Source of the DNA: an uncultured Rubrobacteraceae bacterium
GTDB taxonomy: Bacteria; Actinomycetota; Rubrobacteria; Rubrobacterales; Rubrobacteraceae
DNA length: 64,000 bases
Direction of reading: 5' to 3'
Assembly (NCBI GenBank): GCA_902806085.1
Contig: CADCVH010000100.1
Span: 1-64,000, forward strand
The position numbers were made by a program, and so were the translations under genes. Shown here in pieces: positions 1 to 64,000 of the stretch; position 1 is the first letter of the stretch; each line of letters starts with the position of its first letter. The notes below the pieces were generated by a model. It was not told where the DNA came from and ran no database searches. It saw only the letters and a list, made by a program, of their open reading frames with translations.

Positions 1-365
1 AACGGCCTCTCCAGCAACCGCCTGCCGTCGAACCAGTAGTGGTAGTAGACGAAGCCCCCGACGCCGTGCTCGCGGGCGAGGTCGGCCTGGGCCTGCCTCG
101 CCTCCGGCAGCCTCAGGTCGTAGAAGCCGAGGTCGGCGGGGAGGCGGGGCTGGTAGTGGCCGGGAAAGCGGGGCGTGGCCCGGGCAACGGTTGCCCACTC
201 GGTAAAGCCCTCGCCCCAGGAGGCGTTGTTTTCGGGGATGGGGTGGAACTGCGGCAGGTAGAACGCGAGCGGCCGCGGCGAAGGTCCATCTCCCGCGGCG
301 CCCTCCGGCGACCGTGCCGGCGAGGCCAGGCTGTCGCTGTTCGGGGGCCGCTCCGACGAGGCCAT
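1..365 (-). CDS. WbsX-like glycosyltransferase, N-terminal part (cut by window edge)
   Basis: Reading the minus strand from the ATG at 365-363 gives an open frame that runs off the window after about 121 codons. After a roughly 30-residue hydrophilic leader it shows [15 protein letters not shown], then WGEGFTEW, a later [10 protein letters not shown] and [16 protein letters not shown]. These are hallmarks of the WbsX family (glycoside hydrolase 99-like domain), found in O-antigen and capsule loci. A good ribosome site (GGAAGGAG) lies about seven bases before the ATG. It is divergent from the sulfotransferase at 645. The role in building or modifying surface polysaccharide is inferred from family and context; the C-terminal part is not visible. 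Confidence 0.8.
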
Positions 366-540
366 GTCCTGCTCCTTCCGCTCTACCAAGATCGAGTTTA
401 CGCCCCAACCCGTCCGAAACGAGTGAGTTGTCCGGTTACCGACGGTTTCGGCCGGGGTTCGACCGTTCGGACACGGCATTCTAGCAAGAGCAGACGAAAA
501 TCTCATAGACAAGAGATCACTTCTACCAGGCAGAGGCTAC

Positions 541-549
541 TGCTATACT
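541..549 (+). promoter_or_regulatory. Extended -10 promoter element
   Basis: TGC-TATACT is an extended -10 hexamer, 95 bases upstream of the sulfotransferase start and inside an AT-richer stretch (about 470-600). The -35 position (521-526, TTCTAC) is weak, as is common with extended -10 promoters. The rest of the 366-644 gap holds no convincing gene and probably carries the divergent promoter for the WbsX-like gene too. Confidence 0.4.
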
Positions 550-644
550 GGTCCGCCGATCAATCTCGCGATTTTACGAGAGGTTTCGCCCGTGTTTCAC
601 AGGTACGACATACTCCGCAGGGTCCGGACGGCCGGGGGGCGTCC

Positions 645-1484
645 GTGCTAGATGGGCCACGGGCCAGGCGGGATAACCCGGTGTGCATCACCGGCATGCA
701 CCGCTCGGGCACGTCGTCCACGGCCCAGCTCCTGTACCGCTGCGGCGTGTACCTCGGCGACGAAAGGGAGCTCTTCTCGGCGGGACCGGCCAACCCCGAC
801 GGCTACTGGGAGAACAGCCGGTTCGTCTCCGTAAACAACCGCATCTTCGAGGCTTACGGGGGAGGGTGGGACCTTCCCCCCGACCTCGAAGAGGGCTGGC
901 AGGACTCGGAGAAGATGGCCGGCCTGAGGGCGGAGGCCGCGGAGCTCGTGCGCGGGTTCGAGGGCAGCGGAACCTGGGGCTGGAAGGACCCGCGCAGCAG
1001 CCTGACCATGCCGCTGTGGCTGGACCTGCTGCCGGAGGCGAAGGTCGTCATCTCCCTGAGAAACCCGCTGGAGGTCGCCCTCTCGCTCCGCAAGCGGGGC
1101 AACTCCTCCCTCGCGTTCGGCCTGAACCTGTGGACGGCCTACAGTCGGCGGCTGCTGGACGCGCTGCCGCCCGGCCGGTACATCGTCACCCACTACGGAG
1201 CTTATTTCTACCGCCCGCAGGACGAGTTGCGGCGCGTCCTGGACTTTCTCGGCGTGCCCGCCTCGGGCCAACTCATCGCCCACGCCCGCTCCACGTCCCT
1301 CAAGGGGTTACGCCACCACAGCGTCCCCACGGGCGACCTGCTCGACACGCCCGTCGCCCCCCCGGGGACGTACGACCTGTACGTGCGGATGTGCCGGGAG
1401 GCGGACTTCGATCCGGACAACCCGGCCCCCGTCTCCGGGAGCCCCGTAGCCGAAGCGCTACCGGCAGAAGCGAACACGCCGTAG
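645..1484 (+). CDS. PAPS-dependent sulfotransferase family protein
   Basis: The protein is about 279 residues. It opens with the phosphosulfate-binding loop VCITGMHRSGTSS (about residues 13-25) and has a second nucleotide-binding segment VVISLRNPLEVALSL (about 130-145), preceded by WGWKDPRSS. This is the layout of bacterial sulfotransferases that move sulfate from PAPS to carbohydrate or lipid acceptors. The open frame extends far upstream, but that part is compositionally odd and antisense to the WbsX gene, so I start at the GTG at 645; GTG 681 is an alternative. It sits in the surface-glycan locus, so a polysaccharide acceptor is likely but unproven. Confidence 0.8.
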   Translation: MLDGPRARRDNPVCITGMHRSGTSSTAQLLYRCGVYLGDERELFSAGPANPDGYWENSRFVSVNNRIFEAYGGGWDLPPDLEEGWQDSEKMAGLRAEAAELVRGFEGSGTWGWKDPRSSLTMPLWLDLLPEAKVVISLRNPLEVALSLRKRGNSSLAFGLNLWTAYSRRLLDALPPGRYIVTHYGAYFYRPQDELRRVLDFLGVPASGQLIAHARSTSLKGLRHHSVPTGDLLDTPVAPPGTYDLYVRMCREADFDPDNPAPVSGSPVAEALPAEANTP

Positions 1485-1541
1485 TTTCACCTGACTGCCA
1501 CGCATTTGACCCGGTGGATCCCGCACGCCTAGACTCCTCCC

Positions 1542-2474
1542 ATGCGTGGTCCGTCGGTTCGATCCGTCAGGGATAAGCGTGGAACCCGGGGCGAGGGAGT
1601 TCTTCTCGCGGCCCTGACGATCGCCATCGTCGCGGTAACGGGCACGCCCGGCGCGGACGCCCAGCCCGCCCCGAAGCAGCCCGCTCCGGGGCAGCCGGGG
1701 GCGCAGTTCGCCGCCGCGTGCGGCTTCGGCCACACGGCCTCCGCCGACCCGATCGTGGACGACCCCGACCCCCACCTGCACGATTTCTTCGGCAACGCCT
1801 CGACCTCCCGCGGCTCCACCTACGACTCCCTGCGCGGCGCCGGGACGGGGTGCTTCCACCAGGCCGACAGGTCGGCCTGGTGGGTCCCCGCCATAAAGTG
1901 GGACAAAAAGCGCCTCGCGCCTTCGAGCGCGAGCATCTACTACCGGGCCGCTGAGAGAGACCACGAGCGGGTGCGGCCCCATCCTTCCGCCCTGAAGATG
2001 ATCGCCGGCGGCCTCGGAGAACAGACCCGCGTCCTCTGGTCCTGCGGGCGCGGGGACAGAACGAAGTCGCAAGTCCCGCCCCGCAGGTGCGAGAGCGGGG
2101 TGCTGGCCGCGACCGTCTACTTCCCCGACTGCTGGGACGGGCGCAACCTCGACAGCGCCGACCACAGGTACCACGTGGAGTACGCGCAGAAATCCGGCGG
2201 CGCGCGACGGTGCCCCGGCTCCTACCCCGTGCCCCTCCCCGGCATCGACGCCACCTTCTTCTACAGCCTCCCCGCCGGCGCCCCGTCGGGCCGGGTGCTA
2301 GTCTCCGCCGGCCACGGCTCCTGGGAGGGACAGGCCAACTACCACGCCGATTTCTTCAACGCCTGGGACCAGAAGAGCCTGACCACGCTGGTGCAGGAGT
2401 GCATCAACGGCACGAAGCCGGCCGAACCGCTGCCCGACAAATGCCGCAACCCGACGCCGCGGCGCGGGGGGTGA
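1542..2474 (+). CDS. Secreted DUF1996 domain protein
   Basis: This 310-residue protein has an N-terminal basic stretch and a hydrophobic segment (about residues 20-40) ending in a likely signal-peptidase site after GADA. The rest matches the DUF1996 pattern: DPHLHDFFGN near residue 85, WWVPAIKW, a late cysteine-bearing FPDCWDG, and HADFFNAWD near 275. DUF1996 is an extracellular domain of unknown biochemical function, common in fungi and actinobacteria and sometimes tied to polysaccharide binding. The ATG start sits just before the signal sequence. It is probably its own transcription unit, closed by the hairpin directly after its stop. Confidence 0.75.
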   Translation: MRGPSVRSVRDKRGTRGEGVLLAALTIAIVAVTGTPGADAQPAPKQPAPGQPGAQFAAACGFGHTASADPIVDDPDPHLHDFFGNASTSRGSTYDSLRGAGTGCFHQADRSAWWVPAIKWDKKRLAPSSASIYYRAAERDHERVRPHPSALKMIAGGLGEQTRVLWSCGRGDRTKSQVPPRRCESGVLAATVYFPDCWDGRNLDSADHRYHVEYAQKSGGARRCPGSYPVPLPGIDATFFYSLPAGAPSGRVLVSAGHGSWEGQANYHADFFNAWDQKSLTTLVQECINGTKPAEPLPDKCRNPTPRRGG

Positions 2475-2500
2475 CGCCAGTTTCCTGGAGCATACTGGCG
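2473..2500 (+). terminator. Hairpin after the DUF1996 gene
   Basis: ACGCCAGT (2473-2480) and ACTGGCGT (2493-2500) form a perfect 8-bp stem with a 12-base loop, starting inside the stop codon of the DUF1996 gene. There is no T-run, so it may act as a 3'-end stabiliser or a Rho-type end. A second strong hairpin, CCTCCCG-TG-CGGGAGG, lies near 2560. Confidence 0.5.
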
Positions 2501-2647
2501 TGGGGCCCTGGCCGTCGGCATTCTTCGCTGTTGGACGAAGGTGGCGCGTGGACGGGGCCTCCCGTGCGGGAGGGGGAACTCACGCCACGCCGCTTGTTAT
2601 CATGTGCCGGGCGCGTGGTCGCGGAAGGTGGAGACAGAGGGCGCGGG

Positions 2648-3484
2648 TTGAGAGATAACGAGATCCTGGAGAAGATAGAGAGCTTTCCGAGGTGGCATTA
2701 CCGCTTCGACCTCGGGGGCCACAAGACGCCCATCTACGAGAACAAGATGGCGGTGCGCCACCGCAACCGCGCGCTGCACTTCTTCGACCCGATGGTCGAG
2801 TTGTTCGGGGGCTCCCTCAAGGGCAAGCGCGTGCTGGACCTCGGCTGCAACGCCGGCTGGTGGTCGCTGCGGGCGATAACGGAGGGGGCGGACTACGTGC
2901 TCGGCGTGGACGGCAGAGGTATGCACGTCGAACAATCCGAGTTCGTCTTCGAGGTGAAGGGCGTCGAGAAAGACCGCTACGACTTTGTCGAGGCAAACCT
3001 CTTCGATCTGGACTTTCGGAGGTTCGGCGAGTTCGACATCGTGCTCTGCCTCGGGCTCCTCTACCACATCTCAAAACCCATCGACCTCATGGAGCGCATA
3101 GGTTCCGTGAGCACGGACCTGCTCCTCGTGGACACCGCGGTCTCGCCGGTAAAGGGCTCCGTCTTCGAGGTGCGCCGGGACAGCCTGGAGGAGGCGCGCG
3201 ACGCCGTGGACTACGAGATCGTCCTCGTGCCGAGCGCGCAGGCCGTCCACGACCTCGCCTCGCAGTTCGGCTACCGCACCGTCACGCTCAAGCCGGACTT
3301 CCGTAATCCCAAGGGCCTACCCGACTACCGGGGGGCGAACGATTACCGTCGGGGCCTACGGCGGGCCTTCTTCTGCTCGAAGAAGACCGACCTCTCGGAA
3401 CTGAGCGCCGAAGTCGAGTCTCTACCGGAAGCGCCGCAGAGCTTCCGCAGGGAGGCCTGGCGCGACGAATCGTTCAGCAGCTAA
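2648..3484 (+). CDS. Class I SAM-dependent methyltransferase (CmoB/DUF1698-like)
   Basis: About 278 residues. Motif I is VLDLGCNAGWWSLRA (about residues 62-76), followed by the acidic VLGVDGRG and the post-motif FDIVLCLGLLYHISKP, which is typical of the CmoB-like methyltransferase group. In polysaccharide loci such enzymes usually methylate sugars or lipid carriers; a substrate cannot be read from sequence. The start is uncertain: TTG 2648 follows a purine-rich GGTGGAGACAGAGG stretch, and GTG 2615 is also in frame. The gene is convergent with the PQQ-type dehydrogenase and is separated from it by a strong hairpin. Confidence 0.75.
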   Translation: MRDNEILEKIESFPRWHYRFDLGGHKTPIYENKMAVRHRNRALHFFDPMVELFGGSLKGKRVLDLGCNAGWWSLRAITEGADYVLGVDGRGMHVEQSEFVFEVKGVEKDRYDFVEANLFDLDFRRFGEFDIVLCLGLLYHISKPIDLMERIGSVSTDLLLVDTAVSPVKGSVFEVRRDSLEEARDAVDYEIVLVPSAQAVHDLASQFGYRTVTLKPDFRNPKGLPDYRGANDYRRGLRRAFFCSKKTDLSELSAEVESLPEAPQSFRREAWRDESFSS

Positions 3485-3534
3485 GAAGCCAATTACAAAC
3501 GGGATTGGCGTCCCGGCCGTGCGATAGCCTGTAG

Positions 3535-3560
3535 CCGGCGCTCTTGCGTCACAGCGCCGG
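3535..3560. terminator. Bidirectional terminator-like hairpin
   Basis: CCGGCGCT (3535-3542) pairs perfectly with AGCGCCGG (3553-3560) around a 10-base loop, in the gap between two convergent genes. TCTCT follows on the plus strand. Confidence 0.6.
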
Positions 3561-3563
3561 TCT

Positions 3564-5693
3564 CTACCGCCTTCGGAACGTGGCCGTGTACTTCTTATAG
3601 TCGGTCGGGGTGACGATGGTGTGCTGGGCGGCCCGGCCGTCGGACCAGGAGCGAAAGACGTAAGCCTGGCCGTCCTTCTGCTGGGTCGGCGCGGAGACGT
3701 TGAGGCCGTCGCCCTCCCAGGAGAGGAAGGTCTTCGGGGCAACGAAGCCCCGGCCGTTCACGGCGAGGCGCAGGCCCGTGGGGTTCGAGGCGAGGGTTAC
3801 GCCGGTGGTCCTGGGCTGGAGCTTGCGGGTCACGGTTTGTGTGAGGCCGTCCGGTTCTTTCGCGGTTAGCCGGATTTCGAGGTAGTTGCCCTCGGGGTTC
3901 GTGGCGAGCAGGTCCTCGGGCTCGGGGCCGGTGATCGTCAGGGTCTCGCCCGTGCCGGACTTGTACGGGTGGAAGTGCTGCCCGGAGTGCCAGCGGCGGA
4001 CCTCCCACGTGAGGGCCGGGGCGCCGGCGCCCTCGGCGTCGGTGGCGGAGCCCTGAAGCGTGATCTGCTGCCCCACCCGGAAGCGCTCCCCCTCGGCCGG
4101 GTTCTCTATCACCGGCCCTGGGGGCGTGTCGCCGGGGTAGACCTCGACGGTCGCGGTGTCCGAGAGGCCCTTGTCGTCCGTGGCGCGGAGCGCGGCGGTC
4201 TTCTTGCCGGCCGCGGCGTAGGCGTGGGAGGGCGCGGGGCCGGTGGCGTCGGCCTGGAAGCTCTGGCCGTCGTAGTCGAAGTCCCACTCGTAGGCCAGCG
4301 GGTCGCCGTCCGGGTCGCGGCTCCCGGTGGTGTCGAAGTCTATGGTGAGGTCGCCCGGGGATTCCGCGTGGGGCGGGTTGGCCGCGGCCCTGGCTTCGGG
4401 GGCGACGTTGCCCGAGGTGTAGGTGATGCGCCGGATTTCGCCTCCCGGGTTCTCGCCCGCGTAGGTGGTGTAGTAGAGGTCCCTGCCCGACGGGCCGAAG
4501 GTCATCGCGACCGGGCCGCCCTGCCCGAGGCCCACGGCGAACGCCTCTTTGGCGTACCCGCCGTCCGCCTTCGGGGTGAGGCGGAAGATTTTGCCGCACA
4601 CGTAGTCGCCGAAGAGGTAGGAGTCGTCGTACGCGCCGGGCCAGGGCCCCGCGTTCGGCACGAACGCGCCGCCCGTCACCGAGGAGCAGCCGCTCCCGTG
4701 GCTGTAGTCGTGGATGGGCGGCGTGAAGGGGGCGGCGCCGCAGGCCACGGACCCCGCGCGGTCGGGGTTGTCGTGGCGTCCCTCGCAGAGGTTCCAGGCG
4801 TAGTCCGCACCCTTCCGGCCGGCGTCGATCTCCTCCCACGCGTTCTGGCCGACGTCGTTTATGTTGAAGCGGGTGGTGGAGGCGTCGGGGTCGAAGGCCA
4901 TCCTGAAGGGGTTCCTGAGGCCCGTGGCGAAGGTCTCCTTGCAGACGTTGCCGGGGGCGGTGCGCCCGTTGGCCGCGGGCAGGCCGCAGCGGGCGCCGTT
5001 TGAGGCGTTCGCGTATGGGTTGTCCGCGGGGATGCCGCCGTCGCGGGTTACGCGCAGGATCTTGCCGAGCAGGACGTGCCGGTCGCGCGAGGCGTCGTTG
5101 GCCCCGGCCCGGTCGTGGGGGAACTTGTAGTCGCGCCCGCCGTCGCCGACGCTGACGTAGAGGAGTCCGTCCTTGCCGAAGTGCGGGTCGCCCCCGTTGT
5201 GGTTGCCGTTGGGGGAGGGGATGTTGTCCACGAGGATCTTGTCCATGGTGGCGTCGCCGGCCTCGGGCAGCTTGTAGCGCGCCACCCGGTTGACCGGGTT
5301 GTTCGGGTTGCCCGGTTGCATCTCGGGGCAAACGCCGAACTTCTTGAAGGTGTAGTAGAGGTAGATAAAACGGTTGGACTCGAAGTCGGGGTCAACGGCG
5401 ATCCCGAGCAGGCCCTGCTCTGAGTTGGCGCACGTTTTGGACTGGAGATCGAGCACGCCGCGCTTGCTGCCCGTCGCCGGGTCGTAGGCCTGCAGGATAC
5501 CGGGCTGCGTGGTGACGAGCATCCGCCCGTCCGGCAGGAACGCCATCGAGGTGGGCTGCTGGACGTCCGTCACCGGACGGTCCTCGAACCCGGCCGGCAC
5601 CGAGGACGCCCGCGTGGGCCCCGCCCCGAAAGACAGCGCCGCGACCGCGACCGCAACCGCCGAAACCACCGCGGCAAGCGCGACTTTTTTCAC
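3564..5693 (-). CDS. Secreted PQQ-type sugar dehydrogenase with PKD domain
   Basis: A 709-residue exported protein. The GTG at 5693-5691 begins a clean signal peptide (KK, hydrophobic core, A-x-A near residue 30) and is preceded by GAGAAGAGGGG. Residues of about 35-425 form a glucose/sorbosone dehydrogenase-type six-blade propeller: GLLGIAVDPDF, NGNHNGGDPHFGKDGLLYVSVGDGG, LRNPFRMAFDP and a late DYVCGKIFRL. Residues of about 430-520 are a PKD domain (DPDGDPLAYEWDFDYDG). The C-terminal 190 residues look like further beta-sandwich domains. The family oxidises sugars with PQQ, though many members with this architecture have no proven activity. An open-ended cell-surface carbohydrate role fits the locus. 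Confidence 0.85.
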   Translation of the reverse strand: MKKVALAAVVSAVAVAVAALSFGAGPTRASSVPAGFEDRPVTDVQQPTSMAFLPDGRMLVTTQPGILQAYDPATGSKRGVLDLQSKTCANSEQGLLGIAVDPDFESNRFIYLYYTFKKFGVCPEMQPGNPNNPVNRVARYKLPEAGDATMDKILVDNIPSPNGNHNGGDPHFGKDGLLYVSVGDGGRDYKFPHDRAGANDASRDRHVLLGKILRVTRDGGIPADNPYANASNGARCGLPAANGRTAPGNVCKETFATGLRNPFRMAFDPDASTTRFNINDVGQNAWEEIDAGRKGADYAWNLCEGRHDNPDRAGSVACGAAPFTPPIHDYSHGSGCSSVTGGAFVPNAGPWPGAYDDSYLFGDYVCGKIFRLTPKADGGYAKEAFAVGLGQGGPVAMTFGPSGRDLYYTTYAGENPGGEIRRITYTSGNVAPEARAAANPPHAESPGDLTIDFDTTGSRDPDGDPLAYEWDFDYDGQSFQADATGPAPSHAYAAAGKKTAALRATDDKGLSDTATVEVYPGDTPPGPVIENPAEGERFRVGQQITLQGSATDAEGAGAPALTWEVRRWHSGQHFHPYKSGTGETLTITGPEPEDLLATNPEGNYLEIRLTAKEPDGLTQTVTRKLQPRTTGVTLASNPTGLRLAVNGRGFVAPKTFLSWEGDGLNVSAPTQQKDGQAYVFRSWSDGRAAQHTIVTPTDYKKYTATFRRR

Positions 5694-5902
5694 CCTGGTC
5701 CCCTCTTCTCTGCCACCCTCGGCGCAGGCGTAACGCCCGGCGCGCAACATACGATACGCATGAGTATACGGAACGCCCCCGCGCCCCGGACGTGTCCGCC
5801 CTTACCGGACGGCGCGATTTTCCCTCCGGGCCTTGGGTGGATCGCCGTCCGAGGCCGGACGAAGCCGCGGGGGGCTGCCGGACGGCTGCCCCGCGACGGG
5901 CC

Positions 5903-7012
5903 TCAGCGGGCTTCGCCCCGGTGGTAGCCGAGCTTCGATAGCAGGCCGCCGGCCTCCCCCTCGAAGACGCGGAGGTCTCGCTGCGTGAAGGCCTCTTTCC
6001 AGTCTCCCGCCACGCCCTTCCTGAAGAAGGACGACGGGTCCTCCTCCCCGCGGGCCCTTCCCCTGGAGAGCTTCTCGAAGCTTGCAGAGCCCACGCAGCG
6101 CCTCACGTTCTCGCCCCCCGCGTCCGCGCCGAGAAAGCGCAGCAGGCGCCCCATCTCCTCCTCCGGGCGCGTGAGGAGGTCCTCGTAGCGGACCTCCGCG
6201 TAGCGGTCCCCGAAGAGTCGCGGGCCGTCCTCGACCGTCCTGCCGACCCTGGCGTTCCAGTCGGCGGCGATCTTCCGTATCTGGGCCTCCTCGAAGATGC
6301 CCCCGTCCTCCGCCCGTCTGCCGGAAGACCTCCCGAAGTTGCGCGAGTGGTGGGCGGCGGAGACGGCCGCGTCCCGGCCGTCTCGGATAATGTGGACGAC
6401 GCGGGCCTCGGGGTAGACGCGGGAGATCTCCGCGGCGGTCTCCGGCGTGAGAAGCGGGGACTTGTCCCCGACCAGCCTCTTGCCGGTCTTGGCTAGCTCC
6501 CCGCGGAGAAAGTAGTCCACGGCCATGCGGGCCAGGTTGTCCAGGTGCTCGTCGGGGTCGTCGTCGCGGCTCCAGACGGACCGCTCGACCCAAAGCCTCA
6601 GGTACTCCGCGTCGCGCAAGGCGTAGAGCAGCGAGCTCGGGGGACGCATGGCGTCGGACTTTACGAGGCTCCTCTGCCGCCAGGCCGCGCCGAAGAACCG
6701 GCCCTCTCCCTTGCACAGGATCTCCGGGTGCGCGTCGAGCATGCGCATGAGCCACGTCGTCCCGGATTTCTGGTACCCCACCACGAAGAAGACCGGCGGG
6801 CCGACCGGCGGGCCCGGCCCTGCGCCAGGCCCGGCCTCTTCGCCCCGCGCCCTGGCGAGCTCCCTTCTGAGGGCCGAGATCTCCGCGTTCTTAGCCGCGA
6901 TCGCACGCCTCTCCGTCCTGCCGGTCCTGGACCTGACGGTGCTCACCGCGCGCCCGACGAACGCCTTCGCGCCCCGCAACGTCCTCGAAATCTTCTCCCG
7001 GGGGACGTTCAA
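5903..7012 (-). CDS. PAPS-dependent sulfotransferase
   Basis: 369 residues. A basic, coiled N-terminal stretch (about 1-70) precedes the 5'-phosphosulfate loop FFVVGYQKSGTTWLMR (about 74-89); the 3'-phosphate segment VVHIIRDGRDAAVSA is near 203-217, and KSPLL and YEDLL further match the family. The C-terminal FFRKGVAGDWKEAF is the conserved cofactor-binding region. It lies 12 bases downstream of rfbD on the same strand and is probably co-transcribed, pointing to sulfation of a rhamnose-containing glycan; that acceptor is inferred. Confidence 0.88.
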   Translation of the reverse strand: MNVPREKISRTLRGAKAFVGRAVSTVRSRTGRTERRAIAAKNAEISALRRELARARGEEAGPGAGPGPPVGPPVFFVVGYQKSGTTWLMRMLDAHPEILCKGEGRFFGAAWRQRSLVKSDAMRPPSSLLYALRDAEYLRLWVERSVWSRDDDPDEHLDNLARMAVDYFLRGELAKTGKRLVGDKSPLLTPETAAEISRVYPEARVVHIIRDGRDAAVSAAHHSRNFGRSSGRRAEDGGIFEEAQIRKIAADWNARVGRTVEDGPRLFGDRYAEVRYEDLLTRPEEEMGRLLRFLGADAGGENVRRCVGSASFEKLSRGRARGEEDPSSFFRKGVAGDWKEAFTQRDLRVFEGEAGGLLSKLGYHRGEAR

Positions 7013-7024
7013 AGCGCCCCGACC

Positions 7025-7870
7025 CTACTGGTCGGCCGCGGGGGCCGCGGCCTCCCGCTCAAGGTAGTCCGCCAGCGCCTCCTGCCAAAGGCGGAGCGTG
7101 GGGCTGCCGAGGGCGGAGAGGACCCCGTTCGCCGGGCGGGCGGCGGGCAGGGGGTACTCGGAACCCGGTATGGGAATGAGCTCCGTCCCCACGCCGGCCA
7201 GGCGGAAGATCTCGCGCGTGAACTCGTACCAGGAGCAGGACCCGGCGTTGGTGAGGTGGTAGAGGCCGTAACCTTCGCCCTCGATTATCCCGGCGATCCC
7301 CTCCGCGAGGTCCAGCGCGTAGGTTGGAGAGACGAACTCGTCGTCCTTGACCTTCAGCACGTCCCGCCCGGCGGCCACCTTGAGCATGGTGCGCACGAAG
7401 TTGTGGCCCCGGCCGTAGACGCCGGCGGTCCTGACGACGGTCCAGCGGTTGGTGAGCCGCATGACGTGCTCCTCGCCGGCGAGCTTGGTGCGGCCGTAGG
7501 CGCTGATCGGACGCGCGGCGTCGAACGGCTCGTAGGGCCGCCCCTGCACCCCGTCGAAGACGTAGTTGGTGCTGACGTGGAGGAGCGAGGCCCCCCGCCT
7601 CTCGCAAACCCGCGCCAGGTTGCGGGGCCCGAGGGCGTTGACGGCGTAGGCCGCCTCCGTCTCCGTCTCGCAGCGGTCCACGTTCGTGAACGCCGCGGCG
7701 TTGATCACGACCTCCGGCCCGTGCTCCCCGAAGACCCGGTCCACGGACCCGGCGTCGGTTATGTCGAAGTCCCCACGGGAGAGCGCGACCACCTCGTGCC
7801 CGCGCGCGGGCAGCAGCTCCGCGAGCTCCAACCCCAATTGGCCGCCGCTCCCCGCCACGAGCACCCTCAA
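7025..7870 (-). CDS. rfbD: dTDP-4-dehydrorhamnose reductase
   Basis: This is the last step of dTDP-L-rhamnose synthesis, the NAD(P)H reduction of dTDP-4-keto-L-rhamnose. The 281-residue protein has MRVLVAGSGGQLGLEL (Rossmann loop), the YGRTKLAGEEHV catalytic Tyr-Lys pair near residue 125, and the family's TNYVFDG. Length is normal for RmlD. The other three rhamnose genes lie together at 20.8-23.4 kb on the same strand, so rfbD is detached from its usual cluster by about 13 kb. A sulfotransferase follows 12 bases downstream. Confidence 0.95.
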   Translation of the reverse strand: MRVLVAGSGGQLGLELAELLPARGHEVVALSRGDFDITDAGSVDRVFGEHGPEVVINAAAFTNVDRCETETEAAYAVNALGPRNLARVCERRGASLLHVSTNYVFDGVQGRPYEPFDAARPISAYGRTKLAGEEHVMRLTNRWTVVRTAGVYGRGHNFVRTMLKVAAGRDVLKVKDDEFVSPTYALDLAEGIAGIIEGEGYGLYHLTNAGSCSWYEFTREIFRLAGVGTELIPIPGSEYPLPAARPANGVLSALGSPTLRLWQEALADYLEREAAAPAADQ

Positions 7871-7994
7871 GCGGGGCCCCCGCCACTACCTCTGTTCCAT
7901 CTCGACCTCAAGCTCAGAGAGCCCCCAAAACCCTTAGCCCGCAGGGACCCGAACACTCTAGCAGAGCCCCGACACCGCGTTCGCGGCAAGGCGA

Positions 7995-8020
7995 GAGGGC
8001 CGGGGTTCGCCCCGGCCCTC
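7995..8020 (-). terminator. Strong hairpin after the first RTX gene
   Basis: GAGGGCCGGGG (7995-8005) pairs perfectly with CCCCGGCCCTC (8010-8020) around a four-base TTCG loop (CGAA on the minus strand). It sits 51 bases beyond the stop of the RTX gene at 8071. No T-run follows. The gap 7871-8070 otherwise holds only the upstream region of rfbD. Confidence 0.7.
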
Positions 8021-8070
8021 CACGAAGCGCCCCGTCGGCCCCCTGCTGATAGCCGACGGCCGAAGCTTCC

Positions 8071-8466
8071 CTAGTTCAGCGGGGCCGCCTTCGAGACCTC
8101 GCAGTCGCCGGCCAGGGCGTCCTGCGGGTTGGCGCGGACCACGTCGCGGCCCGAGCCGCAGCGGACCACGTCGCGCGTATCGTCGCCCTGCACGTCGATA
8201 TAGTCGTCGCCGCGGCCGGCGTTCACGGCGTCGGCCGCGACGCCGGCGTAGATGTCGTCGTCGCCGCGGTTGCCGATGAGCCGGTCATTACCGCCGCCGC
8301 CGAAGAGGTTGTCGTCGCCGGCGAGGGCGTCGATCCTGTCGGCGTTCTTGGTCCCGATGATCGTGTTCGGCCCGTCGGTGCCCCGGAAATCCGCGGCGAC
8401 CGCCACCCCGGCCGCCATCACGAGGAACGCCGCCGCCATCACGGCCACCATGGTCGCTTTCCGCAT
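8071..8466 (-). CDS. Small secreted RTX-repeat (calcium-binding) protein
   Basis: About 131 residues. A signal peptide (MRKATMVAVMAAAFLVMAAGVAVAA) is followed by degenerate nonapeptide repeats of the GGxGxDxUx type: GDDNLFGGGGNDRLIGNRGDDDIYAG, then AGRGDDYIDVQGDD. Two cysteines near the C-terminus (VVRCGSG, GDCEVS) could form a disulfide. I start at the ATG at 8466 because AAGGA lies eight bases before it; an ATG at 8475 is just upstream. RTX repeats bind calcium and fold outside the cell. The function is unknown. A second protein of the same design lies at 18779. Confidence 0.78.
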   Translation of the reverse strand: MRKATMVAVMAAAFLVMAAGVAVAADFRGTDGPNTIIGTKNADRIDALAGDDNLFGGGGNDRLIGNRGDDDIYAGVAADAVNAGRGDDYIDVQGDDTRDVVRCGSGRDVVRANPQDALAGDCEVSKAAPLN

Positions 8467-8678
8467 CTTCTTCATCCTTGTCGCGGGCCGGATGGCCCAC
8501 GGTTCCCTACCCCTGCCGGGCCCCACGGCCCGGACGACCGCCGCCGTGTTCCGGCGACACCTTTTCCCCTCCACGCGCACGTCGGACCCCTGGCTACCAC
8601 CCCCTGGAAACGTTCGTCACTTGCCCCAGATCCCGAACTATAGATCGCCCGGAGGCGTTTTTGAGTAGTCATTCCGTA

Positions 8679-10019
8679 CTATTTTTTTGCTACGAGGCCA
8701 GCGTAGACGCGCTCCAGCTCCCCGGCGTACTCGCCGACGGTCTTTACGGGCCGGATGCCCTCCTTGAGCCGGGCGAGCAGGCCCGGCTCCCCGGCGAGCC
8801 GCCGCAACTGCCGCGCCAGGTCCTCGGCGTCGTCGAGCCGGAAGAGCAGCCCGTTCTCCCCGTGCCGCACGAACTCGGACATGCCGCCGAGGTCCGTCGC
8901 GACGACGGGCGCCCCGGCGGCGAGGGCCTCGAAGACCACGCCGGGCCCGTTCTCGTACCAGCGCGACGGCACGACGAGGACGTCCGTCCCGGCCAACACC
9001 CGGCCCAACTCCTCGCCCGGGAAGGCGCCAGGGAACCCTATCCTCCCGTCGTCGCCCGCAAGACGCCTCAGCTCCTGCGCGTACCCCTCGTAGCCCTCCC
9101 CGCCGCCGTGGACCTCGAGCGTCGCGTCGACGGTTCGGGGCAGCGTCCTGAAGGCCCGGACGAGCAGGTCCGGGCCCTTGTGCGGGGCCAGCGTCCCGAC
9201 GAACCCGACCCGCAGCGTTGCGGAGGGCCGCCGGGCGGCGCCCGCCTCCAGCAACCTGTCTGCGTCTATCCCGTAGGGCGAGACCAGGGTGTTGCCCGCG
9301 CCGACGCCGTTGCGCGAGAGCAGGTCCCGCGTGAGGTGGGTGTAGGCGAGGACGCGGTCAACGCCCTCCATCCTCTCCCGGATGCGGGCCGGTCGCTCCC
9401 GCACGTCGGCCACCTGCCGCAGCGCCCCCGAGTACCGGGCGAGGGGCGTCCTGGAGAGGAGTCCGGCGGCCCCCACCACAGCACCCGGCAGGTCCGCCCT
9501 CTTCCTTACGCGCGGGTCCGGGTTGCGGGCCGCTATGCACCGGACGCAGTGGTGGAGCTCGGGGCCCTCGCACATCGCGCCGTCGTGGCGGCGCAGGTCC
9601 ACCACAGGGCACACGGTCCAGAAGTCCGCCGCCGTGAACACCACGGGCAACCCGAGCCCCTTGAGCGCGGGCACCACGCTCGCCGAGAGCCCCTGCATGT
9701 GCATGGCGTGGACGACGTCGGGCCGGACCTCCAGCGCGTACTCGCGCGCCCTCTCAGCCATCTCCCCGTTCTCGTAGTTGAGGCGGTAGGGCCGCGCGGG
9801 GCCCTCCTCCGGCCGTCCCACCCTCCGGACGGGGACGCCGCCTACCTCGTAGTCCTCGGTCTCGTAGGGGCGGATGCCGCCGGGAAGGCTCCGCTTCGCG
9901 GCGAGGACGAAAGGCTCGTGCCCCCTGGCCTTCAGCTCTCTTGCCAGCCCGAGCGTTACCAGCTCGACGCCGGCGCGGCTCTCGGGGAAGAACTGGTGGG
10001 CGGTGAAGAGTATCCTCAC
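8679..10019 (-). CDS. GT4-family glycosyltransferase
   Basis: 446 residues with the GT-B layout of family GT4. The N-terminal domain begins VRILFTAHQFFPESRAGVELVTLGLARELKARGHE; the C-terminal domain has VGFVGTLAPHKGPDLLVRAF and the donor-binding PSRWYENGPGVVFEALAAGAPVVATD (E-x7-E type). A central CPVVDLRRHDGAMCEGPELHHCVRC carries a cysteine cluster seen in some GT4 enzymes of surface-glycan loci. The GTG start overlaps the stop of the AbrB-like gene by four bases (GTGA), so the two are translationally coupled. Donor and acceptor sugars are unknown. Confidence 0.87.
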   Translation of the reverse strand: MRILFTAHQFFPESRAGVELVTLGLARELKARGHEPFVLAAKRSLPGGIRPYETEDYEVGGVPVRRVGRPEEGPARPYRLNYENGEMAERAREYALEVRPDVVHAMHMQGLSASVVPALKGLGLPVVFTAADFWTVCPVVDLRRHDGAMCEGPELHHCVRCIAARNPDPRVRKRADLPGAVVGAAGLLSRTPLARYSGALRQVADVRERPARIRERMEGVDRVLAYTHLTRDLLSRNGVGAGNTLVSPYGIDADRLLEAGAARRPSATLRVGFVGTLAPHKGPDLLVRAFRTLPRTVDATLEVHGGGEGYEGYAQELRRLAGDDGRIGFPGAFPGEELGRVLAGTDVLVVPSRWYENGPGVVFEALAAGAPVVATDLGGMSEFVRHGENGLLFRLDDAEDLARQLRRLAGEPGLLARLKEGIRPVKTVGEYAGELERVYAGLVAKK

Positions 10020-10276
10020 GCGCCACGACCGTCGTCGTGGCCGCGAAGCTCCCTGAAGTGGGCGTCGATCTCGTCCCAACCCATGCCCCCGCCCTCCCGC
10101 AAAGCGCCCTGGTAGTCCGCGAAGCCCACCTGCCCGCGGGCCAAGCGCACCCTGGCCCTTCCGTCTTCTACCTCGAATACGAACCCGTCGCCCTTGCGGG
10201 CCCCCGGGGCCTCTCGCACTTTTATAGGGATCGTGACCCTGCCCCTGCTGGTCACCTTTGCCCGGTGCTCTATCAC
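10016..10276 (-). CDS. AbrB/MazE-like swapped-hairpin DNA-binding protein
   Basis: About 86 residues. The N-terminal half, VIEHRAKVTSRGRVTIPIKVREAPGARKGDG, matches the AbrB/SpoVT/MazE fold (V-T-x-x-G-R-V-T-I-P-x-x-V-R-x-x-x-x-x-x-x-G-D). The C-terminal half (DYQGALREGGGMGWDEIDAHF) resembles tails seen on PIN-system antitoxins. I start at GTG 10276 after AGGGGCGAC; a start at 10336 is possible. No toxin gene is adjacent: the next gene is the GT4 transferase, overlapped by four bases. It could be a local regulator or an orphan antitoxin. Confidence 0.72.
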   Translation of the reverse strand: MIEHRAKVTSRGRVTIPIKVREAPGARKGDGFVFEVEDGRARVRLARGQVGFADYQGALREGGGMGWDEIDAHFRELRGHDDGRGA

Positions 10277-10348
10277 GTCGCCCCTGCTGCGACACCGCCT
10301 GTCTACGTTACCGTCCGCCAAGCGCGGGTCCCTCATTCCGCCACCTTA

Positions 10349-11293
10349 TCAAACCCCCTTCCCCAGGAACGCGTCCAGGCGGGCGGGAAGCCTGTTTCGC
10401 TTCGTCGCCAGGTACGCGCCCAGTTGGGACGGGACGGCGTACCCGAGGGCGAGGGGCAGGGCCCGCGGGCCGGCCCCCTCGTCCAGCAGGAGCCGGCGAA
10501 GGAGGTGGGCGGAGGCCAGGAGAACGTTCAGGAGGAGGGTGAAGAGGTTCGGGACGGGGGCGAGGTCGAAGAGGTCGAGGAGGAGGCGGCCCTCCGCGTA
10601 GTGGCGCCGCAGGTTGTAGAGGGGGCCGCGTTCGTGGGAGTGGACGACGGCCGAGCGGGGCTCGTAGACGAGCTTGTGGCCCACTTCGACGGCCCTCTTG
10701 CCCCAGCGCAGGTCCTCCCCGAAGCCCGTCCGGCCGAAGGGGATCTCCTCCCACGCGGGGCGGCGCAGGCAGGAGCTGACGTTGTCGAAGAGGGCGAGGG
10801 CGTGGCGTTCCCGCGGCGGGAGCGCCGGGTATCTTTGCGGGCCGCCCGCCGTCTGCTCGCGGCGTTCGGGGGACGAGGTGGGGGCGTCCGTCACGAGGAC
10901 GCGGGCCAGCGGGCCGCTCTTGGGGTGTGGGACCTGGCGCCCGTAGACCCCGGCGACGGTCGGGTCGGCCTCCAGGTCTTCGACCATGGCGGCGAGCCAG
11001 CGGTCGTCCAGCGGCACGGCGTCCTGCACCAGGAGGGCCACGTAGTCGCCCTTCGAGAGCGAGAGCCCGAGGTCGCGGGTGGCCCCGTGGTCGAAGGCGG
11101 AGGCCGGGGTGCGGTGCACGGTGGCGCCGGAACGTTCGGCAAGCTCCGCCGTCCCGTCCGTCGAGCCCGAGTCGAGGACGAGTACCTCAAAGGCGAAGGG
11201 GGCCTGCTGGGAGAAGACGGCGCCGAGGGTCCTTGCGAAATCGGGGCCGGCGTTCAGGGTCGGGACGACGACGGAGGCCTTCGGCCGGCTCAA
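10349..11293 (-). CDS. GT2 glycosyltransferase, rhamnosyltransferase-like
   Basis: 314 residues. The GT-A domain starts ASVVVPTLNAGPDFARTLGAVFSQ, with VLVLDSGSTDGTAEL, then FDHGATRDLGLSLSKGDYVALLVQDAVPLDDRW and GVYGRQVPHPKSGPLAR, features typical of bacterial rhamnosyltransferases in GT2. The C-terminal third has hydrophobic helices. The TTG start overlaps the stop of the upstream sulfotransferase by four bases (TTGA). With dTDP-rhamnose made in this locus, rhamnosyl transfer is likely but inferred. Confidence 0.85.
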   Translation of the reverse strand: MSRPKASVVVPTLNAGPDFARTLGAVFSQQAPFAFEVLVLDSGSTDGTAELAERSGATVHRTPASAFDHGATRDLGLSLSKGDYVALLVQDAVPLDDRWLAAMVEDLEADPTVAGVYGRQVPHPKSGPLARVLVTDAPTSSPERREQTAGGPQRYPALPPRERHALALFDNVSSCLRRPAWEEIPFGRTGFGEDLRWGKRAVEVGHKLVYEPRSAVVHSHERGPLYNLRRHYAEGRLLLDLFDLAPVPNLFTLLLNVLLASAHLLRRLLLDEGAGPRALPLALGYAVPSQLGAYLATKRNRLPARLDAFLGKGV

Positions 11294-12291
11294 ACCCCGG
11301 TACGCTCCCCTTCGGCGTAGAACTTCCCTATCACCGGTGCCGCCATCTCCTCGACGATGGCGGCCTGATCCGGGGTGAGGTCCTCGCGCCAGCCGCCGGG
11401 GGTGCCCTTGCGGTAGAACTTGCCCGTGCCCTTCTCCTCTGCCGGCACGTTCTCCCAGGAGTGCTTCGCGACGACGCGGTCGAGCTCCCTCCGCTCGGCG
11501 GGTATCCCGAGGCCCGAGTAGATGCGGCGCATGGTGGCGGGGGTGTCGGCGACCAGGTCCTCGTAGCGGACGAGCGCCTTCCTGCCGTCGTGGGCTTCGA
11601 AGGCGCGGAGGGCGGCGCCCACGCCCCGCATGTAGGTGCGGGCCCTGAGGCGGACGAAGGCCTCCGGTTTGCGGTCCGCGAGGGCCCGGCGGCCGACGGC
11701 GCCGCGGCCGAAGCGTTCGCGGTGCCAGCCGCCCTCGCCCGCCGCGTCCAGCATCGAGGCGACCACGTCCCTGGGGTCCCGGATCAGCAGGATCATCCGG
11801 CTCTCGGGCAACGCCTCCATCAAGAGCGGCGCCCCGACCGAGCCGTTCGGCTCCTTGACCACAAGGTACTCGCCGGGCCCGAGGTTTGGGTTCGAGTAGC
11901 GGGCGGCGTCGAGGACGAAGTTCCTGACGGAGTGGATCCAACCGCGCCGGATCGGCTCCCCCATGACGTAGTCGGCGGAACGGAGATTCTCCTCCGGGGC
12001 CTTTGAATAGAACTCCCCAAAGAGCGCGCCGACCATCGGCTCCTCCCAGACCCTGTGGCCCCTCATCTCCCCCATCATGCGCCGGAGCCACGTGCTGCCG
12101 CTGCGGCCCGAGCCGAAGATCCAGACGACGTTGGCCGCGTCCACACCGCCCCCCCGGCCACCCGCAAGCCGCACCCGGCGCCGCCTGCCCGCGAGCCTGC
12201 GCCGCCACCCCACCAGCGTCCGGCTCTTTTTCGCCGTCCGGCGCAGGCGGCGGGCCAGGTCCCCAAGGCGCGTCCGGACGGCTTCAAGCAT
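11290..12291 (-). CDS. Sulfotransferase family protein
   Basis: 333 residues. A basic arginine-rich N-terminus (about 1-50) precedes VVWIFGSGRSGSTWLRRM (about 55-72), the phosphosulfate loop. The 3'-phosphate segment RMILLIRDPRDVVASM lies near 167-182, and FYRKGTPGGWRED near the C-terminus matches the cofactor-binding end of the family. It is first in a tight minus-strand operon (sulfotransferase, GT2, AbrB-like, GT4). This is the third sulfotransferase within 12 kb. Confidence 0.87.
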   Translation of the reverse strand: MLEAVRTRLGDLARRLRRTAKKSRTLVGWRRRLAGRRRRVRLAGGRGGGVDAANVVWIFGSGRSGSTWLRRMMGEMRGHRVWEEPMVGALFGEFYSKAPEENLRSADYVMGEPIRRGWIHSVRNFVLDAARYSNPNLGPGEYLVVKEPNGSVGAPLLMEALPESRMILLIRDPRDVVASMLDAAGEGGWHRERFGRGAVGRRALADRKPEAFVRLRARTYMRGVGAALRAFEAHDGRKALVRYEDLVADTPATMRRIYSGLGIPAERRELDRVVAKHSWENVPAEEKGTGKFYRKGTPGGWREDLTPDQAAIVEEMAAPVIGKFYAEGERTGV

Positions 12292-12457
12292 CGACGTTCC
12301 TGCGCATCGGGGGCCCGGTGTTCGGTTTCGGGTTCGTGAGCATCATCGAGTCCTCGGGAGCATTCCCCGACAAGTGTGTCATATCACCCTTAACTTTTCT
12401 TCCGTCCCGTCGATAATAACCATTCATGCAACCGCAAAGCGTTTCCTGGAGGGGGAC

Positions 12458-14032
12458 ATGACTCACGGGCGTTCGGCGCCGACCTCGGCCTTGAACCGAA
12501 GAGACTTTATCAAGCTTAGCGGCGCCGGCATCACGGGCGCGTTCGTGTTGGGGATCATGGGCTCGGGCGAGGCCCTGGCCCAGACGGAGAGCCCTGTTCG
12601 GGGGGAGTTCGAGGCGGCGGCCGGGAAGTCCGGGGTGCCGGTAGACCTGCTCCTGGCGATAGGCTATGTGAACACCCGGTGGGAGATGCCCCCGCCCGGC
12701 GCGAGTCCTTACCGGCAGGGGGACCTCCACGGCAAGGGCACCTACGGCCTGATGCAACTCGTTCGCAACCCCGGCAGGGACACGTTGGGCAAGGCCGCCG
12801 AGATCACCGGACGGCCCGTCGAGGAGCTAAAGGGCGACGTGGAGGCCAACGTGTTCGGGGGCGCGGCGGTGCTCTCCCGGATGCAGGGCGCACAGAAGCC
12901 GGACGATCCGGAGGCCTGGTTCGACGCGGTCGCCGAGTACGGGGGCGGGACGCTTTTCGCCCAGGAAGTCTTCGGGGTGCTCCGGGACGGGGCCTCCGGG
13001 GACGCCGTCGGCGGCGGAAGCATGGAGCTCGCGCCGCGGGAGGGCGTCGAGGAGCCCACCCTGCGCTCGATGGCAGAGACGAAGGCGGCAGGGGACTACA
13101 AGGGCTCGACCTGGTACGGCAACAACGGCAAGAACTGCTCCTCCGCGAGCCGGGGGGCGGCCCAGATAAACAGGATCGTGATCCACGTCGCCCAAGGGTC
13201 GTACTCGGGCACGCTCGACTGGTTCCGCCACGCCTCGAACGACTCGGCCTCCGCCCACTACACGGTGAGCGCGAGAGGCGGCTACGTCGGCCAGTCGGTC
13301 AGGGAGGACGACATAGCCTGGCACGCCGGGTGGTGGGACACTAACAAGGAGAGCATCGGGATAGAGCACGCCGGTTACGTGGGCGACCCGTCCTACTTCA
13401 AGGACGAGATGTACAGGCCGTCGGCCCGCTTGACCGCCTACCTGTGCAAGAAGTACGGCATCCCCATAGACCGGCAGCACATCTGGTCGCACGCGCAGGT
13501 GCCCGGCTGCTCCGGCGGGGGCGGGGGGTTAGGCTGCCACACCGACCCGGGCCGGCACTGGAACTGGGACCGTTACATAAGCCTGGTTAGGGGCTATGCG
13601 GGGACCTCCGGCACGACCTACTCGCAGACCGTGGACAACGCCACACCGGGCCGCTTCACCGCGTCGAGCCGCTGGGTGAAGAGCGAGTACCACCAGGACG
13701 CCAGCTACGGCAGCAGCCAGAGGGTCCTCAAGACGCCGCTGGACTTCGGCGACAACGCGAAGTTCAAGATCAAGACGCCCGCGCAGGACACCTACACGGT
13801 CTACGCGCGCTGGCCCGCCGACCCGGGCTACAACTGGCGCACGACCTTCTTTATCCGGGGCGTGAACGGCTGGCACAGCAAGGTCGTAAACCAGAGGCAG
13901 AACGGCGGCCAGTGGGTAAACTTGGGCAACTACGTTCTCGCCGCCGGCGACTCCAACAAGATACAGGTCTCAAGCAAAAGCTCCGGGGCCGGCTTTATCG
14001 TCGCCGACGCGGTCATGATCGTCCGGAGGTAG
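12458..14032 (+). CDS. Tat-exported N-acetylmuramoyl-L-alanine amidase with SLT-like and golvesin-like domains
   Basis: 524 residues. The start ATG at 12458 follows GGAGGGGGAC. A twin-arginine signal, LNRRDFIKLSGAG, covers about residues 13-25. Residues of about 50-160 look like a lytic-transglycosylase-type domain (PVDLLLAIGYVNTRWE, GTYGLMQLV). Residues of about 235-365 are an amidase_2 (PGRP-type) domain: NRIVIHVAQGSYSG, SAHYTVSARG, DIAWHAG, SIGIEHAG and CHTDPGRHWNWDRY carry the zinc histidines. Residues of about 390-524 match the golvesin C-terminal-like domain (YTVYARWPADPGYNW, WVNLGNYVLAAG). It probably cleaves peptidoglycan outside the membrane and is divergent from the sulfotransferase operon. 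Confidence 0.88.
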   Translation: MTHGRSAPTSALNRRDFIKLSGAGITGAFVLGIMGSGEALAQTESPVRGEFEAAAGKSGVPVDLLLAIGYVNTRWEMPPPGASPYRQGDLHGKGTYGLMQLVRNPGRDTLGKAAEITGRPVEELKGDVEANVFGGAAVLSRMQGAQKPDDPEAWFDAVAEYGGGTLFAQEVFGVLRDGASGDAVGGGSMELAPREGVEEPTLRSMAETKAAGDYKGSTWYGNNGKNCSSASRGAAQINRIVIHVAQGSYSGTLDWFRHASNDSASAHYTVSARGGYVGQSVREDDIAWHAGWWDTNKESIGIEHAGYVGDPSYFKDEMYRPSARLTAYLCKKYGIPIDRQHIWSHAQVPGCSGGGGGLGCHTDPGRHWNWDRYISLVRGYAGTSGTTYSQTVDNATPGRFTASSRWVKSEYHQDASYGSSQRVLKTPLDFGDNAKFKIKTPAQDTYTVYARWPADPGYNWRTTFFIRGVNGWHSKVVNQRQNGGQWVNLGNYVLAAGDSNKIQVSSKSSGAGFIVADAVMIVRR

Positions 14033-14044
14033 CGAGCCGGCACA

Positions 14045-14057
14045 GCGCCTTTGGCGC
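14045..14057 (+). terminator. Short hairpin after the amidase
   Basis: GCGCC-TTT-GGCGC followed by CTTTC lies 12 bases past the amidase stop. It is a short stem, so only weakly supported. The remaining gap to 14373 holds no gene but is unusually rich in small hairpins (for example GGCC-TTGC-GGCC near 14112). Confidence 0.4.
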
Positions 14058-14222
14058 CTTTCAGCACACCCCGGCTGCGCCTTCGGTCCCCGCTCTGGGC
14101 ACGCTTCGGCCTTGCGGCCTCGCTTTCAGCTTTCGGCCGTCTGATACCGGCCCGGCCGCACAACACAGGTCGCCACGGTCGTCTCGCCCGAAACAGGCAG
14201 CGCTACGACGCCTCGGGAGACG

Positions 14223-14262
14223 CCGGATGCTGAAAGCCTCCGAAGGAAGCGCGCCGAGAGTC
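14223..14262 (+). repeat. Hairpin repeat element, copy upstream of the ABC exporter
   Basis: GATGC, then AAGCCTCCGAAGGA (14234-14247), then GCGCGCC. The same 14-mer recurs at 18542-18555 on the other side of the exporter operon. A diverged inverted copy appears to lie near 14069-14135: GCTTTCAGC there is the exact complement of GCTGAAAGC at 14229-14237, and the flanks remain alignable. The core folds as a GCCTCC/GGAxGC stem with a GAA loop. Confidence 0.45.
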
Positions 14263-14373
14263 CCCGGAAGGGACGTGCCGACGAGCGGAGACGAAGCCTG
14301 AGCGTGCCAAACGCTGGACTTCCCTTGCCCAGGGCTTAAACTACGGGGCGGCATCCGCGAGACAGAGGGACCT

Positions 14374-15222
14374 TTGGCGACGACGTACACTTCCAGCGCG
14401 AAAAAGAGCACCGTGGGCGAGTTCTTCGAGGGCCTGGCGACGTTCTGGCGCAGGCGGTGGTTGCTCAAGTACTTTATCCAGCGGCAGGTGACGCGCAGCT
14501 ACAAGAGGTCCTATCTGGGGGTATCCTGGATACTGCTTAGCCCCATGATCTGGGTTTTCTTTCTCGCGCTCATCTTCTCCGAGGCGGTCGGGATACGAAC
14601 CAGGGACATACTGGACCACCCAAACCTCAACTTCGGTCTCTATCTGTACTGCGGCCTCTTGCCGTTTCTGGCCTTCTCCGAGGCGATGAGCAAGGGCATG
14701 AACAGCATCAGGGGAAGCTCGGGTCTGGTGCAGAAGGTCGTCTTTCCGATGGAGATCCTCCCCTTCACCAACACCATCGCGTCGATGATAGACAAGTTCT
14801 TCGGGGTGGGGGCGCTCCTGATCGTCGTGTTGCTCTTCGGGAGGGACCTGCACTGGACGGCCCTGATGCTGCCGTTCGTGGTGCTGCTGCAGGTATTGTT
14901 CATCCTGGGGCTGAGCTACTTCATGGCGGTGCTCGGCACGTACCTGCCGGACCTGGGCGAGATCATGCGGCCGTTTATCCGGGGCATGTTCTTCTTGACG
15001 CCCATAATCTGGACGCCCGACAGGCTGCCCGAGAGGATCCGGTGGGTCGTCGACTATAACCCGCTGGCCTACCTGGTAAACGCTTACAGGGAGACCGTGC
15101 TCTTCGGCAACCTGCCCGGCGGGCTCTCGACCCTGTACTTCACGCTGTTCTCCCTGGCGCTGTTCGTCGCGGGGTTCGCATTGTTCAACAGGGTCAAGGG
15201 CGGGTTGGCGGACAGGCTATGA
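14374..15222 (+). CDS. wzm: ABC-2 type polysaccharide exporter permease
   Basis: 282 residues with about six membrane helices, starting near residue 50. The N-terminal LLKYFIQRQVTRSYKRSYLGVSWILLSPM is the characteristic amphipathic and first-helix region of Wzm/RfbA-type permeases that export lipid-linked O-antigen, teichoic acid or galactan. FLTPIIWTPDRLPERIRWVVDYNPLAYLVNAYRE is the conserved late loop. The TTG start follows AGAGGGA. The stop overlaps the Wzt start by four bases (ATGA). Confidence 0.9.
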   Translation: MATTYTSSAKKSTVGEFFEGLATFWRRRWLLKYFIQRQVTRSYKRSYLGVSWILLSPMIWVFFLALIFSEAVGIRTRDILDHPNLNFGLYLYCGLLPFLAFSEAMSKGMNSIRGSSGLVQKVVFPMEILPFTNTIASMIDKFFGVGALLIVVLLFGRDLHWTALMLPFVVLLQVLFILGLSYFMAVLGTYLPDLGEIMRPFIRGMFFLTPIIWTPDRLPERIRWVVDYNPLAYLVNAYRETVLFGNLPGGLSTLYFTLFSLALFVAGFALFNRVKGGLADRL

Positions 15223-16544
15223 CCCCCGTCGTGTCGTTAAAAGGGGTCGGCAAGCGGTACAGGATCTCCTCTAGCCGCTCCTCCTGGATAAAGGACCTCT
15301 TCCGCCCTGGGAAGAGCAGCGCCCACGAGTTCTGGGCCGTCGAGGACATAGACCTGGACATCGAGCCGGGCGCGACCCTTGGGATCCTGGGGCGCAACGG
15401 GGCGGGCAAGAGCACCCTGCTGAAGATGATCTCCGGCGTCTCGCGGCCCACCGCGGGCGAGGTCCGGGTGGAGGGCCGCCTGGCGGCGATTTTCTCGACG
15501 GGCGCTGGCTTCAACCCGGAGTTCACCGGCCGGGACAACGTGATGCTCAACGGCCTGATCCTGGGCATAGAACGCGACGAGATGCTGGCCCGCTTCGACG
15601 ACATCGCCGCGTTCGCCGACATCGGCGAGTTCATGGACCAGCCTATAAAGACCTACTCAAGCGGGATGAAGTCCCGCCTGGGCTTCGCCGTCGCCGTGAA
15701 CGTCGAGGCGGACGTCCTGGTCCTCGATGAAGCCCTCTCGGCGGGCGACGCCGCCTTCAAGAAGAAGGCCCTGCAGCGCATGTACGACCTGCGGGACTCG
15801 GGCACGACGGTCCTCTTCGTCTCCCACAGCCTCGGCATGGTGCAAAGGTTCTGCACCGAGGCGGTGCTGCTCCATAAGGGCCACCTCGTAGCCTCCGGCG
15901 ACCCCAAGGAGGTCGTGGACAGCTACCGGGAGCTCCTGGAGAACTCCGAAGACGGCAAAAAGTCCCGCCAGAACGAGAAGGAGCGGCAACTGGAGTACGC
16001 GGTGGACCACGAGGACGAGGAGGACACGCCCTCCTACGGCGGCGGCGCCTCCGCTTCCCCCGCGAACGGCATCGAACCCCGCCAACCTACCGGAGAGGCG
16101 ACGATCCTGGGCGCCGAGTTCCTGGACGGGGACGGGCGCCCGGCCCGCTCGGCGGCCTCGGGCAGCACGGTTACGGTGAGGGTCCACCTCCAGTACTTAC
16201 GGGAGGAGGAGAGCAGCGCCGTGACGCTCGTGCTGCGCGACGCGTCGGGGCAACCCCTCTTCTCCAAGAGCACGGGCGACGGGGCCGTCCCGCTCGGGCC
16301 ACGGTCGCGCGGCGAGCGGGCGGCGGTGGACTTCACCTTCGGGGTGCCGCTGCGGCCTGGGAGCTACGCCGTGGACGCCGCCGTCGGCTCCCCCAGGGGG
16401 GGCGGCACCTGCCTGGGCCGGGCCCAAACCGCGTCCACCCTGGAGGTCACGCCGCCGGAGGACGGCCACCCCGTCCGGGGCCTCGTGGACCTGCCCGCCA
16501 GGGTCAGGGTCCTCGACGCCGCCGAGCGGCAACCGCCCGCCTGA
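15219..16544 (+). CDS. wzt: ABC polysaccharide exporter ATPase with C-terminal glycan-recognition domain
   Basis: 441 residues. Residues of about 1-245 form the nucleotide-binding domain: Walker A LGRNGAGKSTLLKM, the signature YSSGMKSRLGFAVAV and Walker B VLVLDEALSAGD. After a charged linker (about 245-290), residues of about 295-430 form a beta-rich Wzt-C-type domain (GEATILGAEFLDGDGRP, VTVRVHLQYL, YAVDAAVGS). In Wzt proteins this domain binds the modified end of the finished glycan, so this exporter probably checks its cargo. That is known for E. coli O8/O9a and inferred here. Confidence 0.92.
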   Translation: MTPVVSLKGVGKRYRISSSRSSWIKDLFRPGKSSAHEFWAVEDIDLDIEPGATLGILGRNGAGKSTLLKMISGVSRPTAGEVRVEGRLAAIFSTGAGFNPEFTGRDNVMLNGLILGIERDEMLARFDDIAAFADIGEFMDQPIKTYSSGMKSRLGFAVAVNVEADVLVLDEALSAGDAAFKKKALQRMYDLRDSGTTVLFVSHSLGMVQRFCTEAVLLHKGHLVASGDPKEVVDSYRELLENSEDGKKSRQNEKERQLEYAVDHEDEEDTPSYGGGASASPANGIEPRQPTGEATILGAEFLDGDGRPARSAASGSTVTVRVHLQYLREEESSAVTLVLRDASGQPLFSKSTGDGAVPLGPRSRGERAAVDFTFGVPLRPGSYAVDAAVGSPRGGGTCLGRAQTASTLEVTPPEDGHPVRGLVDLPARVRVLDAAERQPPA

Positions 16545-16549
16545 AGACC

Positions 16550-17566
16550 GTGCCCCCCCGCGTCGCGGTAGTCGTCCCTAACTGGAACACCAGGCAGTTT
16601 TTGGGGCCGTGCCTGATCTCCTTGAGGCGTCAGTCGTTCCGGGACTTCGAGACGATCCTCGTGGATAGCGCCTCCACGGACGGGTCCGTCGGGTTCGTCA
16701 ACGAGAACTTCCCGGAGGTCCGGACCGTGGCCCTGCGGGAGAACCGGGGCTTCTCCGGCGCGGTGAACGCCGGGATAGGGGCCTCCGGCACCGAGTTCGT
16801 GGCGCTCCTGAACAACGACACCGAGCAGGACCCGGGGTGGCTCGGGGCGCTCGTGCGGGCGGCGGAGCGCCGCCCGGAGGCGGGCCTCTTCGCGAGCAAG
16901 CTCGTGGACTTCGGGGACCGGCGCAGGCTCGACGGCGCCGGGGACGCGCTCCGGCGCAGCGGGCTCCCGTACCGGCTCGGGCACGGGGAGGTGGACCGCG
17001 GGCAGTTCGGGCGGGAGGAGTTCGTGTTCGGGGCGTGCGCGGCGGCGGCGCTCTACCGCCGCCCTATCTTCGAGGAGATCGGGCCTTTCGACGAGGACTT
17101 TTTCGCCTACTGCGAGGACGGGGACATTAGCTTTCGCGCCCAGCTCGCCGGCCACCGCTGCCTCTACGTGCCGGGCTCCGTCGTCTACCACATAGGCGGC
17201 GCCTCCACCGGCGGCAAACGGAGCGCCACGGCGACCCGCCTCGGCACCCGCAACGGCCTGCTCCTGCTGGTAAAGAACCTCCCCGCCCCGCTCGCGCGGA
17301 GCCTCTTGCCCTCCATCGTGCTCGGCCAGCTCTCGCGTCTGCTCGTCGTCTCCCTCTCCCCCGGCGGCCTGAGGGCCCACCTCGAAGGCCTCGCCGGCGC
17401 GTGGCGCCTCCTGCCGAAGATGCTAAAGAAGCGCAAGAACATACAGGAGAAGCGGCGGGTCTCGGATGCCTACCTGCGGGAGTTGCTCCGAAGGTCGTCC
17501 CGCCTGGCGGCCGAGAGCCGGCGGCGCCGGGTGCGGGACGCCGTCAGGGCCCGGCTCGGGCGTTGA
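16550..17566 (+). CDS. GT2-family glycosyltransferase
   Basis: 338 residues. RVAVVVPNWNTRQFLGPCLISLRRQ opens the GT-A fold, followed by VDSASTDGSVGFV, ENRGFSGAVNAGI and LNNDTEQDPGWLGAL (the DxD-equivalent region), then FDEDFFAYCEDGDISFRAQLAGHRCLYVPGSVVYH, typical of rhamnosyl or galactofuranosyl GT2 enzymes. The C-terminus is basic and helical. GTG start, five bases after the wzt stop. Its stop overlaps the next glycosyltransferase (TTGA). Confidence 0.88.
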   Translation: MPPRVAVVVPNWNTRQFLGPCLISLRRQSFRDFETILVDSASTDGSVGFVNENFPEVRTVALRENRGFSGAVNAGIGASGTEFVALLNNDTEQDPGWLGALVRAAERRPEAGLFASKLVDFGDRRRLDGAGDALRRSGLPYRLGHGEVDRGQFGREEFVFGACAAAALYRRPIFEEIGPFDEDFFAYCEDGDISFRAQLAGHRCLYVPGSVVYHIGGASTGGKRSATATRLGTRNGLLLLVKNLPAPLARSLLPSIVLGQLSRLLVVSLSPGGLRAHLEGLAGAWRLLPKMLKKRKNIQEKRRVSDAYLRELLRRSSRLAAESRRRRVRDAVRARLGR

Positions 17567-18447
17567 AGTTCTCCGTCATCATCGTCAACTACCACTCCTG
17601 GCCGCTCACGCTGGCGTGCGTGGCGTCGCTGCGGGCGGCGGGCCGGGGCGACGCGGAGATCGTGGTGGTCGACAACGACAGCGGGAGCGTGCCGGACCTC
17701 CCCCCCGGCGTCCGCCTCGTCCGCAGCGGCGAGAACCTCGGCCTCACGAAGGCCTGGAACCGCGAGATCCCTAATACCACGGGGGATCTCGTCGTCCTCC
17801 TGAACCCCGACACCGTCGTCGAGGAGGACTTCTTCGGCCGGGTGGAGGATTTCTTCGAAGGCGAACCCTCGGCCGGGGTCGCGGGGCCGCGGATACTGGA
17901 CGCCGACGGGGAGTTGCAGCTTTCGGCGAGAAAGGAGATCTCGCTTCTCAGCGGCCTCCTGGGACGGACCTCCCTACTCACCCGCCTCTTCCCGAAGAGC
18001 CCGCTCGTAAAGAACCAGTTCCCCGCCCTCGCGGAGCTCTCCCGTCCGGCAAAGGTGGACTGGGTCTCCGGGGCCTGCATGGTCGTTCGGCGGAGGACGC
18101 TGGAGGAGATCTCACCCCTCGACGAACGCTTCTTCCTGTACTTTGAGGACGTGGACCTCTGCCGCCGCGCCCGCGAGGGGGGCTGGCCCGTCTTCTACCT
18201 GCCAGACGTCGAGGTTTTGCACCAGACCGGCGGCAGCAGCCGCAGCAAGCCGCGCGCGATCTGGCTGCTGCACAAAAGCGCCTTCCTCTACCACCGCAAG
18301 CACGGCCCCCACGGGCCCCTGAACCTCTTCAGCGCCGCCGTGCTCGCCGGCCTGGCCGGCCGCGCCCTGGCGAAGCTGGCCGCCTCGGTGACCGGGAGCG
18401 TCCTCGAGGGACGTCCGGAGACGCCGGGATCTTCCCCTCCGCGATAG
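17563..18447 (+). CDS. GT2-family glycosyltransferase
   Basis: 294 residues. LKFSVIIVNYHSWPLTLACVASL, VVVDNDSGSVPDLP, ENLGLTKAWNREI, VVLLNPDTVVEEDF and DERFFLYFEDVDLCRRAREGGWPVFYLPDVEVLHQTGGSS follow the standard GT2 order, and the last block is close to that of the gene before it. It is the last gene of the wzm-wzt-GT2-GT2 operon, with a TTG start overlapping the previous stop. The two enzymes probably extend the glycan exported by Wzm/Wzt. Confidence 0.88.
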   Translation: MKFSVIIVNYHSWPLTLACVASLRAAGRGDAEIVVVDNDSGSVPDLPPGVRLVRSGENLGLTKAWNREIPNTTGDLVVLLNPDTVVEEDFFGRVEDFFEGEPSAGVAGPRILDADGELQLSARKEISLLSGLLGRTSLLTRLFPKSPLVKNQFPALAELSRPAKVDWVSGACMVVRRRTLEEISPLDERFFLYFEDVDLCRRAREGGWPVFYLPDVEVLHQTGGSSRSKPRAIWLLHKSAFLYHRKHGPHGPLNLFSAAVLAGLAGRALAKLAASVTGSVLEGRPETPGSSPPR

Positions 18448-18477
18448 CGGGGATCGGCGGGCGTTCGTAAAGGTTGG

Positions 18478-18560
18478 ACCTCAGGTTTTGAGGGGTGCTC
18501 GGCGAGGGTCGGTCCCCTACGCGCGCTCCTGATGCCCAGAGAAGCCTCCGAAGGAGGCGG
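18478..18560 (+). repeat. Hairpin and repeat element downstream of the exporter operon
   Basis: CCTCA-GGTTT-TGAGG (18479-18493) forms a small stem 31 bases after the last glycosyltransferase. Then GATGC (18531-18535) and AAGCCTCCGAAGGA (18542-18555) repeat the element seen at 14223, here with a perfect GCCTCC-GAA-GGAGGC stem. No gene is supported in 18448-18778. Confidence 0.45.
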
Positions 18561-18702
18561 CCTCGAACCTCCTCGTGCCCGTCCCGGGAAGGATCGACCC
18601 TTCCGCAAGCCGCTGTAAAGATCCGGCACCGGCGTGACGTCGGCCTGGCAGAGAACATCAGGGCCGACCGGGCGTTGCCGGCGCGAGGGCCGGACGCGGA
18701 AG

Positions 18703-18727
18703 AGGGCCGGACACGCCGTCCGGCCCT
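18703..18727. terminator. Bidirectional terminator-like hairpin
   Basis: AGGGCCGGAC (18703-18712) pairs perfectly with GTCCGGCCCT (18718-18727) around ACGCC, between the convergent glycosyltransferase and RTX genes. It resembles the hairpin behind the other RTX gene (GAGGGCC...GGCCCTC at 7995). Confidence 0.65.
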
Positions 18728-18778
18728 CCCGTGTGGTTGTGGTCGTCCGGCCGGCGCGGGGTCCGACCGGGGTGCGCT

Positions 18779-19285
18779 CTACCTGACGAACTTCTCGCAG
18801 TTCACGAAGCGGTCGAGGTTCCGGTCCGGCGCGCCCGCCTTCTGGACGGTGTCCACGCCGCCGCCACAGTCCACGTAGTCGCCCGCGTTGTCGTAGGTGG
18901 AGAGCACGATGTCGGCGCCGGGGCCGCCGTAGAGGGCGTCCTCGCCCCCCTCGCCGTAGAGCACGTCGCTGCCCGAGCCGCCGTGGACCGCCCGCTCCTC
19001 TGCCCGGTCGTCGCCGTAGCCGCCGTGGATGACGTCGTCGCCCGACCCGCCGTAGAGGCCGTCGTTGCCCTTGTTGCCGTAGAGGAAGTCGTTGCCGCCC
19101 AGGCCGTGGAGGGCGTCGTGACCGGCCAGGCCCTCCATCACGTCGTCGCCGGCGGTGCCCCTCAAGGAGTCGTTGCCCGCCGTGCCGACGAACCGGGAGA
19201 GCGGCTCGCTCGTCGCGAACGCCGCCCCGGAGAACGCCGCCATCAGGATCGTCACCATCGCCACCACCATCGCCGTCCGCCTCAT
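18779..19285 (-). CDS. Small secreted RTX-repeat (calcium-binding) protein
   Basis: 168 residues. A signal peptide (about 1-25, ending AAFA) is followed by about eight RTX nonapeptides: GTAGNDSLRG, GLAGHDALHG, GLGGNDFLYG, GNKGNDGLYG, GSGDDVIHG, GGSGSDVLYG, GEGGEDALYG and GGPGADIVL. The C-terminus has the Cys-containing YVDCGGGVDTVQKAG and FVNCEKFVR, a common ending for actinobacterial proteins of this type. The ATG follows AAAGGGGCAGGAC. Function is unknown: calcium-dependent folding outside the cell is expected, and a role in the surface layer or matrix is possible. The upstream region carries a striking 22-bp periodic motif array. Confidence 0.82.
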   Translation of the reverse strand: MRRTAMVVAMVTILMAAFSGAAFATSEPLSRFVGTAGNDSLRGTAGDDVMEGLAGHDALHGLGGNDFLYGNKGNDGLYGGSGDDVIHGGYGDDRAEERAVHGGSGSDVLYGEGGEDALYGGPGADIVLSTYDNAGDYVDCGGGVDTVQKAGAPDRNLDRFVNCEKFVR

Positions 19286-19331
19286 GTCCTGCCCCTTTCG
19301 TCTTCGCCCCCGGCCATCCCGGTTGCTTTGT

Positions 19332-19425
19332 GGTAGGCACTATGCGGGAACCGGGTGACGATCCGGCGGCGACCTGGTAACAATAAGAACAAAAAATGGT
19401 AACGTTTAATACATTACCCGGTAAC
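19332..19425 (-). promoter_or_regulatory. Five 22-bp-spaced GGTRAC-type boxes upstream of the RTX gene
   Basis: GGTAGG at 19332, GGTGAC at 19354, GGTAAC at 19376, GGTAAC at 19398 and GGTAAC at 19420 start exactly 22 bp apart. The second and fifth units also share the following bases (GGTRACGATYCGGCG). TTACC-C-GGTAA (19414-19424) forms a small palindrome at the last box. The array lies 47-140 bp upstream of the RTX start codon, in an AT-rich patch unlike its surroundings. A regulator binding cooperatively to one helix face is the natural reading; its identity is unknown. Nothing else is supported in 19286-19569. Confidence 0.6.
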
Positions 19426-19569
19426 GATTCGGCGACGGTGCCCGCTCCTCCGCCGCGAGGGTCCGTGCTCGGGGCGGTCTTCTGCCACCGTCGCGGGACC
19501 CAGGTGCCGGAGGATCAACCGCGCCGGGGTAGGGGTCGTTCGCGGGCGGCCCCTACGGTGTTCGTGTCG

Positions 19570-20430
19570 TCAACCGCGAAAGAACGCCCGGATCTCCGAA
19601 AGGGTCTCCTCCGGCGCCTCTTCCGGGACGTAATGCCCGGAGTCGAGACCGCGTCCCCGCACGTCGTCGGCCCAGCCGCGCCAGACCTCTGGCACGTCGT
19701 ACCACTCCCCCAGGTTGCCCCTGTTTCCCCAGAGGGCCAGTAACGGGCAGGTTATGCGCCTGTCGGCGTCGCGGTCTTCCGAGTCGTGCAGGAAATCTAT
19801 GGTCGCGGCGGCGCGGTAGTCCTCGCAGATGGCGTGCACGGTCTCGGGGTTGCGCAGGCAGCGCACGTACTCTTGCATGGCTTCCGGATGGAAAGTCTCG
19901 CTGCCACCCCTGAACAGGGTCTTCTCCGGGTCCGACGCGAGCAGGCGCTCCGGGAGGTCGTAGGGCTGGGCGAGAAAGAACCAGTGCCAGTAGCCTAGGC
20001 CAAAGGACATGTCGGCCCGGCTGAACGCCTCCCAGGTGGGGACGATGTCGAGGACCGCGAGCTTCGTGACGACCTCCGGGTGGTCGAGGGCCATACGGTA
20101 GCCGACGCGCCCGCCGCGGTCGTGGCCGCAGAGGGAGAAGCTCTCGAAGCCGAAGTGGCGCATCACGCCCATCTGGTCTTCGGCCATAACCCGCTTGGAG
20201 TACGGTTTGTGGTCTTCGGCCGTCCGGGGCTTGGAGGAGTCCCCGTAGCCGCGCAGGTCCGTGACGACGACCGTGAAGTCTTCGGCAAGGCGCGGGGCGA
20301 CGAGGTGCCACATCGTGTGCGTCTGGGGGTTGCCGTGCAGGAGCAGGAGCGGGGGTCCGCTCCCGGCCTTGCGTGCCAGGATCCCCACCCCGCCCACGTC
20401 CACCATCTCCGTCTCGAAACCCTCGAACAA
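19570..20430 (-). CDS. Alpha/beta hydrolase, haloacetate dehalogenase-like
   Basis: 286 residues. LLLLHGNPQTHTMWHLVAP (oxyanion region), VVTDLRGYGDSSKP, PYSKRVMAEDQMGVMRHFGFESFSLCGHDRGGRVGYRMALDHPE (nucleophile Asp in GHDRGG) and a late GLDSGHYVPEEAPEE (catalytic His) match the fluoroacetate/haloacetate dehalogenase and epoxide hydrolase group. The TTG start gives LFEGFE, as expected for the family, and lies two bases after the PPOX stop. The true substrate is unknown. It is last in the rfbBAC operon. Confidence 0.82.
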   Translation of the reverse strand: MFEGFETEMVDVGGVGILARKAGSGPPLLLLHGNPQTHTMWHLVAPRLAEDFTVVVTDLRGYGDSSKPRTAEDHKPYSKRVMAEDQMGVMRHFGFESFSLCGHDRGGRVGYRMALDHPEVVTKLAVLDIVPTWEAFSRADMSFGLGYWHWFFLAQPYDLPERLLASDPEKTLFRGGSETFHPEAMQEYVRCLRNPETVHAICEDYRAAATIDFLHDSEDRDADRRITCPLLALWGNRGNLGEWYDVPEVWRGWADDVRGRGLDSGHYVPEEAPEETLSEIRAFFRG

Positions 20431-20432
20431 GG

Positions 20433-20834
20433 CTACTCCCCCTCCCGGTCGGGCCGGCGGAACTCCAGAAACACGAGCTCGTCCGCGGCGCCGCGCAGCC
20501 CCTCGACGAACTCGAAGACGCGGTACTGCCAGCCGTACTTCCTTCGCAGGGCCCCGTCCGCGGCGCCGCCCTTCCGCTCGTCCGTCAGGCGGGCGACCGC
20601 CCGCACGTCGCGGCCCTTCGGCCGGCCCCTGAAGTCGCTCGGGGCGAGCGCCACCGTCGGATTGTTGCGAATGCGCTTGACCTTGCCCGTGTTGCGGCCC
20701 GTGACGGCGTACAGGTTCTCGCCAACCCTGGCCGACCAGACCGGGGTGGGGACGGGCGCGCCGCTCTTTCGGAAGGTGCTCAGGCGCACGTAGCGTTCGT
20801 TCGCCAGCGCGTCGAACGGGTCTGGCGCCGCCAC
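20433..20834 (-). CDS. PPOX-class F420-type flavin/deazaflavin oxidoreductase
   Basis: 133 residues of the split-barrel PNPOx fold: the N-terminal FDALANERYVRLSTFRKSGAPVPTPVWSARVGENLYAVTG, then GKVKRIRNNPTVALAPSDFRG, match the Rv2061-like subgroup of PPOX-class F420-dependent proteins. The C-terminal YRVFEFVEGLRG fits as well. GTG start, three bases after the rfbC stop. Its link to rhamnose synthesis is unclear; it may simply share the transcript. Confidence 0.8.
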   Translation of the reverse strand: MAAPDPFDALANERYVRLSTFRKSGAPVPTPVWSARVGENLYAVTGRNTGKVKRIRNNPTVALAPSDFRGRPKGRDVRAVARLTDERKGGAADGALRRKYGWQYRVFEFVEGLRGAADELVFLEFRRPDREGE

Positions 20835-20837
20835 GTC

Positions 20838-21398
20838 CTAGCCCGCCCGGTAGACGGGCAGCGACCCTTCCGGCATCGCGGCAAGCGGCGGGGCCGCGGC
20901 GTCCTTGCCGGAGAGGGTGGCGTCCCCGACGGGCCACTTTATCCCGATCTCCGGGTCGTTCCAGAGGATGGAGCCGTCGTGCTCGGGGGCGTAGTAGTCC
21001 GTGCATTTGTACGAGAAGAGGGCGTCCTCGCCCGTCACGACGAAGCCGTGGGCAAAGTCCGGCGGGACCCAGAACTGGCGCTTGTTCTCCGCAGAGAGCG
21101 TCACGCCCGTCCACCGGCCGAAGGTCGGGGAGCCGGTGCGGATGTCCACCGCGACGTCGAAGACCTCGCCCCGCAAGACCGAGACCAGCTTGCCCTGGGC
21201 CTGCGGGCTCTGGAAGTGGAGGCCGCGCAGGACGCCGTGGGCCGAGAAGGAGAGGTTGTCCTGGACGAAACGGTTCGGGATGCCGAGATCCTCGTAGCGG
21301 CGGCCGTTCCAGGTCTCCATAAAGAAGCCCCGGTCGTCGCCGAAGACTCTGGGCTCCAGGATCAGGACGCCCGGAAGGTCCGTCTCTAACACGTTCAC
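20838..21398 (-). CDS. rfbC: dTDP-4-dehydrorhamnose 3,5-epimerase
   Basis: 186 residues, the usual RmlC length. [46 protein letters not shown] (catalytic His), [11 protein letters not shown] and [13 protein letters not shown] are family hallmarks of the cupin epimerase that converts dTDP-4-keto-6-deoxyglucose to the L-rhamno form. The GTG start overlaps the rfbA stop by four bases (GTGA). Confidence 0.95.
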
Positions 21399-22276
21399 GT
21401 TACGGGTCCTCCGTCCTTCAGAAGCTCCAAAAGGTACTGGCCGTAGTCGTTCTTCATCATGGGGGCCGCCAGCGCTTCCAACTCTCCGGCGCCGATGTAG
21501 CCTTTGCGGTAGGAGATCTCCTCGGGGCAGCCGATCTTGAGCCCCTGGCGCTGCTCGATGGTCTCAATAAAGTTGCCGGCCTGCTGCAACGACTCGTGCG
21601 TGCCGGCGTCCAGCCACGCCATGCCGCGGCCCATGATCTCCACGCGCAACTCGTCGCGCCCCAGGTAATCGACGTTTACGTCCGTTATCTCGATCTCCCC
21701 CCGCGCCGAAGGCTCCAGATTCTCCGCCACCTCCAAAACCCTGTTGTCGTAGAAGTACAACCCCGTGACGGCGTAGTGCGACCGCGGACTCTCGGGCTTC
21801 TCCTCTATGGAGAGGACCCTCCCCCCGCCGTCGAACTCGACGACGCCGTAGCGCTCGGGGTCCCTGACGTAGTAGCCGAAGACCGTGGCGCCTCCCCCGC
21901 CGCCCGCGGCCCGCTCGAGCTGGTCCACGAAACCCTCGCCGTAGAAGATGTTGTCCCCGAGCACGAGCGAGACGTCCTCCCCCCCGACGAACTTCCGCCC
22001 GACCACGAAGGCGTCGGCGAGGCCTTTGGGTTCGGGCTGGACGGCGTACTCGAAGCTCAGGCCCCAACGGGAGCCGTCGCCGAGCAGGTCCCTGAAGCGG
22101 GGCAGGTCGTGGGGGGTGGAGATGATCAGGATCTCCCGGATGCCCGCGAGCATCAGCGTCGTAAGCGGGTAGTAGATCATGGGCTTGTCGTAGACGGGCA
22201 AAAGCTGCTTGCTGACCGCGTGGGTCAAGGGGTAGAGCCGCGTCCCCGACCCTCCAGCCAGCACGATCCCCTTCAA
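21395..22276 (-). CDS. rfbA: Glucose-1-phosphate thymidylyltransferase
   Basis: 293 residues. [38 protein letters not shown] is the nucleotidyltransferase signature; [18 protein letters not shown] and [10 protein letters not shown] follow in RmlA order. It makes dTDP-glucose, the first step to dTDP-rhamnose. The TTG start (22276-22274) overlaps the rfbB stop (TTGA) and aligns with known N-termini. Confidence 0.95.
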
Positions 22277-23361
22277 GACCGCCCCCCTCCGCCGCCGAGC
22301 CCCAGCCGCTCCTGGCGGTACCCGCGGGAGAGGACGCCCTCGCACCACTCGCGGTTACCGAGGTACCAGCGCACCGTCTTCTCCATCCCGCTCTCGAAGG
22401 TCTCCTCGGGCGTCCAGCCGAGATCGCGCTCGATCTTACCCGCGTCTATGGCGTAGCGCTTGTCGTGCCCCGGCCTGTCCTCCACGAAGGTGACGAGCGA
22501 GGCGTGCGGCGCGTGCGCGGATTCCGGGACCAGATCGTCCAGCAACGCGCAGATGGTCTCCACGACCTCGAGGTTCGTCCGCTCGTTGTGGCCGCCGACG
22601 TTGTACACCTCCCCGGGCACGCCCCTCTCGAGCACCCGCTCGATGGCCCGGCAGTGGTCCTTGACGAAGAGCCAGTCGCGGACCTGTTGGCCGTCGCCGT
22701 AGACCGGGAGCGGGCCGCCGCGTAAAGCGCTCAGGATCATGAGCGGTATAAGCTTCTCTGGGAAGTGGTAGGGCCCGTAGTTGTTGGAGCAGTTGGTCGT
22801 GAGCACCGGCAGCCCGTAGGTGTGGTGGTAGGCCCGCACGAGGTGGTCCGAGGCCGCTTTTGAGGCCGAGTACGGCGAGTTCGGCCGGTACGGGCTCTCC
22901 TCCGTAAAGAAACCGTCGGGCCCGAGCGTCCCGTACACCTCGTCCGTCGAGACGTGCAAGAACCGGAAAGCGTCCCGCTCCCCCCCCTCGAGCGCCCGCC
23001 AGTGGTCGAGCACCGCCCCCAGCAATTCCTGCGTCTCGACGACGTTCGTCCGGACAAAGACGGCCGGCCCGTCGATGGAGCGGTCCACGTGCGTCTCCGC
23101 GGCGAAGTTCACGACCGCCGCGGGCCTATGCTCCGCCAGCAGATTCCCGACAAGCCCCCGGTCCCCGATGTTCCCCCGCACGAAGACGTGGTCGGGGTCG
23201 TCGGAGACGGGGGCGAGGGTCTCCGGGTTCCCCGCGTAGGTCAGCGCGTCCAGGTTCACGACCTTGAACCGCCCGACGGCGTCGAGCACGAAGTTACCCC
23301 CGATAAACCCCGCGCCGCCGGTGACGAGCAAGGTCGGTTTCGGCTGTCTCTCCTCAGGCAA
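22273..23361 (-). CDS. rfbB: dTDP-glucose 4,6-dehydratase
   Basis: 362 residues of the extended SDR type. [15 protein letters not shown] binds [12 protein letters not shown] and [24 protein letters not shown] carry the catalytic Asp-Glu and Tyr-Lys; [17 protein letters not shown] and [11 protein letters not shown] are typical RmlB blocks. It leads the minus-strand operon rfbB-rfbA-rfbC-PPOX-hydrolase. GAGGAGC precedes the start. A tandem repeat lies just upstream. Confidence 0.95.
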
Positions 23362-23377
23362 GGTGCTCCTCTTTTGT

Positions 23378-23441
23378 AGGTTCGAGGTTTTGAGGTTCGA
23401 GGTTTTTACCTAAAGCCTAGAACCCAAAAGCCTTGAACCTA
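23378..23441. repeat. Tandem and inverted AGGTTCGAGGTT repeat
   Basis: AGGTTCGAGGTT occurs at 23378-23389 and again at 23393-23404, then a degenerate inverted unit follows (AACCCAAAAGCCTTGAACCTA, ending 23441). The 15-mer GAGGTTTTGAGGTTC (23384-23398) is found again at 42156-42170. This is a dispersed intergenic repeat between rfbB and thrC. Confidence 0.65.
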
Positions 23442-23475
23442 ATTTACTAAACGCGGCATACCGTCGCCACGTATC

Positions 23476-23503
23476 TTGAAAGCGGGCGCGGCGGCGTGAT
23501 ACT
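23476..23503 (+). promoter_or_regulatory. Promoter for thrC-thrB
   Basis: TTGAAA (23476-23481) and GATACT (23498-23503) are separated by 16 bp, a good housekeeping-type promoter. The predicted transcript would start near 23510, leaving a leader of about 130 bases before thrC. Confidence 0.6.
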
Positions 23504-23514
23504 TTTCTTACGCC

Positions 23515-23562
23515 ATGGGCCAGAATTCCTCCACGCTTCCCGAAGCCGCGCGAACTACCTGA
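23515..23562 (+). CDS. Putative threonine leader peptide
   Basis: ATG at 23515 opens a 15-codon frame, MGQNSSTLPEAARTT, whose last two codons before TGA are threonine (ACT ACC), with a third Thr inside. It lies only a few bases from the predicted transcription start, so it would be read leaderless or nearly so; there is no Shine-Dalgarno. Downstream, GGGCA:TGCCC (23572-23576 with 23589-23593) and CCCCG:CGGGG (23591-23595 with 23609-23613, then GATCTCTTT) cannot form together. The position directly before threonine synthase suggests attenuation, but the peptide is short and this is speculative. Confidence 0.35.
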   Translation: MGQNSSTLPEAARTT

Positions 23563-23642
23563 TCCCGGGTCGGGCATCTTCGGGCTCGTGCCCCGTGGCC
23601 GACGGGCGCGGGGCGATCTCTTTACGAAAGGCGGCATCTTTT

Positions 23643-24719
23643 ATGGACGTTAGAGCGCGGGCGATGAGGCAGGGCGTTATTCGGCGGTTTCGCGAATGGT
23701 TGCCGGAGATACCCGAGGGGGCCGTGACGACCATAGGCGAGGGGGATACGCCCCTGATCGAAGCCCCCACGCTCTCAGAACGCGTCGGCGCCAGGCTGTT
23801 CCTGAAGTTCGAGGGGATGAACCCCACGGCCTCCTTCAAGGACCGCGGGATGACGGTCGCCATGAGCCGGGCCGTCGCCGCCGGCAGCCGCGCCTGCGTC
23901 TGCGCCTCGACCGGGAACACCGCCGCGTCCGCGGCGGCCTACGCCGCGCGGGCGGGTATCAAGTGCTTCGTGGTGGTGCCGGCGGGGAAGATCGCTCTGG
24001 GCAAGGCGGTGCAGGTGCTGGCCCACGGGGCCGAGATCGTGCAGATAGAGGGCAACTTCGACGCCGCCTTGCGGATCTCGCAGGAGATCGCGGGCGAACG
24101 CGACGACGTGACGCTCGTCAACTCCGTGAACCCGGACCGCATCGAGGGCCAGAAGACCGGTGCCTTCGAGGTCTGCGAGGTGCTCGGGACCCCCCCTGAC
24201 GCCCTCGCCCTGCCGGTCGGCAACGCGGGCAACATCACCTCCTACTGGAAGGGCTTCTCCGAGTGGCGCGAGGCCGGGTACTCCGACTCGGCGCCCCGGA
24301 TGCTCGGCTTCCAGGCCGAGGGGGCCTCCCCGCTGGTGGCCGGCCACGACTTCGAGAACCCGGAGACCGTGGCGAGCGCCATCAGGATCGGGGCGCCTGC
24401 GAGCAAGAGGGGCGCATTGAACGCCGCCACCGAATCCGGCGGCGCCATAGAGAGCGTGACGGACGGGGAGATCCTGGCGGCCCAGAACCTTCTCGCCAGG
24501 GAGGAGGGCGTCTTCTGCGAGCCGGCGAGCGCCGCCGGCCTGGCCGGGCTTCTCAAGCTGGCCGAGGAAGGGCGCGGCCCCGAAGGCACCGTCGTAGGCG
24601 TGCTTACCGGGCACGGGCTCAAGGACCCCGATGTCGTATCGAGCAGGGTCGAGTTGCCCCGGCCGGTGGCGGCGACGCATCAGGCCGTGGCGGGACGAAT
24701 GGAGAGGCTCGTCACGTGA
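23643..24719 (+). CDS. thrC: Threonine synthase
   Basis: 358 residues, PLP-dependent, converting O-phosphohomoserine to threonine. GEGDTPLIEAP, LKFEGMNPTASFKDRGMTVAMSRA (Schiff-base Lys in SFKDRG), CASTGNTAASAAAYAARAG and the phosphate loop PVGNAGNITSYWKGF are all present. Length matches the short actinobacterial class. ATG 23643 follows AAAGG; an ATG at 23664 is possible. The stop overlaps thrB by four bases (GTGA), as expected for coupled translation. Confidence 0.95.
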   Translation: MDVRARAMRQGVIRRFREWLPEIPEGAVTTIGEGDTPLIEAPTLSERVGARLFLKFEGMNPTASFKDRGMTVAMSRAVAAGSRACVCASTGNTAASAAAYAARAGIKCFVVVPAGKIALGKAVQVLAHGAEIVQIEGNFDAALRISQEIAGERDDVTLVNSVNPDRIEGQKTGAFEVCEVLGTPPDALALPVGNAGNITSYWKGFSEWREAGYSDSAPRMLGFQAEGASPLVAGHDFENPETVASAIRIGAPASKRGALNAATESGGAIESVTDGEILAAQNLLAREEGVFCEPASAAGLAGLLKLAEEGRGPEGTVVGVLTGHGLKDPDVVSSRVELPRPVAATHQAVAGRMERLVT

Positions 24720-25609
24720 TCTCCGTCCGCGTCCCGGCCACCTCGGCGAACCTGGGGCCAGGCTACGACGCGGTGGGGCTGGCGCTCTCCCTGAGCACCC
24801 GCATATCCCTGGACCGGGCGTCGCACCCGAAGGTGGAGGTCACGGGGACGGGGGCCGACCTCGTCCCCTTGGGCCCCGAGCACCCGGCCTACCGGGCCGC
24901 CCGGTTCGTGGCCGAGGTCGTCGGCGAGGGGGAGGTCTCGTTCCACCTCGTCCAGGAGAACGACATACCGCCCATTCGCGGGCTCGGCGGGAGCGCGGCG
25001 GCGCTCGTGGGCGGGGCGGTGGCGGCAAACGAGCTCTTCGGCGGCCAGATCGCCCCGCCCGACCTCCTGAACATCGTCTGCGAGCTCGACGGCCACCCGG
25101 ACAACGCCGCCCCCGCCCTGCTCGGCGGCCTCGTCATAGGCACCCTCACCCCGATGGGCGTAAGCTCCGTGCGCCTCGAACCGAAGGACCTCGCCGTCGC
25201 GGTCGCCGTCCCGGACTTCGCCGTCTCGACCACGGCCGCCCGCAGCGCCCTCCCCGAGAACGTCTCCCACCGCGACGCAGCCTTCAACGTCGGCCGCTCC
25301 GGCCTCCTCCTCGGGGCACTGGCGACCGGCGAGTACCACCTCCTCCGCGTGGCCATGCAGGACCGCCTCCACCAGCCCTACCGCGCCCACCTCGTCCCCG
25401 GCCTCGAAAGCGTCATAGAGGCCGCGCTCGCCCACGGCGCCCACGGCGCCTGCCTCTCCGGCTCGGGCCCGACCGTGCTGGCCTTCACGCCGGTGGAGAG
25501 GGCCCCGGCCGTGGCCGCCGCGATGAAGAAGACCTTCGAGGCGGGAGGGGTGGAGGCACGGTCCTGGGCGCTGGAGGTGGACCTCATGGGCGCGCGGGTC
25601 GAGCCGTAG
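24716..25609 (+). CDS. thrB: Homoserine kinase
   Basis: 297 residues of the GHMP kinase family. VRVPATSANLGPGYDAVGLAL (substrate-binding N-terminus), IPPIRGLGGSAAALVGGAVAAN (ATP loop) and GACLSGSGPTVLAF (C-terminal GHMP motif) are in place. It makes the O-phosphohomoserine used by the preceding thrC. Homoserine dehydrogenase is not in the window. Confidence 0.95.
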   Translation: MISVRVPATSANLGPGYDAVGLALSLSTRISLDRASHPKVEVTGTGADLVPLGPEHPAYRAARFVAEVVGEGEVSFHLVQENDIPPIRGLGGSAAALVGGAVAANELFGGQIAPPDLLNIVCELDGHPDNAAPALLGGLVIGTLTPMGVSSVRLEPKDLAVAVAVPDFAVSTTAARSALPENVSHRDAAFNVGRSGLLLGALATGEYHLLRVAMQDRLHQPYRAHLVPGLESVIEAALAHGAHGACLSGSGPTVLAFTPVERAPAVAAAMKKTFEAGGVEARSWALEVDLMGARVEP

Positions 25610-25678
25610 GGGAGCGAATCAGTCCATCGGACGACGGAGAATCCTTCTATCGACGGATTCGCGGCGGTGCGCGGCCGG

Positions 25679-26187
25679 CTACTCTTGTGTCGTGGCCGGG
25701 AAGGATGAGTCCCCCCTCCGACCTTCCCGGCCCACGTTTTCGCCCGTCTCCGGCGATGGTGACTGGATCTCCCGCCGGTACCCGGCCTCCCTCCAAGAGA
25801 GACGCTTTCCACGGAGGGAGAACGGCGCGATCAGGGCCCCGAGGCCCTGCACGGCGCACGCCCCGACGAGTACCGCCGCGGCCCCGCCAGGCCGCCGGCC
25901 AGCGAGCCGCGGCGAACAGCACGAGGCCGGCCACGAAGACCAGCCGCCGGCCGTAGATGTTCGCCACCCTTCCGCCGAGCAGCAAGAAGCCGCCGAACGT
26001 CAGTACGTAGCCCGTGATGATCCACTGCAGGCCCGCCCGCGACAGCCCGAGCTCGTCCCGGATGGCCGGCAGCGCCACGTTGACTATCGAAAAGTCCGGG
26101 ACGACCATGAACCGCGCGGCGCACAACAACGCCAGCGACCGGCGACCACCCACGACCTTGCTCAAAAAACCGCCCTCATTTGCCACG
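25679..26187 (-). pseudogene. Decayed N-terminal fragment of a DHA2-type MFS transporter
   Basis: The minus strand encodes MVVPDFSIVNVALPAIRDELG, LQWIITGYVLTFGGFLLLGGR and RRLVFVAGLVLFAAA, the first helices and motif A region of EmrB/QacA-like drug exporters. A base appears lost near 25905, shifting to a frame with SLAGGLAG, then a further shift gives AVLVGACAVQGLGALIAPFSLRG, after which homology stops and the frame ends at 25679. At least two frameshifts plus loss of about ten helices mean the gene is dead. The exact ends are approximate. Confidence 0.75.
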
Positions 26188-26246
26188 AACCCCTTACAAT
26201 CTGTTTCTTTCGAGGACACCGCGCTATCAAACGGGGGTTTTGCGGC

Positions 26247-26274
26247 TTGACAAGCCTCTACCGTTATGTAACCC
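26247..26274 (+). promoter_or_regulatory. Candidate promoter for the ilv operon
   Basis: A consensus -35, TTGACA, lies at 26247-26252. The -10 is poor at normal spacing (TAACCC at 26269-26274); a better-looking TATGTA at 26265 is too close. It lies about 100 bp upstream of the leader peptide. Confidence 0.35.
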
Positions 26275-26355
26275 TTCATCCCACTTGTGCAGATGAGTGA
26301 GCGAGGATTCTTGACGGAAGTCTCAAAAACGGCGCAGAAGAAGGTCTCGGGCCTG

Positions 26356-26478
26356 ATGCTCAAGATCCTACGCCTGCTCACCCCTCCCATCCACCCGCGA
26401 GTACCCTCGCTAGCCGTACCCTCCGCCCTACGACTAATTATCGGGGCGGGCCGGGGCGGCGCCCTCCGGTTCGCCTAG
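26356..26478 (+). CDS. Putative branched-chain amino acid leader peptide upstream of ilvB
   Basis: ATG 26356 opens a 40-codon frame that begins MLKILRLLTPPIHPRVPSLA and contains SALRLIIGAG near its end. Nine Leu, four Ile and two Val codons make up over a third of it, and four of the Leu codons are CTA, a codon expected to be rare in DNA this GC-rich. AGAAGAAGG lies 11 bases before the ATG. GGCCGG (26449-26454) can pair with CCGGCC (26507-26512), GTTCG with CGAAC (26469-26473 with 26482-26486), and CGGG with CCCG (26489-26502). The stop lies 81 bases before ilvB. It fits an attenuation leader for Leu/Ile/Val supply. Confidence 0.55.
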   Translation: MLKILRLLTPPIHPRVPSLAVPSALRLIIGAGRGGALRFA

Positions 26479-26558
26479 AGCCGAACGGCGGGGTCTCTCC
26501 CGTCTTCCGGCCGAGGGGTTACTTTCTCAAGACCGACAGACATAGGGATGGGACGACC

Positions 26559-28262
26559 GTGGAAAACACCGCTTTTAACGTCGAATACAAGCCGCGCACC
26601 GGAAGCGAGGCCATGTGCGAGGCCCTGCTGGACGAGGGCGTCGAGTACCTCTTCGGGTACCCTGGCGGGGCCATCATGCCGTTCTACGACGCCCTTCCGG
26701 ACTACCCGCTAAAGCACGTCCTCACCCGCCACGAACAGGCCGCCGCCCACGCCGCCGACGGCTACGCCCGGGCGACGAACCGCGTAGGCGTGGTCGTGGC
26801 GACGAGCGGGCCCGGGGCCACGAACCTCGTTACCGGCCTCGCGACCGCGCAGATGGACTCGGTCCCGCTCGTGGCGATCACGGGCCAGGTCGGGCGTCCC
26901 GCGCTCGGCAAGGACTCGTTTCAGGAGACCAACGTGATGGGCATGACGCTGCCCTTCACGAAGCATTCTTTTCTCGTGGAAGACCCGGACGAGCTGTACC
27001 CGACGATGAGGCGGGCCTTCGAGATCGCGCGCAGCGGCAGGCCCGGCCCCGTCCTCGTGGACGTTCCAAAGGACGTCCAGTTCGCGGCCTGCAACGACAA
27101 CGGCTACCGCAGGCTGCGCGAGGCGCCGACGCGGGTCGAGTCGCCGGGGCTGGAGCGGGCCGCGATGCTGCTCAGGAACGCGAAGCGCCCGCTCATCCTG
27201 GCCGGCCACGGCGTCACGCTGGCGGGGGCTGAGAAGGAGCTCAGGCTCCTCGCCGAGAGGACCGGCATCCCGGTCGTGACGACGCTGCTCGGCATAAGCG
27301 CCTTCCCCGACGACCACCCGCTCTACCTCGGTTGGCCGGGCATGCACGGGCAGGCGAGCGTCAACCGGGCGATCGATCGGTCCGACCTCCTCTTCGCCGT
27401 CGGGATGCGCTTCGACGACAGGATCACGGGCGCCGTCGCCAAGTTCGCCCCGAACGCCAAGGTCATCCACATAGACGTCGATCCCTCGGAGCTCGGCAAG
27501 GTCGTGAAGCCGACCATCGGCATCGCCGAGGACGCGAAGGCGGCGATGCGCTCCGTGCTCGGGCACCTCGAAGACATCCCCCAAGGGGAAGGTTGCTCCG
27601 CGTGGCGCGAGGAGCTTGCGAAGACCCAGCAGCCGGAGAAGAGGCGCGAGGAGTCGGCGCGCGGGGAGTACGGGCCTATCCAGGTCATGGAGGCCATAAA
27701 GAAGGTCGCCGGCCCGGACATGCGCCTGGTCACCGACGTCGGCCAGCACCAGATGTGGGCCGCCCAGTTCTTCGAGTTCACGAAGCAGAACAGCCACATC
27801 ACCAGCGGCGGCCTCGGCACGATGGGCTTCTCGCTGCCGGCGGCGATGGGTGTTGCTTTTGCCTACCCCGACGAGCCGGTCTGGGTCGTCGCGGGCGACG
27901 GCGGCTTCCAGATGAACATCCAGGAGCTCGCCACGATCCGGGACTTCGGCCTGAACATAAAGGTCGCCGTGCTGAACAACGGCTACCTCGGCATGGTCCG
28001 CCAGTGGCAGCAGTTCTTCCACAACCGCCGCTACTCGGAGACGCCCATAACGGGCCCCGACTACGAGAGGCTCACCGCCGCCTACGGCCTGGCCGGGCGC
28101 GCGGTCCGCGAGGGCGACGACGTGGAGGGGGCCGTCCGTTGGGCCGAGGAGCAGGACGGGTGCGTGATCCTGGACTTCCACATAGACCCGGAGAAGAACG
28201 TCTACCCCATGATCCCCTCGGGCATGAGCGTCAACGAGATGATCGAGGAAGATGGCGCCTGA
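26559..28262 (+). CDS. ilvB: Acetolactate synthase large subunit
   Basis: 567 residues. The three thiamine-enzyme domains are complete: the N-terminal domain with the catalytic Glu in LTRHEQAAAHAADGYARA (about residue 59), the central domain (about 205-335), and the C-terminal ThDP domain with VVAGDGGFQMNIQELATI and LNNGYLGMVRQWQ (about 444-490). GTG start after GGGATGGGACGACC. It makes acetolactate and acetohydroxybutyrate for Val, Leu and Ile. The next gene overlaps it by 11 bases. Confidence 0.96.
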   Translation: MENTAFNVEYKPRTGSEAMCEALLDEGVEYLFGYPGGAIMPFYDALPDYPLKHVLTRHEQAAAHAADGYARATNRVGVVVATSGPGATNLVTGLATAQMDSVPLVAITGQVGRPALGKDSFQETNVMGMTLPFTKHSFLVEDPDELYPTMRRAFEIARSGRPGPVLVDVPKDVQFAACNDNGYRRLREAPTRVESPGLERAAMLLRNAKRPLILAGHGVTLAGAEKELRLLAERTGIPVVTTLLGISAFPDDHPLYLGWPGMHGQASVNRAIDRSDLLFAVGMRFDDRITGAVAKFAPNAKVIHIDVDPSELGKVVKPTIGIAEDAKAAMRSVLGHLEDIPQGEGCSAWREELAKTQQPEKRREESARGEYGPIQVMEAIKKVAGPDMRLVTDVGQHQMWAAQFFEFTKQNSHITSGGLGTMGFSLPAAMGVAFAYPDEPVWVVAGDGGFQMNIQELATIRDFGLNIKVAVLNNGYLGMVRQWQQFFHNRRYSETPITGPDYERLTAAYGLAGRAVREGDDVEGAVRWAEEQDGCVILDFHIDPEKNVYPMIPSGMSVNEMIEEDGA

Positions 28263-28872
28263 GGCGACGGGCGCGGCGCAGAGCACCGTCAAGATCCGCC
28301 TGGCCGCCGGTATCCTCGCCCTCAACCGCCTCACGATGACCCTCCAGAACAAACGCATGCCCGTCACGGACCTCAAGATGCGCGGCGACGCGGGCGGGAC
28401 GAGCATCGAGCTCGGCTTCGACTGCCCGGAAGATTCCGCCCGGCGCTACGCGGTGCTGCTGGAGAACATGGAGGACGTGGAGGAGCTCCACTTCGCGGCA
28501 ACCGCGTCCGAAGGCCGGAACGAAGGACCTGTAGACTACGAAGGCCGGCGGTTCCGGTCGGTAGAAAACTCGGAGACGGGCGAGGTAGGCCCCGGGACCG
28601 TGTTCGGCTACAGGCAGGACGGGGACGTCGTCAGCGCGACCTACGAGGGGGGCGGCGTCCGGTTCGGGACCCTGATCGCAACCGTGGACGGCGAGGGCAA
28701 ACTCGACGCCAGGTACGGGCACGTAAACGCCTCGGGCGGGCTGATGACCGGCGAGTGCCGTTCCACGCCGGAGGTTTTGCCCGACGGGCGCGTCCGGCTG
28801 CACGAAGAGTGGAGGTGGACCTCGGGGGACCGCTCCTGCGGCCGGTCCGTCGTCGAAGAGATAGGAGACTGA
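28252..28872 (+). CDS. ACT (IlvM-like) domain fused to a beta-rich domain annotated elsewhere as 'n-acetylglutamate synthase'
   Basis: 206 residues at the position where the acetolactate synthase small subunit normally sits, between ilvB and ilvC. Residues of about 12-82 look like an ACT domain: [57 protein letters not shown] align in order with the short regulatory subunit IlvM. Residues of about 92-206 ([67 protein letters not shown]) match a stand-alone family of about 110 residues often labelled n-acetylglutamate synthase without evidence. The role is inferred as the IlvB regulatory subunit; the tail's function is unknown. ilvC starts one base after the stop. Confidence 0.7.
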
Positions 28873-28873
28873 T

Positions 28874-29896
28874 ATGGCCCGCGTGTACCGCGAAGGCGAC
28901 ATAGGAGACGAGATCACGGGCAGGAAGGTCGCGGTCCTGGGCTACGGCAGCCAGGGCCACGCCCATGCCCTGAACCTGAAAGAATCCGGCTGCGACGTCA
29001 CGGTCGGCCTCTACGAGGGCTCCAAGAGCTGGCCGAAAGCGGAAGGGGACGGCCTGCCGGTCACGACCATCGCCGACGCGGTGCGGCAGGCCGACGTGGT
29101 GATGATGCTCCTCCCGGACGAGAGGCAGCCGGCGGTCTTCGAGGCCGAGGTCAGGGAGAATCTGTCCGAGGGCGACCTGATGCTCTTCGCCCACGGCTTC
29201 AACATCCACTTCAACCAGATCGTCGTCCCGCCGGGGGTCGACCTCGGCCTCGTCGCCCCGAAGGGGCCCGGCCACGTCCTGCGGCGTATGTACGTGGAGG
29301 GCAAGGGCATGCCCTCGCTCTTCGCCATCCAGAGCGACGCCTCGGGGCAGGCCAGGGGCGTCGTCCTCTCCTACGCCCGCGCCATCGGGAGCGGCAGGGC
29401 CGGGATCATAGAGACGACGTTCGCCGAGGAGACCGAGACGGACCTCTTCGGGGAGCAGGCGGTGCTCTGCGGCGGCCTCTCGGCGCTGCTGACGGCGGGG
29501 TTCGAGACGCTGGTCGAGGCCGGGTACCAGCCGGAGCTCGCGTACTACGAGTGCGTCAACGAGCTGAAGCTCATAGTCGACCTCATCTACGAGGGCGGGT
29601 TGGCGGGGATGCGGTACTCGATCTCGAACACCGCCGAGTACGGCGACTACACCGCCGGCCCGAAGATAGTGGACGCCGCCGTAAAGGAGAGGATGCGCGG
29701 CATCCTGACCGACATCCAGACGGGCAAGTGGGCCAAGGAGTGGGTGCTGGAGAACCAGGCCGGCGGCCCGAGCTTCCTCGCCATGCGCCGCAGGCAAGCC
29801 GAGATGCAGGTGGAGAAGGTCGGGGCGGAGCTTCGGGCGCTCGCGGCGGAGGGCGCCGAGGCGTCCGCGGCGAGCCCGGCGGGGGGTGTCAGCTAG
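28874..29896 (+). CDS. ilvC: Ketol-acid reductoisomerase
   Basis: 340 residues, class I length. [21 protein letters not shown] is the NAD(P)H loop; [43 protein letters not shown] (magnesium-binding Asp/Glu) and [22 protein letters not shown] are all conserved. It isomerises and reduces acetolactate. AGGAG precedes the ATG. ilvE begins on the base right after its stop codon. Confidence 0.97.
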
Positions 29897-30853
29897 ATGA
29901 GTCGCAAGGCGTTCGCCGCGAACGACGCGGATTGGTGCTACCACGACGGGGAGCTACAGAAGCTGGGCGAGGTGCGGCTCTCCCCCGCGACCCACGCCCT
30001 GAACTACGGGACGGGCGTGTTCGAGGGCATCCGGGCGTACTGGAACGAGGAACGCGGGACGCTCCAGGTCCTCAAGCTGCGCGAGCACTACGAGCGGTTC
30101 GAGAAGAGCTGCCGGATGCTCCGCGTGGACCTGCCGCACACCGTCGACGAGCTGTGCGACATAACCCTGGAGATCCTCAAGCGCAACGCCCCGCGCCAGG
30201 ACACCTACATCCGGCCTTTGGCCTACAAGGGCGCCACCTCGGTCGGGGTGAACCTGCTGGGCGCGTCGCAGCTCTCCATCTTCACGGTTCCGATGGGCAA
30301 CTACGTGGAATTGACGGGCCTCAAGTGCTGCGTCGCCTCGTGGCGGCGCACGCCGGACACCTCGATCCCGGCCCGGGCCAAGCTGACGGGCTCTTACATA
30401 AACACGGCGCTCGCGGTGGACGAGGCGCACCGGTCCGGCTACGACGACGCCATCTTCCTCACCCAGGACGGCCACGTCTCCGAGGCGAGCGCCGCCAACA
30501 TCTTCCTGGTCCGCAAGGGGCGGATCATCACGCCGCCGGTCACGGCGGACATCCTGGAGGGCATCACGCGCGACGCGGTCATGGAGCTCGCCGAGAAGGA
30601 GATGGGGATGCCCGTCACCGAACGCGACGTGGACCGCACGGAGCTCTACGCGGCCGACGAGGTGTTTCTCTCCGGCACGGGGTTCCAGATAGCGCCCGTC
30701 ACGGAGGTGGACGACCGCGCAATAGGAACGGGCAGCATCGGGCCCGTCGCCGAGCGTTTGCAGGAGCTGTACTTCAAGGCGGCCCGCGGCGTCTGGGACG
30801 AGTACACGGATTGGACCGTCGCCGTCGAGGTTGCGGAGGGGGCGCGGCAGTGA
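29897..30853 (+). CDS. ilvE: Branched-chain amino acid aminotransferase
   Basis: 318 residues, class IV PLP fold. LSPATHALNYGTGVFEGIRAYW, YIRPLAYKG, the Schiff-base Lys in PARAKLTGSYINT (about 175-187), and SEASAANIFLVRKGRIITPP plus SGTGFQIAPVTEVD match BCAT. It performs the final transamination to Leu, Ile and Val. No spacing separates it from ilvC. Confidence 0.94.
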   Translation: MSRKAFAANDADWCYHDGELQKLGEVRLSPATHALNYGTGVFEGIRAYWNEERGTLQVLKLREHYERFEKSCRMLRVDLPHTVDELCDITLEILKRNAPRQDTYIRPLAYKGATSVGVNLLGASQLSIFTVPMGNYVELTGLKCCVASWRRTPDTSIPARAKLTGSYINTALAVDEAHRSGYDDAIFLTQDGHVSEASAANIFLVRKGRIITPPVTADILEGITRDAVMELAEKEMGMPVTERDVDRTELYAADEVFLSGTGFQIAPVTEVDDRAIGTGSIGPVAERLQELYFKAARGVWDEYTDWTVAVEVAEGARQ

Positions 30854-30869
30854 GATACTGCCGCCTTGC

Positions 30870-31067
30870 GTGAGCACTAACCGGAAATCCTACGTCGGCG
30901 CGGCCGGCTTGCTGCTGTGTGTCTGGCTGGCTATCGCGTTTTTGGCCCCGGAGGGGAGTCTCTGGGGTGCGCTCCGCTTCCCCGTGGCGCTCGCGTTCGG
31001 CCTGGTATCGCTCCCCGCGCTCTTCGGGCCGACGGACGATCCTTTGAAGAAGTGGCATCGTGGCTGA
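30870..31067 (+). CDS. Small two-helix membrane protein
   Basis: About 65 residues from GTG 30870. Two hydrophobic stretches (about 9-27, VGAAGLLLCVWLAIAFLA; about 33-52, LRFPVALAFGLVSLPALF) with a basic C-terminus KKWHRG suggest two membrane helices. No family recognised. The ribosome site is weak. It sits between ilvE and the leuA leader and its end overlaps the putative leader peptide start. Confidence 0.5.
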   Translation: MSTNRKSYVGAAGLLLCVWLAIAFLAPEGSLWGALRFPVALAFGLVSLPALFGPTDDPLKKWHRG

Positions 31068-31155
31068 GTACGAGGTTCAAACCGTTCTTTCCGCTCTCGT
31101 CATCCTACGACTAACCGGGGTGGCCGCCGGGCGAATTACAAGCCCCGGTCTCTAA
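31060..31155 (+). CDS. Putative leucine/valine leader peptide upstream of leuA
   Basis: GTG 31060 opens a 31-codon frame starting VAEYEVQTVLSALVILRLTG and ending ITSPGL. Its middle, codons GTT CTT TCC GCT CTC GTC ATC CTA CGA CTA, is rich in Val, Leu and Ile, with CTA used twice. AGAAGTGG lies just before the GTG, and the start overlaps the stop of the small membrane protein. The 10-mer CTACGACTAA (31105-31114) is identical to one in the ilvB leader. Position, composition and the nearby alternative hairpins suggest an attenuation leader. Confidence 0.5.
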   Translation: MAEYEVQTVLSALVILRLTGVAAGRITSPGL

Positions 31156-31174
31156 CCGGCTGCCCCCGGCCACC
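31114..31174 (+). promoter_or_regulatory. leuA: Alternative hairpins of the leuA leader
   Basis: Three stems are visible. ACCGGGG (31114-31120) pairs with CCCCGGT (31143-31149). CCGGT (31145-31149) pairs with ACCGG (31155-31159). GGTGGCC (31119-31125) pairs with GGCCACC (31168-31174). The first excludes the other two, and the second can nest inside the third. The first arm begins right after the CTA CGA CTA codons, so ribosome position should choose between folds. No T-run follows, so the outcome could be Rho-dependent or translational. Confidence 0.5.
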
Positions 31175-31226
31175 AGTCTCTCAGCGCCAGAGCATTCCAA
31201 CGTAGGTTTGTAGGAGGAACAGAGTT

Positions 31227-32768
31227 ATGCGTCGAGTAGAGATCTTCGACACGACCCTTCGCGACGGCGAGCAGTCGCCCGGCATCTCCCTCTCGGTAGA
31301 GGAGAAGGTCGAGGTGGCCCGCCAGCTCGCCCGCCTGAAGGTCGACGTCATAGAGGCAGGCTTCCCGATTACTTCCGAGGGAGACTTCGAGTCGGTGTCC
31401 CGGATCGCCGCGGAGGTGAAGGGGCCCCGTATCGCGGGCCTCGCCCGCCTCCACGGAGAGGACATCCGCCGGGCCTGGGAGGCCGTCCAGTGGTCCGACA
31501 GGCCCCGCATCCACACCTTCGTCGGGACGAGCGATCTCCACATCGAGCACCAGATGCGCTCGAACCAGGGGGACATTCTGAAGCGGGCGGGCGAGGCGGT
31601 GGCGTTCGCCAAGGGCCTCTGCCCCAACGTCGAGTTCTCCCCGATGGACGCCACGCGGACGGACATCGGCTTTCTCTCTGAGGTGGTCGCCGCGGCGGTC
31701 GAGGCCGGGGCGGACGTCGTCAACATCGCTGACACCGTCGGCTACACGACGCCGGTCGAGTTCTCAGCCTTCTTGCAGGAGCTTCAAAACAGGGTGCCGA
31801 AGCTGAAGGAGCGGACGCTCTCCGTGCACTGCCACGACGACCTCGGGATGGCGGTCGCGAACTCGCTCGCGGGGGTCGAGGTCGGGGCCGGGCAGATCGA
31901 GGTCGCCGTGAACGGCATCGGGGAGCGGGCCGGTAACGCTAGCCTCGAAGAGGTCGTGATGGCGCTCGCCACGCGCGGCGATTTCTACGGCGTCGAGGTC
32001 GGCGTGGAGACCAAGCAGCTCGCGAACACGAGCCGCATGGTCTCGAACATGACGGGTTACGAGGTGCCGCCGAACAAGGCCATAGTCGGCAGGAACGCCT
32101 TTTTGCACGAGTCCGGCATCCACCAGGACGGCGTGCTCAAGGACAGGCGGACGTTCGAGATCATGACGAAGGAGGACATCGGCCTCGAAGGCACGAACAT
32201 CTTCCTCGGCAAGCACTCGGGCCGCCACGCCCTCAAGGACGCCCTCGAAGAGCTCGGCTACGTCGTGGAGGGCGAGGTCCTCAAGCGCGCCTTCGTCCGC
32301 TTCAAGGAGATAGCCGACCACAAGAAGACCGTCACCGCCGCCGACCTCGAGGCCATAGCCGCAGACGAGGTAGGCTCCTTCGAGGGCAAGTTCGTCCTCG
32401 ACTCCTTCCGGGTCGTCGCCGCGACCGGCCGCCAGAGCCGGGCCGCCGTGACCATCTCCCACGCCGAGCAGGGCACCTTCGAGGCCGAGGCCGAGGGCGA
32501 GGGCCCGGTGGACGCGGTCTTCCGCGCCGTCGACGCCGCCACGAACATGAAGGGCCGCCTGACGGACTTCCGGATAGACGCCGTGACGGGCGGCAAGGAC
32601 GCTTTGGGCGAGGTGCGGGTCTCCGTCGAGTTCGAGGGCAACGAGTACGCCGGGCGCGGCCTCTCCCAGGACGTCGTGGAGGCGGCGGCCCGGGCCTACG
32701 TGCGGGCGGCGAACGTGTACTCCGCCGGGCGGGTGAAATCGCCGTGGGAAGCCCCGGTAGCGCCGTAG
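31227..32768 (+). CDS. leuA: 2-Isopropylmalate synthase
   Basis: 513 residues. [24 protein letters not shown] opens the TIM barrel; [63 protein letters not shown] (metal His-x-His) and [20 protein letters not shown] follow. Residues of about 365-505 form the C-terminal leucine-binding regulatory domain, so leucine feedback is expected. GTAGGAGGAACAG precedes the ATG. First committed step of leucine synthesis; leuC and leuD are not in the window. Confidence 0.96.
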
Positions 32769-33520
32769 AGGCGCCCCGCCGGGGCGTCTCCCCTGGGCCA
32801 CTTCCGGGCTACCACCGTCTGGACGGCCCCGTTCCCCTCTTCCACGCCCCGCGTCTCGCAGATCAGGCGCGGGAGGTGCGAGGGCATCTGACGCTGGGCG
32901 CCGGCGCGCTCGCCGGCGTCCTTGGGACCGGGACGCCGGGGCTTTCGGCCCTCCTCGTCGCCGACGAGGACTGGGGCGAAGCGCCGCGCGATAACGAGCG
33001 TCCTTACCCGGCCGGCCTGCCGTACTTCACGCGCTCCGCCGAGCCCCCGGCGCTCGTACTGCCGGAGGAACTATCCCCGGTCTTCCGGCCCCGGACGGGG
33101 GCGCTGCTGCCGCTCACCGTCTGGCACGAGCTGGCACACGCCTTCCTGCTGGACCGGGAGGTGGTCAGGACGCCGGTGTGGCTGGGCGAGCTCGCGCCGC
33201 AGGCGGCCTCGGTGGCGGTCGCCCGCAGGGTCGGGCTGCCGCTGGAGGGGCACCTGGGGAGCCTGGATCCCGCCCCCGGCTTCACAGTGCGGGGCTTCGC
33301 GGGCCCGGCGGGGGCCGAGGAACAGATGAAGTTCCAGAACCTCCTGCTCCTCCTCGGCGCGGCGGCGCTCGAGGAGTTTGGGGAAGGTTTCCTCGGGCGC
33401 ATCTTTCGGGCGCTGTGGGAGGAGAGAGACGTGGTCGGGGGGGCGCGGGCGGAGGAGTTGCTCGCGGGCGCTCTAGGGCCGGGTGGACGAGAGTGGCTCC
33501 GGTCGAGGCCGGGGTTCTAG
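32744..33520 (+). CDS. Uncharacterised protein with HExxH metallopeptidase-like motif
   Basis: About 258 residues, no family recognised. A central [21 protein letters not shown] carries HELAH, followed about 20 residues later by [19 protein letters not shown], which could give a third metal ligand (Glu) as in gluzincins. The C-terminal 80 residues are helical. The GTG start overlaps the end of leuA by 25 bases; the true start could lie further in. It sits between leuA and leuB, which is unusual for a peptidase. Zinc binding and activity are inferred from the motif only. Confidence 0.6.
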
Positions 33521-33529
33521 GAGGATCGG

Positions 33530-34597
33530 ATGCGCGACTCTTTTAACATACTATTGCTACCGGGCGACGGCATCGGGCCGGAGGTGATCGGGGCCGCGCG
33601 CGGGGTGATGGACGTAGCGGCGGAGCATTTCGGCGTGAAGCTCTCCTACGAGGAGCGCCTGATCGGGGGTGCGGCCATACGCGACGAAGGCGGCCCCGTC
33701 TCAGACGGGACGCTGGAGGCGGCCGAAGCCTCAGACTCGGTCATGCTCGGGGCGGTAGGCCACCCGGACTTCGACGACGCGCCCGTGAGGCCCGAGGCGG
33801 GCCTGCTCAAGCTCCGCAAGCACCTCGGGGCGTTCGCCAACTTGCGGCCCGTCGCGGCGGTGCCGGCGTTGCTCGGCTCCTCTCCGCTCAAGAAGGAGGT
33901 CGTGGAGGGGGTCGACGTCCTGATCGTGCGCGAGCTTACCGGCGGCGCGTACTTCGGGGAGAAGGAGGAGGGCACCGAAAGGGCGAGCGACCTCTCCGTC
34001 TACACCAGGGAGGAGATCGACCGGGTTGCCCGCGTCGCTTTCGACGCCGCCAAACGCAGGAAGCGCCGCGTGACGAGCGTGGACAAGGCGAACGTCATGG
34101 CGACGGGCCGCCTGTGGCGCCGGGTCGTCACCGAGGTCGCGAAAAGCTACCCCGACGTCGAGCTCGACCACGTGCTGGTGGACGCGGCGGCGATGCACCT
34201 CGTCAGGGAGCCCAGGCGCTTCGACGTGATGCTAACGGAGAACCTGTTCGGGGACATACTCTCCGACGAGGCGGCGATGCTCCCCGGTTCGATGGGGATG
34301 CTCCCGAGCGCGTCGCTTGGGGATCCCGGCTCGCCGGGCATCTTCGAGCCCGTCCACGGCTCCGCCCCGGACATCGCAGGTCTGGGCAAGGCGAACCCCT
34401 ACGCCGCGATCCTCTCGGCGGCGATGATGTTCCGCCACTCCTTGGGACGCCCCGACGTGGCGGAGGCCATCGAGCAGGGCGTCTCCGTGGCGCTTGAGGC
34501 GCACTACCTGACAGCCGATCTTGACGGAAACAAGACCACCGAGCAGGTGGCCCAAGCCGTCGGCCGGTGGGTCGGGGCCGGGGAGGGCGTGGCATGA
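33530..34597 (+). CDS. leuB: 3-Isopropylmalate dehydrogenase
   Basis: 355 residues. ILLLPGDGIGPEVIGAARGVMD, LLKLRKHLGAFANLRPV, VRELTGGAYFGEKEE, TSVDKANVMATGRLWRRVV, and LTENLFGDILSDEAAMLPGSMGMLPSASLG define the bacterial LeuB family. It oxidises and decarboxylates 3-isopropylmalate. AGGAGGATCGG precedes the ATG, and its stop overlaps cimA (ATGA). In organisms with CimA it can also act on the citramalate branch. Confidence 0.95.
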   Translation: MRDSFNILLLPGDGIGPEVIGAARGVMDVAAEHFGVKLSYEERLIGGAAIRDEGGPVSDGTLEAAEASDSVMLGAVGHPDFDDAPVRPEAGLLKLRKHLGAFANLRPVAAVPALLGSSPLKKEVVEGVDVLIVRELTGGAYFGEKEEGTERASDLSVYTREEIDRVARVAFDAAKRRKRRVTSVDKANVMATGRLWRRVVTEVAKSYPDVELDHVLVDAAAMHLVREPRRFDVMLTENLFGDILSDEAAMLPGSMGMLPSASLGDPGSPGIFEPVHGSAPDIAGLGKANPYAAILSAAMMFRHSLGRPDVAEAIEQGVSVALEAHYLTADLDGNKTTEQVAQAVGRWVGAGEGVA

Positions 34598-36153
34598 GCA
34601 TAAGGCTCTTCGACACCACTTTAAGGGACGGCACGCAGCGCGAGGGCGTGAGCCTGACGACGGAGGACAAGATCCGGATAGCCACGGAGCTCGACACTTT
34701 AGGCCTCCACTACATAGAGGCGGGCTTCCCCGCCTCAAACCCAAAGGACCTCGAGTTCTTCGAGAGCTTCGACGCATCGGGGCTAAAGAACGCGAGGCTC
34801 GTGGCCTTCACGCGGGCGCGGCGCCCGAACGGCCGCGCGGACGAAGACCCGGCGGTGACGCTCCTCCCCGCCCTCGCGGCCCCCGTCGCGTGCATCGTCG
34901 CCAAGAGCTGGAAGCTGCACGTCGAGAAGGTCCTCAGGACCTCCCCGGAGGAGAACATCGAGTCCGTCAAGGACACGGTCTCCTACCTCGTCGATGCCGG
35001 AAAAGAGGTCCTCTTCGACGCCGAGCACTTTTTCGACGGCTTCAGGGACGACCCCGACCACGCGCTCGCGGTCCTGCGGGCGGCGGCGGGGGCCGGGGCG
35101 GCGACGCTCGTCCTGTGCGACACCAACGGCGGCACCCTGCCCACGGAGCTCAAGGCGGTAGTTCAGCGGACGGTGCGGGAGTTCCCCGACGTGGAGGTCG
35201 GCATCCACACCCACAACGACGCCGGGTGCGGGGTGGCGAACGCGCTGGCGGCCGTCGAGGCCGGGGCGACACACGTGCAGGGGACGGTGAACGGCGTCGG
35301 GGAGCGGACGGGCAACTGCGACCTCGTGACCACCATAGCCAACCTGCAGCTAAAGATGGGCCTGAACGTCGTGGACGACGAGGGGCTCAAGAGGCTAACC
35401 GGGGTCTCGAACTACGTCTCCGAGCTCATGAACCTGACACCGGACACGCACCGGCCCTACGTCGGGAGGAGCGCCTTCGCCCACAAGGGCGGGCTTCACG
35501 TCGACGGCATCAGCAAGGACCCCGCCACCTACGAGCACGTCGCGCCCGAGGTCGTCGGCAACGTGCGGCGCACGCCCGTCGGAGAGCTCTCCGGCAAGAA
35601 CTCCATAAGGGCAAAGGCCGAGGAGCTTGGGTTGGACGCGGGCGACGCGACCCGGATCCTCTCCGCCATAAAAAGGCGCGAGTACGAGGGCTACCACTAC
35701 GAGGCCGCCGACGCCTCCCTGGCGCTGCTCATCGGGCGTACCGCGGGTGAGGACGCGCCCCTCTTCGAGTTGGAGACGTTCAGGATCATTAGCGAGAAAC
35801 GCGCCGACGGCCTAACGACCACCGAGGCCACGATAAAGCTCTTCGTGAGGGGCCAGAGGGTTATCTCCACCGCCGAGGGCAACGGCCCCGTCAACGCGCT
35901 GGACGGGGCGCTGAGGGAGGCCATAGGCCCCCACTACCCGGAGATCAGCGAGATACACCTCTCAAACTACAAGGTCCGCATCCTCGACGAGCACAGGGCG
36001 ACGGCCGCCACGACCCGCGTCCTCATAGACTCCACGGACGGCAAGCGCGTCTGGGGCGCGGTGGGCGTCGGGGAGAACATCATCGAGGCGAGCTGGCAGG
36101 CGCTGGTGGATGGCCTGGAGTACGGGGTCAACGGGGCGGACAAGAGGGTCTAG
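34594..36153 (+). CDS. cimA: (R)-Citramalate synthase
   Basis: 519 residues. [51 protein letters not shown] is typical of CimA rather than LeuA. VLCDTNGGTLPTEL, VGIHTHNDAGCGVANALAAVEAGATHVQGTVNGVGERTGNCDL, and FAHKGGLHVDGISKDP carry the metal-binding residues. The C-terminal third is a LeuA-type regulatory domain. It condenses pyruvate and acetyl-CoA, giving a threonine-independent route to isoleucine. The start is the ATG that overlaps the leuB stop. Confidence 0.92.
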   Translation: MSIRLFDTTLRDGTQREGVSLTTEDKIRIATELDTLGLHYIEAGFPASNPKDLEFFESFDASGLKNARLVAFTRARRPNGRADEDPAVTLLPALAAPVACIVAKSWKLHVEKVLRTSPEENIESVKDTVSYLVDAGKEVLFDAEHFFDGFRDDPDHALAVLRAAAGAGAATLVLCDTNGGTLPTELKAVVQRTVREFPDVEVGIHTHNDAGCGVANALAAVEAGATHVQGTVNGVGERTGNCDLVTTIANLQLKMGLNVVDDEGLKRLTGVSNYVSELMNLTPDTHRPYVGRSAFAHKGGLHVDGISKDPATYEHVAPEVVGNVRRTPVGELSGKNSIRAKAEELGLDAGDATRILSAIKRREYEGYHYEAADASLALLIGRTAGEDAPLFELETFRIISEKRADGLTTTEATIKLFVRGQRVISTAEGNGPVNALDGALREAIGPHYPEISEIHLSNYKVRILDEHRATAATTRVLIDSTDGKRVWGAVGVGENIIEASWQALVDGLEYGVNGADKRV

Positions 36154-36183
36154 CGCTCCGGCGTCGCGCGTCCTAGGCGCGTC

Positions 36184-37263
36184 CTAGGCGCGTCGCAGGC
36201 CGGCCGTCAGAAGGCAGAGGCTCAGGAGAAGCGCGCCGAGCGCGGCGTATGGCAGGAGCGGGATCCCGCCGGTATCCGGCACCTCCGGGGCGGCCCCCGA
36301 CAGGCAGGCCCTCGAGGCCTCCGCGGATTCGATGCCCGCGCTGTTGCCGTCCGCGGCGCCTTCGCCGAGCACCCCCTCCAGCCGGTTCGGGAAGTCAGTG
36401 AACATGCCGTCGACCCCGAGATCGATCAGCCGCCGCATGTCCGGCTCCTCGAGGAGGGTGTAGGGATGGACGGCCAGGCATCGGGTGTGCGCCGAGCCGA
36501 CGAGCCCGCGGTCCACGTCGTCCATCGAGGGGCCTATCCCGACCGCGTAGCCCCCGGCCGATTCCAGGTCGGCCCGTATTGTCCCGCCCGTCTCCTCGTC
36601 CGAGTAGAGCTGGACCAGCGGCAGCGTGGGGTCCTTGGCGTGGATCTCCTCCAGGCTGGCGGGGACGAAGGATTGGATGAGGACCCGCCAACTCCCGGCG
36701 GCGGGCTCGCCCAGGCCGTACTCGTCCATCAACCGCAGCAGCTCCTCCTCCATCCCGGAGCTGGCGTCGACGCCGGGGTTGCCCGGCGGGGCCTCGGAGC
36801 TGCGGGTCTCGACGTAGTAGTTGGTCCCGGTGCCGTAGCGCCGGAAGACCTCCTCGAGCGTCGGGATCTTTAGCCCCTCGTATTCGTCGCGCGCGTTCTC
36901 GGGGTAGCGTTCGTTGAAGAAGCTGCCCACGTCGCAGGTCTTGACCTGCTCCAGGGTCTTCTCGCCGACGGGACCGGTGCAGTTCTCCGCCGGGCCCCGG
37001 GTGGTGCGGTCCAGGTCCTCGTCGTGCAGGACGACAAGCACGCCGTCGCTGGTCATCCTGAGGTCCTGCTCTATGTAGTCGGCCCCGTTCTCAAGCGCCA
37101 GGTCGTAAGAGGCGATGGTGTGCTCCGGCGCCAGCCCCGCCGTGCCCCGGTGGCCGACGTTCACGACCGGTCCCCCCTCAAGCTCCGCGGCCTGGGCGGC
37201 CCCGGACACGCAGAAGACGGCGAGCAAGCCCGCGAGGACGGCTAGAGCCTTGGTGAGGTGCAT
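36184..37263 (-). CDS. Exported glycerophosphodiester phosphodiesterase with LPXTG-like tail
   Basis: 359 residues. A signal peptide (about 1-25, ending AAQA) precedes a GDPD domain: VVNVGHRGTAGLAPEHTIASYDLALENGADYIEQDLRMTSDGVLVVLHDEDLDRTT contains the catalytic His pair and metal-binding Glu/Asp. TNYYVETR and MFTDFPNRL match later blocks. The C-terminus is VPDTGG, a hydrophobic helix, then LRRA, a sortase-type anchor with a VPDTG motif in place of LPXTG. It would release glycerol phosphate from phosphodiesters at the cell surface. It is paired with the alkaline phosphatase just upstream. Confidence 0.88.
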   Translation of the reverse strand: MHLTKALAVLAGLLAVFCVSGAAQAAELEGGPVVNVGHRGTAGLAPEHTIASYDLALENGADYIEQDLRMTSDGVLVVLHDEDLDRTTRGPAENCTGPVGEKTLEQVKTCDVGSFFNERYPENARDEYEGLKIPTLEEVFRRYGTGTNYYVETRSSEAPPGNPGVDASSGMEEELLRLMDEYGLGEPAAGSWRVLIQSFVPASLEEIHAKDPTLPLVQLYSDEETGGTIRADLESAGGYAVGIGPSMDDVDRGLVGSAHTRCLAVHPYTLLEEPDMRRLIDLGVDGMFTDFPNRLEGVLGEGAADGNSAGIESAEASRACLSGAAPEVPDTGGIPLLPYAALGALLLSLCLLTAGLRRA

Positions 37264-37294
37264 CGCTACCCCCGTTCGCTAGTAGTGTGTCGTC

Positions 37295-38770
37295 CTACCC
37301 GTCTCCGCGCAGGACTCGCCTCGAAACCAGGATCCCCAGGCCACCCAGCGCCCCCGCCAGGACCACGAGCCAGGGCCCGACCGACGGTCCGCCCGTGTCG
37401 GGCATCCGCTGCGCGTCCGCAGAGGCGGACGCCGTGGAGGACGCAGAGGCGGACGTTGTGGAGGTGGCGGGTGCGGAGACGGACGGCGGTGAAGAGCCGA
37501 AGAGGGCGTCGAGCATCGCGTCGTGTATGTGCGTGTTCTCGTAGACGCCGACCAGGTTCTCTCCCCCGGGTCCCATGGCCGTCACCGGCACGTCTTCGGC
37601 CGTGTGGTTGGCGGTGGTCCAGTCGACCAGGAACTTCTTGTCGGAGTTCGCCACCCGCAACGGCCCGTCCTCGGAGGTCCGCCCCTCGCCCGACTCGTTC
37701 GGATAGGCGGGGTCGCTCTGGATCTCGTTGGTGTCCTCAATGGCGAGGCTCCCCGTCTCGTGGTCGGCCGCGACGATCACGAGCGTTTCGGCATCGCTCT
37801 CTGCAAAGGACTTTCCGACCTCTACGGCCTCGTCGAGCTGCCGTCCGGCCTCTATGACGAGCTCCGCGTTGCTCTGGTGGGCCATCTCGTCGATGCCCTC
37901 CTCCTCGACCATGAGGAGGAAGCCGTCGGGGTCCTGCGAGAGGGTATCGATGGCCTTCTGGGTCATTTCGGAGAGGGCGACCTGGGGGTCGTAGACGGCG
38001 CCCTCTCCTTCGGGGTTTTGCTGGAACATCTCCTCGTTGGCGAAGAGCCCGAGGAGGCGTGGCCCGCCCGCGGCCCGAAGCTCGGCGGCGTCCGTCGCGT
38101 ACTCGTAGCCGAGGTCCCGGGCCTTCCGGACGAGGTTGCCCTCCGTGCCGGCGCTCTTCTCCTCGGGGTCCACCTCCGGCTCGTCGGGGTGGGCGCCGGG
38201 GTTGTCCTCGGGATACCAGTAGTCCTCGCCGCCGCCCAGGATCACCTCGGGTTTGCTCTCTTCGAGGTACTGGCGGGCGATCTCGCTCTGCTCGTCCCGG
38301 TCGGCGACGTGGGAGCCGAACGAGGCGGGGGTCGCGTCGGTTATCTGGCTGTTGCTGACCAGCCCCGTCGCCTTCCCGGCCCTCTCGGCCCGCTCGAGCA
38401 CGGTCGGGACCGGGTTTTCTTCCGCGTCTATGCCGACGGCGCCGTTGAAGGTCTTGACCCCGCTGGCTATGGCCGTTCCTCCGGCGGCGGAGTCGGTGAC
38501 GAACGCCTCGGGATCCAGGGGGCTGGTCCCTGACCTTCCGGCGTACGGCATCGCGTCCATGGCGAGCTGGCCCTCGGTTCCGACGGTCGCGTAACGGATG
38601 AGGTCGCGCTGGGAGGTACCCATCCCATCCCCTATAAAGATTATGACGTTCTTCGCCCGCCCGTCCGCCGACCCGGCCTCCTGGGCCTCCCCCGCCCCCG
38701 CCGGCGCCAGGGCCGTGATCAGCGCGAACAACATCGCCGCAACGCATTTGCCACGCACCGTGGTAGGCAC
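37295..38770 (-). CDS. Exported alkaline phosphatase with LPXTG-like tail
   Basis: About 491 residues. After a signal peptide, KNVIIFIGDGMGTSQRDLIRYATVG and FVTDSAAGGTAIASGVKTFNGAVGID carry the metal-binding Asp and catalytic Ser of the PhoA superfamily; VEEEGIDEMAHQSN and IVAADHETGS carry further metal ligands. The C-terminus has a low-complexity Ser/Ala/Thr linker, then MPDTGG, a hydrophobic helix and basic RRVLRGDG, a sortase-type signal. I prefer GTG 38770 because AGGAGG is seven bases upstream; the ATG at 38776 is too close to it. It probably works with the GDPD enzyme in phosphate scavenging. Confidence 0.88.
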   Translation of the reverse strand: MPTTVRGKCVAAMLFALITALAPAGAGEAQEAGSADGRAKNVIIFIGDGMGTSQRDLIRYATVGTEGQLAMDAMPYAGRSGTSPLDPEAFVTDSAAGGTAIASGVKTFNGAVGIDAEENPVPTVLERAERAGKATGLVSNSQITDATPASFGSHVADRDEQSEIARQYLEESKPEVILGGGEDYWYPEDNPGAHPDEPEVDPEEKSAGTEGNLVRKARDLGYEYATDAAELRAAGGPRLLGLFANEEMFQQNPEGEGAVYDPQVALSEMTQKAIDTLSQDPDGFLLMVEEEGIDEMAHQSNAELVIEAGRQLDEAVEVGKSFAESDAETLVIVAADHETGSLAIEDTNEIQSDPAYPNESGEGRTSEDGPLRVANSDKKFLVDWTTANHTAEDVPVTAMGPGGENLVGVYENTHIHDAMLDALFGSSPPSVSAPATSTTSASASSTASASADAQRMPDTGGPSVGPWLVVLAGALGGLGILVSRRVLRGDG

Positions 38771-38905
38771 AGCCATCCCTCCTCTACCCCTGGACAACCG
38801 TAAGTATGGACGCCCCAAGGATCAGGCGCAATCGGGCCCGCCTCCTCGTCGCGGTGCCCGACGGGCGAGAAGGTTGGTGTTGACCCGGATGGGGGCAGCT
38901 TTCCT

Positions 38906-39247
38906 CTAATCGAAGAGGCCGGGTTGGAGCCCGCCGTCCCTCCGGAACGAGGCCGTGGACAGTTCCGGGAAGCGCCCGCGTTCGATCCCGGCCCGCCGGC
39001 AGGCCACGCCGAAGAGCCGCGACACGTGCTCCGCGTAGACGCCCCCGCCCTTCATGCGCGACCCGAAGTCGCTGTTCGTGGCGATGATGGAGCGGGAGTG
39101 GTCGCGCAGGTAGACGGTCTCGGGGCGGGGTTCGTCCCCGGTCTCGGCGGGGTCCGGCTCCGCCCCGATCTTCTCGAAACGGTTCTTCGGGTTGGCCGCG
39201 GCGCCCCGGCCGACGATGCCCGGGCGGGGCTTATCCCCGCCTTTCAT
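38906..39247 (-). pseudogene. Internally deleted radical SAM protein (PA0069/Rv2578c-like) remnant
   Basis: 113 residues in one open frame. Residues of about 12-60 (GRGAAANPKNRFEKIGAEPDP, VYLRDHSRSIIATNSD) match the N-terminus of PA0069/Rv2578c-family radical SAM proteins. Residue 61 onward (FGSRMKGGGVYAEHVSRLF, CRRAGIERGRFPELSTASF, GLFD) matches their extreme C-terminus. The intervening core of roughly 250 residues, including the CxxxCxxC iron-sulfur motif, is absent, so catalysis is impossible. The frame is intact across the junction. It lies three bases after the YjbR gene. A retained small protein cannot be excluded. Confidence 0.65.
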
Positions 39248-39250
39248 CGG

Positions 39251-39622
39251 CTACCGGGCACCCTTCAGGGCCTCCCTGTCGGATCTCTTGAGGCTCCCGA
39301 AGACGATGTCGTAGGAGGTGTCCAGGAGATCGATCGCCTCGTCATCCGGCACGGTTCCGTCGCAGGTGAGGGTGTTCCAGTAGCGTTTGTCGAAGTAACG
39401 GGCCGGTCGGACGGACGGGTACTGGCCGCGCAGAAGAACGGTAAGTTCCGGGTCGGCTTTGAGCGTGATCTTCACCGGCGGCTCCTCGACGTGCAGGACC
39501 GCGAAGATCTTGCCGCGGACCTCGAAGACCCGGTGCTCTTCGCCGAAGGGGAAGCCCGAGGTGGAGCCCGGCTTCGACCCGCAGCGGTCTTCCAGGTACT
39601 CCCGGGAGGGCCGTTCTTCCAA
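39251..39622 (-). CDS. MmcQ/YjbR family protein
   Basis: 123 residues. GSKPGSTSGFPFGEEHRVFEVRGKIFAVLHVEEPPVKITLKADPELTVLLRGQYPSVRPARYFDKRYWNTLTCDGTVPDDEAIDLLDTSYDIVFGSL follows the YjbR pattern (FG..H.VFKV.GK.FA, L..Y...RPA.Y..KR.W). The family has a CyaY-like fold with proposed DNA binding, but function is not established. It precedes the radical SAM remnant on the same strand. Confidence 0.85.
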   Translation of the reverse strand: MEERPSREYLEDRCGSKPGSTSGFPFGEEHRVFEVRGKIFAVLHVEEPPVKITLKADPELTVLLRGQYPSVRPARYFDKRYWNTLTCDGTVPDDEAIDLLDTSYDIVFGSLKRSDREALKGAR

Positions 39623-39742
39623 GAGGAGGCTCGCTTTCGTCGGTTGGATGGCTCGAAGTTAAGTCTAACGACCGACCGCGTCCCTCCAACTGGCCGTTTT
39701 CGGATACGGGGCGCCGGAAAGCGGTAGGATATTAGGCCGGAG

Positions 39743-42157
39743 TTGAAACGGACCAGGAGATCGCGGCCAGAGGCCGCGGGGAGGTTCGGCGAGGATGGGT
39801 CCGCACGCACAGAGCACCGCTTGCGCTGGGGCAAGGACCGCGCCTGCCTCCCTTTCGGGCCGGGGCCGTTCGCTGTGAGGCGGGCCGTCAGGCCGGCGGT
39901 GTTCTCCACTTTCGTGGTGCTGTTCGTTTTCGTGAGCCTGTTGCCGGTGGCGTGGGTCTTCAAGACGAACGCCGTGGGCAGGATCGTGAGCCCCGGGGAG
40001 CTCTTCGCCCCGCCGCCCGGGGTGTTCGCGAACGGCTTCTCGCTGCTGCCCTACGTCTCTATCCTCTACGATCTGGACTTCCTGCGGCCCCTGGCGAACG
40101 GGGTCATAACGGCCGCGACGACGGCGGTGGCGTGCTTTTTGATCGGCTCGATGGCAGCCTACGCCATCGCCCGGCGCGGGTTTCGGCCCGGCAACACCGT
40201 CCTTACGCTGGTCCTCGCGATGGGCTTTCTGCCCCCGCTCGCGGCCGTGGCGCCGCCGCTGGTCCGGTCGGCGGTCCTCGAGGTCTCGAACAGCCGCCTG
40301 GCGATGCTCTTTCCGGACCTCCTCGTCGCCCTGCCGCTCGCCATCTGGTTTCTCGTGGCGTATTTCAGGGAGCTTCCGGCGGAGCTCGGGGAGGCGGCCA
40401 GGGCGGACGGGAACGGGCCGGGGACCTTCTGGCGCGTCGTGCTGCCGGTGGCGACCCCCGGCGTGCTTACCACGGCCGTGCTCACGTTCGTGTTCGCCTG
40501 GAACCAGTACCTCTTCGCCCGGAACCCGGCCTTCGAGGAGAAGCTGCGGCCCGTGGCGGCGGTCCTCCCGGAGCTGCCCAACGACCTCCTGCCCGCGATC
40601 TCCGTCCTCGTCACCCTGCCGCTGGTGGCGCTCGTGCTGGGCTACCAGCGCCTCGCGGTGACGGGCTCCCCCTCCGTCGTGGACGGGGGAGTTGGCCTCC
40701 GCCCGGGGGGCCGGGCGAAGGTGCGCGCCAGGCGGGTCGCGCCCGGTGTCGCCACGGCCGTGCTGCTGCTCGCCCAGAGCTGGGCGCTGTTGCTGTTCCT
40801 GCGCCACGGGTGGGACGCGCTCGCCTTCCAGTTCCCCCTCAACTACGGGGAGGGGCCGCTGCTCGACCAGGCCGCGAGGCTCGCGGGATTCGAGAACGTC
40901 TACCCGGGCCCCCTCGGGGAGGCACCTTACACCATCTCCAACTATCCGCCGTTCTACCTGCTGGTTCAGGCCCCGTTCGTGTGGCTCTTCGGGCCGGAGT
41001 TCTGGTACGGGCGCCTGATCTCGCTGCTGAGCGTCGGCGCCACCGCCCTCTTCGTCGCCCTGACCCTCTACACGCTCACGAAGGACCGCATCGCCGCCCT
41101 GGCCGCCGGCCTGACCTTCCCGGCGATCCCCTACGTCCTGCGCTGGTCCTCCCTCGGCCGGGTGGACCTCCTCGGCCTCGCCCTCTCGTGGGCCGGGCTC
41201 TTCGCGGTGGTGCGGTGGCCGGAGAGGCGCAGGACCATGGTCGTCGCGGCCCTCCTGTTCGTCGCGGCCGTCTCGACGCGCCAGACCTACGTGCTCGCGG
41301 CCCCGCTCACGGCGTTCGTGTGGCTCCTGGTGCAGGGACACCGCCGCCGGGCGCTGGAGCTCGCAGGGGTCTCCTGCGGCGTGGGCCTCGCCTCGTTCCT
41401 CGCCCTGAACGTCGCCACCGACGGCGGGTTCTTTCTCCACACCGTCACCGCCAACATAAACGAGTTCCGGTGGGAGCGGGTCAGCTTCAACGCCTTGGGC
41501 GCCCTTCTCGCCTGCCCGCTGCTCCTGCTCGGGGGCCTCGCGTTCTTGTGGAAGGCGCCGCGGGACCGGGCGTGGTGGCTCGTGGGGCCCTACCTGGCCC
41601 TCAGCGTTCCCTCCGCCCTGCTCGTCGGCAAGGTCGGCTCCGACGTCAACTACCTGCTCGAGCTCTCGGCCGCGCTCTGCCTGGCGACCGGCGCCCTCGT
41701 GGCCTGGCAGCGCGAACGCCCGCGCCTGAGGGCGTTGCTGATCTCCTTGCTCGCCGTCCAGGTGCTCGCGCTCGCCCAGTCCTCGCTCGTCCCCTCGGGC
41801 CTGCAGGACTACGTCGTCGATGGGGAGCGGGAGGTCGCCCAGCTATCCAGGATCGTCGCCGAGGCCGACGGGCCGGTCCTGACGGACGAGTACATGGGCC
41901 TCCTTCCCCTCAACGGCAAGCGCATCCACCTCCAGCCCTTCGAGATGACCCAGCTCTCCCGCGACGGCTCCTGGAACCAGGACCGCGCTGTAAGGTCCAT
42001 CCGCCAGGAGAGGTACTCCGTCATCATGATGTGGGAGCCACCCTTCGCCAGGGACATAAAGCAAGACCGCTGGACCGACGAGATGATCGGCGCGGTCGAG
42101 GCCAACTACGAACCCGAAGAGCGTCTCGCGGACATGGTAGTGTACCGGCCGGAATGA
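39743..42157 (+). CDS. MalG-type ABC permease fused to a GT-C membrane glycosyltransferase
   Basis: One open frame of 804 residues. Residues of about 45-315 form a complete carbohydrate ABC permease of the MalG type: LLPVAWVFKTN, ANGVITAATTAVACFLIGSMAAYAIARRGF, and the EAA loop EAARADGNGPGTFWRVVLPVATPGV near residues 215-235. From about 330 the sequence becomes an ArnT/GT39-like polytopic glycosyltransferase: FPLNYGEGPLLDQAARLA, SNYPPFYLLVQAPFVWLFG, GRVDLLGLALSWAGLFA, TRQTYVLAAPL, then a soluble C-terminal tail. No stop or frameshift separates the two. No partner permease, ATPase or binding protein is nearby. TTG 39743 is assumed; GTG 39875 would also keep all helices. Confidence 0.75.
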   Translation: MKRTRRSRPEAAGRFGEDGSARTEHRLRWGKDRACLPFGPGPFAVRRAVRPAVFSTFVVLFVFVSLLPVAWVFKTNAVGRIVSPGELFAPPPGVFANGFSLLPYVSILYDLDFLRPLANGVITAATTAVACFLIGSMAAYAIARRGFRPGNTVLTLVLAMGFLPPLAAVAPPLVRSAVLEVSNSRLAMLFPDLLVALPLAIWFLVAYFRELPAELGEAARADGNGPGTFWRVVLPVATPGVLTTAVLTFVFAWNQYLFARNPAFEEKLRPVAAVLPELPNDLLPAISVLVTLPLVALVLGYQRLAVTGSPSVVDGGVGLRPGGRAKVRARRVAPGVATAVLLLAQSWALLLFLRHGWDALAFQFPLNYGEGPLLDQAARLAGFENVYPGPLGEAPYTISNYPPFYLLVQAPFVWLFGPEFWYGRLISLLSVGATALFVALTLYTLTKDRIAALAAGLTFPAIPYVLRWSSLGRVDLLGLALSWAGLFAVVRWPERRRTMVVAALLFVAAVSTRQTYVLAAPLTAFVWLLVQGHRRRALELAGVSCGVGLASFLALNVATDGGFFLHTVTANINEFRWERVSFNALGALLACPLLLLGGLAFLWKAPRDRAWWLVGPYLALSVPSALLVGKVGSDVNYLLELSAALCLATGALVAWQRERPRLRALLISLLAVQVLALAQSSLVPSGLQDYVVDGEREVAQLSRIVAEADGPVLTDEYMGLLPLNGKRIHLQPFEMTQLSRDGSWNQDRAVRSIRQERYSVIMMWEPPFARDIKQDRWTDEMIGAVEANYEPEERLADMVVYRPE

Positions 42158-42280
42158 GGTTTTGAGGTTCTAGGTCCTAGGTTCAAGGTTTTGGGCTTCG
42201 GGATGCGAGGCTTACGCCCGTATTCGAGGCTCTGGCTGTTGGCCTGCCGGGATAGCGGTTCGCGGAAACCTCAGAACCTA
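42156..42280. repeat. GAGGTTTTGAGGTTC repeat between convergent genes
   Basis: GAGGTTTTGAGGTTC at 42156-42170 is identical to 23384-23398. TAGGTTCAAGGTTTTGGG follows from 42179, and an inverted unit, AAACCTCAGAACCTA, lies at 42266-42280. The two ends could pair into a long hairpin, so the element may act as the shared terminator. No gene is supported between 42158 and 42277. Confidence 0.6.
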
Positions 42281-44242
42281 TTCCCTCCCGTCCAGGAGGG
42301 CAAGGAAGTCCGCGCGCTGCTCGGCGGTGCCGACGACGCTGACGGTGTCGCCGGGCTCTAGCGTGAGGTCCGGGCCGGGGTTGGTGAGGACCTCGTCGCC
42401 GCGGACGAGGGCGACTATGGAGGCGCCGGTCCGCGCCCGCACCCCGAGCTCGCCGATGGCGCGGCCCGCGAGGGCGCAGTTTTTGGGGACCTCCACCCAG
42501 TCGCTCTCTATCATCCTGGAGGCGCGGCGCAGTTGGGCCAGGCCGTCCCCGTCGTCGTCCGCGTCGGAGATCGGGGCGTACATCTCCCGGCGCACCCCGT
42601 CGGAGAAGCGCTGCACCTCGATCGCGCCGAAGCCCTGGTTCATTAGGGCCTGGCGGGCGAGCTCGAGGCCCGCCTCGAGCTCCGGCTGGACCGCCTCGTA
42701 GACGCCGAGCCGGCCGAGGTCCTCCAGTTGCTCCTCGCCGGCGGAGCGGGCCACGATCCTGGCGCGCGGGTTGAGGGCCTTCGTCCGCTCCACCACCAGC
42801 CGCGTCCCGACGGCGTCCGGGGTGGCGAGGACGACCATCCTGGCTTTGCGGATCCCGGCCGCCTCGAGCACGGGTTCGGCCGCCGCGTCGCCGTAGACGA
42901 GCGGTATCCCCTCGTCCCTGGCGGCCTCGACCTTGTTCGGGTCGACGTCCACGACGACGAACGGCTGATCCAGGCGCGCCAGCATCCGGGCCACGAAGCC
43001 CCCGACGCGCCCGAAGCCGACGATCACGACGTGGTCCGCGAGCCCCCCGCCGGGCAGGTCGACCGTCTTGGGCGCGGGCGCCGGGAACCGCGCGCGCCAG
43101 CGGGCGTAGAGCGGGGACGCCGCGCGGGCGGCGAAAGGCGTCAGGGCCATCGTCACGACGGCGGTCGTGAGTGCTATGGAGTAGGTGCTGGAGGATATGA
43201 CGCCCTCGCTCCTTCCCGACCGGGCCAGGAGAAAGGAGAACTCCCCCACCTGGAAAAGCCCCAGGCCAACGGCAAACGGGACGATGTTCACGTACCCGAA
43301 GGCGCGGGCGACGCCCGCGAAGATCAAACCCTTCCCCACAAAGACGGCGAGCACGACGGCGAAAACGACCGGGGCGGAGTCGAGCAGGAAGGCGGGGTCT
43401 ATGAGCATCCCGACGGAGACGAAGAAGAGCATGGCGAACACGTCGCGCAAAGGCCCTATGTCCGCCAGGGCCTGGTGGCTGTAGTCGGACTGGGAGAGGA
43501 CGATGCCGGCGACAAAGGCCCCGAAGGCGAAAGAGAGGCCGAAGACGTAGGTACCGTAGCCGACGCCGAGGCCGGTTGCCACGACGGAGATCAGGAACAG
43601 CTCCCGCGAGCCCAGCCGGGCGACGCGGCCCATCAGCCAGGGGAAGACCCGCGTCCCGAAGAAGGCCATGGCGCCGATAAAGAGGGCGGCTTCGAGCGCC
43701 GCGATGCCGAGAGCGGAGAGCCCCTCGGCCACGTTCCCGAGCTCGGGCAGCAGGATGAGCAGCGGCACCACCGCGAGGTCCTGCACGACGAGCATCCCGA
43801 TGATGACCCGGCTGGACAAGGTACCGAGCACCTCCTGCTCGGTCAGCGTCTTCAGCACGACCGCCGTGGAGGAGATCGAGAGCAGGGCCCCGAACCAGAC
43901 CGCCTCGTGCCACCCGAGCCCGAGCAGGGAGGCCACCCCGTAGCCGAGCGCGATCGTCAGGACCATCTGTATCACCGTCCCGACGAGGGCTATCCTCTTT
44001 ACCGGCGCGAGCGCGCTCAGGGGGAAGTCAAGCCCGATGGTGAAGAGCAAGAGCGCCACCCCGATCTCGGCGAGCAGCTCTATGTCGTGGGCGGAGCTGA
44101 CCGTGGGTCCGCCCGTGTTCGGCCCGACGACCACCCCGGCGAGGATGTAGCCCAGGATGAGGGGCAGGCCCAATTGCCGGGCGATGATGCCGCCGACGAA
44201 GGCGGCGACCATGATGAGCGCGATGTCCCCGGCTATGCCCAC
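42278..44242 (-). CDS. CPA2 cation:proton antiporter with TrkA-N and TrkA-C domains
   Basis: 654 residues. About 12 membrane helices (residues 1-385) include [32 protein letters not shown] and the family's [10 protein letters not shown] and [13 protein letters not shown]. Residues of about 400-520 form a TrkA-N (RCK) domain with [17 protein letters not shown] and [17 protein letters not shown]; residues of about 565-650 form TrkA-C ([20 protein letters not shown]). This is the KefB/YbaL-type design for nucleotide-gated potassium or sodium/proton exchange. It is the next gene after the Mrp operon on the same strand. Confidence 0.92.
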
Positions 44243-44314
44243 GCTTTCTCTATACCAGACGAGGACCGCTTTGTTTAGCCCGCAAGCGCGCTATTGCCCG
44301 CGGCAAAAGGCCCG

Positions 44315-44665
44315 TTAGCCTCGGGTGTCCAGCTTCCCGGACTCGTCCACGGGGTCGGGGCTCTGCATCGGCTCTTCCCTCAGGTAGGCCGCGCGGGCGA
44401 TGACGAAGGCGGATATGGGGGTCGTCACGATGAGGAAGGCGGTTATGAGGGCGACGCGGAAGATGACCTGCGGGTCGCCGGTGACGGCCGAGGAGAGGCA
44501 CAGGGAGATCACACCGAGAAAGACCGTCTTGCTCATCGCGTGAAGCTTGGTGTAGGGATCGGGCATCCGGATCGCCCCGTACACCCCGACGGTCATCACG
44601 AAGACGCCGAGTATCACCAGGGCATCGGCCAGGTAAGGGACGACCGTCGAGAAGAGGCCTGCCAC
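44315..44665 (-). CDS. mnhG: Mrp antiporter subunit G
   Basis: 116 residues with three helices. YLADALVILGVFVMTVGVYGAIRMPDPYTKLHAMSKTVFLGVISLCLSSAV is the MnhG/PhaG signature (RMPDxYTRLHA). The GTG start shares one base with the mnhF stop (TAGTG). It is the last gene of the Mrp operon. The C-terminal tail is polar. Confidence 0.92.
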   Translation of the reverse strand: MAGLFSTVVPYLADALVILGVFVMTVGVYGAIRMPDPYTKLHAMSKTVFLGVISLCLSSAVTGDPQVIFRVALITAFLIVTTPISAFVIARAAYLREEPMQSPDPVDESGKLDTRG

Positions 44666-44931
44666 TAGAAGATCCTCCGCTCGCCGTGGTAGCGGGCCAG
44701 CGCGAGCGTCGCCAGGAACGCGAGCAGCGAGAGGACGAGCGCCGCGTCCAGGTAGTAGGGCGAGCGGTTCGCGTCGGCGTAGAGGATCAGCAGGGCCACG
44801 AGTATGAGGGTCGTCATGTCGAGGGCCAGGATGCGGCCCGCCGTCGAGCGCAACCGGATGACGGCCGCCACGCCCACCACGAGCAAGACGGTCATCCACG
44901 CGAACGCCAGGTAGAAGACTACTTCGTGCAA
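44665..44931 (-). CDS. mnhF: Mrp antiporter subunit F
   Basis: 88 residues with three helices. VFYLAFAWMTVLLVVGVAAVIRL, then GRILALDMTTLILVALLILYA, then YLDAALVLSLLAFLATLALARY is the MnhF pattern (R..D.....N/T.). TTG start after GGAGG with good spacing. Confidence 0.9.
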   Translation of the reverse strand: MHEVVFYLAFAWMTVLLVVGVAAVIRLRSTAGRILALDMTTLILVALLILYADANRSPYYLDAALVLSLLAFLATLALARYHGERRIF

Positions 44932-44950
44932 CGAAACCTCCGATCGGCCC

Positions 44951-45445
44951 TCACGGGAACACCCTTCTCTGGTAGCGGCGGTAGAAATCTTGCTGCTCGC
45001 GACGGAACGCCTCGGGGGCGCCCGCGTCTATGACGTGGATCAGGACGACCCCCCGCTCCCGGTCCACGTCCACGAAGAACGTGCCTGGCGTAAGCCCCGT
45101 GACCACGGCCCATACGGCGACCCCGGTCGGTGTCCTCTCCCCTATGGGAACCTCGACGATGCCGGGGCTCTTCAGTGACCGCAGATGCAGCGTCACCAGC
45201 GTCACCTCCCAGGTCCCGACTATTACCTCCAAAAAGACCGCGAAGGAGAAGGGGACGAAGGCCGCCACACGCCGCAGAAAGGAAGGCCCCCCCCCAGGCC
45301 CGGCCTCGAAGACGAACCGCCGGGAAACGAAGACCAGCGCCGCCGAGAGCCCGGCCCCGAAGAGGAGGTCCAGGGGATGGAAGCTCCCCAGCGCCAGCGC
45401 GTACGCGAGCGTCAGGCCGACGATCGCCACCACGTACCGCGTCAT
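44951..45445 (-). CDS. mnhE: Mrp antiporter subunit E
   Basis: 164 residues. Two or three N-terminal helices (YVVAIVGLTLAYALALGSFHPLDLLFGAGLSAALV), then FLRRVAAFVPFSFAVFLEVIVGTWEVTLVTL and the soluble SPGIVEVPIGERTPTGVAVWAVVTGLTPGTFFVDVDRE, the MnhE signature. The ATG overlaps the mnhD stop by four bases. Confidence 0.92.
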   Translation of the reverse strand: MTRYVVAIVGLTLAYALALGSFHPLDLLFGAGLSAALVFVSRRFVFEAGPGGGPSFLRRVAAFVPFSFAVFLEVIVGTWEVTLVTLHLRSLKSPGIVEVPIGERTPTGVAVWAVVTGLTPGTFFVDVDRERGVVLIHVIDAGAPEAFRREQQDFYRRYQRRVFP

Positions 45446-46839
45446 CCGCCCGCCCCCGTCAGTACCTCCGCCGCCGCCCCGCTCAGGTAGATCAGCGGCT
45501 CGGGCCAGAGGCCCAGCGCGAGCAGGAGGCCCGCCAGGGAGAGGACGACCAGGCGCGCCGCCAGGGGGCCGGGTTTCTCCCCCTCCCGCGGGGCGAGGAA
45601 GCGGCGCTGGTAGACCTGAAACGAGTACAGAAAGGAGAGGGCGCTGCCCACGAAGATTAGGACGACGAGGAGGGCGACCGTCACCGCGGAGTCCTCGGCG
45701 ATGGCCGCCTTGAAGACCGCTATCTTGCCCACAAAGCCCGCGGCCGGGGGGACGCCGGCGATAGAGAAGGCCCCGACGGCGAAGGCCGCCCCGACGAACG
45801 GGCCGCGAAGGCCCGCGGCGAGAAATACGACGCCCTTGTTCAGGGAGTTGACCACGGAGTAGAGGACGGCGGCCGTAAAGCCGAGCGGCCCGCCCACGCC
45901 GAGGGCGAGGAGGATGTAGCCGACCTGGCCTATCGCGGAGTAGGCCATCACCTCGGAGGTGTCGCGGCGCGAGATCGCCTGCAGGGCGCCGTAGACGATA
46001 CTCGCCGTCCCGAGCACCATCACCGCGGCCGACCCGTACGCGAGCTCCCGCGGCAGGATGCCCCCGCCGAAGCGCAGCAGCCCGTAGCCCCCGATGTTCG
46101 CTAAAGCGCCCGACAGGATCGCGGCCACCGGCGGGTGGCTCCCGACGTAGACCGCGGGCAACCAGAAGTGGAACGGGAAGAGCCCCAGCTTCAGGCAGAA
46201 GGCGGCGAAGATCACGGCCGCCACCACTATCACGGATCTCGGGTCCAGCGAGTCCGTCCGGGAGGCGATGGTCGCCATGTCCAGGCTCCCCGTGATGCTG
46301 TAGAGCGCCGCTATCCCGATAAGAAAAACCACGGACCCGAGCAGGTTGACGACGGCGAAGATGAAGGCCGCCCGCACCTGGTAGTCCTCCTCCCTGTAGC
46401 CCGCCAACACGAACGAGGCGGTCATGGAGATCTCGAAAAAGACGTAGAAGTTGAAGGCGTCCCCCGTCAAAAAAAGCCCGGTCAGGCCCGCGGCCACGAG
46501 CAGCACCAGCGGCGGGAAGGCCCGCCAGCGCACCCCGAGCGCCACCTCGTAGAGCATGGAGGCGAGGATCACCGTCACCGATACGGCGGCGAACGTGACC
46601 CCCAGGGCGTCGGCGCGCAGCGAGATGCCGACCCCCTCGGGCCACCCGCCGGCCACGGTCTCCACCGTCCCCTCCCGCAGCACCACGAGCGTCAGCCAGA
46701 CGAGGGAGGCCAGGCTCGCTGCCAGGCCCGCCGCCCCCACCAGCCCGACCCACCGCTTGCGGCCGTCTACGAAGGCCAGAAGGGCGGCGAGCACCCAGGG
46801 GATCCCGGCCGGCAGCACGATGAGTACCCCGTCCCTCAT
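45442..46839 (-). CDS. mnhD: Mrp antiporter subunit D
   Basis: 465 residues, about 14 helices, homologous to the proton-pumping subunits of complex I. FVFFEISMTASFVLAGYREEDYQVRAAFIFAVVNLLGSVVFLIGIAALY carries the conserved Glu region, and LKLGLFPFHFWLPAVYVGSHPPVAAILSGALANIGGYGLLRFG carries the conserved Lys and His. Overlaps its neighbours on both sides by four bases. Confidence 0.94.
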   Translation of the reverse strand: MRDGVLIVLPAGIPWVLAALLAFVDGRKRWVGLVGAAGLAASLASLVWLTLVVLREGTVETVAGGWPEGVGISLRADALGVTFAAVSVTVILASMLYEVALGVRWRAFPPLVLLVAAGLTGLFLTGDAFNFYVFFEISMTASFVLAGYREEDYQVRAAFIFAVVNLLGSVVFLIGIAALYSITGSLDMATIASRTDSLDPRSVIVVAAVIFAAFCLKLGLFPFHFWLPAVYVGSHPPVAAILSGALANIGGYGLLRFGGGILPRELAYGSAAVMVLGTASIVYGALQAISRRDTSEVMAYSAIGQVGYILLALGVGGPLGFTAAVLYSVVNSLNKGVVFLAAGLRGPFVGAAFAVGAFSIAGVPPAAGFVGKIAVFKAAIAEDSAVTVALLVVLIFVGSALSFLYSFQVYQRRFLAPREGEKPGPLAARLVVLSLAGLLLALGLWPEPLIYLSGAAAEVLTGAGG

Positions 46840-47255
46840 CGCGGCCCGTCCCCCGGGTCCTGCTCCTCCACCGGGATCTCTTCGCGTTCTGGGTCGTCGG
46901 TGCGCTCAAGGGCCTCGGCCTCGCGCATCTCGGCGGCGGCGATCTCCTCGAGGTCTATGGTGCCGTGCGTGGCGTAGAGCCGGTAGACCATGGCGAGCAG
47001 GAGTGCGGCGACGCCGAAGCCTATGACGAGCGCGGTCAGGGCCATCGCCTGGACCAGCGGATCGCTGGCCCCCTCGTCCTCGAGGGGCAGTATCGGGGCC
47101 GCCCCGCGCGTCAGGCCCGCGGAGATTATGAACAGGACGGCCGAGTTGGAGACCAGGATGATCCCGACGACGACCCGCGTGAGGTCCCGCTGCAAGAGCA
47201 GGAAGGTCCCCGAGGCGAAGACTACCGCTACGACGAGCGCGGCGTAGACGGCCAC
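46836..47255 (-). CDS. mnhC: Mrp antiporter subunit C
   Basis: 139 residues, NuoK-like, three helices: VYAALVVAVVFASGTFLLLQRDLTRVVVGIILVSNSAVLFIISAGL and DPLVQAMALTALVIGFGVAALLLAMVYRLY. A polar acidic tail of about 35 residues is longer than usual. The GTG start shares one base with the mnhA stop. Confidence 0.92.
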   Translation of the reverse strand: MAVYAALVVAVVFASGTFLLLQRDLTRVVVGIILVSNSAVLFIISAGLTRGAAPILPLEDEGASDPLVQAMALTALVIGFGVAALLLAMVYRLYATHGTIDLEEIAAAEMREAEALERTDDPEREEIPVEEQDPGDGPR

Positions 47256-50041
47256 TACGCTTCGCCCTCCCGCGGCAGCGTCTCGGGGTCGGCGGCCTCC
47301 CTCTGGGAGATGGACCGGGCAAAGTAGGAGACCAGGCCGACCGCGAAGCCGAAGACGAGGAGGAAGATCCCGAAGTCGAAAAGGACCGCCGTCATCACCT
47401 CGATGGTGCCGATGTGGAGGGGCTCCGTGCCCGCCCGCGGGAAGTGGGTCAAGACGGGCTCCCCGAGGAGGAGCGGCGCCGCCGCGACGCCCAGGGTGAC
47501 GAGGAGCCCGGCGAACGAGACCGCCGCGGCGTGCCGAACGGCCGGTATGCCCCTGGTGGCCTCGTGGCCGAAGGCCATGTACCGCAGCACGATGCCCAGG
47601 GCGGCGATCACCCCGGCGGAGAAGCCGTCCCCCGTCTGGACGAAGCCCTTGACGAGGACGGCCGCGGCGATGACGAACGTGGGCAGGTAGAGCAGGCGCG
47701 CTATCCCCCGCGTCACGCCCCGCGACGCGGGTTGGTGGACCCCGGTCGCCTCCTTGGCGGGGCTCGTCCCGATCAGGGTCCCCACACCCAGAAGGACGAG
47801 GGAGACGACCGTGATCTCGCCCAAAGTGTCCAGCCCGCGGAAGTCCGCGAGCGTGGCCGTGACGACGTTCTTGGCGTGGGCGTCGGGGGTTAGCCTGATG
47901 TGCTCTTCGGCGACGCTCGACCCCGCGGGCGGCTGCGAAAGCGCCCCCCAGACCACGACGAACGCGAACGCCCCCGCGGCCACGGAGACGAAGACCTTGC
48001 GCGCCAGCCCGGGCGAGGGCAGCCGGGCCTGGCGGTGCAGGATGCGGTAAGGGATGAGCCTCAGGGTGGAGATGAGCAGCAGCGTGAGCATCGTCTCGAC
48101 GAGCACGGCCACGAGCACCACGTTGGGCGCCCCGTAGAAGGCGTAGACCACCGCCAGCACGAAGCCAGAGCCCGAGAGCACCAGCGCCAGCGTCACGTGC
48201 CGCCGCACGAACGCCGTCGTGACCGAGGCCACCGCAACCGCGAGCATCGCCAGCATCAGCGGGGCATCGTCGGCCCGGAACCCGCCCACCCGGTACACCC
48301 CGCCTATGGGCGTCGCCAGCACGCTGGCCCCCACCAGCACCGCCGTCGGCACCAGCACGAACGAGATGCGCCCCCTGAGGTTCTGGATCTCCAACCGGTG
48401 CACCCCGTCGGACACGACGTTGAGCCCGTGCACCACCATCCGGTACAGCCGCTCGGGCCCCGCCGCCTTGCCGAGCCTGCTCGCGCCGAGCGCGGCCGGC
48501 GACCAGACCGGCCGCGAGACGATGAGCACCGCGCCCAGGACGTAGGCCCCAAGCGCCATCAAATACTCGGGAAGAACCTCGGCGTGGTACGAAGCGTCCA
48601 GCGGCGTCGAGCCCCCGAACGAGGCCCGACCGGCGGCCTCGGCCAAACCCTCGAACGGCCCGGTGAGGAAACCGCCGATCAGCCCGATGGCCCCGAGCGC
48701 CGCGACCGGCCAGACGAGCAGCCAGGAGACTTCCCGCGGCGCGGCGCCGCGTTCTCCGAGAAAGAGGCCGGCCCAAAAACGCCAGGTGTAGGCGAGCGTC
48801 GTGGCCGCGGCCACCACGGTGATGACGACGAAGAGCGGTCCCCTCTCGAGCGCGGCGGCGAAGAAGAACTCGTCGGCGAAGAAGCCGACCGTCAGGGGGA
48901 GCGCGGTGAGGGTGGCCGCCGCGAGCCCGCTCGCCACGGCGAGCAGCGGCATGGGCTTTCGCAACCCCCCGAGCCGGCTCAGGCGGTTCTCGCCCGTCGC
49001 CTCCGTGACGGTGCCGGCTGTCAGGAAGAGGGCGCTCTTGGCGATGGCGTGCGCGATCACGTAGAACGCCGCCCCGCCCGCGCCGTAGGGGCCTCCGAGG
49101 CCGTACATCGTCACCACGAGCCCGTACTGGGCAATGGTCGAGTAGGCGAGCAGTTGCTTCAAGACGTCCCGCGTCAGGGCCAGCACGCCGCCGACCGCCA
49201 TCGAGAGGATGCCGACGACGAGGAGGGCGTCCAGCAGGAACTCGCTCTTCAGGAGGAGGGGGTAGACCCGACCTATCAGGAGAACCCCCGCGGCCACCAT
49301 CGCCGCCGAGTGCAGGTACGCCGAGACCGGCGTGGGGGCGGCCATCGCGCGCGGCAGCCAGAAGTGCAGGGGCACCTGGGCGCTCTTGGCGAGCCCGGCG
49401 ACCGCGATGAGCCCGCCCGCGGTGTTCAGCAGCGGCCCGGGTCCGACCAGGCCCGCCAGTTCCGGGACGGAGAACGTCCCGTGGGCAGCGTAGAGCAGGA
49501 GCGCCCCGATCAGGAGCAGCACCGCCGTTATCCCGGTGACGAGCAGGGCCATCAGGGCCGAGGCCCGGGAGCCCGCGTCGTGACGGTCGAAGCCGATCAG
49601 GTAGTAGGAGGCGATGGCCGTCAGGTCCCAGAAGACGAAGATCAATACGAGGTCCTGCGCCATAGCGAGCCCGACCATCGAGCCCATGAACAGGAGGATA
49701 AAGAAGTAGAAGCTCGTGCCGTCTGAGTCCGGCCGGCCCCCGTGCTCCAGGTGCAGCGGCAGGTAGCGCGAGGAGTAGACGAGCACGACGAACCCTACAC
49801 CGGTCGCCAGCAGCGCGTAGAGCGCCGCGAGCCCATCGAGCTCCAGGTGCAGCCGCAGGTCCCAGCTCGGCGCCCACGCCACGTCCACGGCACCCCCGCC
49901 GGAGAGCCAGCCCCACAGCGTCGCCCCGAAGGCGAGCGCCGCGAACGCCGCCCCGGCCGGCCCCGCGACCGCCGGCCTCGCCACCCCAAAGAGCGCCGCG
50001 GCCGGCGCCGCCATCAGGGCCAGCGCAAGCGGCAGCAGCAC
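47255..50041 (-). CDS. mnhA: Mrp antiporter subunits A and B, fused
   Basis: 928 residues. Residues of about 1-770 are MnhA (NuoL-like plus NuoJ-like C-terminal part): FWDLTAIASYYLIGFDRHDAGSRASALMALLVTG, AKSAQVPLHFWLPRAMAAPTPVSAYLHSAAMVAAGVLLI, LAYSTIAQYGLVVTMYGLGG. Residues of about 775-915 are MnhB: LPTFVIAAAVLVKGFVQTGDGFSAGVIAALGIVLRYMAFG and FDFGIFLLVFGFAVGLV. A-B fusions are known in Mrp systems. GTG start; the ribosome site is weak. First gene of the operon, exchanging Na+ (or K+) for protons. Confidence 0.94.
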   Translation of the reverse strand: MLLPLALALMAAPAAALFGVARPAVAGPAGAAFAALAFGATLWGWLSGGGAVDVAWAPSWDLRLHLELDGLAALYALLATGVGFVVLVYSSRYLPLHLEHGGRPDSDGTSFYFFILLFMGSMVGLAMAQDLVLIFVFWDLTAIASYYLIGFDRHDAGSRASALMALLVTGITAVLLLIGALLLYAAHGTFSVPELAGLVGPGPLLNTAGGLIAVAGLAKSAQVPLHFWLPRAMAAPTPVSAYLHSAAMVAAGVLLIGRVYPLLLKSEFLLDALLVVGILSMAVGGVLALTRDVLKQLLAYSTIAQYGLVVTMYGLGGPYGAGGAAFYVIAHAIAKSALFLTAGTVTEATGENRLSRLGGLRKPMPLLAVASGLAAATLTALPLTVGFFADEFFFAAALERGPLFVVITVVAAATTLAYTWRFWAGLFLGERGAAPREVSWLLVWPVAALGAIGLIGGFLTGPFEGLAEAAGRASFGGSTPLDASYHAEVLPEYLMALGAYVLGAVLIVSRPVWSPAALGASRLGKAAGPERLYRMVVHGLNVVSDGVHRLEIQNLRGRISFVLVPTAVLVGASVLATPIGGVYRVGGFRADDAPLMLAMLAVAVASVTTAFVRRHVTLALVLSGSGFVLAVVYAFYGAPNVVLVAVLVETMLTLLLISTLRLIPYRILHRQARLPSPGLARKVFVSVAAGAFAFVVVWGALSQPPAGSSVAEEHIRLTPDAHAKNVVTATLADFRGLDTLGEITVVSLVLLGVGTLIGTSPAKEATGVHQPASRGVTRGIARLLYLPTFVIAAAVLVKGFVQTGDGFSAGVIAALGIVLRYMAFGHEATRGIPAVRHAAAVSFAGLLVTLGVAAAPLLLGEPVLTHFPRAGTEPLHIGTIEVMTAVLFDFGIFLLVFGFAVGLVSYFARSISQREAADPETLPREGEA

Positions 50042-50116
50042 GGCGGGCGCGCTCAGCGCTGTCCTTCCGGCTGGGCTGGGGAGTGCCGTCCGACGGACAG
50101 ATTTACACGGAAGATC

Positions 50117-50145
50117 CTTATAAGAGAGATGGACCCGCTCTCCAA
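50117..50145 (-). promoter_or_regulatory. Promoter of the Mrp operon
   Basis: On the minus strand, TTGGAG (50145-50140) and TATAAG (50122-50117) are spaced by exactly 17 bp. The predicted start near 50110 leaves about 70 bases before the mnhA GTG. Both hexamers stand out in this GC-rich DNA. Confidence 0.65.
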
Positions 50146-50212
50146 GTCGCCGACCTAAGGACCGCCTGCGGGCGAGCCCGACCCAGAATATACCCTGTCG
50201 GAAAGGCCCCGC

Positions 50213-50689
50213 CTACAGGGCCAGGATCTCTGCCCGCACCTCTCCGTCGTCCATCCGCAGCAACGCGAACGTGTGCTCCGGCGCCCGTCGCCTGTCCGTC
50301 GGGCTGCCGGGGTTGAGCAGCAAAAGTCCGTCCTCGTCCTCCAACCACGGAATGTGCGAGTGCCCGAACACGACGGCCCTGGCCCCCGGAAACCGCCGTG
50401 CCATCCTGCTCCGGCGCCCCTTCTTCGGCCCCGCATCGTGGATCATGGCGACGCCGACGCCCCCGGCCTCGAACTCCAGCGTCTCCGGCAACCGCACGTC
50501 CCACCCGTCCACGTTCCCCTTCACGGCCCGCACCGGCGCGTACGATTCCAGCTCGTAGAGCACGTCCTCGACCAGAAGGTCCCCGGCGTGCAGGATCAGG
50601 TCTGCCGCTTCGAGGTGCGGCGTCAGCCCGTCGGGCAGCCCCTTGGCCCGGCGGGGAATGTGCGTATCGGCTAGAACTACGACGAGCAA
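50213..50689 (-). CDS. YfcE/MJ0936-type metallophosphoesterase
   Basis: 158 residues. VVVLADTHIPRRAKGLP, LILHAGDLL, AVKGNVDGWD, AMIHDAGPKKG and VFGHSHIPWLEDEDGLLLLNPGSPTDRR give the metal-binding set of the small phosphodiesterase family. Members hydrolyse generic phosphodiesters in vitro; the natural substrate is unknown. It is downstream of the SDR gene on the same strand with an eight-base gap. Confidence 0.9.
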   Translation of the reverse strand: MLVVVLADTHIPRRAKGLPDGLTPHLEAADLILHAGDLLVEDVLYELESYAPVRAVKGNVDGWDVRLPETLEFEAGGVGVAMIHDAGPKKGRRSRMARRFPGARAVVFGHSHIPWLEDEDGLLLLNPGSPTDRRRAPEHTFALLRMDDGEVRAEILAL

Positions 50690-50697
50690 TTAGTGGC

Positions 50698-51498
50698 TCA
50701 CGCCGCCGTCCAGCCGCCGTCCACGGTGAGCACGGTCCCCGTGACGAAGCTGGAGGCCCTGGAGGCGAGAAAGACGGCAGGGCCGACGATCTCCCACACC
50801 TCCCCGAACCGCCCTTGCGGGACGCGTCCGACGACGTCTTCGTACCACGCCTCGTCTTCCATGATCTGGCGCACGAGCGGCGTCGTGAAGTACGCCGGCG
50901 CGAGCGCGTTGACCCGGACGCCGTGCCGGGCGAACTCGAGCGCGAGCACTTTGGTCAGCTGCACCACGGCCCCCTTGCTCGAAGCGTACGCCGCCTGGCG
51001 TTCCATGGCGACGAGCCCGAAGATGGAGGCCATGTTGATGATCCTGCCCCGCCCGTTCGGGACCATGAGCCCGCCAAAGGCCTTGGCGCACTGGAACAGC
51101 CCCCGGATGTTCACGTCGAGCACCTCGGAGAACTCTTCCGGCTCCAGCTCCAACACCGGCTTCCTGCGGTTGATGCCTGGCACGTTCACCGCCACGTCTA
51201 CCGCACCCGGGCGCGACCCGACCTCCTCGGCGGCGGCCCGCACGCCCTCCCAGTCCCGCACGTCCACCCGCACCGCGTAACCCTCGCGCCCAAGCGCCGA
51301 GACGTCTTCCGCCGTCTTCCGGGCGCCTTCGAGGTCGATGTCCAGGCAGGCGACGTCCGCGCCGAAGTGGGCGAACCCGAGGGCGATGGCCTTCCCCAGG
51401 CCCGATGCCGCCCCCGTCACGATGGCCTTCTGGCCGTCGAGGCGGAAGATCCCCGCCATGTCCCCCGGCAACCCGGCAGCCCTAGCGTCCTCAGCCAT
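50698..51498 (-). CDS. SDR-family oxidoreductase
   Basis: About 266 residues. FRLDGQKAIVTGAASGLGKAIALGFAHFGADVACLDID (cofactor loop; the Asp after the second strand favours NAD), INMASIFG (Ser), AAYASSKGAVVQLTKVLALEFA (Tyr-Lys) and VTGTVLTVDGGWTAA match classical SDR enzymes of the gluconate 5-dehydrogenase/KduD group. The substrate cannot be assigned. The N-terminal start is uncertain; ATG 51498 lies right behind GGTGGAG, and starts up to 51531 are open. Confidence 0.87.
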   Translation of the reverse strand: MAEDARAAGLPGDMAGIFRLDGQKAIVTGAASGLGKAIALGFAHFGADVACLDIDLEGARKTAEDVSALGREGYAVRVDVRDWEGVRAAAEEVGSRPGAVDVAVNVPGINRRKPVLELEPEEFSEVLDVNIRGLFQCAKAFGGLMVPNGRGRIINMASIFGLVAMERQAAYASSKGAVVQLTKVLALEFARHGVRVNALAPAYFTTPLVRQIMEDEAWYEDVVGRVPQGRFGEVWEIVGPAVFLASRASSFVTGTVLTVDGGWTAA

Positions 51499-51558
51499 CT
51501 CCACCCACCCCCGTAGCCGAACCCGTCCCAAGAACCCTATTGCCAGCCGCGACCCCGG

Positions 51559-52497
51559 TCAACCGCCCTGGGAACCCGCGTACTTGTCGGCCAGCAGCTC
51601 GTCTACGCCGGCGAAGCGGAGCCCCGAAGACCGGTAATGGGCGATGATCTCCGGCAGCGCCTCGGCCGTCTGCGGCTTGGTGTCGTGCAGGAGGACCACC
51701 TCGTCTCTCTCTCTTTGCCCCATCTTGTCCGCACGGACGACCCGCCTGACGACGTTCTCGGGCCGGCCATCGAACAGGTAGTCGCGCGGATCGACGGTCC
51801 ACGTCACCACGAAGAGCCCCTGCTCCCGGACGACCTCCCGGAACGCCGGCAGCGCGCCGGGCTCGTCGAAGTAGGGGCTACCGTAAGGCGGTCGCATCAG
51901 GGACATCGGATAGTGATACCCGAGGGCGTCGTCCACGGCCCTCTGGGTGCCCCGCAACTCCCGTCGCATTTGGGCCGGGGTGAGGTCCGCCATGTCGGGG
52001 TGGCTGTAGGTGTGGTTGCCCAGGGCGTGGCCCTCTTCCACGATGCGGCGCAGGAGGCCAGGGTTCTCCGCAACCTGGCGCCCGACCACGAAGAAAGTGG
52101 CCTCAAGCTCTTGCTCCCGCAGCGTGTCCAGGATGCTCGGGGTGACGCCCGGGTCCGGCCCGTCGTCGAAGGTCAGGGAGACCTTCCCCCCCGAGGTGCC
52201 GGTCTCGCCGCCGGTGGCCAGGCTCGGCCACGGGTCCCCGACGGTGGCCGAGGCCCATACCTTGCCCATCTCCGTCAGAGGCGTCTCGGGAGGGGCTGGG
52301 AGGCTCCCGGCCTCTATCGGCAGGATCGGCTCTACGTGCCCCCGTCCGGAGAACGAGCCGCCGCGGGCCAGCTCCCCGAGCCAGACGAGCGTCAGGACGG
52401 AGAGAAGCATCCCGGCAAACACGGTCCATCGCGCCGCGCGGCGACGGCGGCGGGCGCGCCGGAAAGCGTCGGAGGATGCCCCGGAGATACCGATCAT
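51559..52497 (-). CDS. Membrane-anchored polysaccharide deacetylase
   Basis: About 312 residues. A cytosolic basic stretch (FRRARRRRRAARW) and one helix (about 25-45) anchor an extracellular NodB domain: KVSLTFDDGPDPGVTPSILDTLREQELEATFFVVGRQV, EEGHALGNHTYSHPDMADLTPAQMRREL (H-x3-H metal site), MRPPYGSPYFDEPGALP, and DEVVLLHDTKPQTAEALPEII. It should remove acetyl groups from peptidoglycan or another surface glycan. I start at ATG 52497 after GGGCGGGGC. Confidence 0.88.
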   Translation of the reverse strand: MIGISGASSDAFRRARRRRRAARWTVFAGMLLSVLTLVWLGELARGGSFSGRGHVEPILPIEAGSLPAPPETPLTEMGKVWASATVGDPWPSLATGGETGTSGGKVSLTFDDGPDPGVTPSILDTLREQELEATFFVVGRQVAENPGLLRRIVEEGHALGNHTYSHPDMADLTPAQMRRELRGTQRAVDDALGYHYPMSLMRPPYGSPYFDEPGALPAFREVVREQGLFVVTWTVDPRDYLFDGRPENVVRRVVRADKMGQRERDEVVLLHDTKPQTAEALPEIIAHYRSSGLRFAGVDELLADKYAGSQGG

Positions 52498-52914
52498 GCC
52501 CCGCCCGGGGGCGTGCCTCGGGCCCGCGGCCCCAAACCCCGCTACCGGACGCCGGGAAGTCCCCAACCTATACGCCAGACGATCCACGAAAAGTAATACT
52601 AGCCCTTCGGCGAAGGAGCCGTACTCCACCCCCAAATGTGCCACCGGATCGAGAAAACAACCGAGATATCGCGGGCGTCGTCCCCCGTAGGCCGTCTATG
52701 ACGTCGTACCCGAAGGTGCGTCGCGCCCCCTCTTGCCGGCCCAGATCAGGGCCTCGTGCGCGTGCCCCTACGCAGGCTGGGACAACGACGGGGGTAACGT
52801 TCCCGGCGAAGATCCAGGCAAGCGGCGAGGTCGAGGTGTACATCGCGCTTTGGCTGCGCGGGGAAGGGAACGCGCGGTGAGGGGGGGTAGGGCCAAACCT
52901 TGGAAGGCAGACGG
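52498..52914. other. Intergenic stretch with no supported gene
   Basis: Several frames are open here by chance, but none has both a ribosome site and a recognisable protein. The part before about 52900 has normal composition. From about 52900 to 53040 the DNA becomes distinctly richer in A and T. Confidence 0.5.
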
Positions 52915-53028
52915 GTGCGCTATTCAGCAGGACGTATACCTATGTGCCGACACCAGATATGTCGGTCGCCCCTGGCCGATGCTAATAAGGATCACCCGTA
53001 TTATCGTTGGGTATGGGGCTTTGTGTAG
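52915..53028 (+). CDS. Possible 37-residue cysteine-containing peptide
   Basis: GTG 52915 follows GGAAGG with a seven-base gap, a good ribosome site. The frame begins VRYSAGRIPMCRHQICRSPL and ends YYRWVWGFV before TAG. It holds two cysteines four residues apart and an aromatic tail. Codons such as TAT, TCA, GCA, ATA and AAT differ from those of the neighbours. Within it, CCGACA (52947-52952) and TGTCGG (52960-52965) form an inverted repeat that could instead be an operator. No homologue recognised; it may be a small protein, a relic, or chance. Confidence 0.3.
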   Translation: MRYSAGRIPMCRHQICRSPLADANKDHPYYRWVWGFV

Positions 53029-53098
53029 CATGTTGGATATGAGCCTCGGGTAAGCGCCCTTCCGCGCACCCGGGTAAATAAGCCTCGTCTTCCCGGTT

Positions 53099-54268
53099 CT
53101 ATGGCGCGCGGAGTTCGCGCCGGAACTCGCGGGATCGCAGCGTCTCGAAGGCGGCCAGCGCGCACAGCAGCCCCGCGAGGACGGCGAGGGTTACGAGGGC
53201 GGGAACCGATACCGCCAGGGGGACGAGCGCCAAGCAGAGGAGAGTCACCACCAGCCTGGGAACGCTCACGCTGCCGGCGTCGCGCAGCCTGAAGGCGTTG
53301 TGCCCGAGAAGGTAGAGGGCGACGCCGCCGCACAGCGCGACGGCCGGAATGGTTCCCAGGGGATCCCCGACGTGGGCCAGGGTCTGCTTGATGCCGAGGG
53401 CGACGAGAATTATCCCGGCCACCATAGGCAGGTGCAGGTAGCTGTAGGAGTCGCGCGCAAGCCTCGCCCTCTCCGCCCCCTTCGCCGCGGAGAGCCTCCG
53501 ACCGGCGACCAGCATGACGAGGTCGAAGTAGGCCCACCACAGGGCGGCCGCGAGCGCGACCCCGAGCACGGTGGCTATGACGATCCCCGCCCCGATCTCG
53601 AGCCCCGAGGCCCCGACGCCTACCGCCACGATAGACTCGCCCAGGGCGATGATGACTATGAGCCCGTGGCGTTCCACGAAGTGATCGGCGTGGACCCCAA
53701 AGCCCGAGACGCCGCGGACGAAGGACACGGCCAGGTCGACCGCGATCGCCGCGGCCCAGAGCGCGCCCTGGGCCAGGCCGTCCGCGAACCCGGCCGCGAC
53801 CAGCAGCGCCGGGGCTGCCAAGAAGCCCGGCGCAAGCCGGAAGAAGGCCCGTTGCGTCTCAGGCGTGCTGCCGGTGGCGAGCACGGACAGGACCACGTGC
53901 AGGAGCCGCACGACGAAGTAGGCCGCCCCGAAGAGCACCCCGTACTCGCCGAAGGCGTCCGGGACGGCGAGCGAGGCCACGAGCATCGCCGCCATCGCGG
54001 CGAGGATCACCAACCGCGCGGGGATCACCTCCTCTGCCGGCACGGCGTTGGTCAGCCACGAGTAGCAGCCCCACGCCCACCACAAAACCACGAGCAGCGC
54101 GGCGCCCTGCAGCATCCCGACCCACGTGAGGTGGTCGGCGAGGAAGCCGGTCACCTGGGTGAGCGCGAAGACGAAGACCAGGTCGAAGAACAGCTCCAGG
54201 GGAGTAACGCGATGCTCGTTAGAGTCCCCGCCCTCCGTATCCGCGCGCGCTGCGCCCGCCGTGCTCAT
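53099..54268 (-). CDS. Low temperature requirement A (LtrA) family membrane protein
   Basis: 389 residues, about 11 helices. RVTPLELFFDLVFVFALTQVTGFLADHLTW is the LtrA signature near residue 20; WWAWGCYSWLTN, HFVERHGLIVIIALGESIVAVGVG and YSYLHLPMVAGIILVALGIKQTLAH are also family blocks. The biochemical role is unknown beyond a cold-growth link in Listeria. ATG 54268 lies behind a G-rich stretch. Confidence 0.9.
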   Translation of the reverse strand: MSTAGAARADTEGGDSNEHRVTPLELFFDLVFVFALTQVTGFLADHLTWVGMLQGAALLVVLWWAWGCYSWLTNAVPAEEVIPARLVILAAMAAMLVASLAVPDAFGEYGVLFGAAYFVVRLLHVVLSVLATGSTPETQRAFFRLAPGFLAAPALLVAAGFADGLAQGALWAAAIAVDLAVSFVRGVSGFGVHADHFVERHGLIVIIALGESIVAVGVGASGLEIGAGIVIATVLGVALAAALWWAYFDLVMLVAGRRLSAAKGAERARLARDSYSYLHLPMVAGIILVALGIKQTLAHVGDPLGTIPAVALCGGVALYLLGHNAFRLRDAGSVSVPRLVVTLLCLALVPLAVSVPALVTLAVLAGLLCALAAFETLRSREFRRELRAP

Positions 54269-54431
54269 CCGATGCCCCCCTGTCGCCCTCTTGCCTTTGC
54301 GCCCATAGGCGTATTCTGGCACTAGCGGCGAGGCCCTTATACCGCCCAAACGTCCAGGTCCGCAAGATGTTTTGGGTGTTCCGGCCAGCGGGCGAAGCGC
54401 GAACGTGGCGGGGGGTTGGATCTCGCCGTCC

Positions 54432-55079
54432 ATGGGGAACCATGCTGCCATGGGCCACGTGGTGCTTTTGGGCGATTCCGTCTTCGACAACGCCGCCTAC
54501 GTGGCGGGGGCGCCCGACGTCGTCCGGCAGGTGCGCCAACGGTTGCCACCCGGGTTCAAAGCGACGCTGGCGGCCGTCGACGGGAGCACGACGGGGGACG
54601 TTCGCCGACAACTTCGGCGCGTGCCCGACGACGCGACGCACCTGGTTTTGAGCGTCGGCGGCAACGACGCGCTGGGCAGCAGCGACTTCCTCAGCACGCC
54701 CGCCCGCTCCACCGCCGAAGCGCTCTCGGGGCTTGCCGACATCGCAGACGCGTTCGAGCGCGAGTACCGCTCCATGTTGGCGGAGGCGATCTCGCCCGGA
54801 GTACCCACGGCGATCTGCACCGTCTACTACCCGCGCTTTCCCGATGCGGCGTTGCAGAAGGTGGCGGTCGCGGGGCTGACGGTGTTCAACGATTGCATAG
54901 TTCGCGCGGCGTTCACCCACGGCCTCCCCCTGCTCGACCTGCGGTTGATCTGCACCGAAGCAGAGGATTACGCAAACCCGATCGAACCGTCGGCGCGGGG
55001 CGGCGAGAAGATCGCCCGGGCGATAGTTGATCTCGTGGAACGAGGCCCCACCGGGGGCGGAACCCGGGTCTTCACCTAG
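54432..55079 (+). CDS. SGNH/GDSL-type hydrolase family protein
   Basis: About 215 residues. GHVVLLGDSVFDNAAYV (block I, catalytic Ser), HLVLSVGGNDAL (block III GxND) and TAICTVYYPRF follow SGNH order. At block V the usual DxxH is replaced by NPIEPSARGGEKIA, where Asn and Glu occupy the Asp and His positions; I recall related proteins with the same NPIEPS segment, so this looks like a subfamily trait. Ester hydrolysis is therefore uncertain. ATG 54432 or 54450; ribosome sites are weak. Divergent from ltrA. Confidence 0.75.
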   Translation: MGNHAAMGHVVLLGDSVFDNAAYVAGAPDVVRQVRQRLPPGFKATLAAVDGSTTGDVRRQLRRVPDDATHLVLSVGGNDALGSSDFLSTPARSTAEALSGLADIADAFEREYRSMLAEAISPGVPTAICTVYYPRFPDAALQKVAVAGLTVFNDCIVRAAFTHGLPLLDLRLICTEAEDYANPIEPSARGGEKIARAIVDLVERGPTGGGTRVFT

Positions 55080-55288
55080 GCCGGGCGTCCCCCGCAAACC
55101 CCAGGCAAACCCCAGAAGCGAAGATCGGGGCCCCACGGAACCAGACGCTCGGAGCGCCGCCGGGGCCTCCGGAGAGCTTATTGGTCGTGCCCCGTTTTCG
55201 TCGGGGGTTCGAGGGAGAGTGCCTTGGCGAGAGGCAACCCCCGGAGACCACGTTCGCCGAGCCCACTGGAGGGTGGTAAGTTCGCGGG

Positions 55289-56596
55289 ATGGAACCCGGG
55301 GGCGGCGGCCGGAGCCGCGCGAGCATAGCGAATCGCTGGACGGTCGCCGCCGCCGCGGTGGTCATGCAATCGGGGTTCGGTTCGTTGTACGCCTGGAGCG
55401 TCTTTCGCCAGCCGCTCTCGGCGCACTACGGCACCTCCATCACCGCCGTCAACGTCACCTTCTTCGTCGCGGGCCTCGTGTTCGCCATCTCGACCTTCGG
55501 CGCCGGGTTCTTGCTCCGGCGCGTCGGCCCCCGCGCCCTCGGCGTGGCGGGAGGGGTGCTCTTCGGGCTCGGGGTCTTCCTGAGCACCTTCGCCGGGGGA
55601 AGCCTCCCGATCCTGTACGCGACCTACGGCCTCGTGGCCGCGGTCGGGGGCGGGATCGGGCTTATAGCCCCCGTCGTGGTGCTCCCGGGGTGGTTCCCGA
55701 AGAGGCCGGGGCTCGCCTACGGCCTGGCCCTGGTCGGCTTCGGCCTCGGCACGGTCATCAACGTCCCCCTCATCTCGGCCCTCCTCTCGGCGACCGGCGG
55801 GCCCTTCGGGACCTTCGCCGTCCTGGGACCCTGCTACGCGGTCTTGATCGGCGGCGCCGCGTGGTTCCTCAAGGCCCCGCCAGAAGATCGCGGGCCCGCA
55901 AGGCGCGGGCCCCGGGTCGCCGAGGCCGAAACCGGGGGCCACGGGCAGGGGAGCAGCGACGAGGCTAAGGGGGGCTCCTACGATCTTGGCGGGGCCTTGA
56001 GGACGTGGCAGTGGTACGCCATCTGGGCCATGTTCTTCCTGAACACGACCGTGGGGCTCGCGGTCTACTCCGACGCCAGGGCGATAGCCGGCTCGATCGG
56101 CGGGGCAAGCGCCGCCGCGGCCTCGGCCTTCGTGGTCGTCGTCTCCCTGGCGGACACGGCCGGGCGGCTGGTGTGGCCCGTCCTCTCGGACAGGCTCGGC
56201 GGGGCCGGCGTCTTCCTCGCCATGTTCGCCCTTCAGGCCGCCGCCTTCACGCTGATACCGCTGCTCGGGGCCGGCTCGTTCGTGGGATTCTGCGTCCTCG
56301 CCTCGGCCGTGATGTCCTGCTACGGGGGCGGCTACGCGACGATGTCGGCGCTGACCGGGGCCTACTACGGCACCCGGGATATCGGGACGATCTACGGAAG
56401 CATAGTCCTCGCCTCGGGGGTCGCCGGCTTCGGCGCGCCGGTCCTCCTGGCGCGCTCGGCGGACGTGACGGGCTCCTACGCCCCGGCCCTCTACGCCATG
56501 GGGGGGATGATGCTGGTAGGTTGCGCAATACCGTTGGCGCTCAGACCGCCCGACCCCTCGCGCAGGATCGCCAAACCTTTCACGAAGGGTTCGTAA
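55289..56596 (+). CDS. OFA-family MFS transporter (oxalate/formate antiporter-like)
   Basis: 435 residues, 12 helices. GFGSLYAWSVFRQPLSAHYGTSITAVNVTFFVAGLVFAISTFGAG, GGVLFGLGVFLS, PVVVLPGWFPKRPGLAYGLALVGFGLGTVI and WQWYAIWAMFFLNTTVGLAVYSDARAI match the OxlT/OFA group. Members exchange small carboxylates; the substrate here is unknown. ATG start. The gap 55080-55288 shows no gene. Confidence 0.88.
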   Translation: MEPGGGGRSRASIANRWTVAAAAVVMQSGFGSLYAWSVFRQPLSAHYGTSITAVNVTFFVAGLVFAISTFGAGFLLRRVGPRALGVAGGVLFGLGVFLSTFAGGSLPILYATYGLVAAVGGGIGLIAPVVVLPGWFPKRPGLAYGLALVGFGLGTVINVPLISALLSATGGPFGTFAVLGPCYAVLIGGAAWFLKAPPEDRGPARRGPRVAEAETGGHGQGSSDEAKGGSYDLGGALRTWQWYAIWAMFFLNTTVGLAVYSDARAIAGSIGGASAAAASAFVVVVSLADTAGRLVWPVLSDRLGGAGVFLAMFALQAAAFTLIPLLGAGSFVGFCVLASAVMSCYGGGYATMSALTGAYYGTRDIGTIYGSIVLASGVAGFGAPVLLARSADVTGSYAPALYAMGGMMLVGCAIPLALRPPDPSRRIAKPFTKGS

Positions 56597-56632
56597 AGCT
56601 CACCCCTGCGTGGTGACCACCGGCAAAAGCTC

Positions 56633-57292
56633 CTAGCCGCGGCGCATCCTCTCCAGGATCTCATCGATGCGCCGCCCGGCGTCGCTCTTATCTGTGAAAC
56701 CGTAGTAGCCCCCGTCGAGGGACGCCGCCCAGGGCACGATCACGTCGAACTCTAACCCACGGATCAACTCCAGGCTCTCTACGTAGTCTTCGCGATCGCT
56801 CGAATCAAGCAGCGCGGCCACCCACTCGTCTCCTTCGAGCACGATCGAGTCCCCCGTGAAGAGGCTACGGTGCTCCCCCGTGTCCCAGAGAAACGCCGTC
56901 GCCCCGCCCGTGTGACCCGGAATCGGTATGACCTCGAAGTCGTCCCCGAGGGTATGCCGCCCGGAGAACGTTCCATCCACATCGTAGGCCCGGGACACCT
57001 CTTCCTTCTCGTTCTCGTGGGCGTACACCGGCGCGTCGAAGGTGCTCGCGGCCCACGCACCGGCCGCCTCCGCCGCCCACGCCTCGTGGCCGTGGTTCAG
57101 GTACTGCCGCCAGATGCCGCCTCTCTCCCGTATGAAGTCGACCTCCTGCTTGACGGTGTTGCTGCTGTAGACGAGCAGATTGCCCTCGTCGCGCTCCAGA
57201 AGAAAGCTTCGAATCCCGACCGAAGGCGCGAACGACAGGGGTTGCGGCGCGGTGGCGTGTAGCCTCGGTATTACGGTTTCCATGATCTTCAC
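56633..57292 (-). CDS. MBL-fold metallohydrolase
   Basis: 219 residues. The first metal motif is altered: LNHGHEAWAAEA stands where HxHxDH is expected, keeping two His and losing the Asp-His pair. IPIPGHTGGATAFLW (third His), SLFTGDSIVL (bridging Asp) and a late IVPWAA (His replaced) follow. The fold is clear, but the incomplete ligand set makes hydrolase activity doubtful. It is divergent from the DUF2243 gene, with a palindrome in between. Confidence 0.8.
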   Translation of the reverse strand: MKIMETVIPRLHATAPQPLSFAPSVGIRSFLLERDEGNLLVYSSNTVKQEVDFIRERGGIWRQYLNHGHEAWAAEAAGAWAASTFDAPVYAHENEKEEVSRAYDVDGTFSGRHTLGDDFEVIPIPGHTGGATAFLWDTGEHRSLFTGDSIVLEGDEWVAALLDSSDREDYVESLELIRGLEFDVIVPWAASLDGGYYGFTDKSDAGRRIDEILERMRRG

Positions 57293-57379
57293 CCCGGCAT
57301 CTCGTTTTCGCTTCTTCGTACACCCCGAGGATACGACCGGGACGAGGTTTGAGCGCCGTACCCCAGGCTAGTTCCGGAC

Positions 57380-57402
57380 CTGTACCTGCGTACAGGATGT
57401 AC
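57380..57402. promoter_or_regulatory. TGTAC inverted and direct repeat, possible operator
   Basis: CTGTAC-CTGC-GTACAG (57380-57395) is a perfect 6-bp inverted repeat, followed by another TGTAC at 57398-57402. It lies in the 57293-57513 gap between two divergent genes, near the upstream ends of both. Typical of a dimeric repressor site; no regulator gene is nearby. Confidence 0.5.
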
Positions 57403-57513
57403 GGCCAGCCGGCACGAGGTGCGCGACGGGGGGCGTAAAAAGTTCCACTGTTCTTCCGTCGGACCACATCGATACTTCTCGCAGCCGACGAGAGTCTTCG
57501 GTGGAGAGAGAAG

Positions 57514-58047
57514 GTGACCCATGTGGGCGAGCTGACCATCGCTAATACGGGGGAGCACGGCGGCCGGCGGCGTGTCGTGTGGGGCACCGTCATACTCGGC
57601 CTGGGCATCGGTGGCTTCTTCGACGGGATCGTGCTCCACCAGGTCTTGCAGTGGCACCACATGCTAACGGACGTGGAGCCGTTGACCAGTATGTCCAACT
57701 TCGAGTTCAACACCCTTTGGGACGGCCTCTTCCACGTGTTCGCCTACGTCTGCACCCTGGTCGGGATCGCCCTGGTCGGGATCGCCCTGGTGTGGGGCGC
57801 CGACAGGCTACCGGGCTTCCGGTGGCCGACGAAGCTCCTCTTGGGAGGACTTTTGATCGGCTGGGGCACGTTCAACGTGGTGGAGGGCATCGTCGACCAT
57901 CACGTACTGCAGATACACCACGTCCGCTCCGGTCCGAACCAGCTGTGGTGGGACCTCGGGTTCCTCGCCTGGGGCGCGGTTATGCTTGTAGGCGGGCTTG
58001 TACTGATGCGAGCCGGGGACCGAAACGGCAGGCGGCCGGCCGGATAA
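57514..58047 (+). CDS. DUF2243 membrane protein
   Basis: 177 residues, four helices. LGIGGFFDGIVLHQVLQWHHML, NTLWDGLFHVFAYVCTLVGIAL, WGTFNVVEGIVDHHVLQIHHVR and DLGFLAWGAVMLVGGLVL give the paired DGxxLHQxLQWHH / EGxxDHHxLQIHH repeats of DUF2243, whose many histidines suggest metal or heme binding. Function unknown. A short in-frame duplication (LVGIALVGIAL) comes from a perfect 18-base tandem repeat near 57760-57795. GTG start after GGAGAGAGAAG. Confidence 0.9.
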   Translation: MTHVGELTIANTGEHGGRRRVVWGTVILGLGIGGFFDGIVLHQVLQWHHMLTDVEPLTSMSNFEFNTLWDGLFHVFAYVCTLVGIALVGIALVWGADRLPGFRWPTKLLLGGLLIGWGTFNVVEGIVDHHVLQIHHVRSGPNQLWWDLGFLAWGAVMLVGGLVLMRAGDRNGRRPAG

Positions 58048-58206
58048 GGCGGCGGACGCGGGGGAGCGAACCGGGCTCCCGAGGCCTCTTCGGCCGGCGG
58101 GACCCCGACATACTGGTGATACCGCGGGAAGGGACCCAAGGGTGAACGTGCTACAGACGACGTACCCGGCGACGCTCTCGGGGCGGCTTCCCCTCCTCGT
58201 GCGCTG

Positions 58207-58689
58207 ATGGCGAAGCGTCCGAACGTAAGCGCCGGGCTGCTCCTGTTCCGCCGTTCGGGGGACGGGTTGGAGGTCTTCCTCGCCCATCCCGGCGGGCCGT
58301 TCTGGGAGGCACGCGATCTGGGCGCCTGGACGGTACCGAAGGGCCTGGTGGAGGAGGGGGAGGATCCACTGGCGGCGGCCATCCGCGAGTTCGAGGAGGA
58401 GACGGCCATCCGTCCCGAAGGGCCCTTCGTGCCGTTGGGCAGCGTTCGCCAGAAGGCCGGCAAGCTCGTGCACGCCTGGGCGTGGGAAGGGGAAGCCGAC
58501 CCGCGCCGGGTCAGGAGCAACCTGATGCGCGCCGAGTGGCCGCGCGGCTCGGGGCGGTGGCTCACCTTCCCGGAGGTGGACCGGTGCGAATGGTTCGACG
58601 CGCGCAACGCGCGGCGGAAGATCAACCCGGCCCAAGCCGAGCTGATCGACAGGCTGGAGGCTGCGCTCCCTGGCGACGCGACGAGATAG
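58207..58689 (+). CDS. NUDIX hydrolase
   Basis: 160 residues. VSAGLLLFRRSGDGLEVFLAHPGGPFW and WTVPKGLVEEGEDPLAAAIREFEEETAI contain the NUDIX box, with Thr in place of the usual Gly before the last hydrophobic residue (EEETA). This subgroup (PKGxVExGE, then GSVRQKAGKLVHAWA) resembles Ap4A-type and predicted NTP pyrophosphohydrolases. The exact substrate is unknown. It is convergent with the DNA methyltransferase. Confidence 0.88.
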   Translation: MAKRPNVSAGLLLFRRSGDGLEVFLAHPGGPFWEARDLGAWTVPKGLVEEGEDPLAAAIREFEEETAIRPEGPFVPLGSVRQKAGKLVHAWAWEGEADPRRVRSNLMRAEWPRGSGRWLTFPEVDRCEWFDARNARRKINPAQAELIDRLEAALPGDATR

Positions 58690-58806
58690 CCCGCACGGGG
58701 CGCAGAGAGTGACATCCAGGCCTCCTCCTGGTCGCGCGGAGGAGGCACGCTCTACGACCTTACGCCCTTGCTGGGGGCTCCCCACACCCCGACGGCCCGA
58801 TAGGGA

Positions 58807-59616
58807 TCAGGCGCCCGGGCCCAGGGCCCGGATCTCGCGCAGCACGCTGCCCCTCTCGGTCGCCCCGATCCTGCGCGCCGCCAGCTCGCAGAACTCCTCC
58901 TCCAGCTCCGCCCCGACAAAGGAGCGGTTCAGCTCCTTGGCCGCGACCGCCGTCGTGCCCGACCCGCAGAAGGGGTCGAAGACGAGGTCCCCCTCCCCTG
59001 TCGAGGCGAGCAGGGCGCGCCGGACGAGCCTGAGCGGCTTCTGGGTGGGGTGGTATCCGCAGAGCTTCTCGCGCCTCGGCACCGCCGGGATGCGCCAGAC
59101 GGAGGAGAGTTGGCCGCCGGGGTTCGGGCTGTTGACGAGCTCGTAGTTGAAAGTGTGCCCCCTGCCCTTGCTCGCCCAGACGAGCGTCTCGTGGGCGTGC
59201 GTGAAGGCCGTATGGAGGGCGTTCGGGGGCGGGTCGGGTTTCTCCCAGACGACGGAGTTTATGACCTTGAGCCCCAGGGTCTGCAACGCGAACCCGATGC
59301 TGAAGATGGCGTGGTGCGTGCCGCTCACCCAGACGGTCCCGTCCGGCTTGAGCACGCGGCGCGCTTCCTCCAGCCAGCGCACGTTGAACTCGTGGTCCCT
59401 CTCGAAAGAGCCGAGCGAGCGGTCCCACGCGCCTTTATCCACGGGGCCCACACGCCCGTTCTTCAGCGTGACGCCGCCGTTCGAGAGCCGGTACGGCGGG
59501 TCCGCGAAGACGGCGTCCACGCTCCCCGCGGGCATGAGGCGCATGAGCTCGACGCAATCGGCGAGGTAGACCATCGCGCCGGGCTCCCCGTAGCTCTCGA
59601 GCTCCCTCAACCCCAT
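58807..59616 (-). CDS. Orphan DNA (N4-cytosine/N6-adenine) methyltransferase
   Basis: 269 residues, beta-class order. VYLADCVELMRLMPAGSVDAVFADPPYRLSNGGVTLKNGRV carries motif IV (DPPY) first, then a target-recognition region, and VFDPFCGSGTTAVAAKELNRSFVGAELEEEFCELAARRI gives motif I (FxGxG) near the end. The LSNGGVT context resembles the DpnA/MboII-type group. No restriction gene is adjacent. Orphan enzymes of this type may act in gene regulation or defence from restriction; the recognition site cannot be read from sequence. Confidence 0.88.
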   Translation of the reverse strand: MGLRELESYGEPGAMVYLADCVELMRLMPAGSVDAVFADPPYRLSNGGVTLKNGRVGPVDKGAWDRSLGSFERDHEFNVRWLEEARRVLKPDGTVWVSGTHHAIFSIGFALQTLGLKVINSVVWEKPDPPPNALHTAFTHAHETLVWASKGRGHTFNYELVNSPNPGGQLSSVWRIPAVPRREKLCGYHPTQKPLRLVRRALLASTGEGDLVFDPFCGSGTTAVAAKELNRSFVGAELEEEFCELAARRIGATERGSVLREIRALGPGA

Positions 59617-59676
59617 GCCCCGTTTTAGGAACCGCTGGCCCAGACCTTTAACCGGCCGGCGGGCTATAGTGGGGGC

Positions 59677-60018
59677 ATGAGGGAGGGTTTGCCGAACCTC
59701 GTGTACCGGGTGCTCGTGGCCCTCTTCGTGCTCGCCGCCGGCGCGACGGCGCCCTGGGCCTTTCTCTACGCGCGCGACGCGATGGCCGGGGAGGAGCCGC
59801 TAGTCGCCAGACGCTTCGACACCACCGCGAGCCCGCGCCTGACCACCCTGTGTTTCGCGGCCCTGGCCCTCACCTCGGGCGGCCTCCTGTTCGGGCACTG
59901 CAAGAGAACGGACCACTACGGGTCCCCGTTGGAGCTCTTCTTCAGGGTCGTTTTCGGCTTCTCCCGCGCGATGGCCGTCATCTGCCTCCTACCATCCCTC
60001 GTCCAGGCCCCCGGCTAG
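59677..60018 (+). CDS. Small two-helix membrane protein
   Basis: 113 residues. LVYRVLVALFVLAAGATAPWAFLYA and LTTLCFAALALTSGGLLFG are likely membrane helices, with a third weakly hydrophobic stretch near the end. No family recognised. ATG start; divergent from the methyltransferase and convergent with the symporter. Confidence 0.55.
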   Translation: MREGLPNLVYRVLVALFVLAAGATAPWAFLYARDAMAGEEPLVARRFDTTASPRLTTLCFAALALTSGGLLFGHCKRTDHYGSPLELFFRVVFGFSRAMAVICLLPSLVQAPG

Positions 60019-60042
60019 TACCTGGTCTCAGGAGACCGCGCC

Positions 60043-61509
60043 CTACGCGCTCTGTTCGCGGCGGACGGCGAGGCCGCCGGTGGCCACGCTCACCCCGATC
60101 ATCGCGGCGAAGTTCACGAAGAGCGCCACGATGCCGATGTTCGTGTCGGCCAGCGCCCGCGGCAGAAACGGCAGCAGGTCCCCGATGGCGGTGCCGGCGA
60201 TGGTGACGTAGGTTACGGTCGCGACACCCGCGGCGATGCCGGCACCCGCGCCCCATTTGTTGACAAAGTTGTTGGGCAACAGCGAGAGCGTCGCGGCCGG
60301 GAAGAGCTGGGTGACGAGGCTGTAGCCGAGCAGCAGCAAGAGCACGACGCCCTGCCCGCTCTGCTGGGAGAACCACAGGGAGACGAGGGCGACCACGGGG
60401 ACGAGGAACCTGGCGAGGAGGGCTATACGGCGTTCCCCCGTGCCCGGCGAGATCGCCCCGAACACGTTCTTGGCGAGCACGGTGGAGGCGACCATCAGGA
60501 TGATGGAGCCCGGCACCAGCGCCGTGAGGAGCCCCGTCGCCCCGATGAGCCCAACCACGAACGGGCTGAACTCGTTTTTGGAGACGATCAGGAGCGCCTG
60601 GTCCACCCTCTCCCCTTCGAGGCCGGGCACCTGCAGGATGGCCGCGAAACCGATAAAGAACACGAAGAGCAACACGAGCTGGTAGAGCGGCAGGAAGATG
60701 GCGTTGCGCTTGAAGATCTTCTCGTTCTCCGCGGAGAAAGCCGACGTAAAGTAGTGCGGCCACATGTAGAAGCCCAAGGCCGTCAGCAGCACCGTCGAGA
60801 CGAACCACGAGACGCTGTAGCCCTCGTCCGGCAGGGCCAGAAAGCCCGGCCTCTGGGCCTGAATCTCCCGGAACATCTCCCCGATGCCGCCGTAGAGGGC
60901 GAAGGGGAGGTAGATCCCCAAAGCCACCACGACGACGAGCACCATAACGTCCTTAACTACCGCCGTCCAGGCCGAGCCGCGGATGCCGCTGATCATGACG
61001 TAGATCGTCACCGAAACCGTCCCGATAACCGCCGCTAGCAGGGGGGATATCGTCCCGTAGGAGGCCGACGACACGATGAGCCCGAGCCCCTGGAACTGCA
61101 GGGCGAGGTAGGGCACCATCGCCACGACCGCCACCAGCGAGACGAAGACGCCGAGGCCCTTGCTCTCGTACTTCTTCACGAAAAAGTCCGACTGGGAGTG
61201 GAGGCGGTGCTCCTTGGCGTAGCGCCAGACGGCGGGCAGCAGCCAGTAGCTCATCACGTAGGCTAGGCAACCGTAGGAGAGGATGTAGAAGGCCGGTCCC
61301 CCCTCGCCGTAGGCCCAGCCCGAACCGCCGAGGAACGTGAAGGTCGTGTAGATCTCACCGGCCAGAAGCAGGAACACGAACAGCGTCCCGAACCCCCGCC
61401 CCCCGACGGTCCACTGCTCCAGGTCCATGTCCTGGCCCCGCCGCGCCCTTATCCCGAGAAAGAGCGCGAACGCGAGAAAGGCGAAGATGACGACGAGCGC
61501 AACGTTCAT
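60043..61509 (-). CDS. Sodium:solute symporter (SSS family)
   Basis: 488 residues, about 13 helices. GRGFGTLFVFLLLAGEIYTTFTFLGGSGWAYGEGGPAFYILSYGCLAYVMSYWLLPAVWRYAKEHRLHSQSDFFVKKYES and TALVPGSIILMVASTVLAKNVF are typical of SSS transporters that travel with DUF3311 partners. The ATG overlaps the DUF3311 stop by four bases. Together with two M20 amidohydrolases upstream it suggests uptake of amides, peptides or ureides; the substrate is inferred. Confidence 0.92.
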   Translation of the reverse strand: MNVALVVIFAFLAFALFLGIRARRGQDMDLEQWTVGGRGFGTLFVFLLLAGEIYTTFTFLGGSGWAYGEGGPAFYILSYGCLAYVMSYWLLPAVWRYAKEHRLHSQSDFFVKKYESKGLGVFVSLVAVVAMVPYLALQFQGLGLIVSSASYGTISPLLAAVIGTVSVTIYVMISGIRGSAWTAVVKDVMVLVVVVALGIYLPFALYGGIGEMFREIQAQRPGFLALPDEGYSVSWFVSTVLLTALGFYMWPHYFTSAFSAENEKIFKRNAIFLPLYQLVLLFVFFIGFAAILQVPGLEGERVDQALLIVSKNEFSPFVVGLIGATGLLTALVPGSIILMVASTVLAKNVFGAISPGTGERRIALLARFLVPVVALVSLWFSQQSGQGVVLLLLLGYSLVTQLFPAATLSLLPNNFVNKWGAGAGIAAGVATVTYVTIAGTAIGDLLPFLPRALADTNIGIVALFVNFAAMIGVSVATGGLAVRREQSA

Positions 61510-61703
61510 TCCGCGTCCTCCCTGTTGGCCGGGTCGAGCCTGTAGACGACCGCCATGATGACCGAGGTCAAGAGAACCCAAGCCACGATCCAGAACAGGA
61601 TAAACGGCAGCCCGAACACGAACGGCTCCACCCTGTTCGCGAACGCGACGCCCACGAGTATGCCGAGAAAGGGCAGAGAGGCCAGGACGTACATGAGCTT
61701 CAC
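61506..61703 (-). CDS. DUF3311 membrane protein
   Basis: 65 residues with two helices: LMYVLASLPFLGILVGVAFANRVEPFVFGLPFILFWIVAWVLLTSVIMAVVYRLDPAN, the DUF3311 pattern. Such proteins are coupled to SSS symporters and probably act as a small subunit. GTG start overlapping the M20 gene stop (GTGA), and its own stop overlaps the symporter start (ATGA). Confidence 0.9.
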   Translation of the reverse strand: MKLMYVLASLPFLGILVGVAFANRVEPFVFGLPFILFWIVAWVLLTSVIMAVVYRLDPANREDAE

Positions 61704-62866
61704 GACGTACCTCCCTCGTCGCCGAGCATCCTCGTCGCGATTGCCAGGTGCATCTTGAGCCCCACGGCCAGGGCGTCCTCGTCTATGGTGAAGCGCGGGT
61801 GGTGGTGCGGGGCGGTGATGCCGCGCGTCTCGTTGCCGGCCCCGACGAGGTAGAACGCCGCGGGCACGCGCTGCCCGTAGGCCGAGAAGTCCTCCCCGCC
61901 CATGTTGGGCGGCATGACCTCGACGTTCTCCCCGCCGACGACCCCGCGGGCGGCCTCTTCGACTTCCCGGGTCAACCCGTCGTCGTTGACCACGGGCCGG
62001 TAGCCCCGCCTGTAGGAGAACTCGTAGCCCGCGCCGTGGGCCGAGGTGACGCCCTTTATGACGCGCTCCATGATCCCCGGCATCCGGTCGCGCACGGCGG
62101 GATCGAGGGTCCGCACGGTCCCCTCCATTTCCACGGTGCCGGGGATGACGTTGTGGGTCGTGCCGCCCTGGAAGCGGGTGACGGAGAGGACCACGTTCGC
62201 CAGCGGGTCGGTCTCGCGGGCGACGACGTGCTGCAGGTTCGTCACCACCTGCGCGCCGACGGCGATGGAGTCCACGGTCTGGTGCGGCATGGCGGCGTGG
62301 CCGCCCTTTCCCCTCACGGTGAGGTTGAAGATGTCGGGGGCCGCCATCATCGGGCCGTAGGTGACGCCGACCCTGCCGACCGGGAGCTGCGACCAGAGGT
62401 GGATGCCAACGGCGGCGTCGACGCCGTCCATGACCCCGGCCTCGACGAGCTCCTCCGCGCCGCCGGGGCTCAGCTCCTCGGCGTGCTGGAAGACGAAGCG
62501 GACCTCGCCCGCTAGCTCCTCGCGCATCCCGGAGAGCACCTGGGCCGCCCCGAGGAGCATGGCGGTGTGGCCGTCGTGGCCGCAGGCGTGCATGGCGCCC
62601 GGGTTCCGGGAGGCGAAATCGAAGTCGTTCTCTTCGGTTATCGGCAGGGCGTCTATGTCCGCGCGCAGGGCGAGGGTGCGGCCCGGTTTGCCGCCGACGA
62701 GGCGGGCTACGACGCTGTTCTGTGTCGGGCGCGAGATCTCCAACCCCCCGAAAGATCCCAGCGTCTCGCGGACGAACCGGGCCGTCTGCTCCTCGTGGAA
62801 CGATACTTCCGGGTTGCGGTGGAGGTGGCGCCTCCACTCGATCAACCGCACCTTCACGTCCTCCAC
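61700..62866 (-). CDS. M20-family amidohydrolase
   Basis: 388 residues. RRHLHRNPEVSFHEEQTARFV, LALRADIDALPITEEN, MHACGHDGHTAMLLGAA (metal Cys/His), FQHAEELSPGGAEELVEAGVMDGVD and GGHAAMPHQTVDSI define the HippA/IAA-amino acid hydrolase-like subfamily. It likely hydrolyses an N-acyl amino acid or related amide. GTG start. First of three overlapping genes ending with the symporter. Confidence 0.93.
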   Translation of the reverse strand: MEDVKVRLIEWRRHLHRNPEVSFHEEQTARFVRETLGSFGGLEISRPTQNSVVARLVGGKPGRTLALRADIDALPITEENDFDFASRNPGAMHACGHDGHTAMLLGAAQVLSGMREELAGEVRFVFQHAEELSPGGAEELVEAGVMDGVDAAVGIHLWSQLPVGRVGVTYGPMMAAPDIFNLTVRGKGGHAAMPHQTVDSIAVGAQVVTNLQHVVARETDPLANVVLSVTRFQGGTTHNVIPGTVEMEGTVRTLDPAVRDRMPGIMERVIKGVTSAHGAGYEFSYRRGYRPVVNDDGLTREVEEAARGVVGGENVEVMPPNMGGEDFSAYGQRVPAAFYLVGAGNETRGITAPHHHPRFTIDEDALAVGLKMHLAIATRMLGDEGGTS

Positions 62867-62915
62867 AAGCGAATCCAGCGTTGCGGTCGTGATGGCGTAA
62901 CCCCCTCCGACTAGA

Positions 62916-64000
62916 TCAACTCCGCTTTGCCAGGTCGAGCACGGTCAAATATAGGATCTTGCATCCGGCTTCGCAATCCTCCCGGCTGCTCCACTCCTTC
63001 GGGTTGTGGCTTATGCCGTCCTTGGAGCGGACGAAGATCATGCCCATCGGGCACAGCCCCGCGACGTGCATGCCGTCGTGCCCGGCCCCGCTCGGCAACG
63101 GGTAGGGTCGTATCCCCTCCCTCTCGCACGCGGCGACGATGGCCTCCCCGATCTCCCCCGAGCAAGGCGCCGGCGGAAGGCGCTGGAGCTCCTCGAACTC
63201 GAGCCCGATCCCACGCCGCCCGCACACCTCCCCGGCCAGCTCCCGGATGCGCCCCTCGGCCCGGTCGCGCACGGCCTCGTCTATGTCCCGGAGATCCAGC
63301 GAGAGCTCCACCCGCCCCGGTATGATGTTGATGCCGCCGGGCCTCGCCTCTATCTGCCCCACGGTCCCCACGGTCGAACCCGTCGAAGCCGCCTCACTCT
63401 CCACGATACCGATGACCTCCGCCGCGGCGGCCAGCGCGTCGCGGCGCGCGCCCATGGGCGTCGTCCCCGCGTGCCCGGCCTCCCCGGAGAACAGGAGCCG
63501 CAACCAGACAGGACCCGCGATGCCCGTAACCACGCCGACGGGCAGGTCCTCCCCTTCGAGGACTTTCCCCTGCTCGATGTGCATCTCCAGGTAGGCGGCT
63601 AAAGCGTCCGCGGAACGCGCCGCCTCCCCGACCTTGCCGGGGTCCAGCCCGGCGTCGCGCATCGCCCGCTCGATGGATACGCCGTCCCGGTCTTCGTGGC
63701 GCAAGTCTTCCGGAGACAGCGTGCCGGTCAGGGCGCGGCTGCCGATCATGCCGAGCGAGAACCTCGCCCCCTCCTCGTCGGTAAACGCGACGACCTCCAC
63801 CGGGCGCTCCGTCTCGACGCCCTCTTCGTCCATCGTCTGGAGGACCTCGATGCCGCCGAGGACCCCGAGCGGACCGTCGAAGTCGCCGCCGTTCAGCACG
63901 GAATCCACGTGGGAGCCCATCAGGACCGCCGGGGCTTCCGGATCTCTCCCCTCCCTACGCCCGTAAAGGTTGCCCGCCGCGTCCTCGCGGACCGCCAGGT
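62916..64000 (-). CDS. Zn-dependent allantoate/N-carbamoyl-amino acid amidohydrolase, cut by window edge
   Basis: About 361 C-terminal residues are visible; the frame stays open to the edge (LAVREDAAGNLYGRREG precedes the first ATG at 63920, so that is not the start). MGSHVDSVLNGGDFDGPLGVLGGIEVL, FTDEEGARFSLGMIGSRAL, EMHIEQGKVLEGEDLPVGVVTGIAG and PSGAGHDGMHVAGLCPMGMIFV carry the two-metal ligands of the AllC/HyuC family. It would release ammonia or carbamate from ureides. It lies 49 bases upstream of the M20 gene, probably in one operon with the symporter. Confidence 0.93.
   Translation of the reverse strand, partial: LAVREDAAGNLYGRREGRDPEAPAVLMGSHVDSVLNGGDFDGPLGVLGGIEVLQTMDEEGVETERPVEVVAFTDEEGARFSLGMIGSRALTGTLSPEDLRHEDRDGVSIERAMRDAGLDPGKVGEAARSADALAAYLEMHIEQGKVLEGEDLPVGVVTGIAGPVWLRLLFSGEAGHAGTTPMGARRDALAAAAEVIGIVESEAASTGSTVGTVGQIEARPGGINIIPGRVELSLDLRDIDEAVRDRAEGRIRELAGEVCGRRGIGLEFEELQRLPPAPCSGEIGEAIVAACEREGIRPYPLPSGAGHDGMHVAGLCPMGMIFVRSKDGISHNPKEWSSREDCEAGCKILYLTVLDLAKRS

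Follow-up and report, generated by a model that had tools for sequence, protein, structure and literature searches.

A conserved leader upstream of leuA in Rubrobacterales as a candidate leucine-responsive translational attenuator

Introduction

A question raised by the branched-chain biosynthesis genes of this Rubrobacteraceae genome is "What controls leuA, when a leader peptide gene of its own lies between ilvE and leuA?" The window we analyzed is a 64,000-nucleotide stretch of contig CADCVH010000100.1, in which these genes are arranged as follows:

26559-28262, ilvB
28874-29896, ilvC
29897-30853, ilvE, with its stop codon at 30851-30853
31227-32768, plus strand, leuA, 2-isopropylmalate synthase of the TIGR00973 type
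33530-34597, leuB
34567-36153, cimA

A preliminary description had proposed that the leader is an internal attenuator, built from mutually exclusive hairpins, that sets the expression of leuA apart from that of ilvBCE. Our comparison of related genomes identified a conserved leader ORF with rare Leu codons, two conserved stems (P1 and P3), in most lineages a third pairing (P0) with the leuA Shine-Dalgarno sequence, and no intrinsic terminator. We consider that the leader is a leucine-responsive translational attenuator with a probability of roughly 0.6, a reading drawn from sequence comparison and folding models.

Two other proteins are encoded within the run. The first, of 206 aa (28252-28872), lies between ilvB and ilvC in the position expected for ilvN; it had no Pfam match at the cut-off, and its first third resembles a short regulatory (ACT-like) domain, judged by eye only. 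The second, of 258 aa (32744-33520), lies between leuA and leuB and has a WHELAHAF stretch (of the HExxH kind), and no known family was found for it. The Rfam 15 covariance models gave 0 matches at E<=1 over positions 24000-38000.

Results

A leader conserved in Rubrobacterales

Three features define the leader frame:

31060-31155, plus strand, leuA leader ORF of 31 codons, GTG at 31060 to TAA at 31153-31155, start uncertain
31105-31113, plus strand, CTA CGA CTA (Leu-Arg-Leu), the regulatory codons, assigned from their invariance and codon rarity
31131-31142, plus strand, the invariant stretch GCGAATTA and following bases, in which CGA ATT is invariant in 32/32 leaders despite the codons being rare

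Direct reading of the frame from GTG 31060 to TAA 31155 gives MAEYEVQTVLSALVILRLTGVAAGRITSPGL followed by the stop, so that the 31-codon frame with its CTA CGA CTA lies just where the preliminary description had put it. The GTG start is peculiar to the window genome, and the leaders of relatives start differently. LeuA was detected in 35 of 39 Rubrobacterales genomes (it was not found at E 1e-150 in G005, G007, G009 and G031) and 34 leaders were readable. A covariance model (R1) built from 32 of these leaders found the element upstream of leuA at E below 1e-8 in 34 of the 39 genomes, the fifth genome without a match being G035, whose leuA sits at a contig end. The leaders share the core CTACGACTA-ACCAGGGTGG-C-CCGGGCGAATTAYCMGYCCCGG-stop-CCGGG-GGCCACC.

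When model R1 was run against 396 Actinomycetota genomes there was no strong match beyond the Rubrobacterales family. Six weak outside matches (E 0.016-0.075) were returned and none resembled a leuA leader when the stretches were inspected; the two for which ORFs were listed (L070 and L073) are both inside long ORFs. A pattern scan of the GTDB collection identified 17 contigs, all labelled Rubrobacter, Rubrobacteraceae, Actinomycetota or Actinobacteria, and showed that the complete Rubrobacter marinus chromosome (NZ_CP045121.1) carries the element.

The sample was delimited as follows. Left out were L021, in which the contig ends upstream of leuA, L108, in which a contig end cuts the leader, and two leuA copies read at less than full length; the leuA of G033 is truncated and its leader is on another contig. 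L035 was omitted as a near-duplicate of L033, as was L036 from the P3 and codon-invariance counts and from the codon-by-codon scan, and both were retained among the 34 leaders of the duplex, best-partner and footprint-block tests. Clade labels for thinning were set by hand from genus and sequence similarity.

Is the leader translated? In the alignment of relatives, wherever a leader has indels within the frame, their lengths are divisible by three; among them are codons inserted into CTA CGA CTA and 24 nt inserted in both L027 and L031. Because the indels preserve the frame, the leader ORF is probably translated. The leader has two regulatory Leu codons flanking one Arg codon, with a third Leu codon in some relatives, and the stop codon of the leuA leader is 48 nt beyond the first CTA.

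Stems P1 and P3 are conserved and the antistem is not

31119-31125, plus strand, 5' arm of P1, GGTGGCC, pairing with 31168-31174
31168-31174, plus strand, 3' arm of P1, GGCCACC, pairing with 31119-31125
31145-31159, plus strand, P3, CCGGT at 31145-31149 with ACCGG at 31155-31159, the stop codon in or at the loop

The three stems of the preliminary description, with their mutual exclusions, are borne out by direct reading: ACCGGGG (31114-31120) complements CCCCGGT (31143-31149), starts one base after the CTA codons, and is incompatible with both P1 and P3. What relatives conserve is only part of this arrangement. P1 (GGUGGCC:GGCCACC) pairs completely in 32 of 33 leaders, and its two variants, GGUGACC:GGUCACC and GGUGGUC:GACCACC, are both compensated. 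P3 (CCCGGY:RCCGGG) forms 6/6 pairs in 22 of 32 leaders and at least 5 in 31/32, shuffles giving an expectation of about 4 at the observed level, and it brackets the leader stop codon in every leader. Only 6 of 33 leaders have the whole of the antistem ACCGGGG:CCCCGGT, since most relatives carry ACCAGGG, and five of the six belong to the window's own close group. We therefore rejected the antistem as a conserved, mutually exclusive antiterminator. A further candidate from folding, P2 (GGGC:GCCC adjoining P1), was paired in 24 of 32 leaders against 19 expected in shuffles, and for that reason we make no claim for it.

Leader codons are predicted to pair with the leuA Shine-Dalgarno sequence

31093-31110, plus strand, 5' strand of P0, an anti-Shine-Dalgarno formed by leader codons, CTA CGA among them
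31208-31225, plus strand, 3' strand of P0, containing the leuA Shine-Dalgarno AGGAGG at 31212-31217

When the leader was folded together with the leuA start, the codons around CTACG formed a base stem with the leuA Shine-Dalgarno sequence and its spacer. This pairing, P0, is the main one of the leader; it was overlooked in the first reading, and it seems to be the one that matters most. At its longest it reaches up to 17 bp (L024). In 18 of 34 cases no other part of the leader is a better partner for the Shine-Dalgarno sequence than the CTACG region (median rank 0), and P0 is weak or absent in L019, L025, L027, L032, L034, L036 and L037.

Do the two strands of P0 belong together within a species? 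Duplexes between strands of the same species had a mean energy of -15.6 kcal/mol, versus -14.4 kcal/mol for cross-species duplexes (permutation p 0.0009, n=34, near-duplicates included), and with one leader per clade (19 clades) the own-species advantage had a median p of 0.016, own pairing giving no advantage in 7 of the 19. Part of this complementarity is automatic, because the Leu codons and the Shine-Dalgarno sequence are each constrained for other reasons.

The preliminary description had suggested RNA folding under a ribosome-footprint constraint as a check, and its outcome agrees with a ribosome-dependent switch. In the model a 30-nt footprint was blocked, positioned so that its A site held the first CTA. 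Placing the footprint there raised the predicted accessibility of the Shine-Dalgarno sequence in 26 of 34 leaders and lowered it in 7, and a footprint at the stop codon raised it in only 2 of 34. Moving the block codon by codon along 32 leaders gave mean changes between +0.16 and +0.19 as far as the first CTA, +0.17 on it, +0.08 at the second CTA and about 0 from 21 nt downstream onward. The Shine-Dalgarno sequence is thus predicted to be exposed with a ribosome on or before the first CTA and not with one further on, the size of the effect in the folding model being modest (mean accessibility 0.25 to 0.40). Since the effect of the block is about 0 downstream, the part of the leader that follows the CTA codons would be long enough for a terminating ribosome to permit P0 to close. 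In most but not all lineages the Shine-Dalgarno sequence is predicted to be sequestered by pairing with the upstream ORF.

The output of the leader and its putative promoter

What would the output of such a switch be? No U-tract follows P1 (31 of 33 leaders have <=3 T per 8-nt window in the next 15 nt) and a scan of the plus strand between 26000 and 31300 gave no terminator-like site. An intrinsic terminator ahead of leuA was rejected on these two grounds, which also make a translational or a Rho-dependent output likelier than intrinsic termination.

In the Rho-dependent case, the untranslated RNA past the leader stop would let Rho terminate transcription, with the stalled ribosome or P0 modifying the outcome. 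That no intrinsic terminator was found is consistent with it, as is the roughly 70 nt of mostly C-rich, unstructured RNA that separates the leader stop from leuA; however, Rho control leaves the match between leader codons and the leuA Shine-Dalgarno sequence unexplained, and we think it unlikely.

Transcription attenuation, in which a stalled ribosome favours ACCGGGG:CCCCGGT and so blocks a terminator stem GGUGGCC:GGCCACC, has in its favour that the three stems exist with the exclusions described, and that related ilvB leaders in Corynebacterium (PMC10272879) and Mycobacterium (PMC13236596) are described as working in this way. The scarcity of complete antistems, together with the lack of a U-tract and of a terminator-like site on the plus strand, makes it an improbable account of leuA, and the terminator-type switch of the preliminary description is accordingly not one that we retain.

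The start of the transcript concerns two features:

30831-30859, plus strand, promoter-like box, TTGCGG at 30831-30836, 17 nt, GATACT at 30854-30859, overlapping the end of ilvE
30870-31067, plus strand, membrane-like ORF of 65 aa, its GTG 10 nt after the box

Of the 34 relatives' leaders, 24 are preceded by a box of the form TTGCNN-N17-NATACT, and in 20 of those 24 a start codon follows it by exactly 10 nt (in one via its second ATG). The box is present in L015 and L017, which have no ilvE within ~1.4 kb upstream, and it is retained in L019 although ilvE there ends ~1.2 kb upstream. Since a stricter consensus promoter scan did not list the window box at 30831-30859, conservation is the argument for a promoter here. 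We infer that the transcript starts at, or a few bases from, the codon 10 nt past the box. This box, immediately ahead of the leader and conserved in its spacing, makes it probable that leuA is transcribed on its own, as a separate transcription unit headed by the leader. The idea of an attenuator inside the ilv-leu gene run is accordingly weaker than the position between ilvE and leuA would suggest.

The 65-aa ORF was absent from the 38 other genomes of the order and had no Pfam match. It has been inserted between the box and the leader, at a place that in relatives is taken up by a short start region. An overlap of 8 nt between the end of this ORF and the leader start (GTG at 31060) suggests that the two are translationally coupled. 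In many of the leaders L006-L019 the start codon 10 nt past the box begins a frame of five codons (MKESF-like) whose end is just ahead of a TTG or GTG in the leader frame, so that reinitiation is possible there.

Invariant codons and an invariant unpaired word

The second CTA and the CGA are invariant in 32 of 32 leaders and the first CTA in 28 of 32. Among the ORFs of the window, CTA accounts for 2.6% of the codons for Leu, CGA for 5.1% of those for Arg and ATT for 3.3% of those for Ile, and CTACGACTA has just two copies in the 64 kb, one each in the ilvB and leuA leaders. None of the 32 leaders departs from the rare codons CGA, CTA, CGA and ATT at a synonymous position, yet the adjacent amino acids vary. 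On this pattern the leader RNA itself matters in addition to its probable translation. For the invariant GCGAAUUA, no pairing partner was seen by reading.

Could a protein or other factor, then, be the regulator? It would bind P1, P3 and the invariant GCGAAUUA, and the leader ORF would play a secondary part, which is what Seliverstov et al. put forward for the LEU element. A word that is invariant without a pairing partner exceeds the needs of a plain attenuator, and frozen synonymous sites also fit a binding site, but the frame-preserving indels and a stop codon that is always in the P3 loop region point to translation, and we hold a factor-centred mechanism to be rather improbable.

The near-invariance of the residues L-R-L, V, G-R-I and P, and the reappearance of LRL and the following I/T-R in the ilvB leader, might suggest that LRLT-R-V-GRI is an arrest peptide, with leucine sensed in the ribosome tunnel and not through codon starvation, but the invariance covers synonymous positions of rare codons while adjacent residues vary freely, which fits a constraint on RNA or codons better than one on the peptide and leaves this the least probable of the explanations.

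A probable sister leader upstream of ilvB

26311-26478, plus strand, ilvB leader ORF, possible starts TTG at 26311 and ATG at 26356
26385-26392, plus strand, anti-Shine-Dalgarno TCCCATCC of the ilvB leader, holding an Ile codon ATC and complementing 26546-26553
26428-26436, plus strand, the second copy of CTACGACTA in the window, in the ilvB leader

The ilvB leader (26311-26559) is deeply conserved, with a frame ...PPIHPRV... and a long hairpin finishing at the stop codon. In all the leaders listed its CCCATYC shares the reading frame of the stop codon, and CCCAUYC:GRAUGGG, the pairing of leader and Shine-Dalgarno sequence, has at least 6 bp in most of the 29 duplexes listed; in many species ATC/ATT in the leader accompanies GGA/GAA at the Shine-Dalgarno sequence. 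Strands from one species pair better than permuted ones (p 0.023, n=29; median p 0.022 over 22 clades). However, many other windows of the ilvB leader, overlapping ones included, pair equally well with the Shine-Dalgarno sequence, and blocking the leader Ile codon raised its predicted accessibility in just 14 of 29 leaders, and for these two reasons the ilvB case is weaker than that of leuA. We regard the ilvB leader as a probable sister switch.

In both leaders AAUUA followed by C is unpaired and conserved (31131-31142 and 26434-26442); no partner or function was found for the AAUUA word of either. We tentatively entertain, at somewhat less than even odds, a general scheme in which leuA (Leu, C-CTA-CG) and ilvB (Ile, CCC-ATY-C) have sister leaders, both carrying CTACGACTA, whose sensing codon lies in the anti-Shine-Dalgarno, the conserved AAUUA marking a further step, for example a programmed pause or a factor site over the stop codon.

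Discussion

How might a leucine-responsive translational attenuator of this kind work? Ribosome stalling, the direction of control and the translational output are the parts of the mechanism that we infer. From its own promoter at the end of ilvE, leuA would be transcribed into an RNA that opens with the short translated leader. If leucine is ample, ribosomes would traverse CTA CGA CTA and reach the stop codon at the P3 loop; a terminating ribosome there would leave 31093-31110 uncovered, so that P0 could form with the leuA Shine-Dalgarno sequence and spacer, held by P1, and leuA would not be translated. If leucyl-tRNA is scarce, a ribosome would stall on the rare CTA codons, within the anti-Shine-Dalgarno strand itself, which would prevent P0 and allow leuA to initiate. 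Thus, from the internal attenuator originally envisaged, we keep a leader peptide with a conserved RNA that probably senses leucine and controls leuA apart from ilvBCE, and abandon the terminator switch.

If this is correct, we have a small, bounded element in which the sensing codons and the anti-Shine-Dalgarno are the same bases, and a synonymous-codon change could separate codon sensing from RNA pairing, a point on which the Streptomyces leuA results are ambiguous.

Among known systems, the attenuators of the Corynebacterium ilvB-II motif (PMC10272879) and M. tuberculosis ilvB1 (PMC13236596) likewise have, in front of a branched-chain biosynthesis gene, a leader ORF with many branched-chain codons, but they act by transcription attenuation with a terminator and a U-tract, neither of which is seen in the Rubrobacterales leuA leader. 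A further resemblance is to the leaderless short ORFs by which mycobacteria respond to cysteine (Canestrari et al., 2020, as described in PMC9031893 and PMC13236596). These too are located at the 5' end of the mRNA or close to it, and their regulatory codons let ribosome speed control what lies downstream; they differ in that the amino acid sensed is cysteine rather than leucine.

The nearest counterpart is the LEU element (Seliverstov et al., 2005, PMC1262725), an actinomycete leuA leader whose Leu codons pair with the leuA Shine-Dalgarno sequence. In Streptomyces coelicolor, mutations in the leuA leader peptide had some effect, inconsistent with classical attenuation, and because of this misfit the authors favoured a protein factor (PMC1262725). 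Rubrobacter enters the text of that paper solely as one of the genomes listed and as the source of a transposase, and searches of an open-access collection listed no other paper that describes the present element. The LEU element and the Rubrobacterales leader share their position upstream of leuA, a leader ORF with Leu codons, a base stem between Leu codon and Shine-Dalgarno sequence (here in most lineages) and the lack of an obvious terminator. They differ in the enzyme encoded, which is of the TIGR00973 type in Rubrobacterales and of the TIGR00970 type in actinomycetes with LEU elements; perhaps in the RNA, where the LEU element has a conserved pseudoknot inside the base stem and nested P1 and P3 were identified in the Rubrobacterales leader; and in the invariant unpaired word, which LEU elements lack (PMC1262725). 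We rejected homology between the two, as no shared core was seen by eye in six stretches upstream of TIGR00970-type leuA genes from five genomes and model R1 gave no strong match beyond its own family in the 396 genomes. By these comparisons the element is like the LEU element in logic and unrelated to it in sequence. If our reading holds, leucine-codon control of leuA translation reaches a deep actinobacterial lineage; that both the RNA and the LeuA family are unrelated there suggests that the same logic arose twice.

Follow-up and report, generated by a model that had tools for sequence, protein, structure and literature searches.

In the window, the 64,000-nucleotide stretch of uncultured Rubrobacteraceae DNA analysed here, a single open reading frame joins a SugB-type ABC sugar permease domain to a complete GT-C membrane glycosyltransferase, and five congeneric genomes (85-90% identical) of Rubrobacter, a soil bacterium, carry the same in-frame fusion. 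On balance we favour reading the product as a clade-specific GT-C enzyme with a captured and repurposed permease, the latter probably acting as an assembly or substrate-handling module and not as half of an ATP-driven transporter. ABC permeases depend on an ATPase; if our reading is true, the fusion is an uncommon case of a transporter subunit turned to another use, with its ATPase interface altered and its helices kept, and the stand-alone sister genes within the genus offer a clean before-and-after comparison.

Structure of the fusion gene

The gene and the parts discussed below are as follows (window positions, all on the forward strand):

39718-39731, forward: AAAGCGGTAGGATA block, 14 nt, promoter-like, upstream of both fused and stand-alone transferase genes
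39743-39874, forward: upstream leader, open in frame, probably untranslated, with indels in G003 and G004
39875-42157, forward: fusion gene, GTG start, 760 aa, 82.9 kDa
39875-40660, forward: SugB-type ABC permease domain (aa 1-262), six predicted TM helices, supported by PF00528 and the SugB match
40364-40453, forward: EAA (ATPase-docking) loop (aa 164-193), one-residue deletion, LEEAA changed to LGEAA
40577-40588, forward: shortened TM5-TM6 extracytoplasmic loop, about nine residues fewer than in SugB in all five copies
40661-40735, forward: linker (aa 263-287), basic and fast-evolving, in place of the SugB tail GLTAGAVKG
40736-41863, forward: GT-C glycosyltransferase membrane domain (aa 288-663), PMT_2, model pLDDT mostly 80-97
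40850-40852, forward: Glu326 of YGEGP in the first extracytoplasmic loop, nearly invariant in fused, stand-alone and Chloroflexi relatives
41864-42154, forward: C-terminal soluble tail with an invariant QPFEMTQL motif

The frame 39743-42157 (+) contains no stop, and two Pfam domains exceeded their curated cut-offs within it. BPD_transp_1 (PF00528) matched residues 133-259 of the 804-residue reading (E = 4e-11; 43.3 bits against a cut-off of 26.4), and PMT_2 (PF13231) matched residues 402-548 (E = 7.5e-6), just over its cut-off of 26.1 bits with 26.7 bits for the whole protein and 27.9 bits for the domain alone. Third-position GC was 0.94, resembling that of real genes of the window. The uninterrupted frame, the two domains and a confident GT-C model bear out the original prediction of one frame encoding a sugar permease followed by a complete GT-C enzyme with a soluble tail.

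The most likely start is GTG 39875, because a 5-base deletion in G003 and a 1-base deletion in G004, both upstream of it, break the frame and the aligned codon in G004 is ATG; the same indels rule out the TTG at 39743. An Rfam scan of the leader (39743-39874) returned no family above the gathering score, and a riboswitch or other known RNA leader was rejected, the sole match being a chance-level snoRNA far below that score. The linker carries six K/R against one D/E. GTG codons occur near it in the fused copies, with no single position common to all five, and a separate transferase may be made from such an internal start. A 12-base repeat, GTGGCACCCGCC, occurs several times at the linker and first transferase helix of the G004 copy (L025, about 2740-2800), giving 16 extra residues in frame.

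Fused and stand-alone forms among relatives

A search of 40 relatives recovered full-length, stop-free matches in G006, G001 and G003, together with a match in G004 that fell into two pieces inside one open frame; a second search, of 39 genomes of the class, yielded no further fused species. The window's own genome is a draft of 133 contigs, a point in favour of a sequencing or assembly artefact. However, the identical in-frame junction in five genomes from different species, one of them (G006) an assembly of only two contigs, rules out an assembly error and leaves an artefact of any kind exceedingly improbable. No stop or frameshift was found at the junction, nor do the close relatives all carry the two parts as separate genes, these five having them fused.

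Three congeners (G002, G005 and G007) carry the transferase without the permease, and their genes start shortly after the AAAGCGGTAGGATA block. Since the congeners with the transferase alone have the same block, comparative anatomy shows the permease as an insertion between the presumed promoter and the transferase coding sequence. The block presumably has a promoter role; it gave no match to a classical sigma-70 promoter. No ABC permease neighbours the fused loci or the transferase loci of G002, G005 and G007. The transferase of G051, from another Rubrobacteraceae genus, is likewise stand-alone and preceded by a stop (L062, G051:C416); it is apparently broken into two frames.

A search of the phylum and peptide patterns run over 84,980 species genomes gave further relatives of the transferase, mainly from Chloroflexi, and no permease lay ahead of the transferase in the Chloroflexi loci that were read. 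Long open frames lie upstream of the transferase at L079 and L085, and the G014 locus is cut at a contig edge. In several Chloroflexi relatives (L074-L083) the open frame runs to about 700 aa, the extra length lying at the C-terminal end. The class, phylum and 84,980-genome searches did not find the fusion architecture elsewhere, in agreement with the suggestion that a transporter-transferase chimera would be new; several of the genomes compared are incomplete drafts. No plasmid record covered 80% of the fusion query and no published account was found with the phrases searched.

Identity and origin of the permease domain

By its matches, the permease domain is nearer in type to SugB of the trehalose importer than to E. 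coli MalG. The best sequence match among solved structures was SugB 8ja7_B (E = 4e-27), and SugB structures also came first in a fold search with the permease model (8hps_B, E = 1e-9). The expected MalG-type permease was therefore right as to an ABC sugar permease and wrong as to the closest type. Separate alignments were used to model the full chain and the permease; the transferase half came out as a confident GT-C fold, whereas the permease domain reached a pLDDT of 68, a modest confidence, and was unreliable within the full-length model.

The fused permease shares six helices and the coupling-helix position with SugB of the mycobacterial LpqY-SugABC trehalose importer (PDB 8ja7, 7cad, 8hps). 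In contrast to that protein, it has no conserved C-terminal tail, its EAA loop is one residue shorter, its TM5-TM6 loop is incomplete, it is joined to an enzyme and no SugA, SugC or LpqY lies beside it. Its nearest relative within the genome is the canonical SugB of G000:C130 (L030; 39-40% identical), a contig of the window's own genome that encodes a MalK-type protein, a binding protein, SugA and SugB together. Unlike the fused domain, this SugB belongs to a full ABC operon, ends in GLTAGAVKG and is slow-evolving.

Within a phylum sample of 396 genomes, the fused permease was at most 45% identical to any permease, and the nearest were SugB-type genes of the window genome's family and a few from another family. 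The 396 genomes contained no free-standing permease any closer, and a recent derivation from one was rejected on that ground. The five fused domains formed one group in the tree (100/100) on a stem branch of 2.8 changes per site, compared with end branches of mostly 0.01-0.3 for the family orthologs; such a long stem would reflect either very fast change after capture or an unsampled source line.

Permease features kept and lost

The EAA loop, predicted to be intact for ATPase docking, is shorter by one residue in all five species (5/5 fused copies, 0/32 compared permeases). EAA itself reads ETA in G004, and the EAA-X3-G core is recognisable in 4/5 fused copies. Because the ATPase-docking loop is not intact, the idea of a working transporter half that would follow from it is left unsupported. 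The tail GLTAGAVKG (G-L-T-x-G-A-V-K-G), which is conserved across SugB orthologs and almost as well in outgroup permeases, is missing in 5/5 fused copies. A set of 24 SugB orthologs shares 141 invariant sites; 70 of these are retained in all five fused copies, which taken alone indicates no greater divergence than between other permease subfamilies. Changes at positions that other subfamilies keep were found in parts of the tail, at the first acidic residue of LEEAA and at Ser83 and Leu135 (SugB).

The MalG tail sits in the MalK dimer interface beside the Q-loops, with which it can bond, and the EAA motif is a contact point for MalK (PMC3150292). The MalG scoop loop, to which the shortened TM5-TM6 loop would correspond, has a part in maltose hand-over (PMC8134467). 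Both ATPase-docking and binding-protein-facing features thus appear to have been lost from the fused permease, suggesting a loss of ATP coupling. Coupling could nevertheless survive the altered tail and EAA loop, since the MalG tail is reported to be non-essential for ATPase dimer formation (PMC3150292) and the EAA-X3-G core persists in most copies; some permeases may tolerate a change in the EAA loop. No dedicated SugA partner was found, with one close SugA (at least 75%) per genome where any was found. Neither a close SugA nor a canonical SugB was found in G001 and G003 (82% complete), perhaps simply because the assemblies miss these genes.

Selection and evolutionary rates

Pairwise dN/dS ranged over 0.13-0.30 in the permease, 0.10-0.22 in the transferase and 0.31-0.73 in the linker; canonical SugB compared between G000 and G006 had a value of 0.11. 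By this measure the fused permease domain is under purifying selection, and we therefore consider it maintained and more than dead weight. The alternative in the original prediction, a fusion of a stranded permease, came close to the mark, except that a permease under such selection is not simply dead weight.

Constraint was uneven within the fused permease. TM5 was almost invariant and TM2, TM3 and TM6 were slow. The EAA loop evolved at 0.53 of the mean rate in SugB orthologs (slow) and at 1.45 in the fusion (fast). Where the fusion and canonical SugB occur in one species (three cases), 8/30 EAA-loop columns varied in the fusion and 0/30 in canonical SugB (Fisher P = 0.005), a contrast that weakened to P = 0.09 when weighed against overall variability. 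Relaxation of the EAA loop is thus suggestive, and the rate pattern leans towards relaxed ATPase docking.

The GT-C transferase half

The transferase half models confidently as a GT-C fold comprising numerous TM helices plus a soluble part, and Foldseek placed ArnT (5f15) first (E = 9e-8), followed by other GT-C structures. It shares this fold with the ArnT/PMT_2 enzymes (PDB 5f15, 5ezm), with PF13231 above cut-off, but is a remote relative (13% in the fold alignment) and has the permease added at its N-terminus. Much closer are the stand-alone Rubrobacter transferases (G005, G007, G002; 65-72% identical) and the Anaerolineae/Chloroflexi relatives (L074-L079, L083; 42-49%), both of which differ in having no permease ahead. 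The motifs YGE(G/A)P, SNYPP and QPFEMTQL are common to fused and stand-alone transferases, and Glu326 is a candidate catalytic acid/base. Charge distribution puts the linker on the cytoplasmic side of the membrane and the YGEGP loop on the outer side, which gives the chain a consistent topology. Bacterial GT-C enzymes use a polyprenyl donor that is flipped outward, normally by a separate flippase (PMC11127046), and by analogy the fusion transferase would move a sugar from a polyprenyl-linked donor.

Proposed function of the fused permease

Comparative anatomy indicates that the ancestor of a single Rubrobacter clade gained a SugB-type permease coding sequence, placed in frame behind the promoter and ahead of the coding sequence of a stand-alone GT-C enzyme. 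The product would be one membrane protein of about 83 kDa consisting of the permease, a short basic linker and the GT-C enzyme. Both ends of the permease helices would be cytoplasmic and the GT-C active-site loop would face outward, where, as the fold suggests, sugar would be transferred from its polyprenyl-linked donor. The transferase would be the working part. The permease, without a dedicated partner subunit, would be retained by selection, most strongly in several TM helices, and would most likely act as a membrane module for assembly of the enzyme, one conceivable way being for two copies of the permease to pair. Alternatively, the module would handle the substrate of the enzyme; neither role would involve ATP-driven transport.

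The fused permease could instead remain a working transporter half. It would then pair with a MalF-type subunit, SugA or another, and share a MalK/SugC-type ATPase encoded elsewhere, so that a single polypeptide couples sugar movement to transfer. G000:C130 encodes SugA and SugB along with a MalK-type protein and a binding protein, the permease is under purifying selection and the EAA-X3-G core can still be recognised. However, the tail, the EAA-loop length and the TM5-TM6 loop are changed in 5/5 copies, no dedicated SugA was found and the incomplete fused genomes G001 and G003 yielded neither a close SugA nor a close SugB, so we regard this reading as unlikely. We give a similarly low probability to a self-contained flip-and-transfer protein in which the permease, as a passive conduit or part of a flippase, would deliver lipid-linked or free sugar to the active site. 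The topology is compatible with such a role, the constrained part of the permease consists of several TM helices and a separate protein normally flips GT-C donors (PMC11127046); yet stand-alone relatives do without the permease, and a lone permease half would have to pair with itself. A more specific idea is that an ABC-importer half, no longer tied to its ATPase, forms a built-in conduit or flippase that feeds the GT-C enzyme of the same chain, making flippase and transferase one protein; this is a little less probable still.

A further account takes the permease as a hitchhiker from a chance fusion, kept only because the transferase behind it could not be made or folded if the permease were disrupted. 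One origin in a single clade, fast stem evolution and degraded ATPase-facing parts fit this account, but the constraint on the permease is nearly that on the transferase, seemingly beyond the needs of folding alone, and TM5 is almost invariant; we consider it rather improbable.

Gene neighbourhood

The genes around the fusion are those for YjbR, a radical-SAM remnant, an alkaline phosphatase, a GDPD and a Na/H exchanger. As predicted, neither MalF, MalK nor a binding protein adjoins the fusion gene in the window, the adjoining genes being unrelated. The one other ABC system identified in the window is an ABC-2 exporter of Wzt-like type, whose genes lie about 23-25 kb from the fusion. In G006, G003 and G004, a TrkA-like and a probable TrkH-like gene separate the fusion from the Na/H exchanger (L022:9155-11921, L024:3874-6652); they are missing from that place in the window. 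The radical-SAM remnant upstream of the fusion (38906-39247, reverse strand) encodes 113 aa in which the start and end of the gene are joined. Its counterpart in G006 (L022:3950-6058, reverse strand) encodes 702 aa with an internal LAGLIDADG-like domain, an insert that is possibly an intein.
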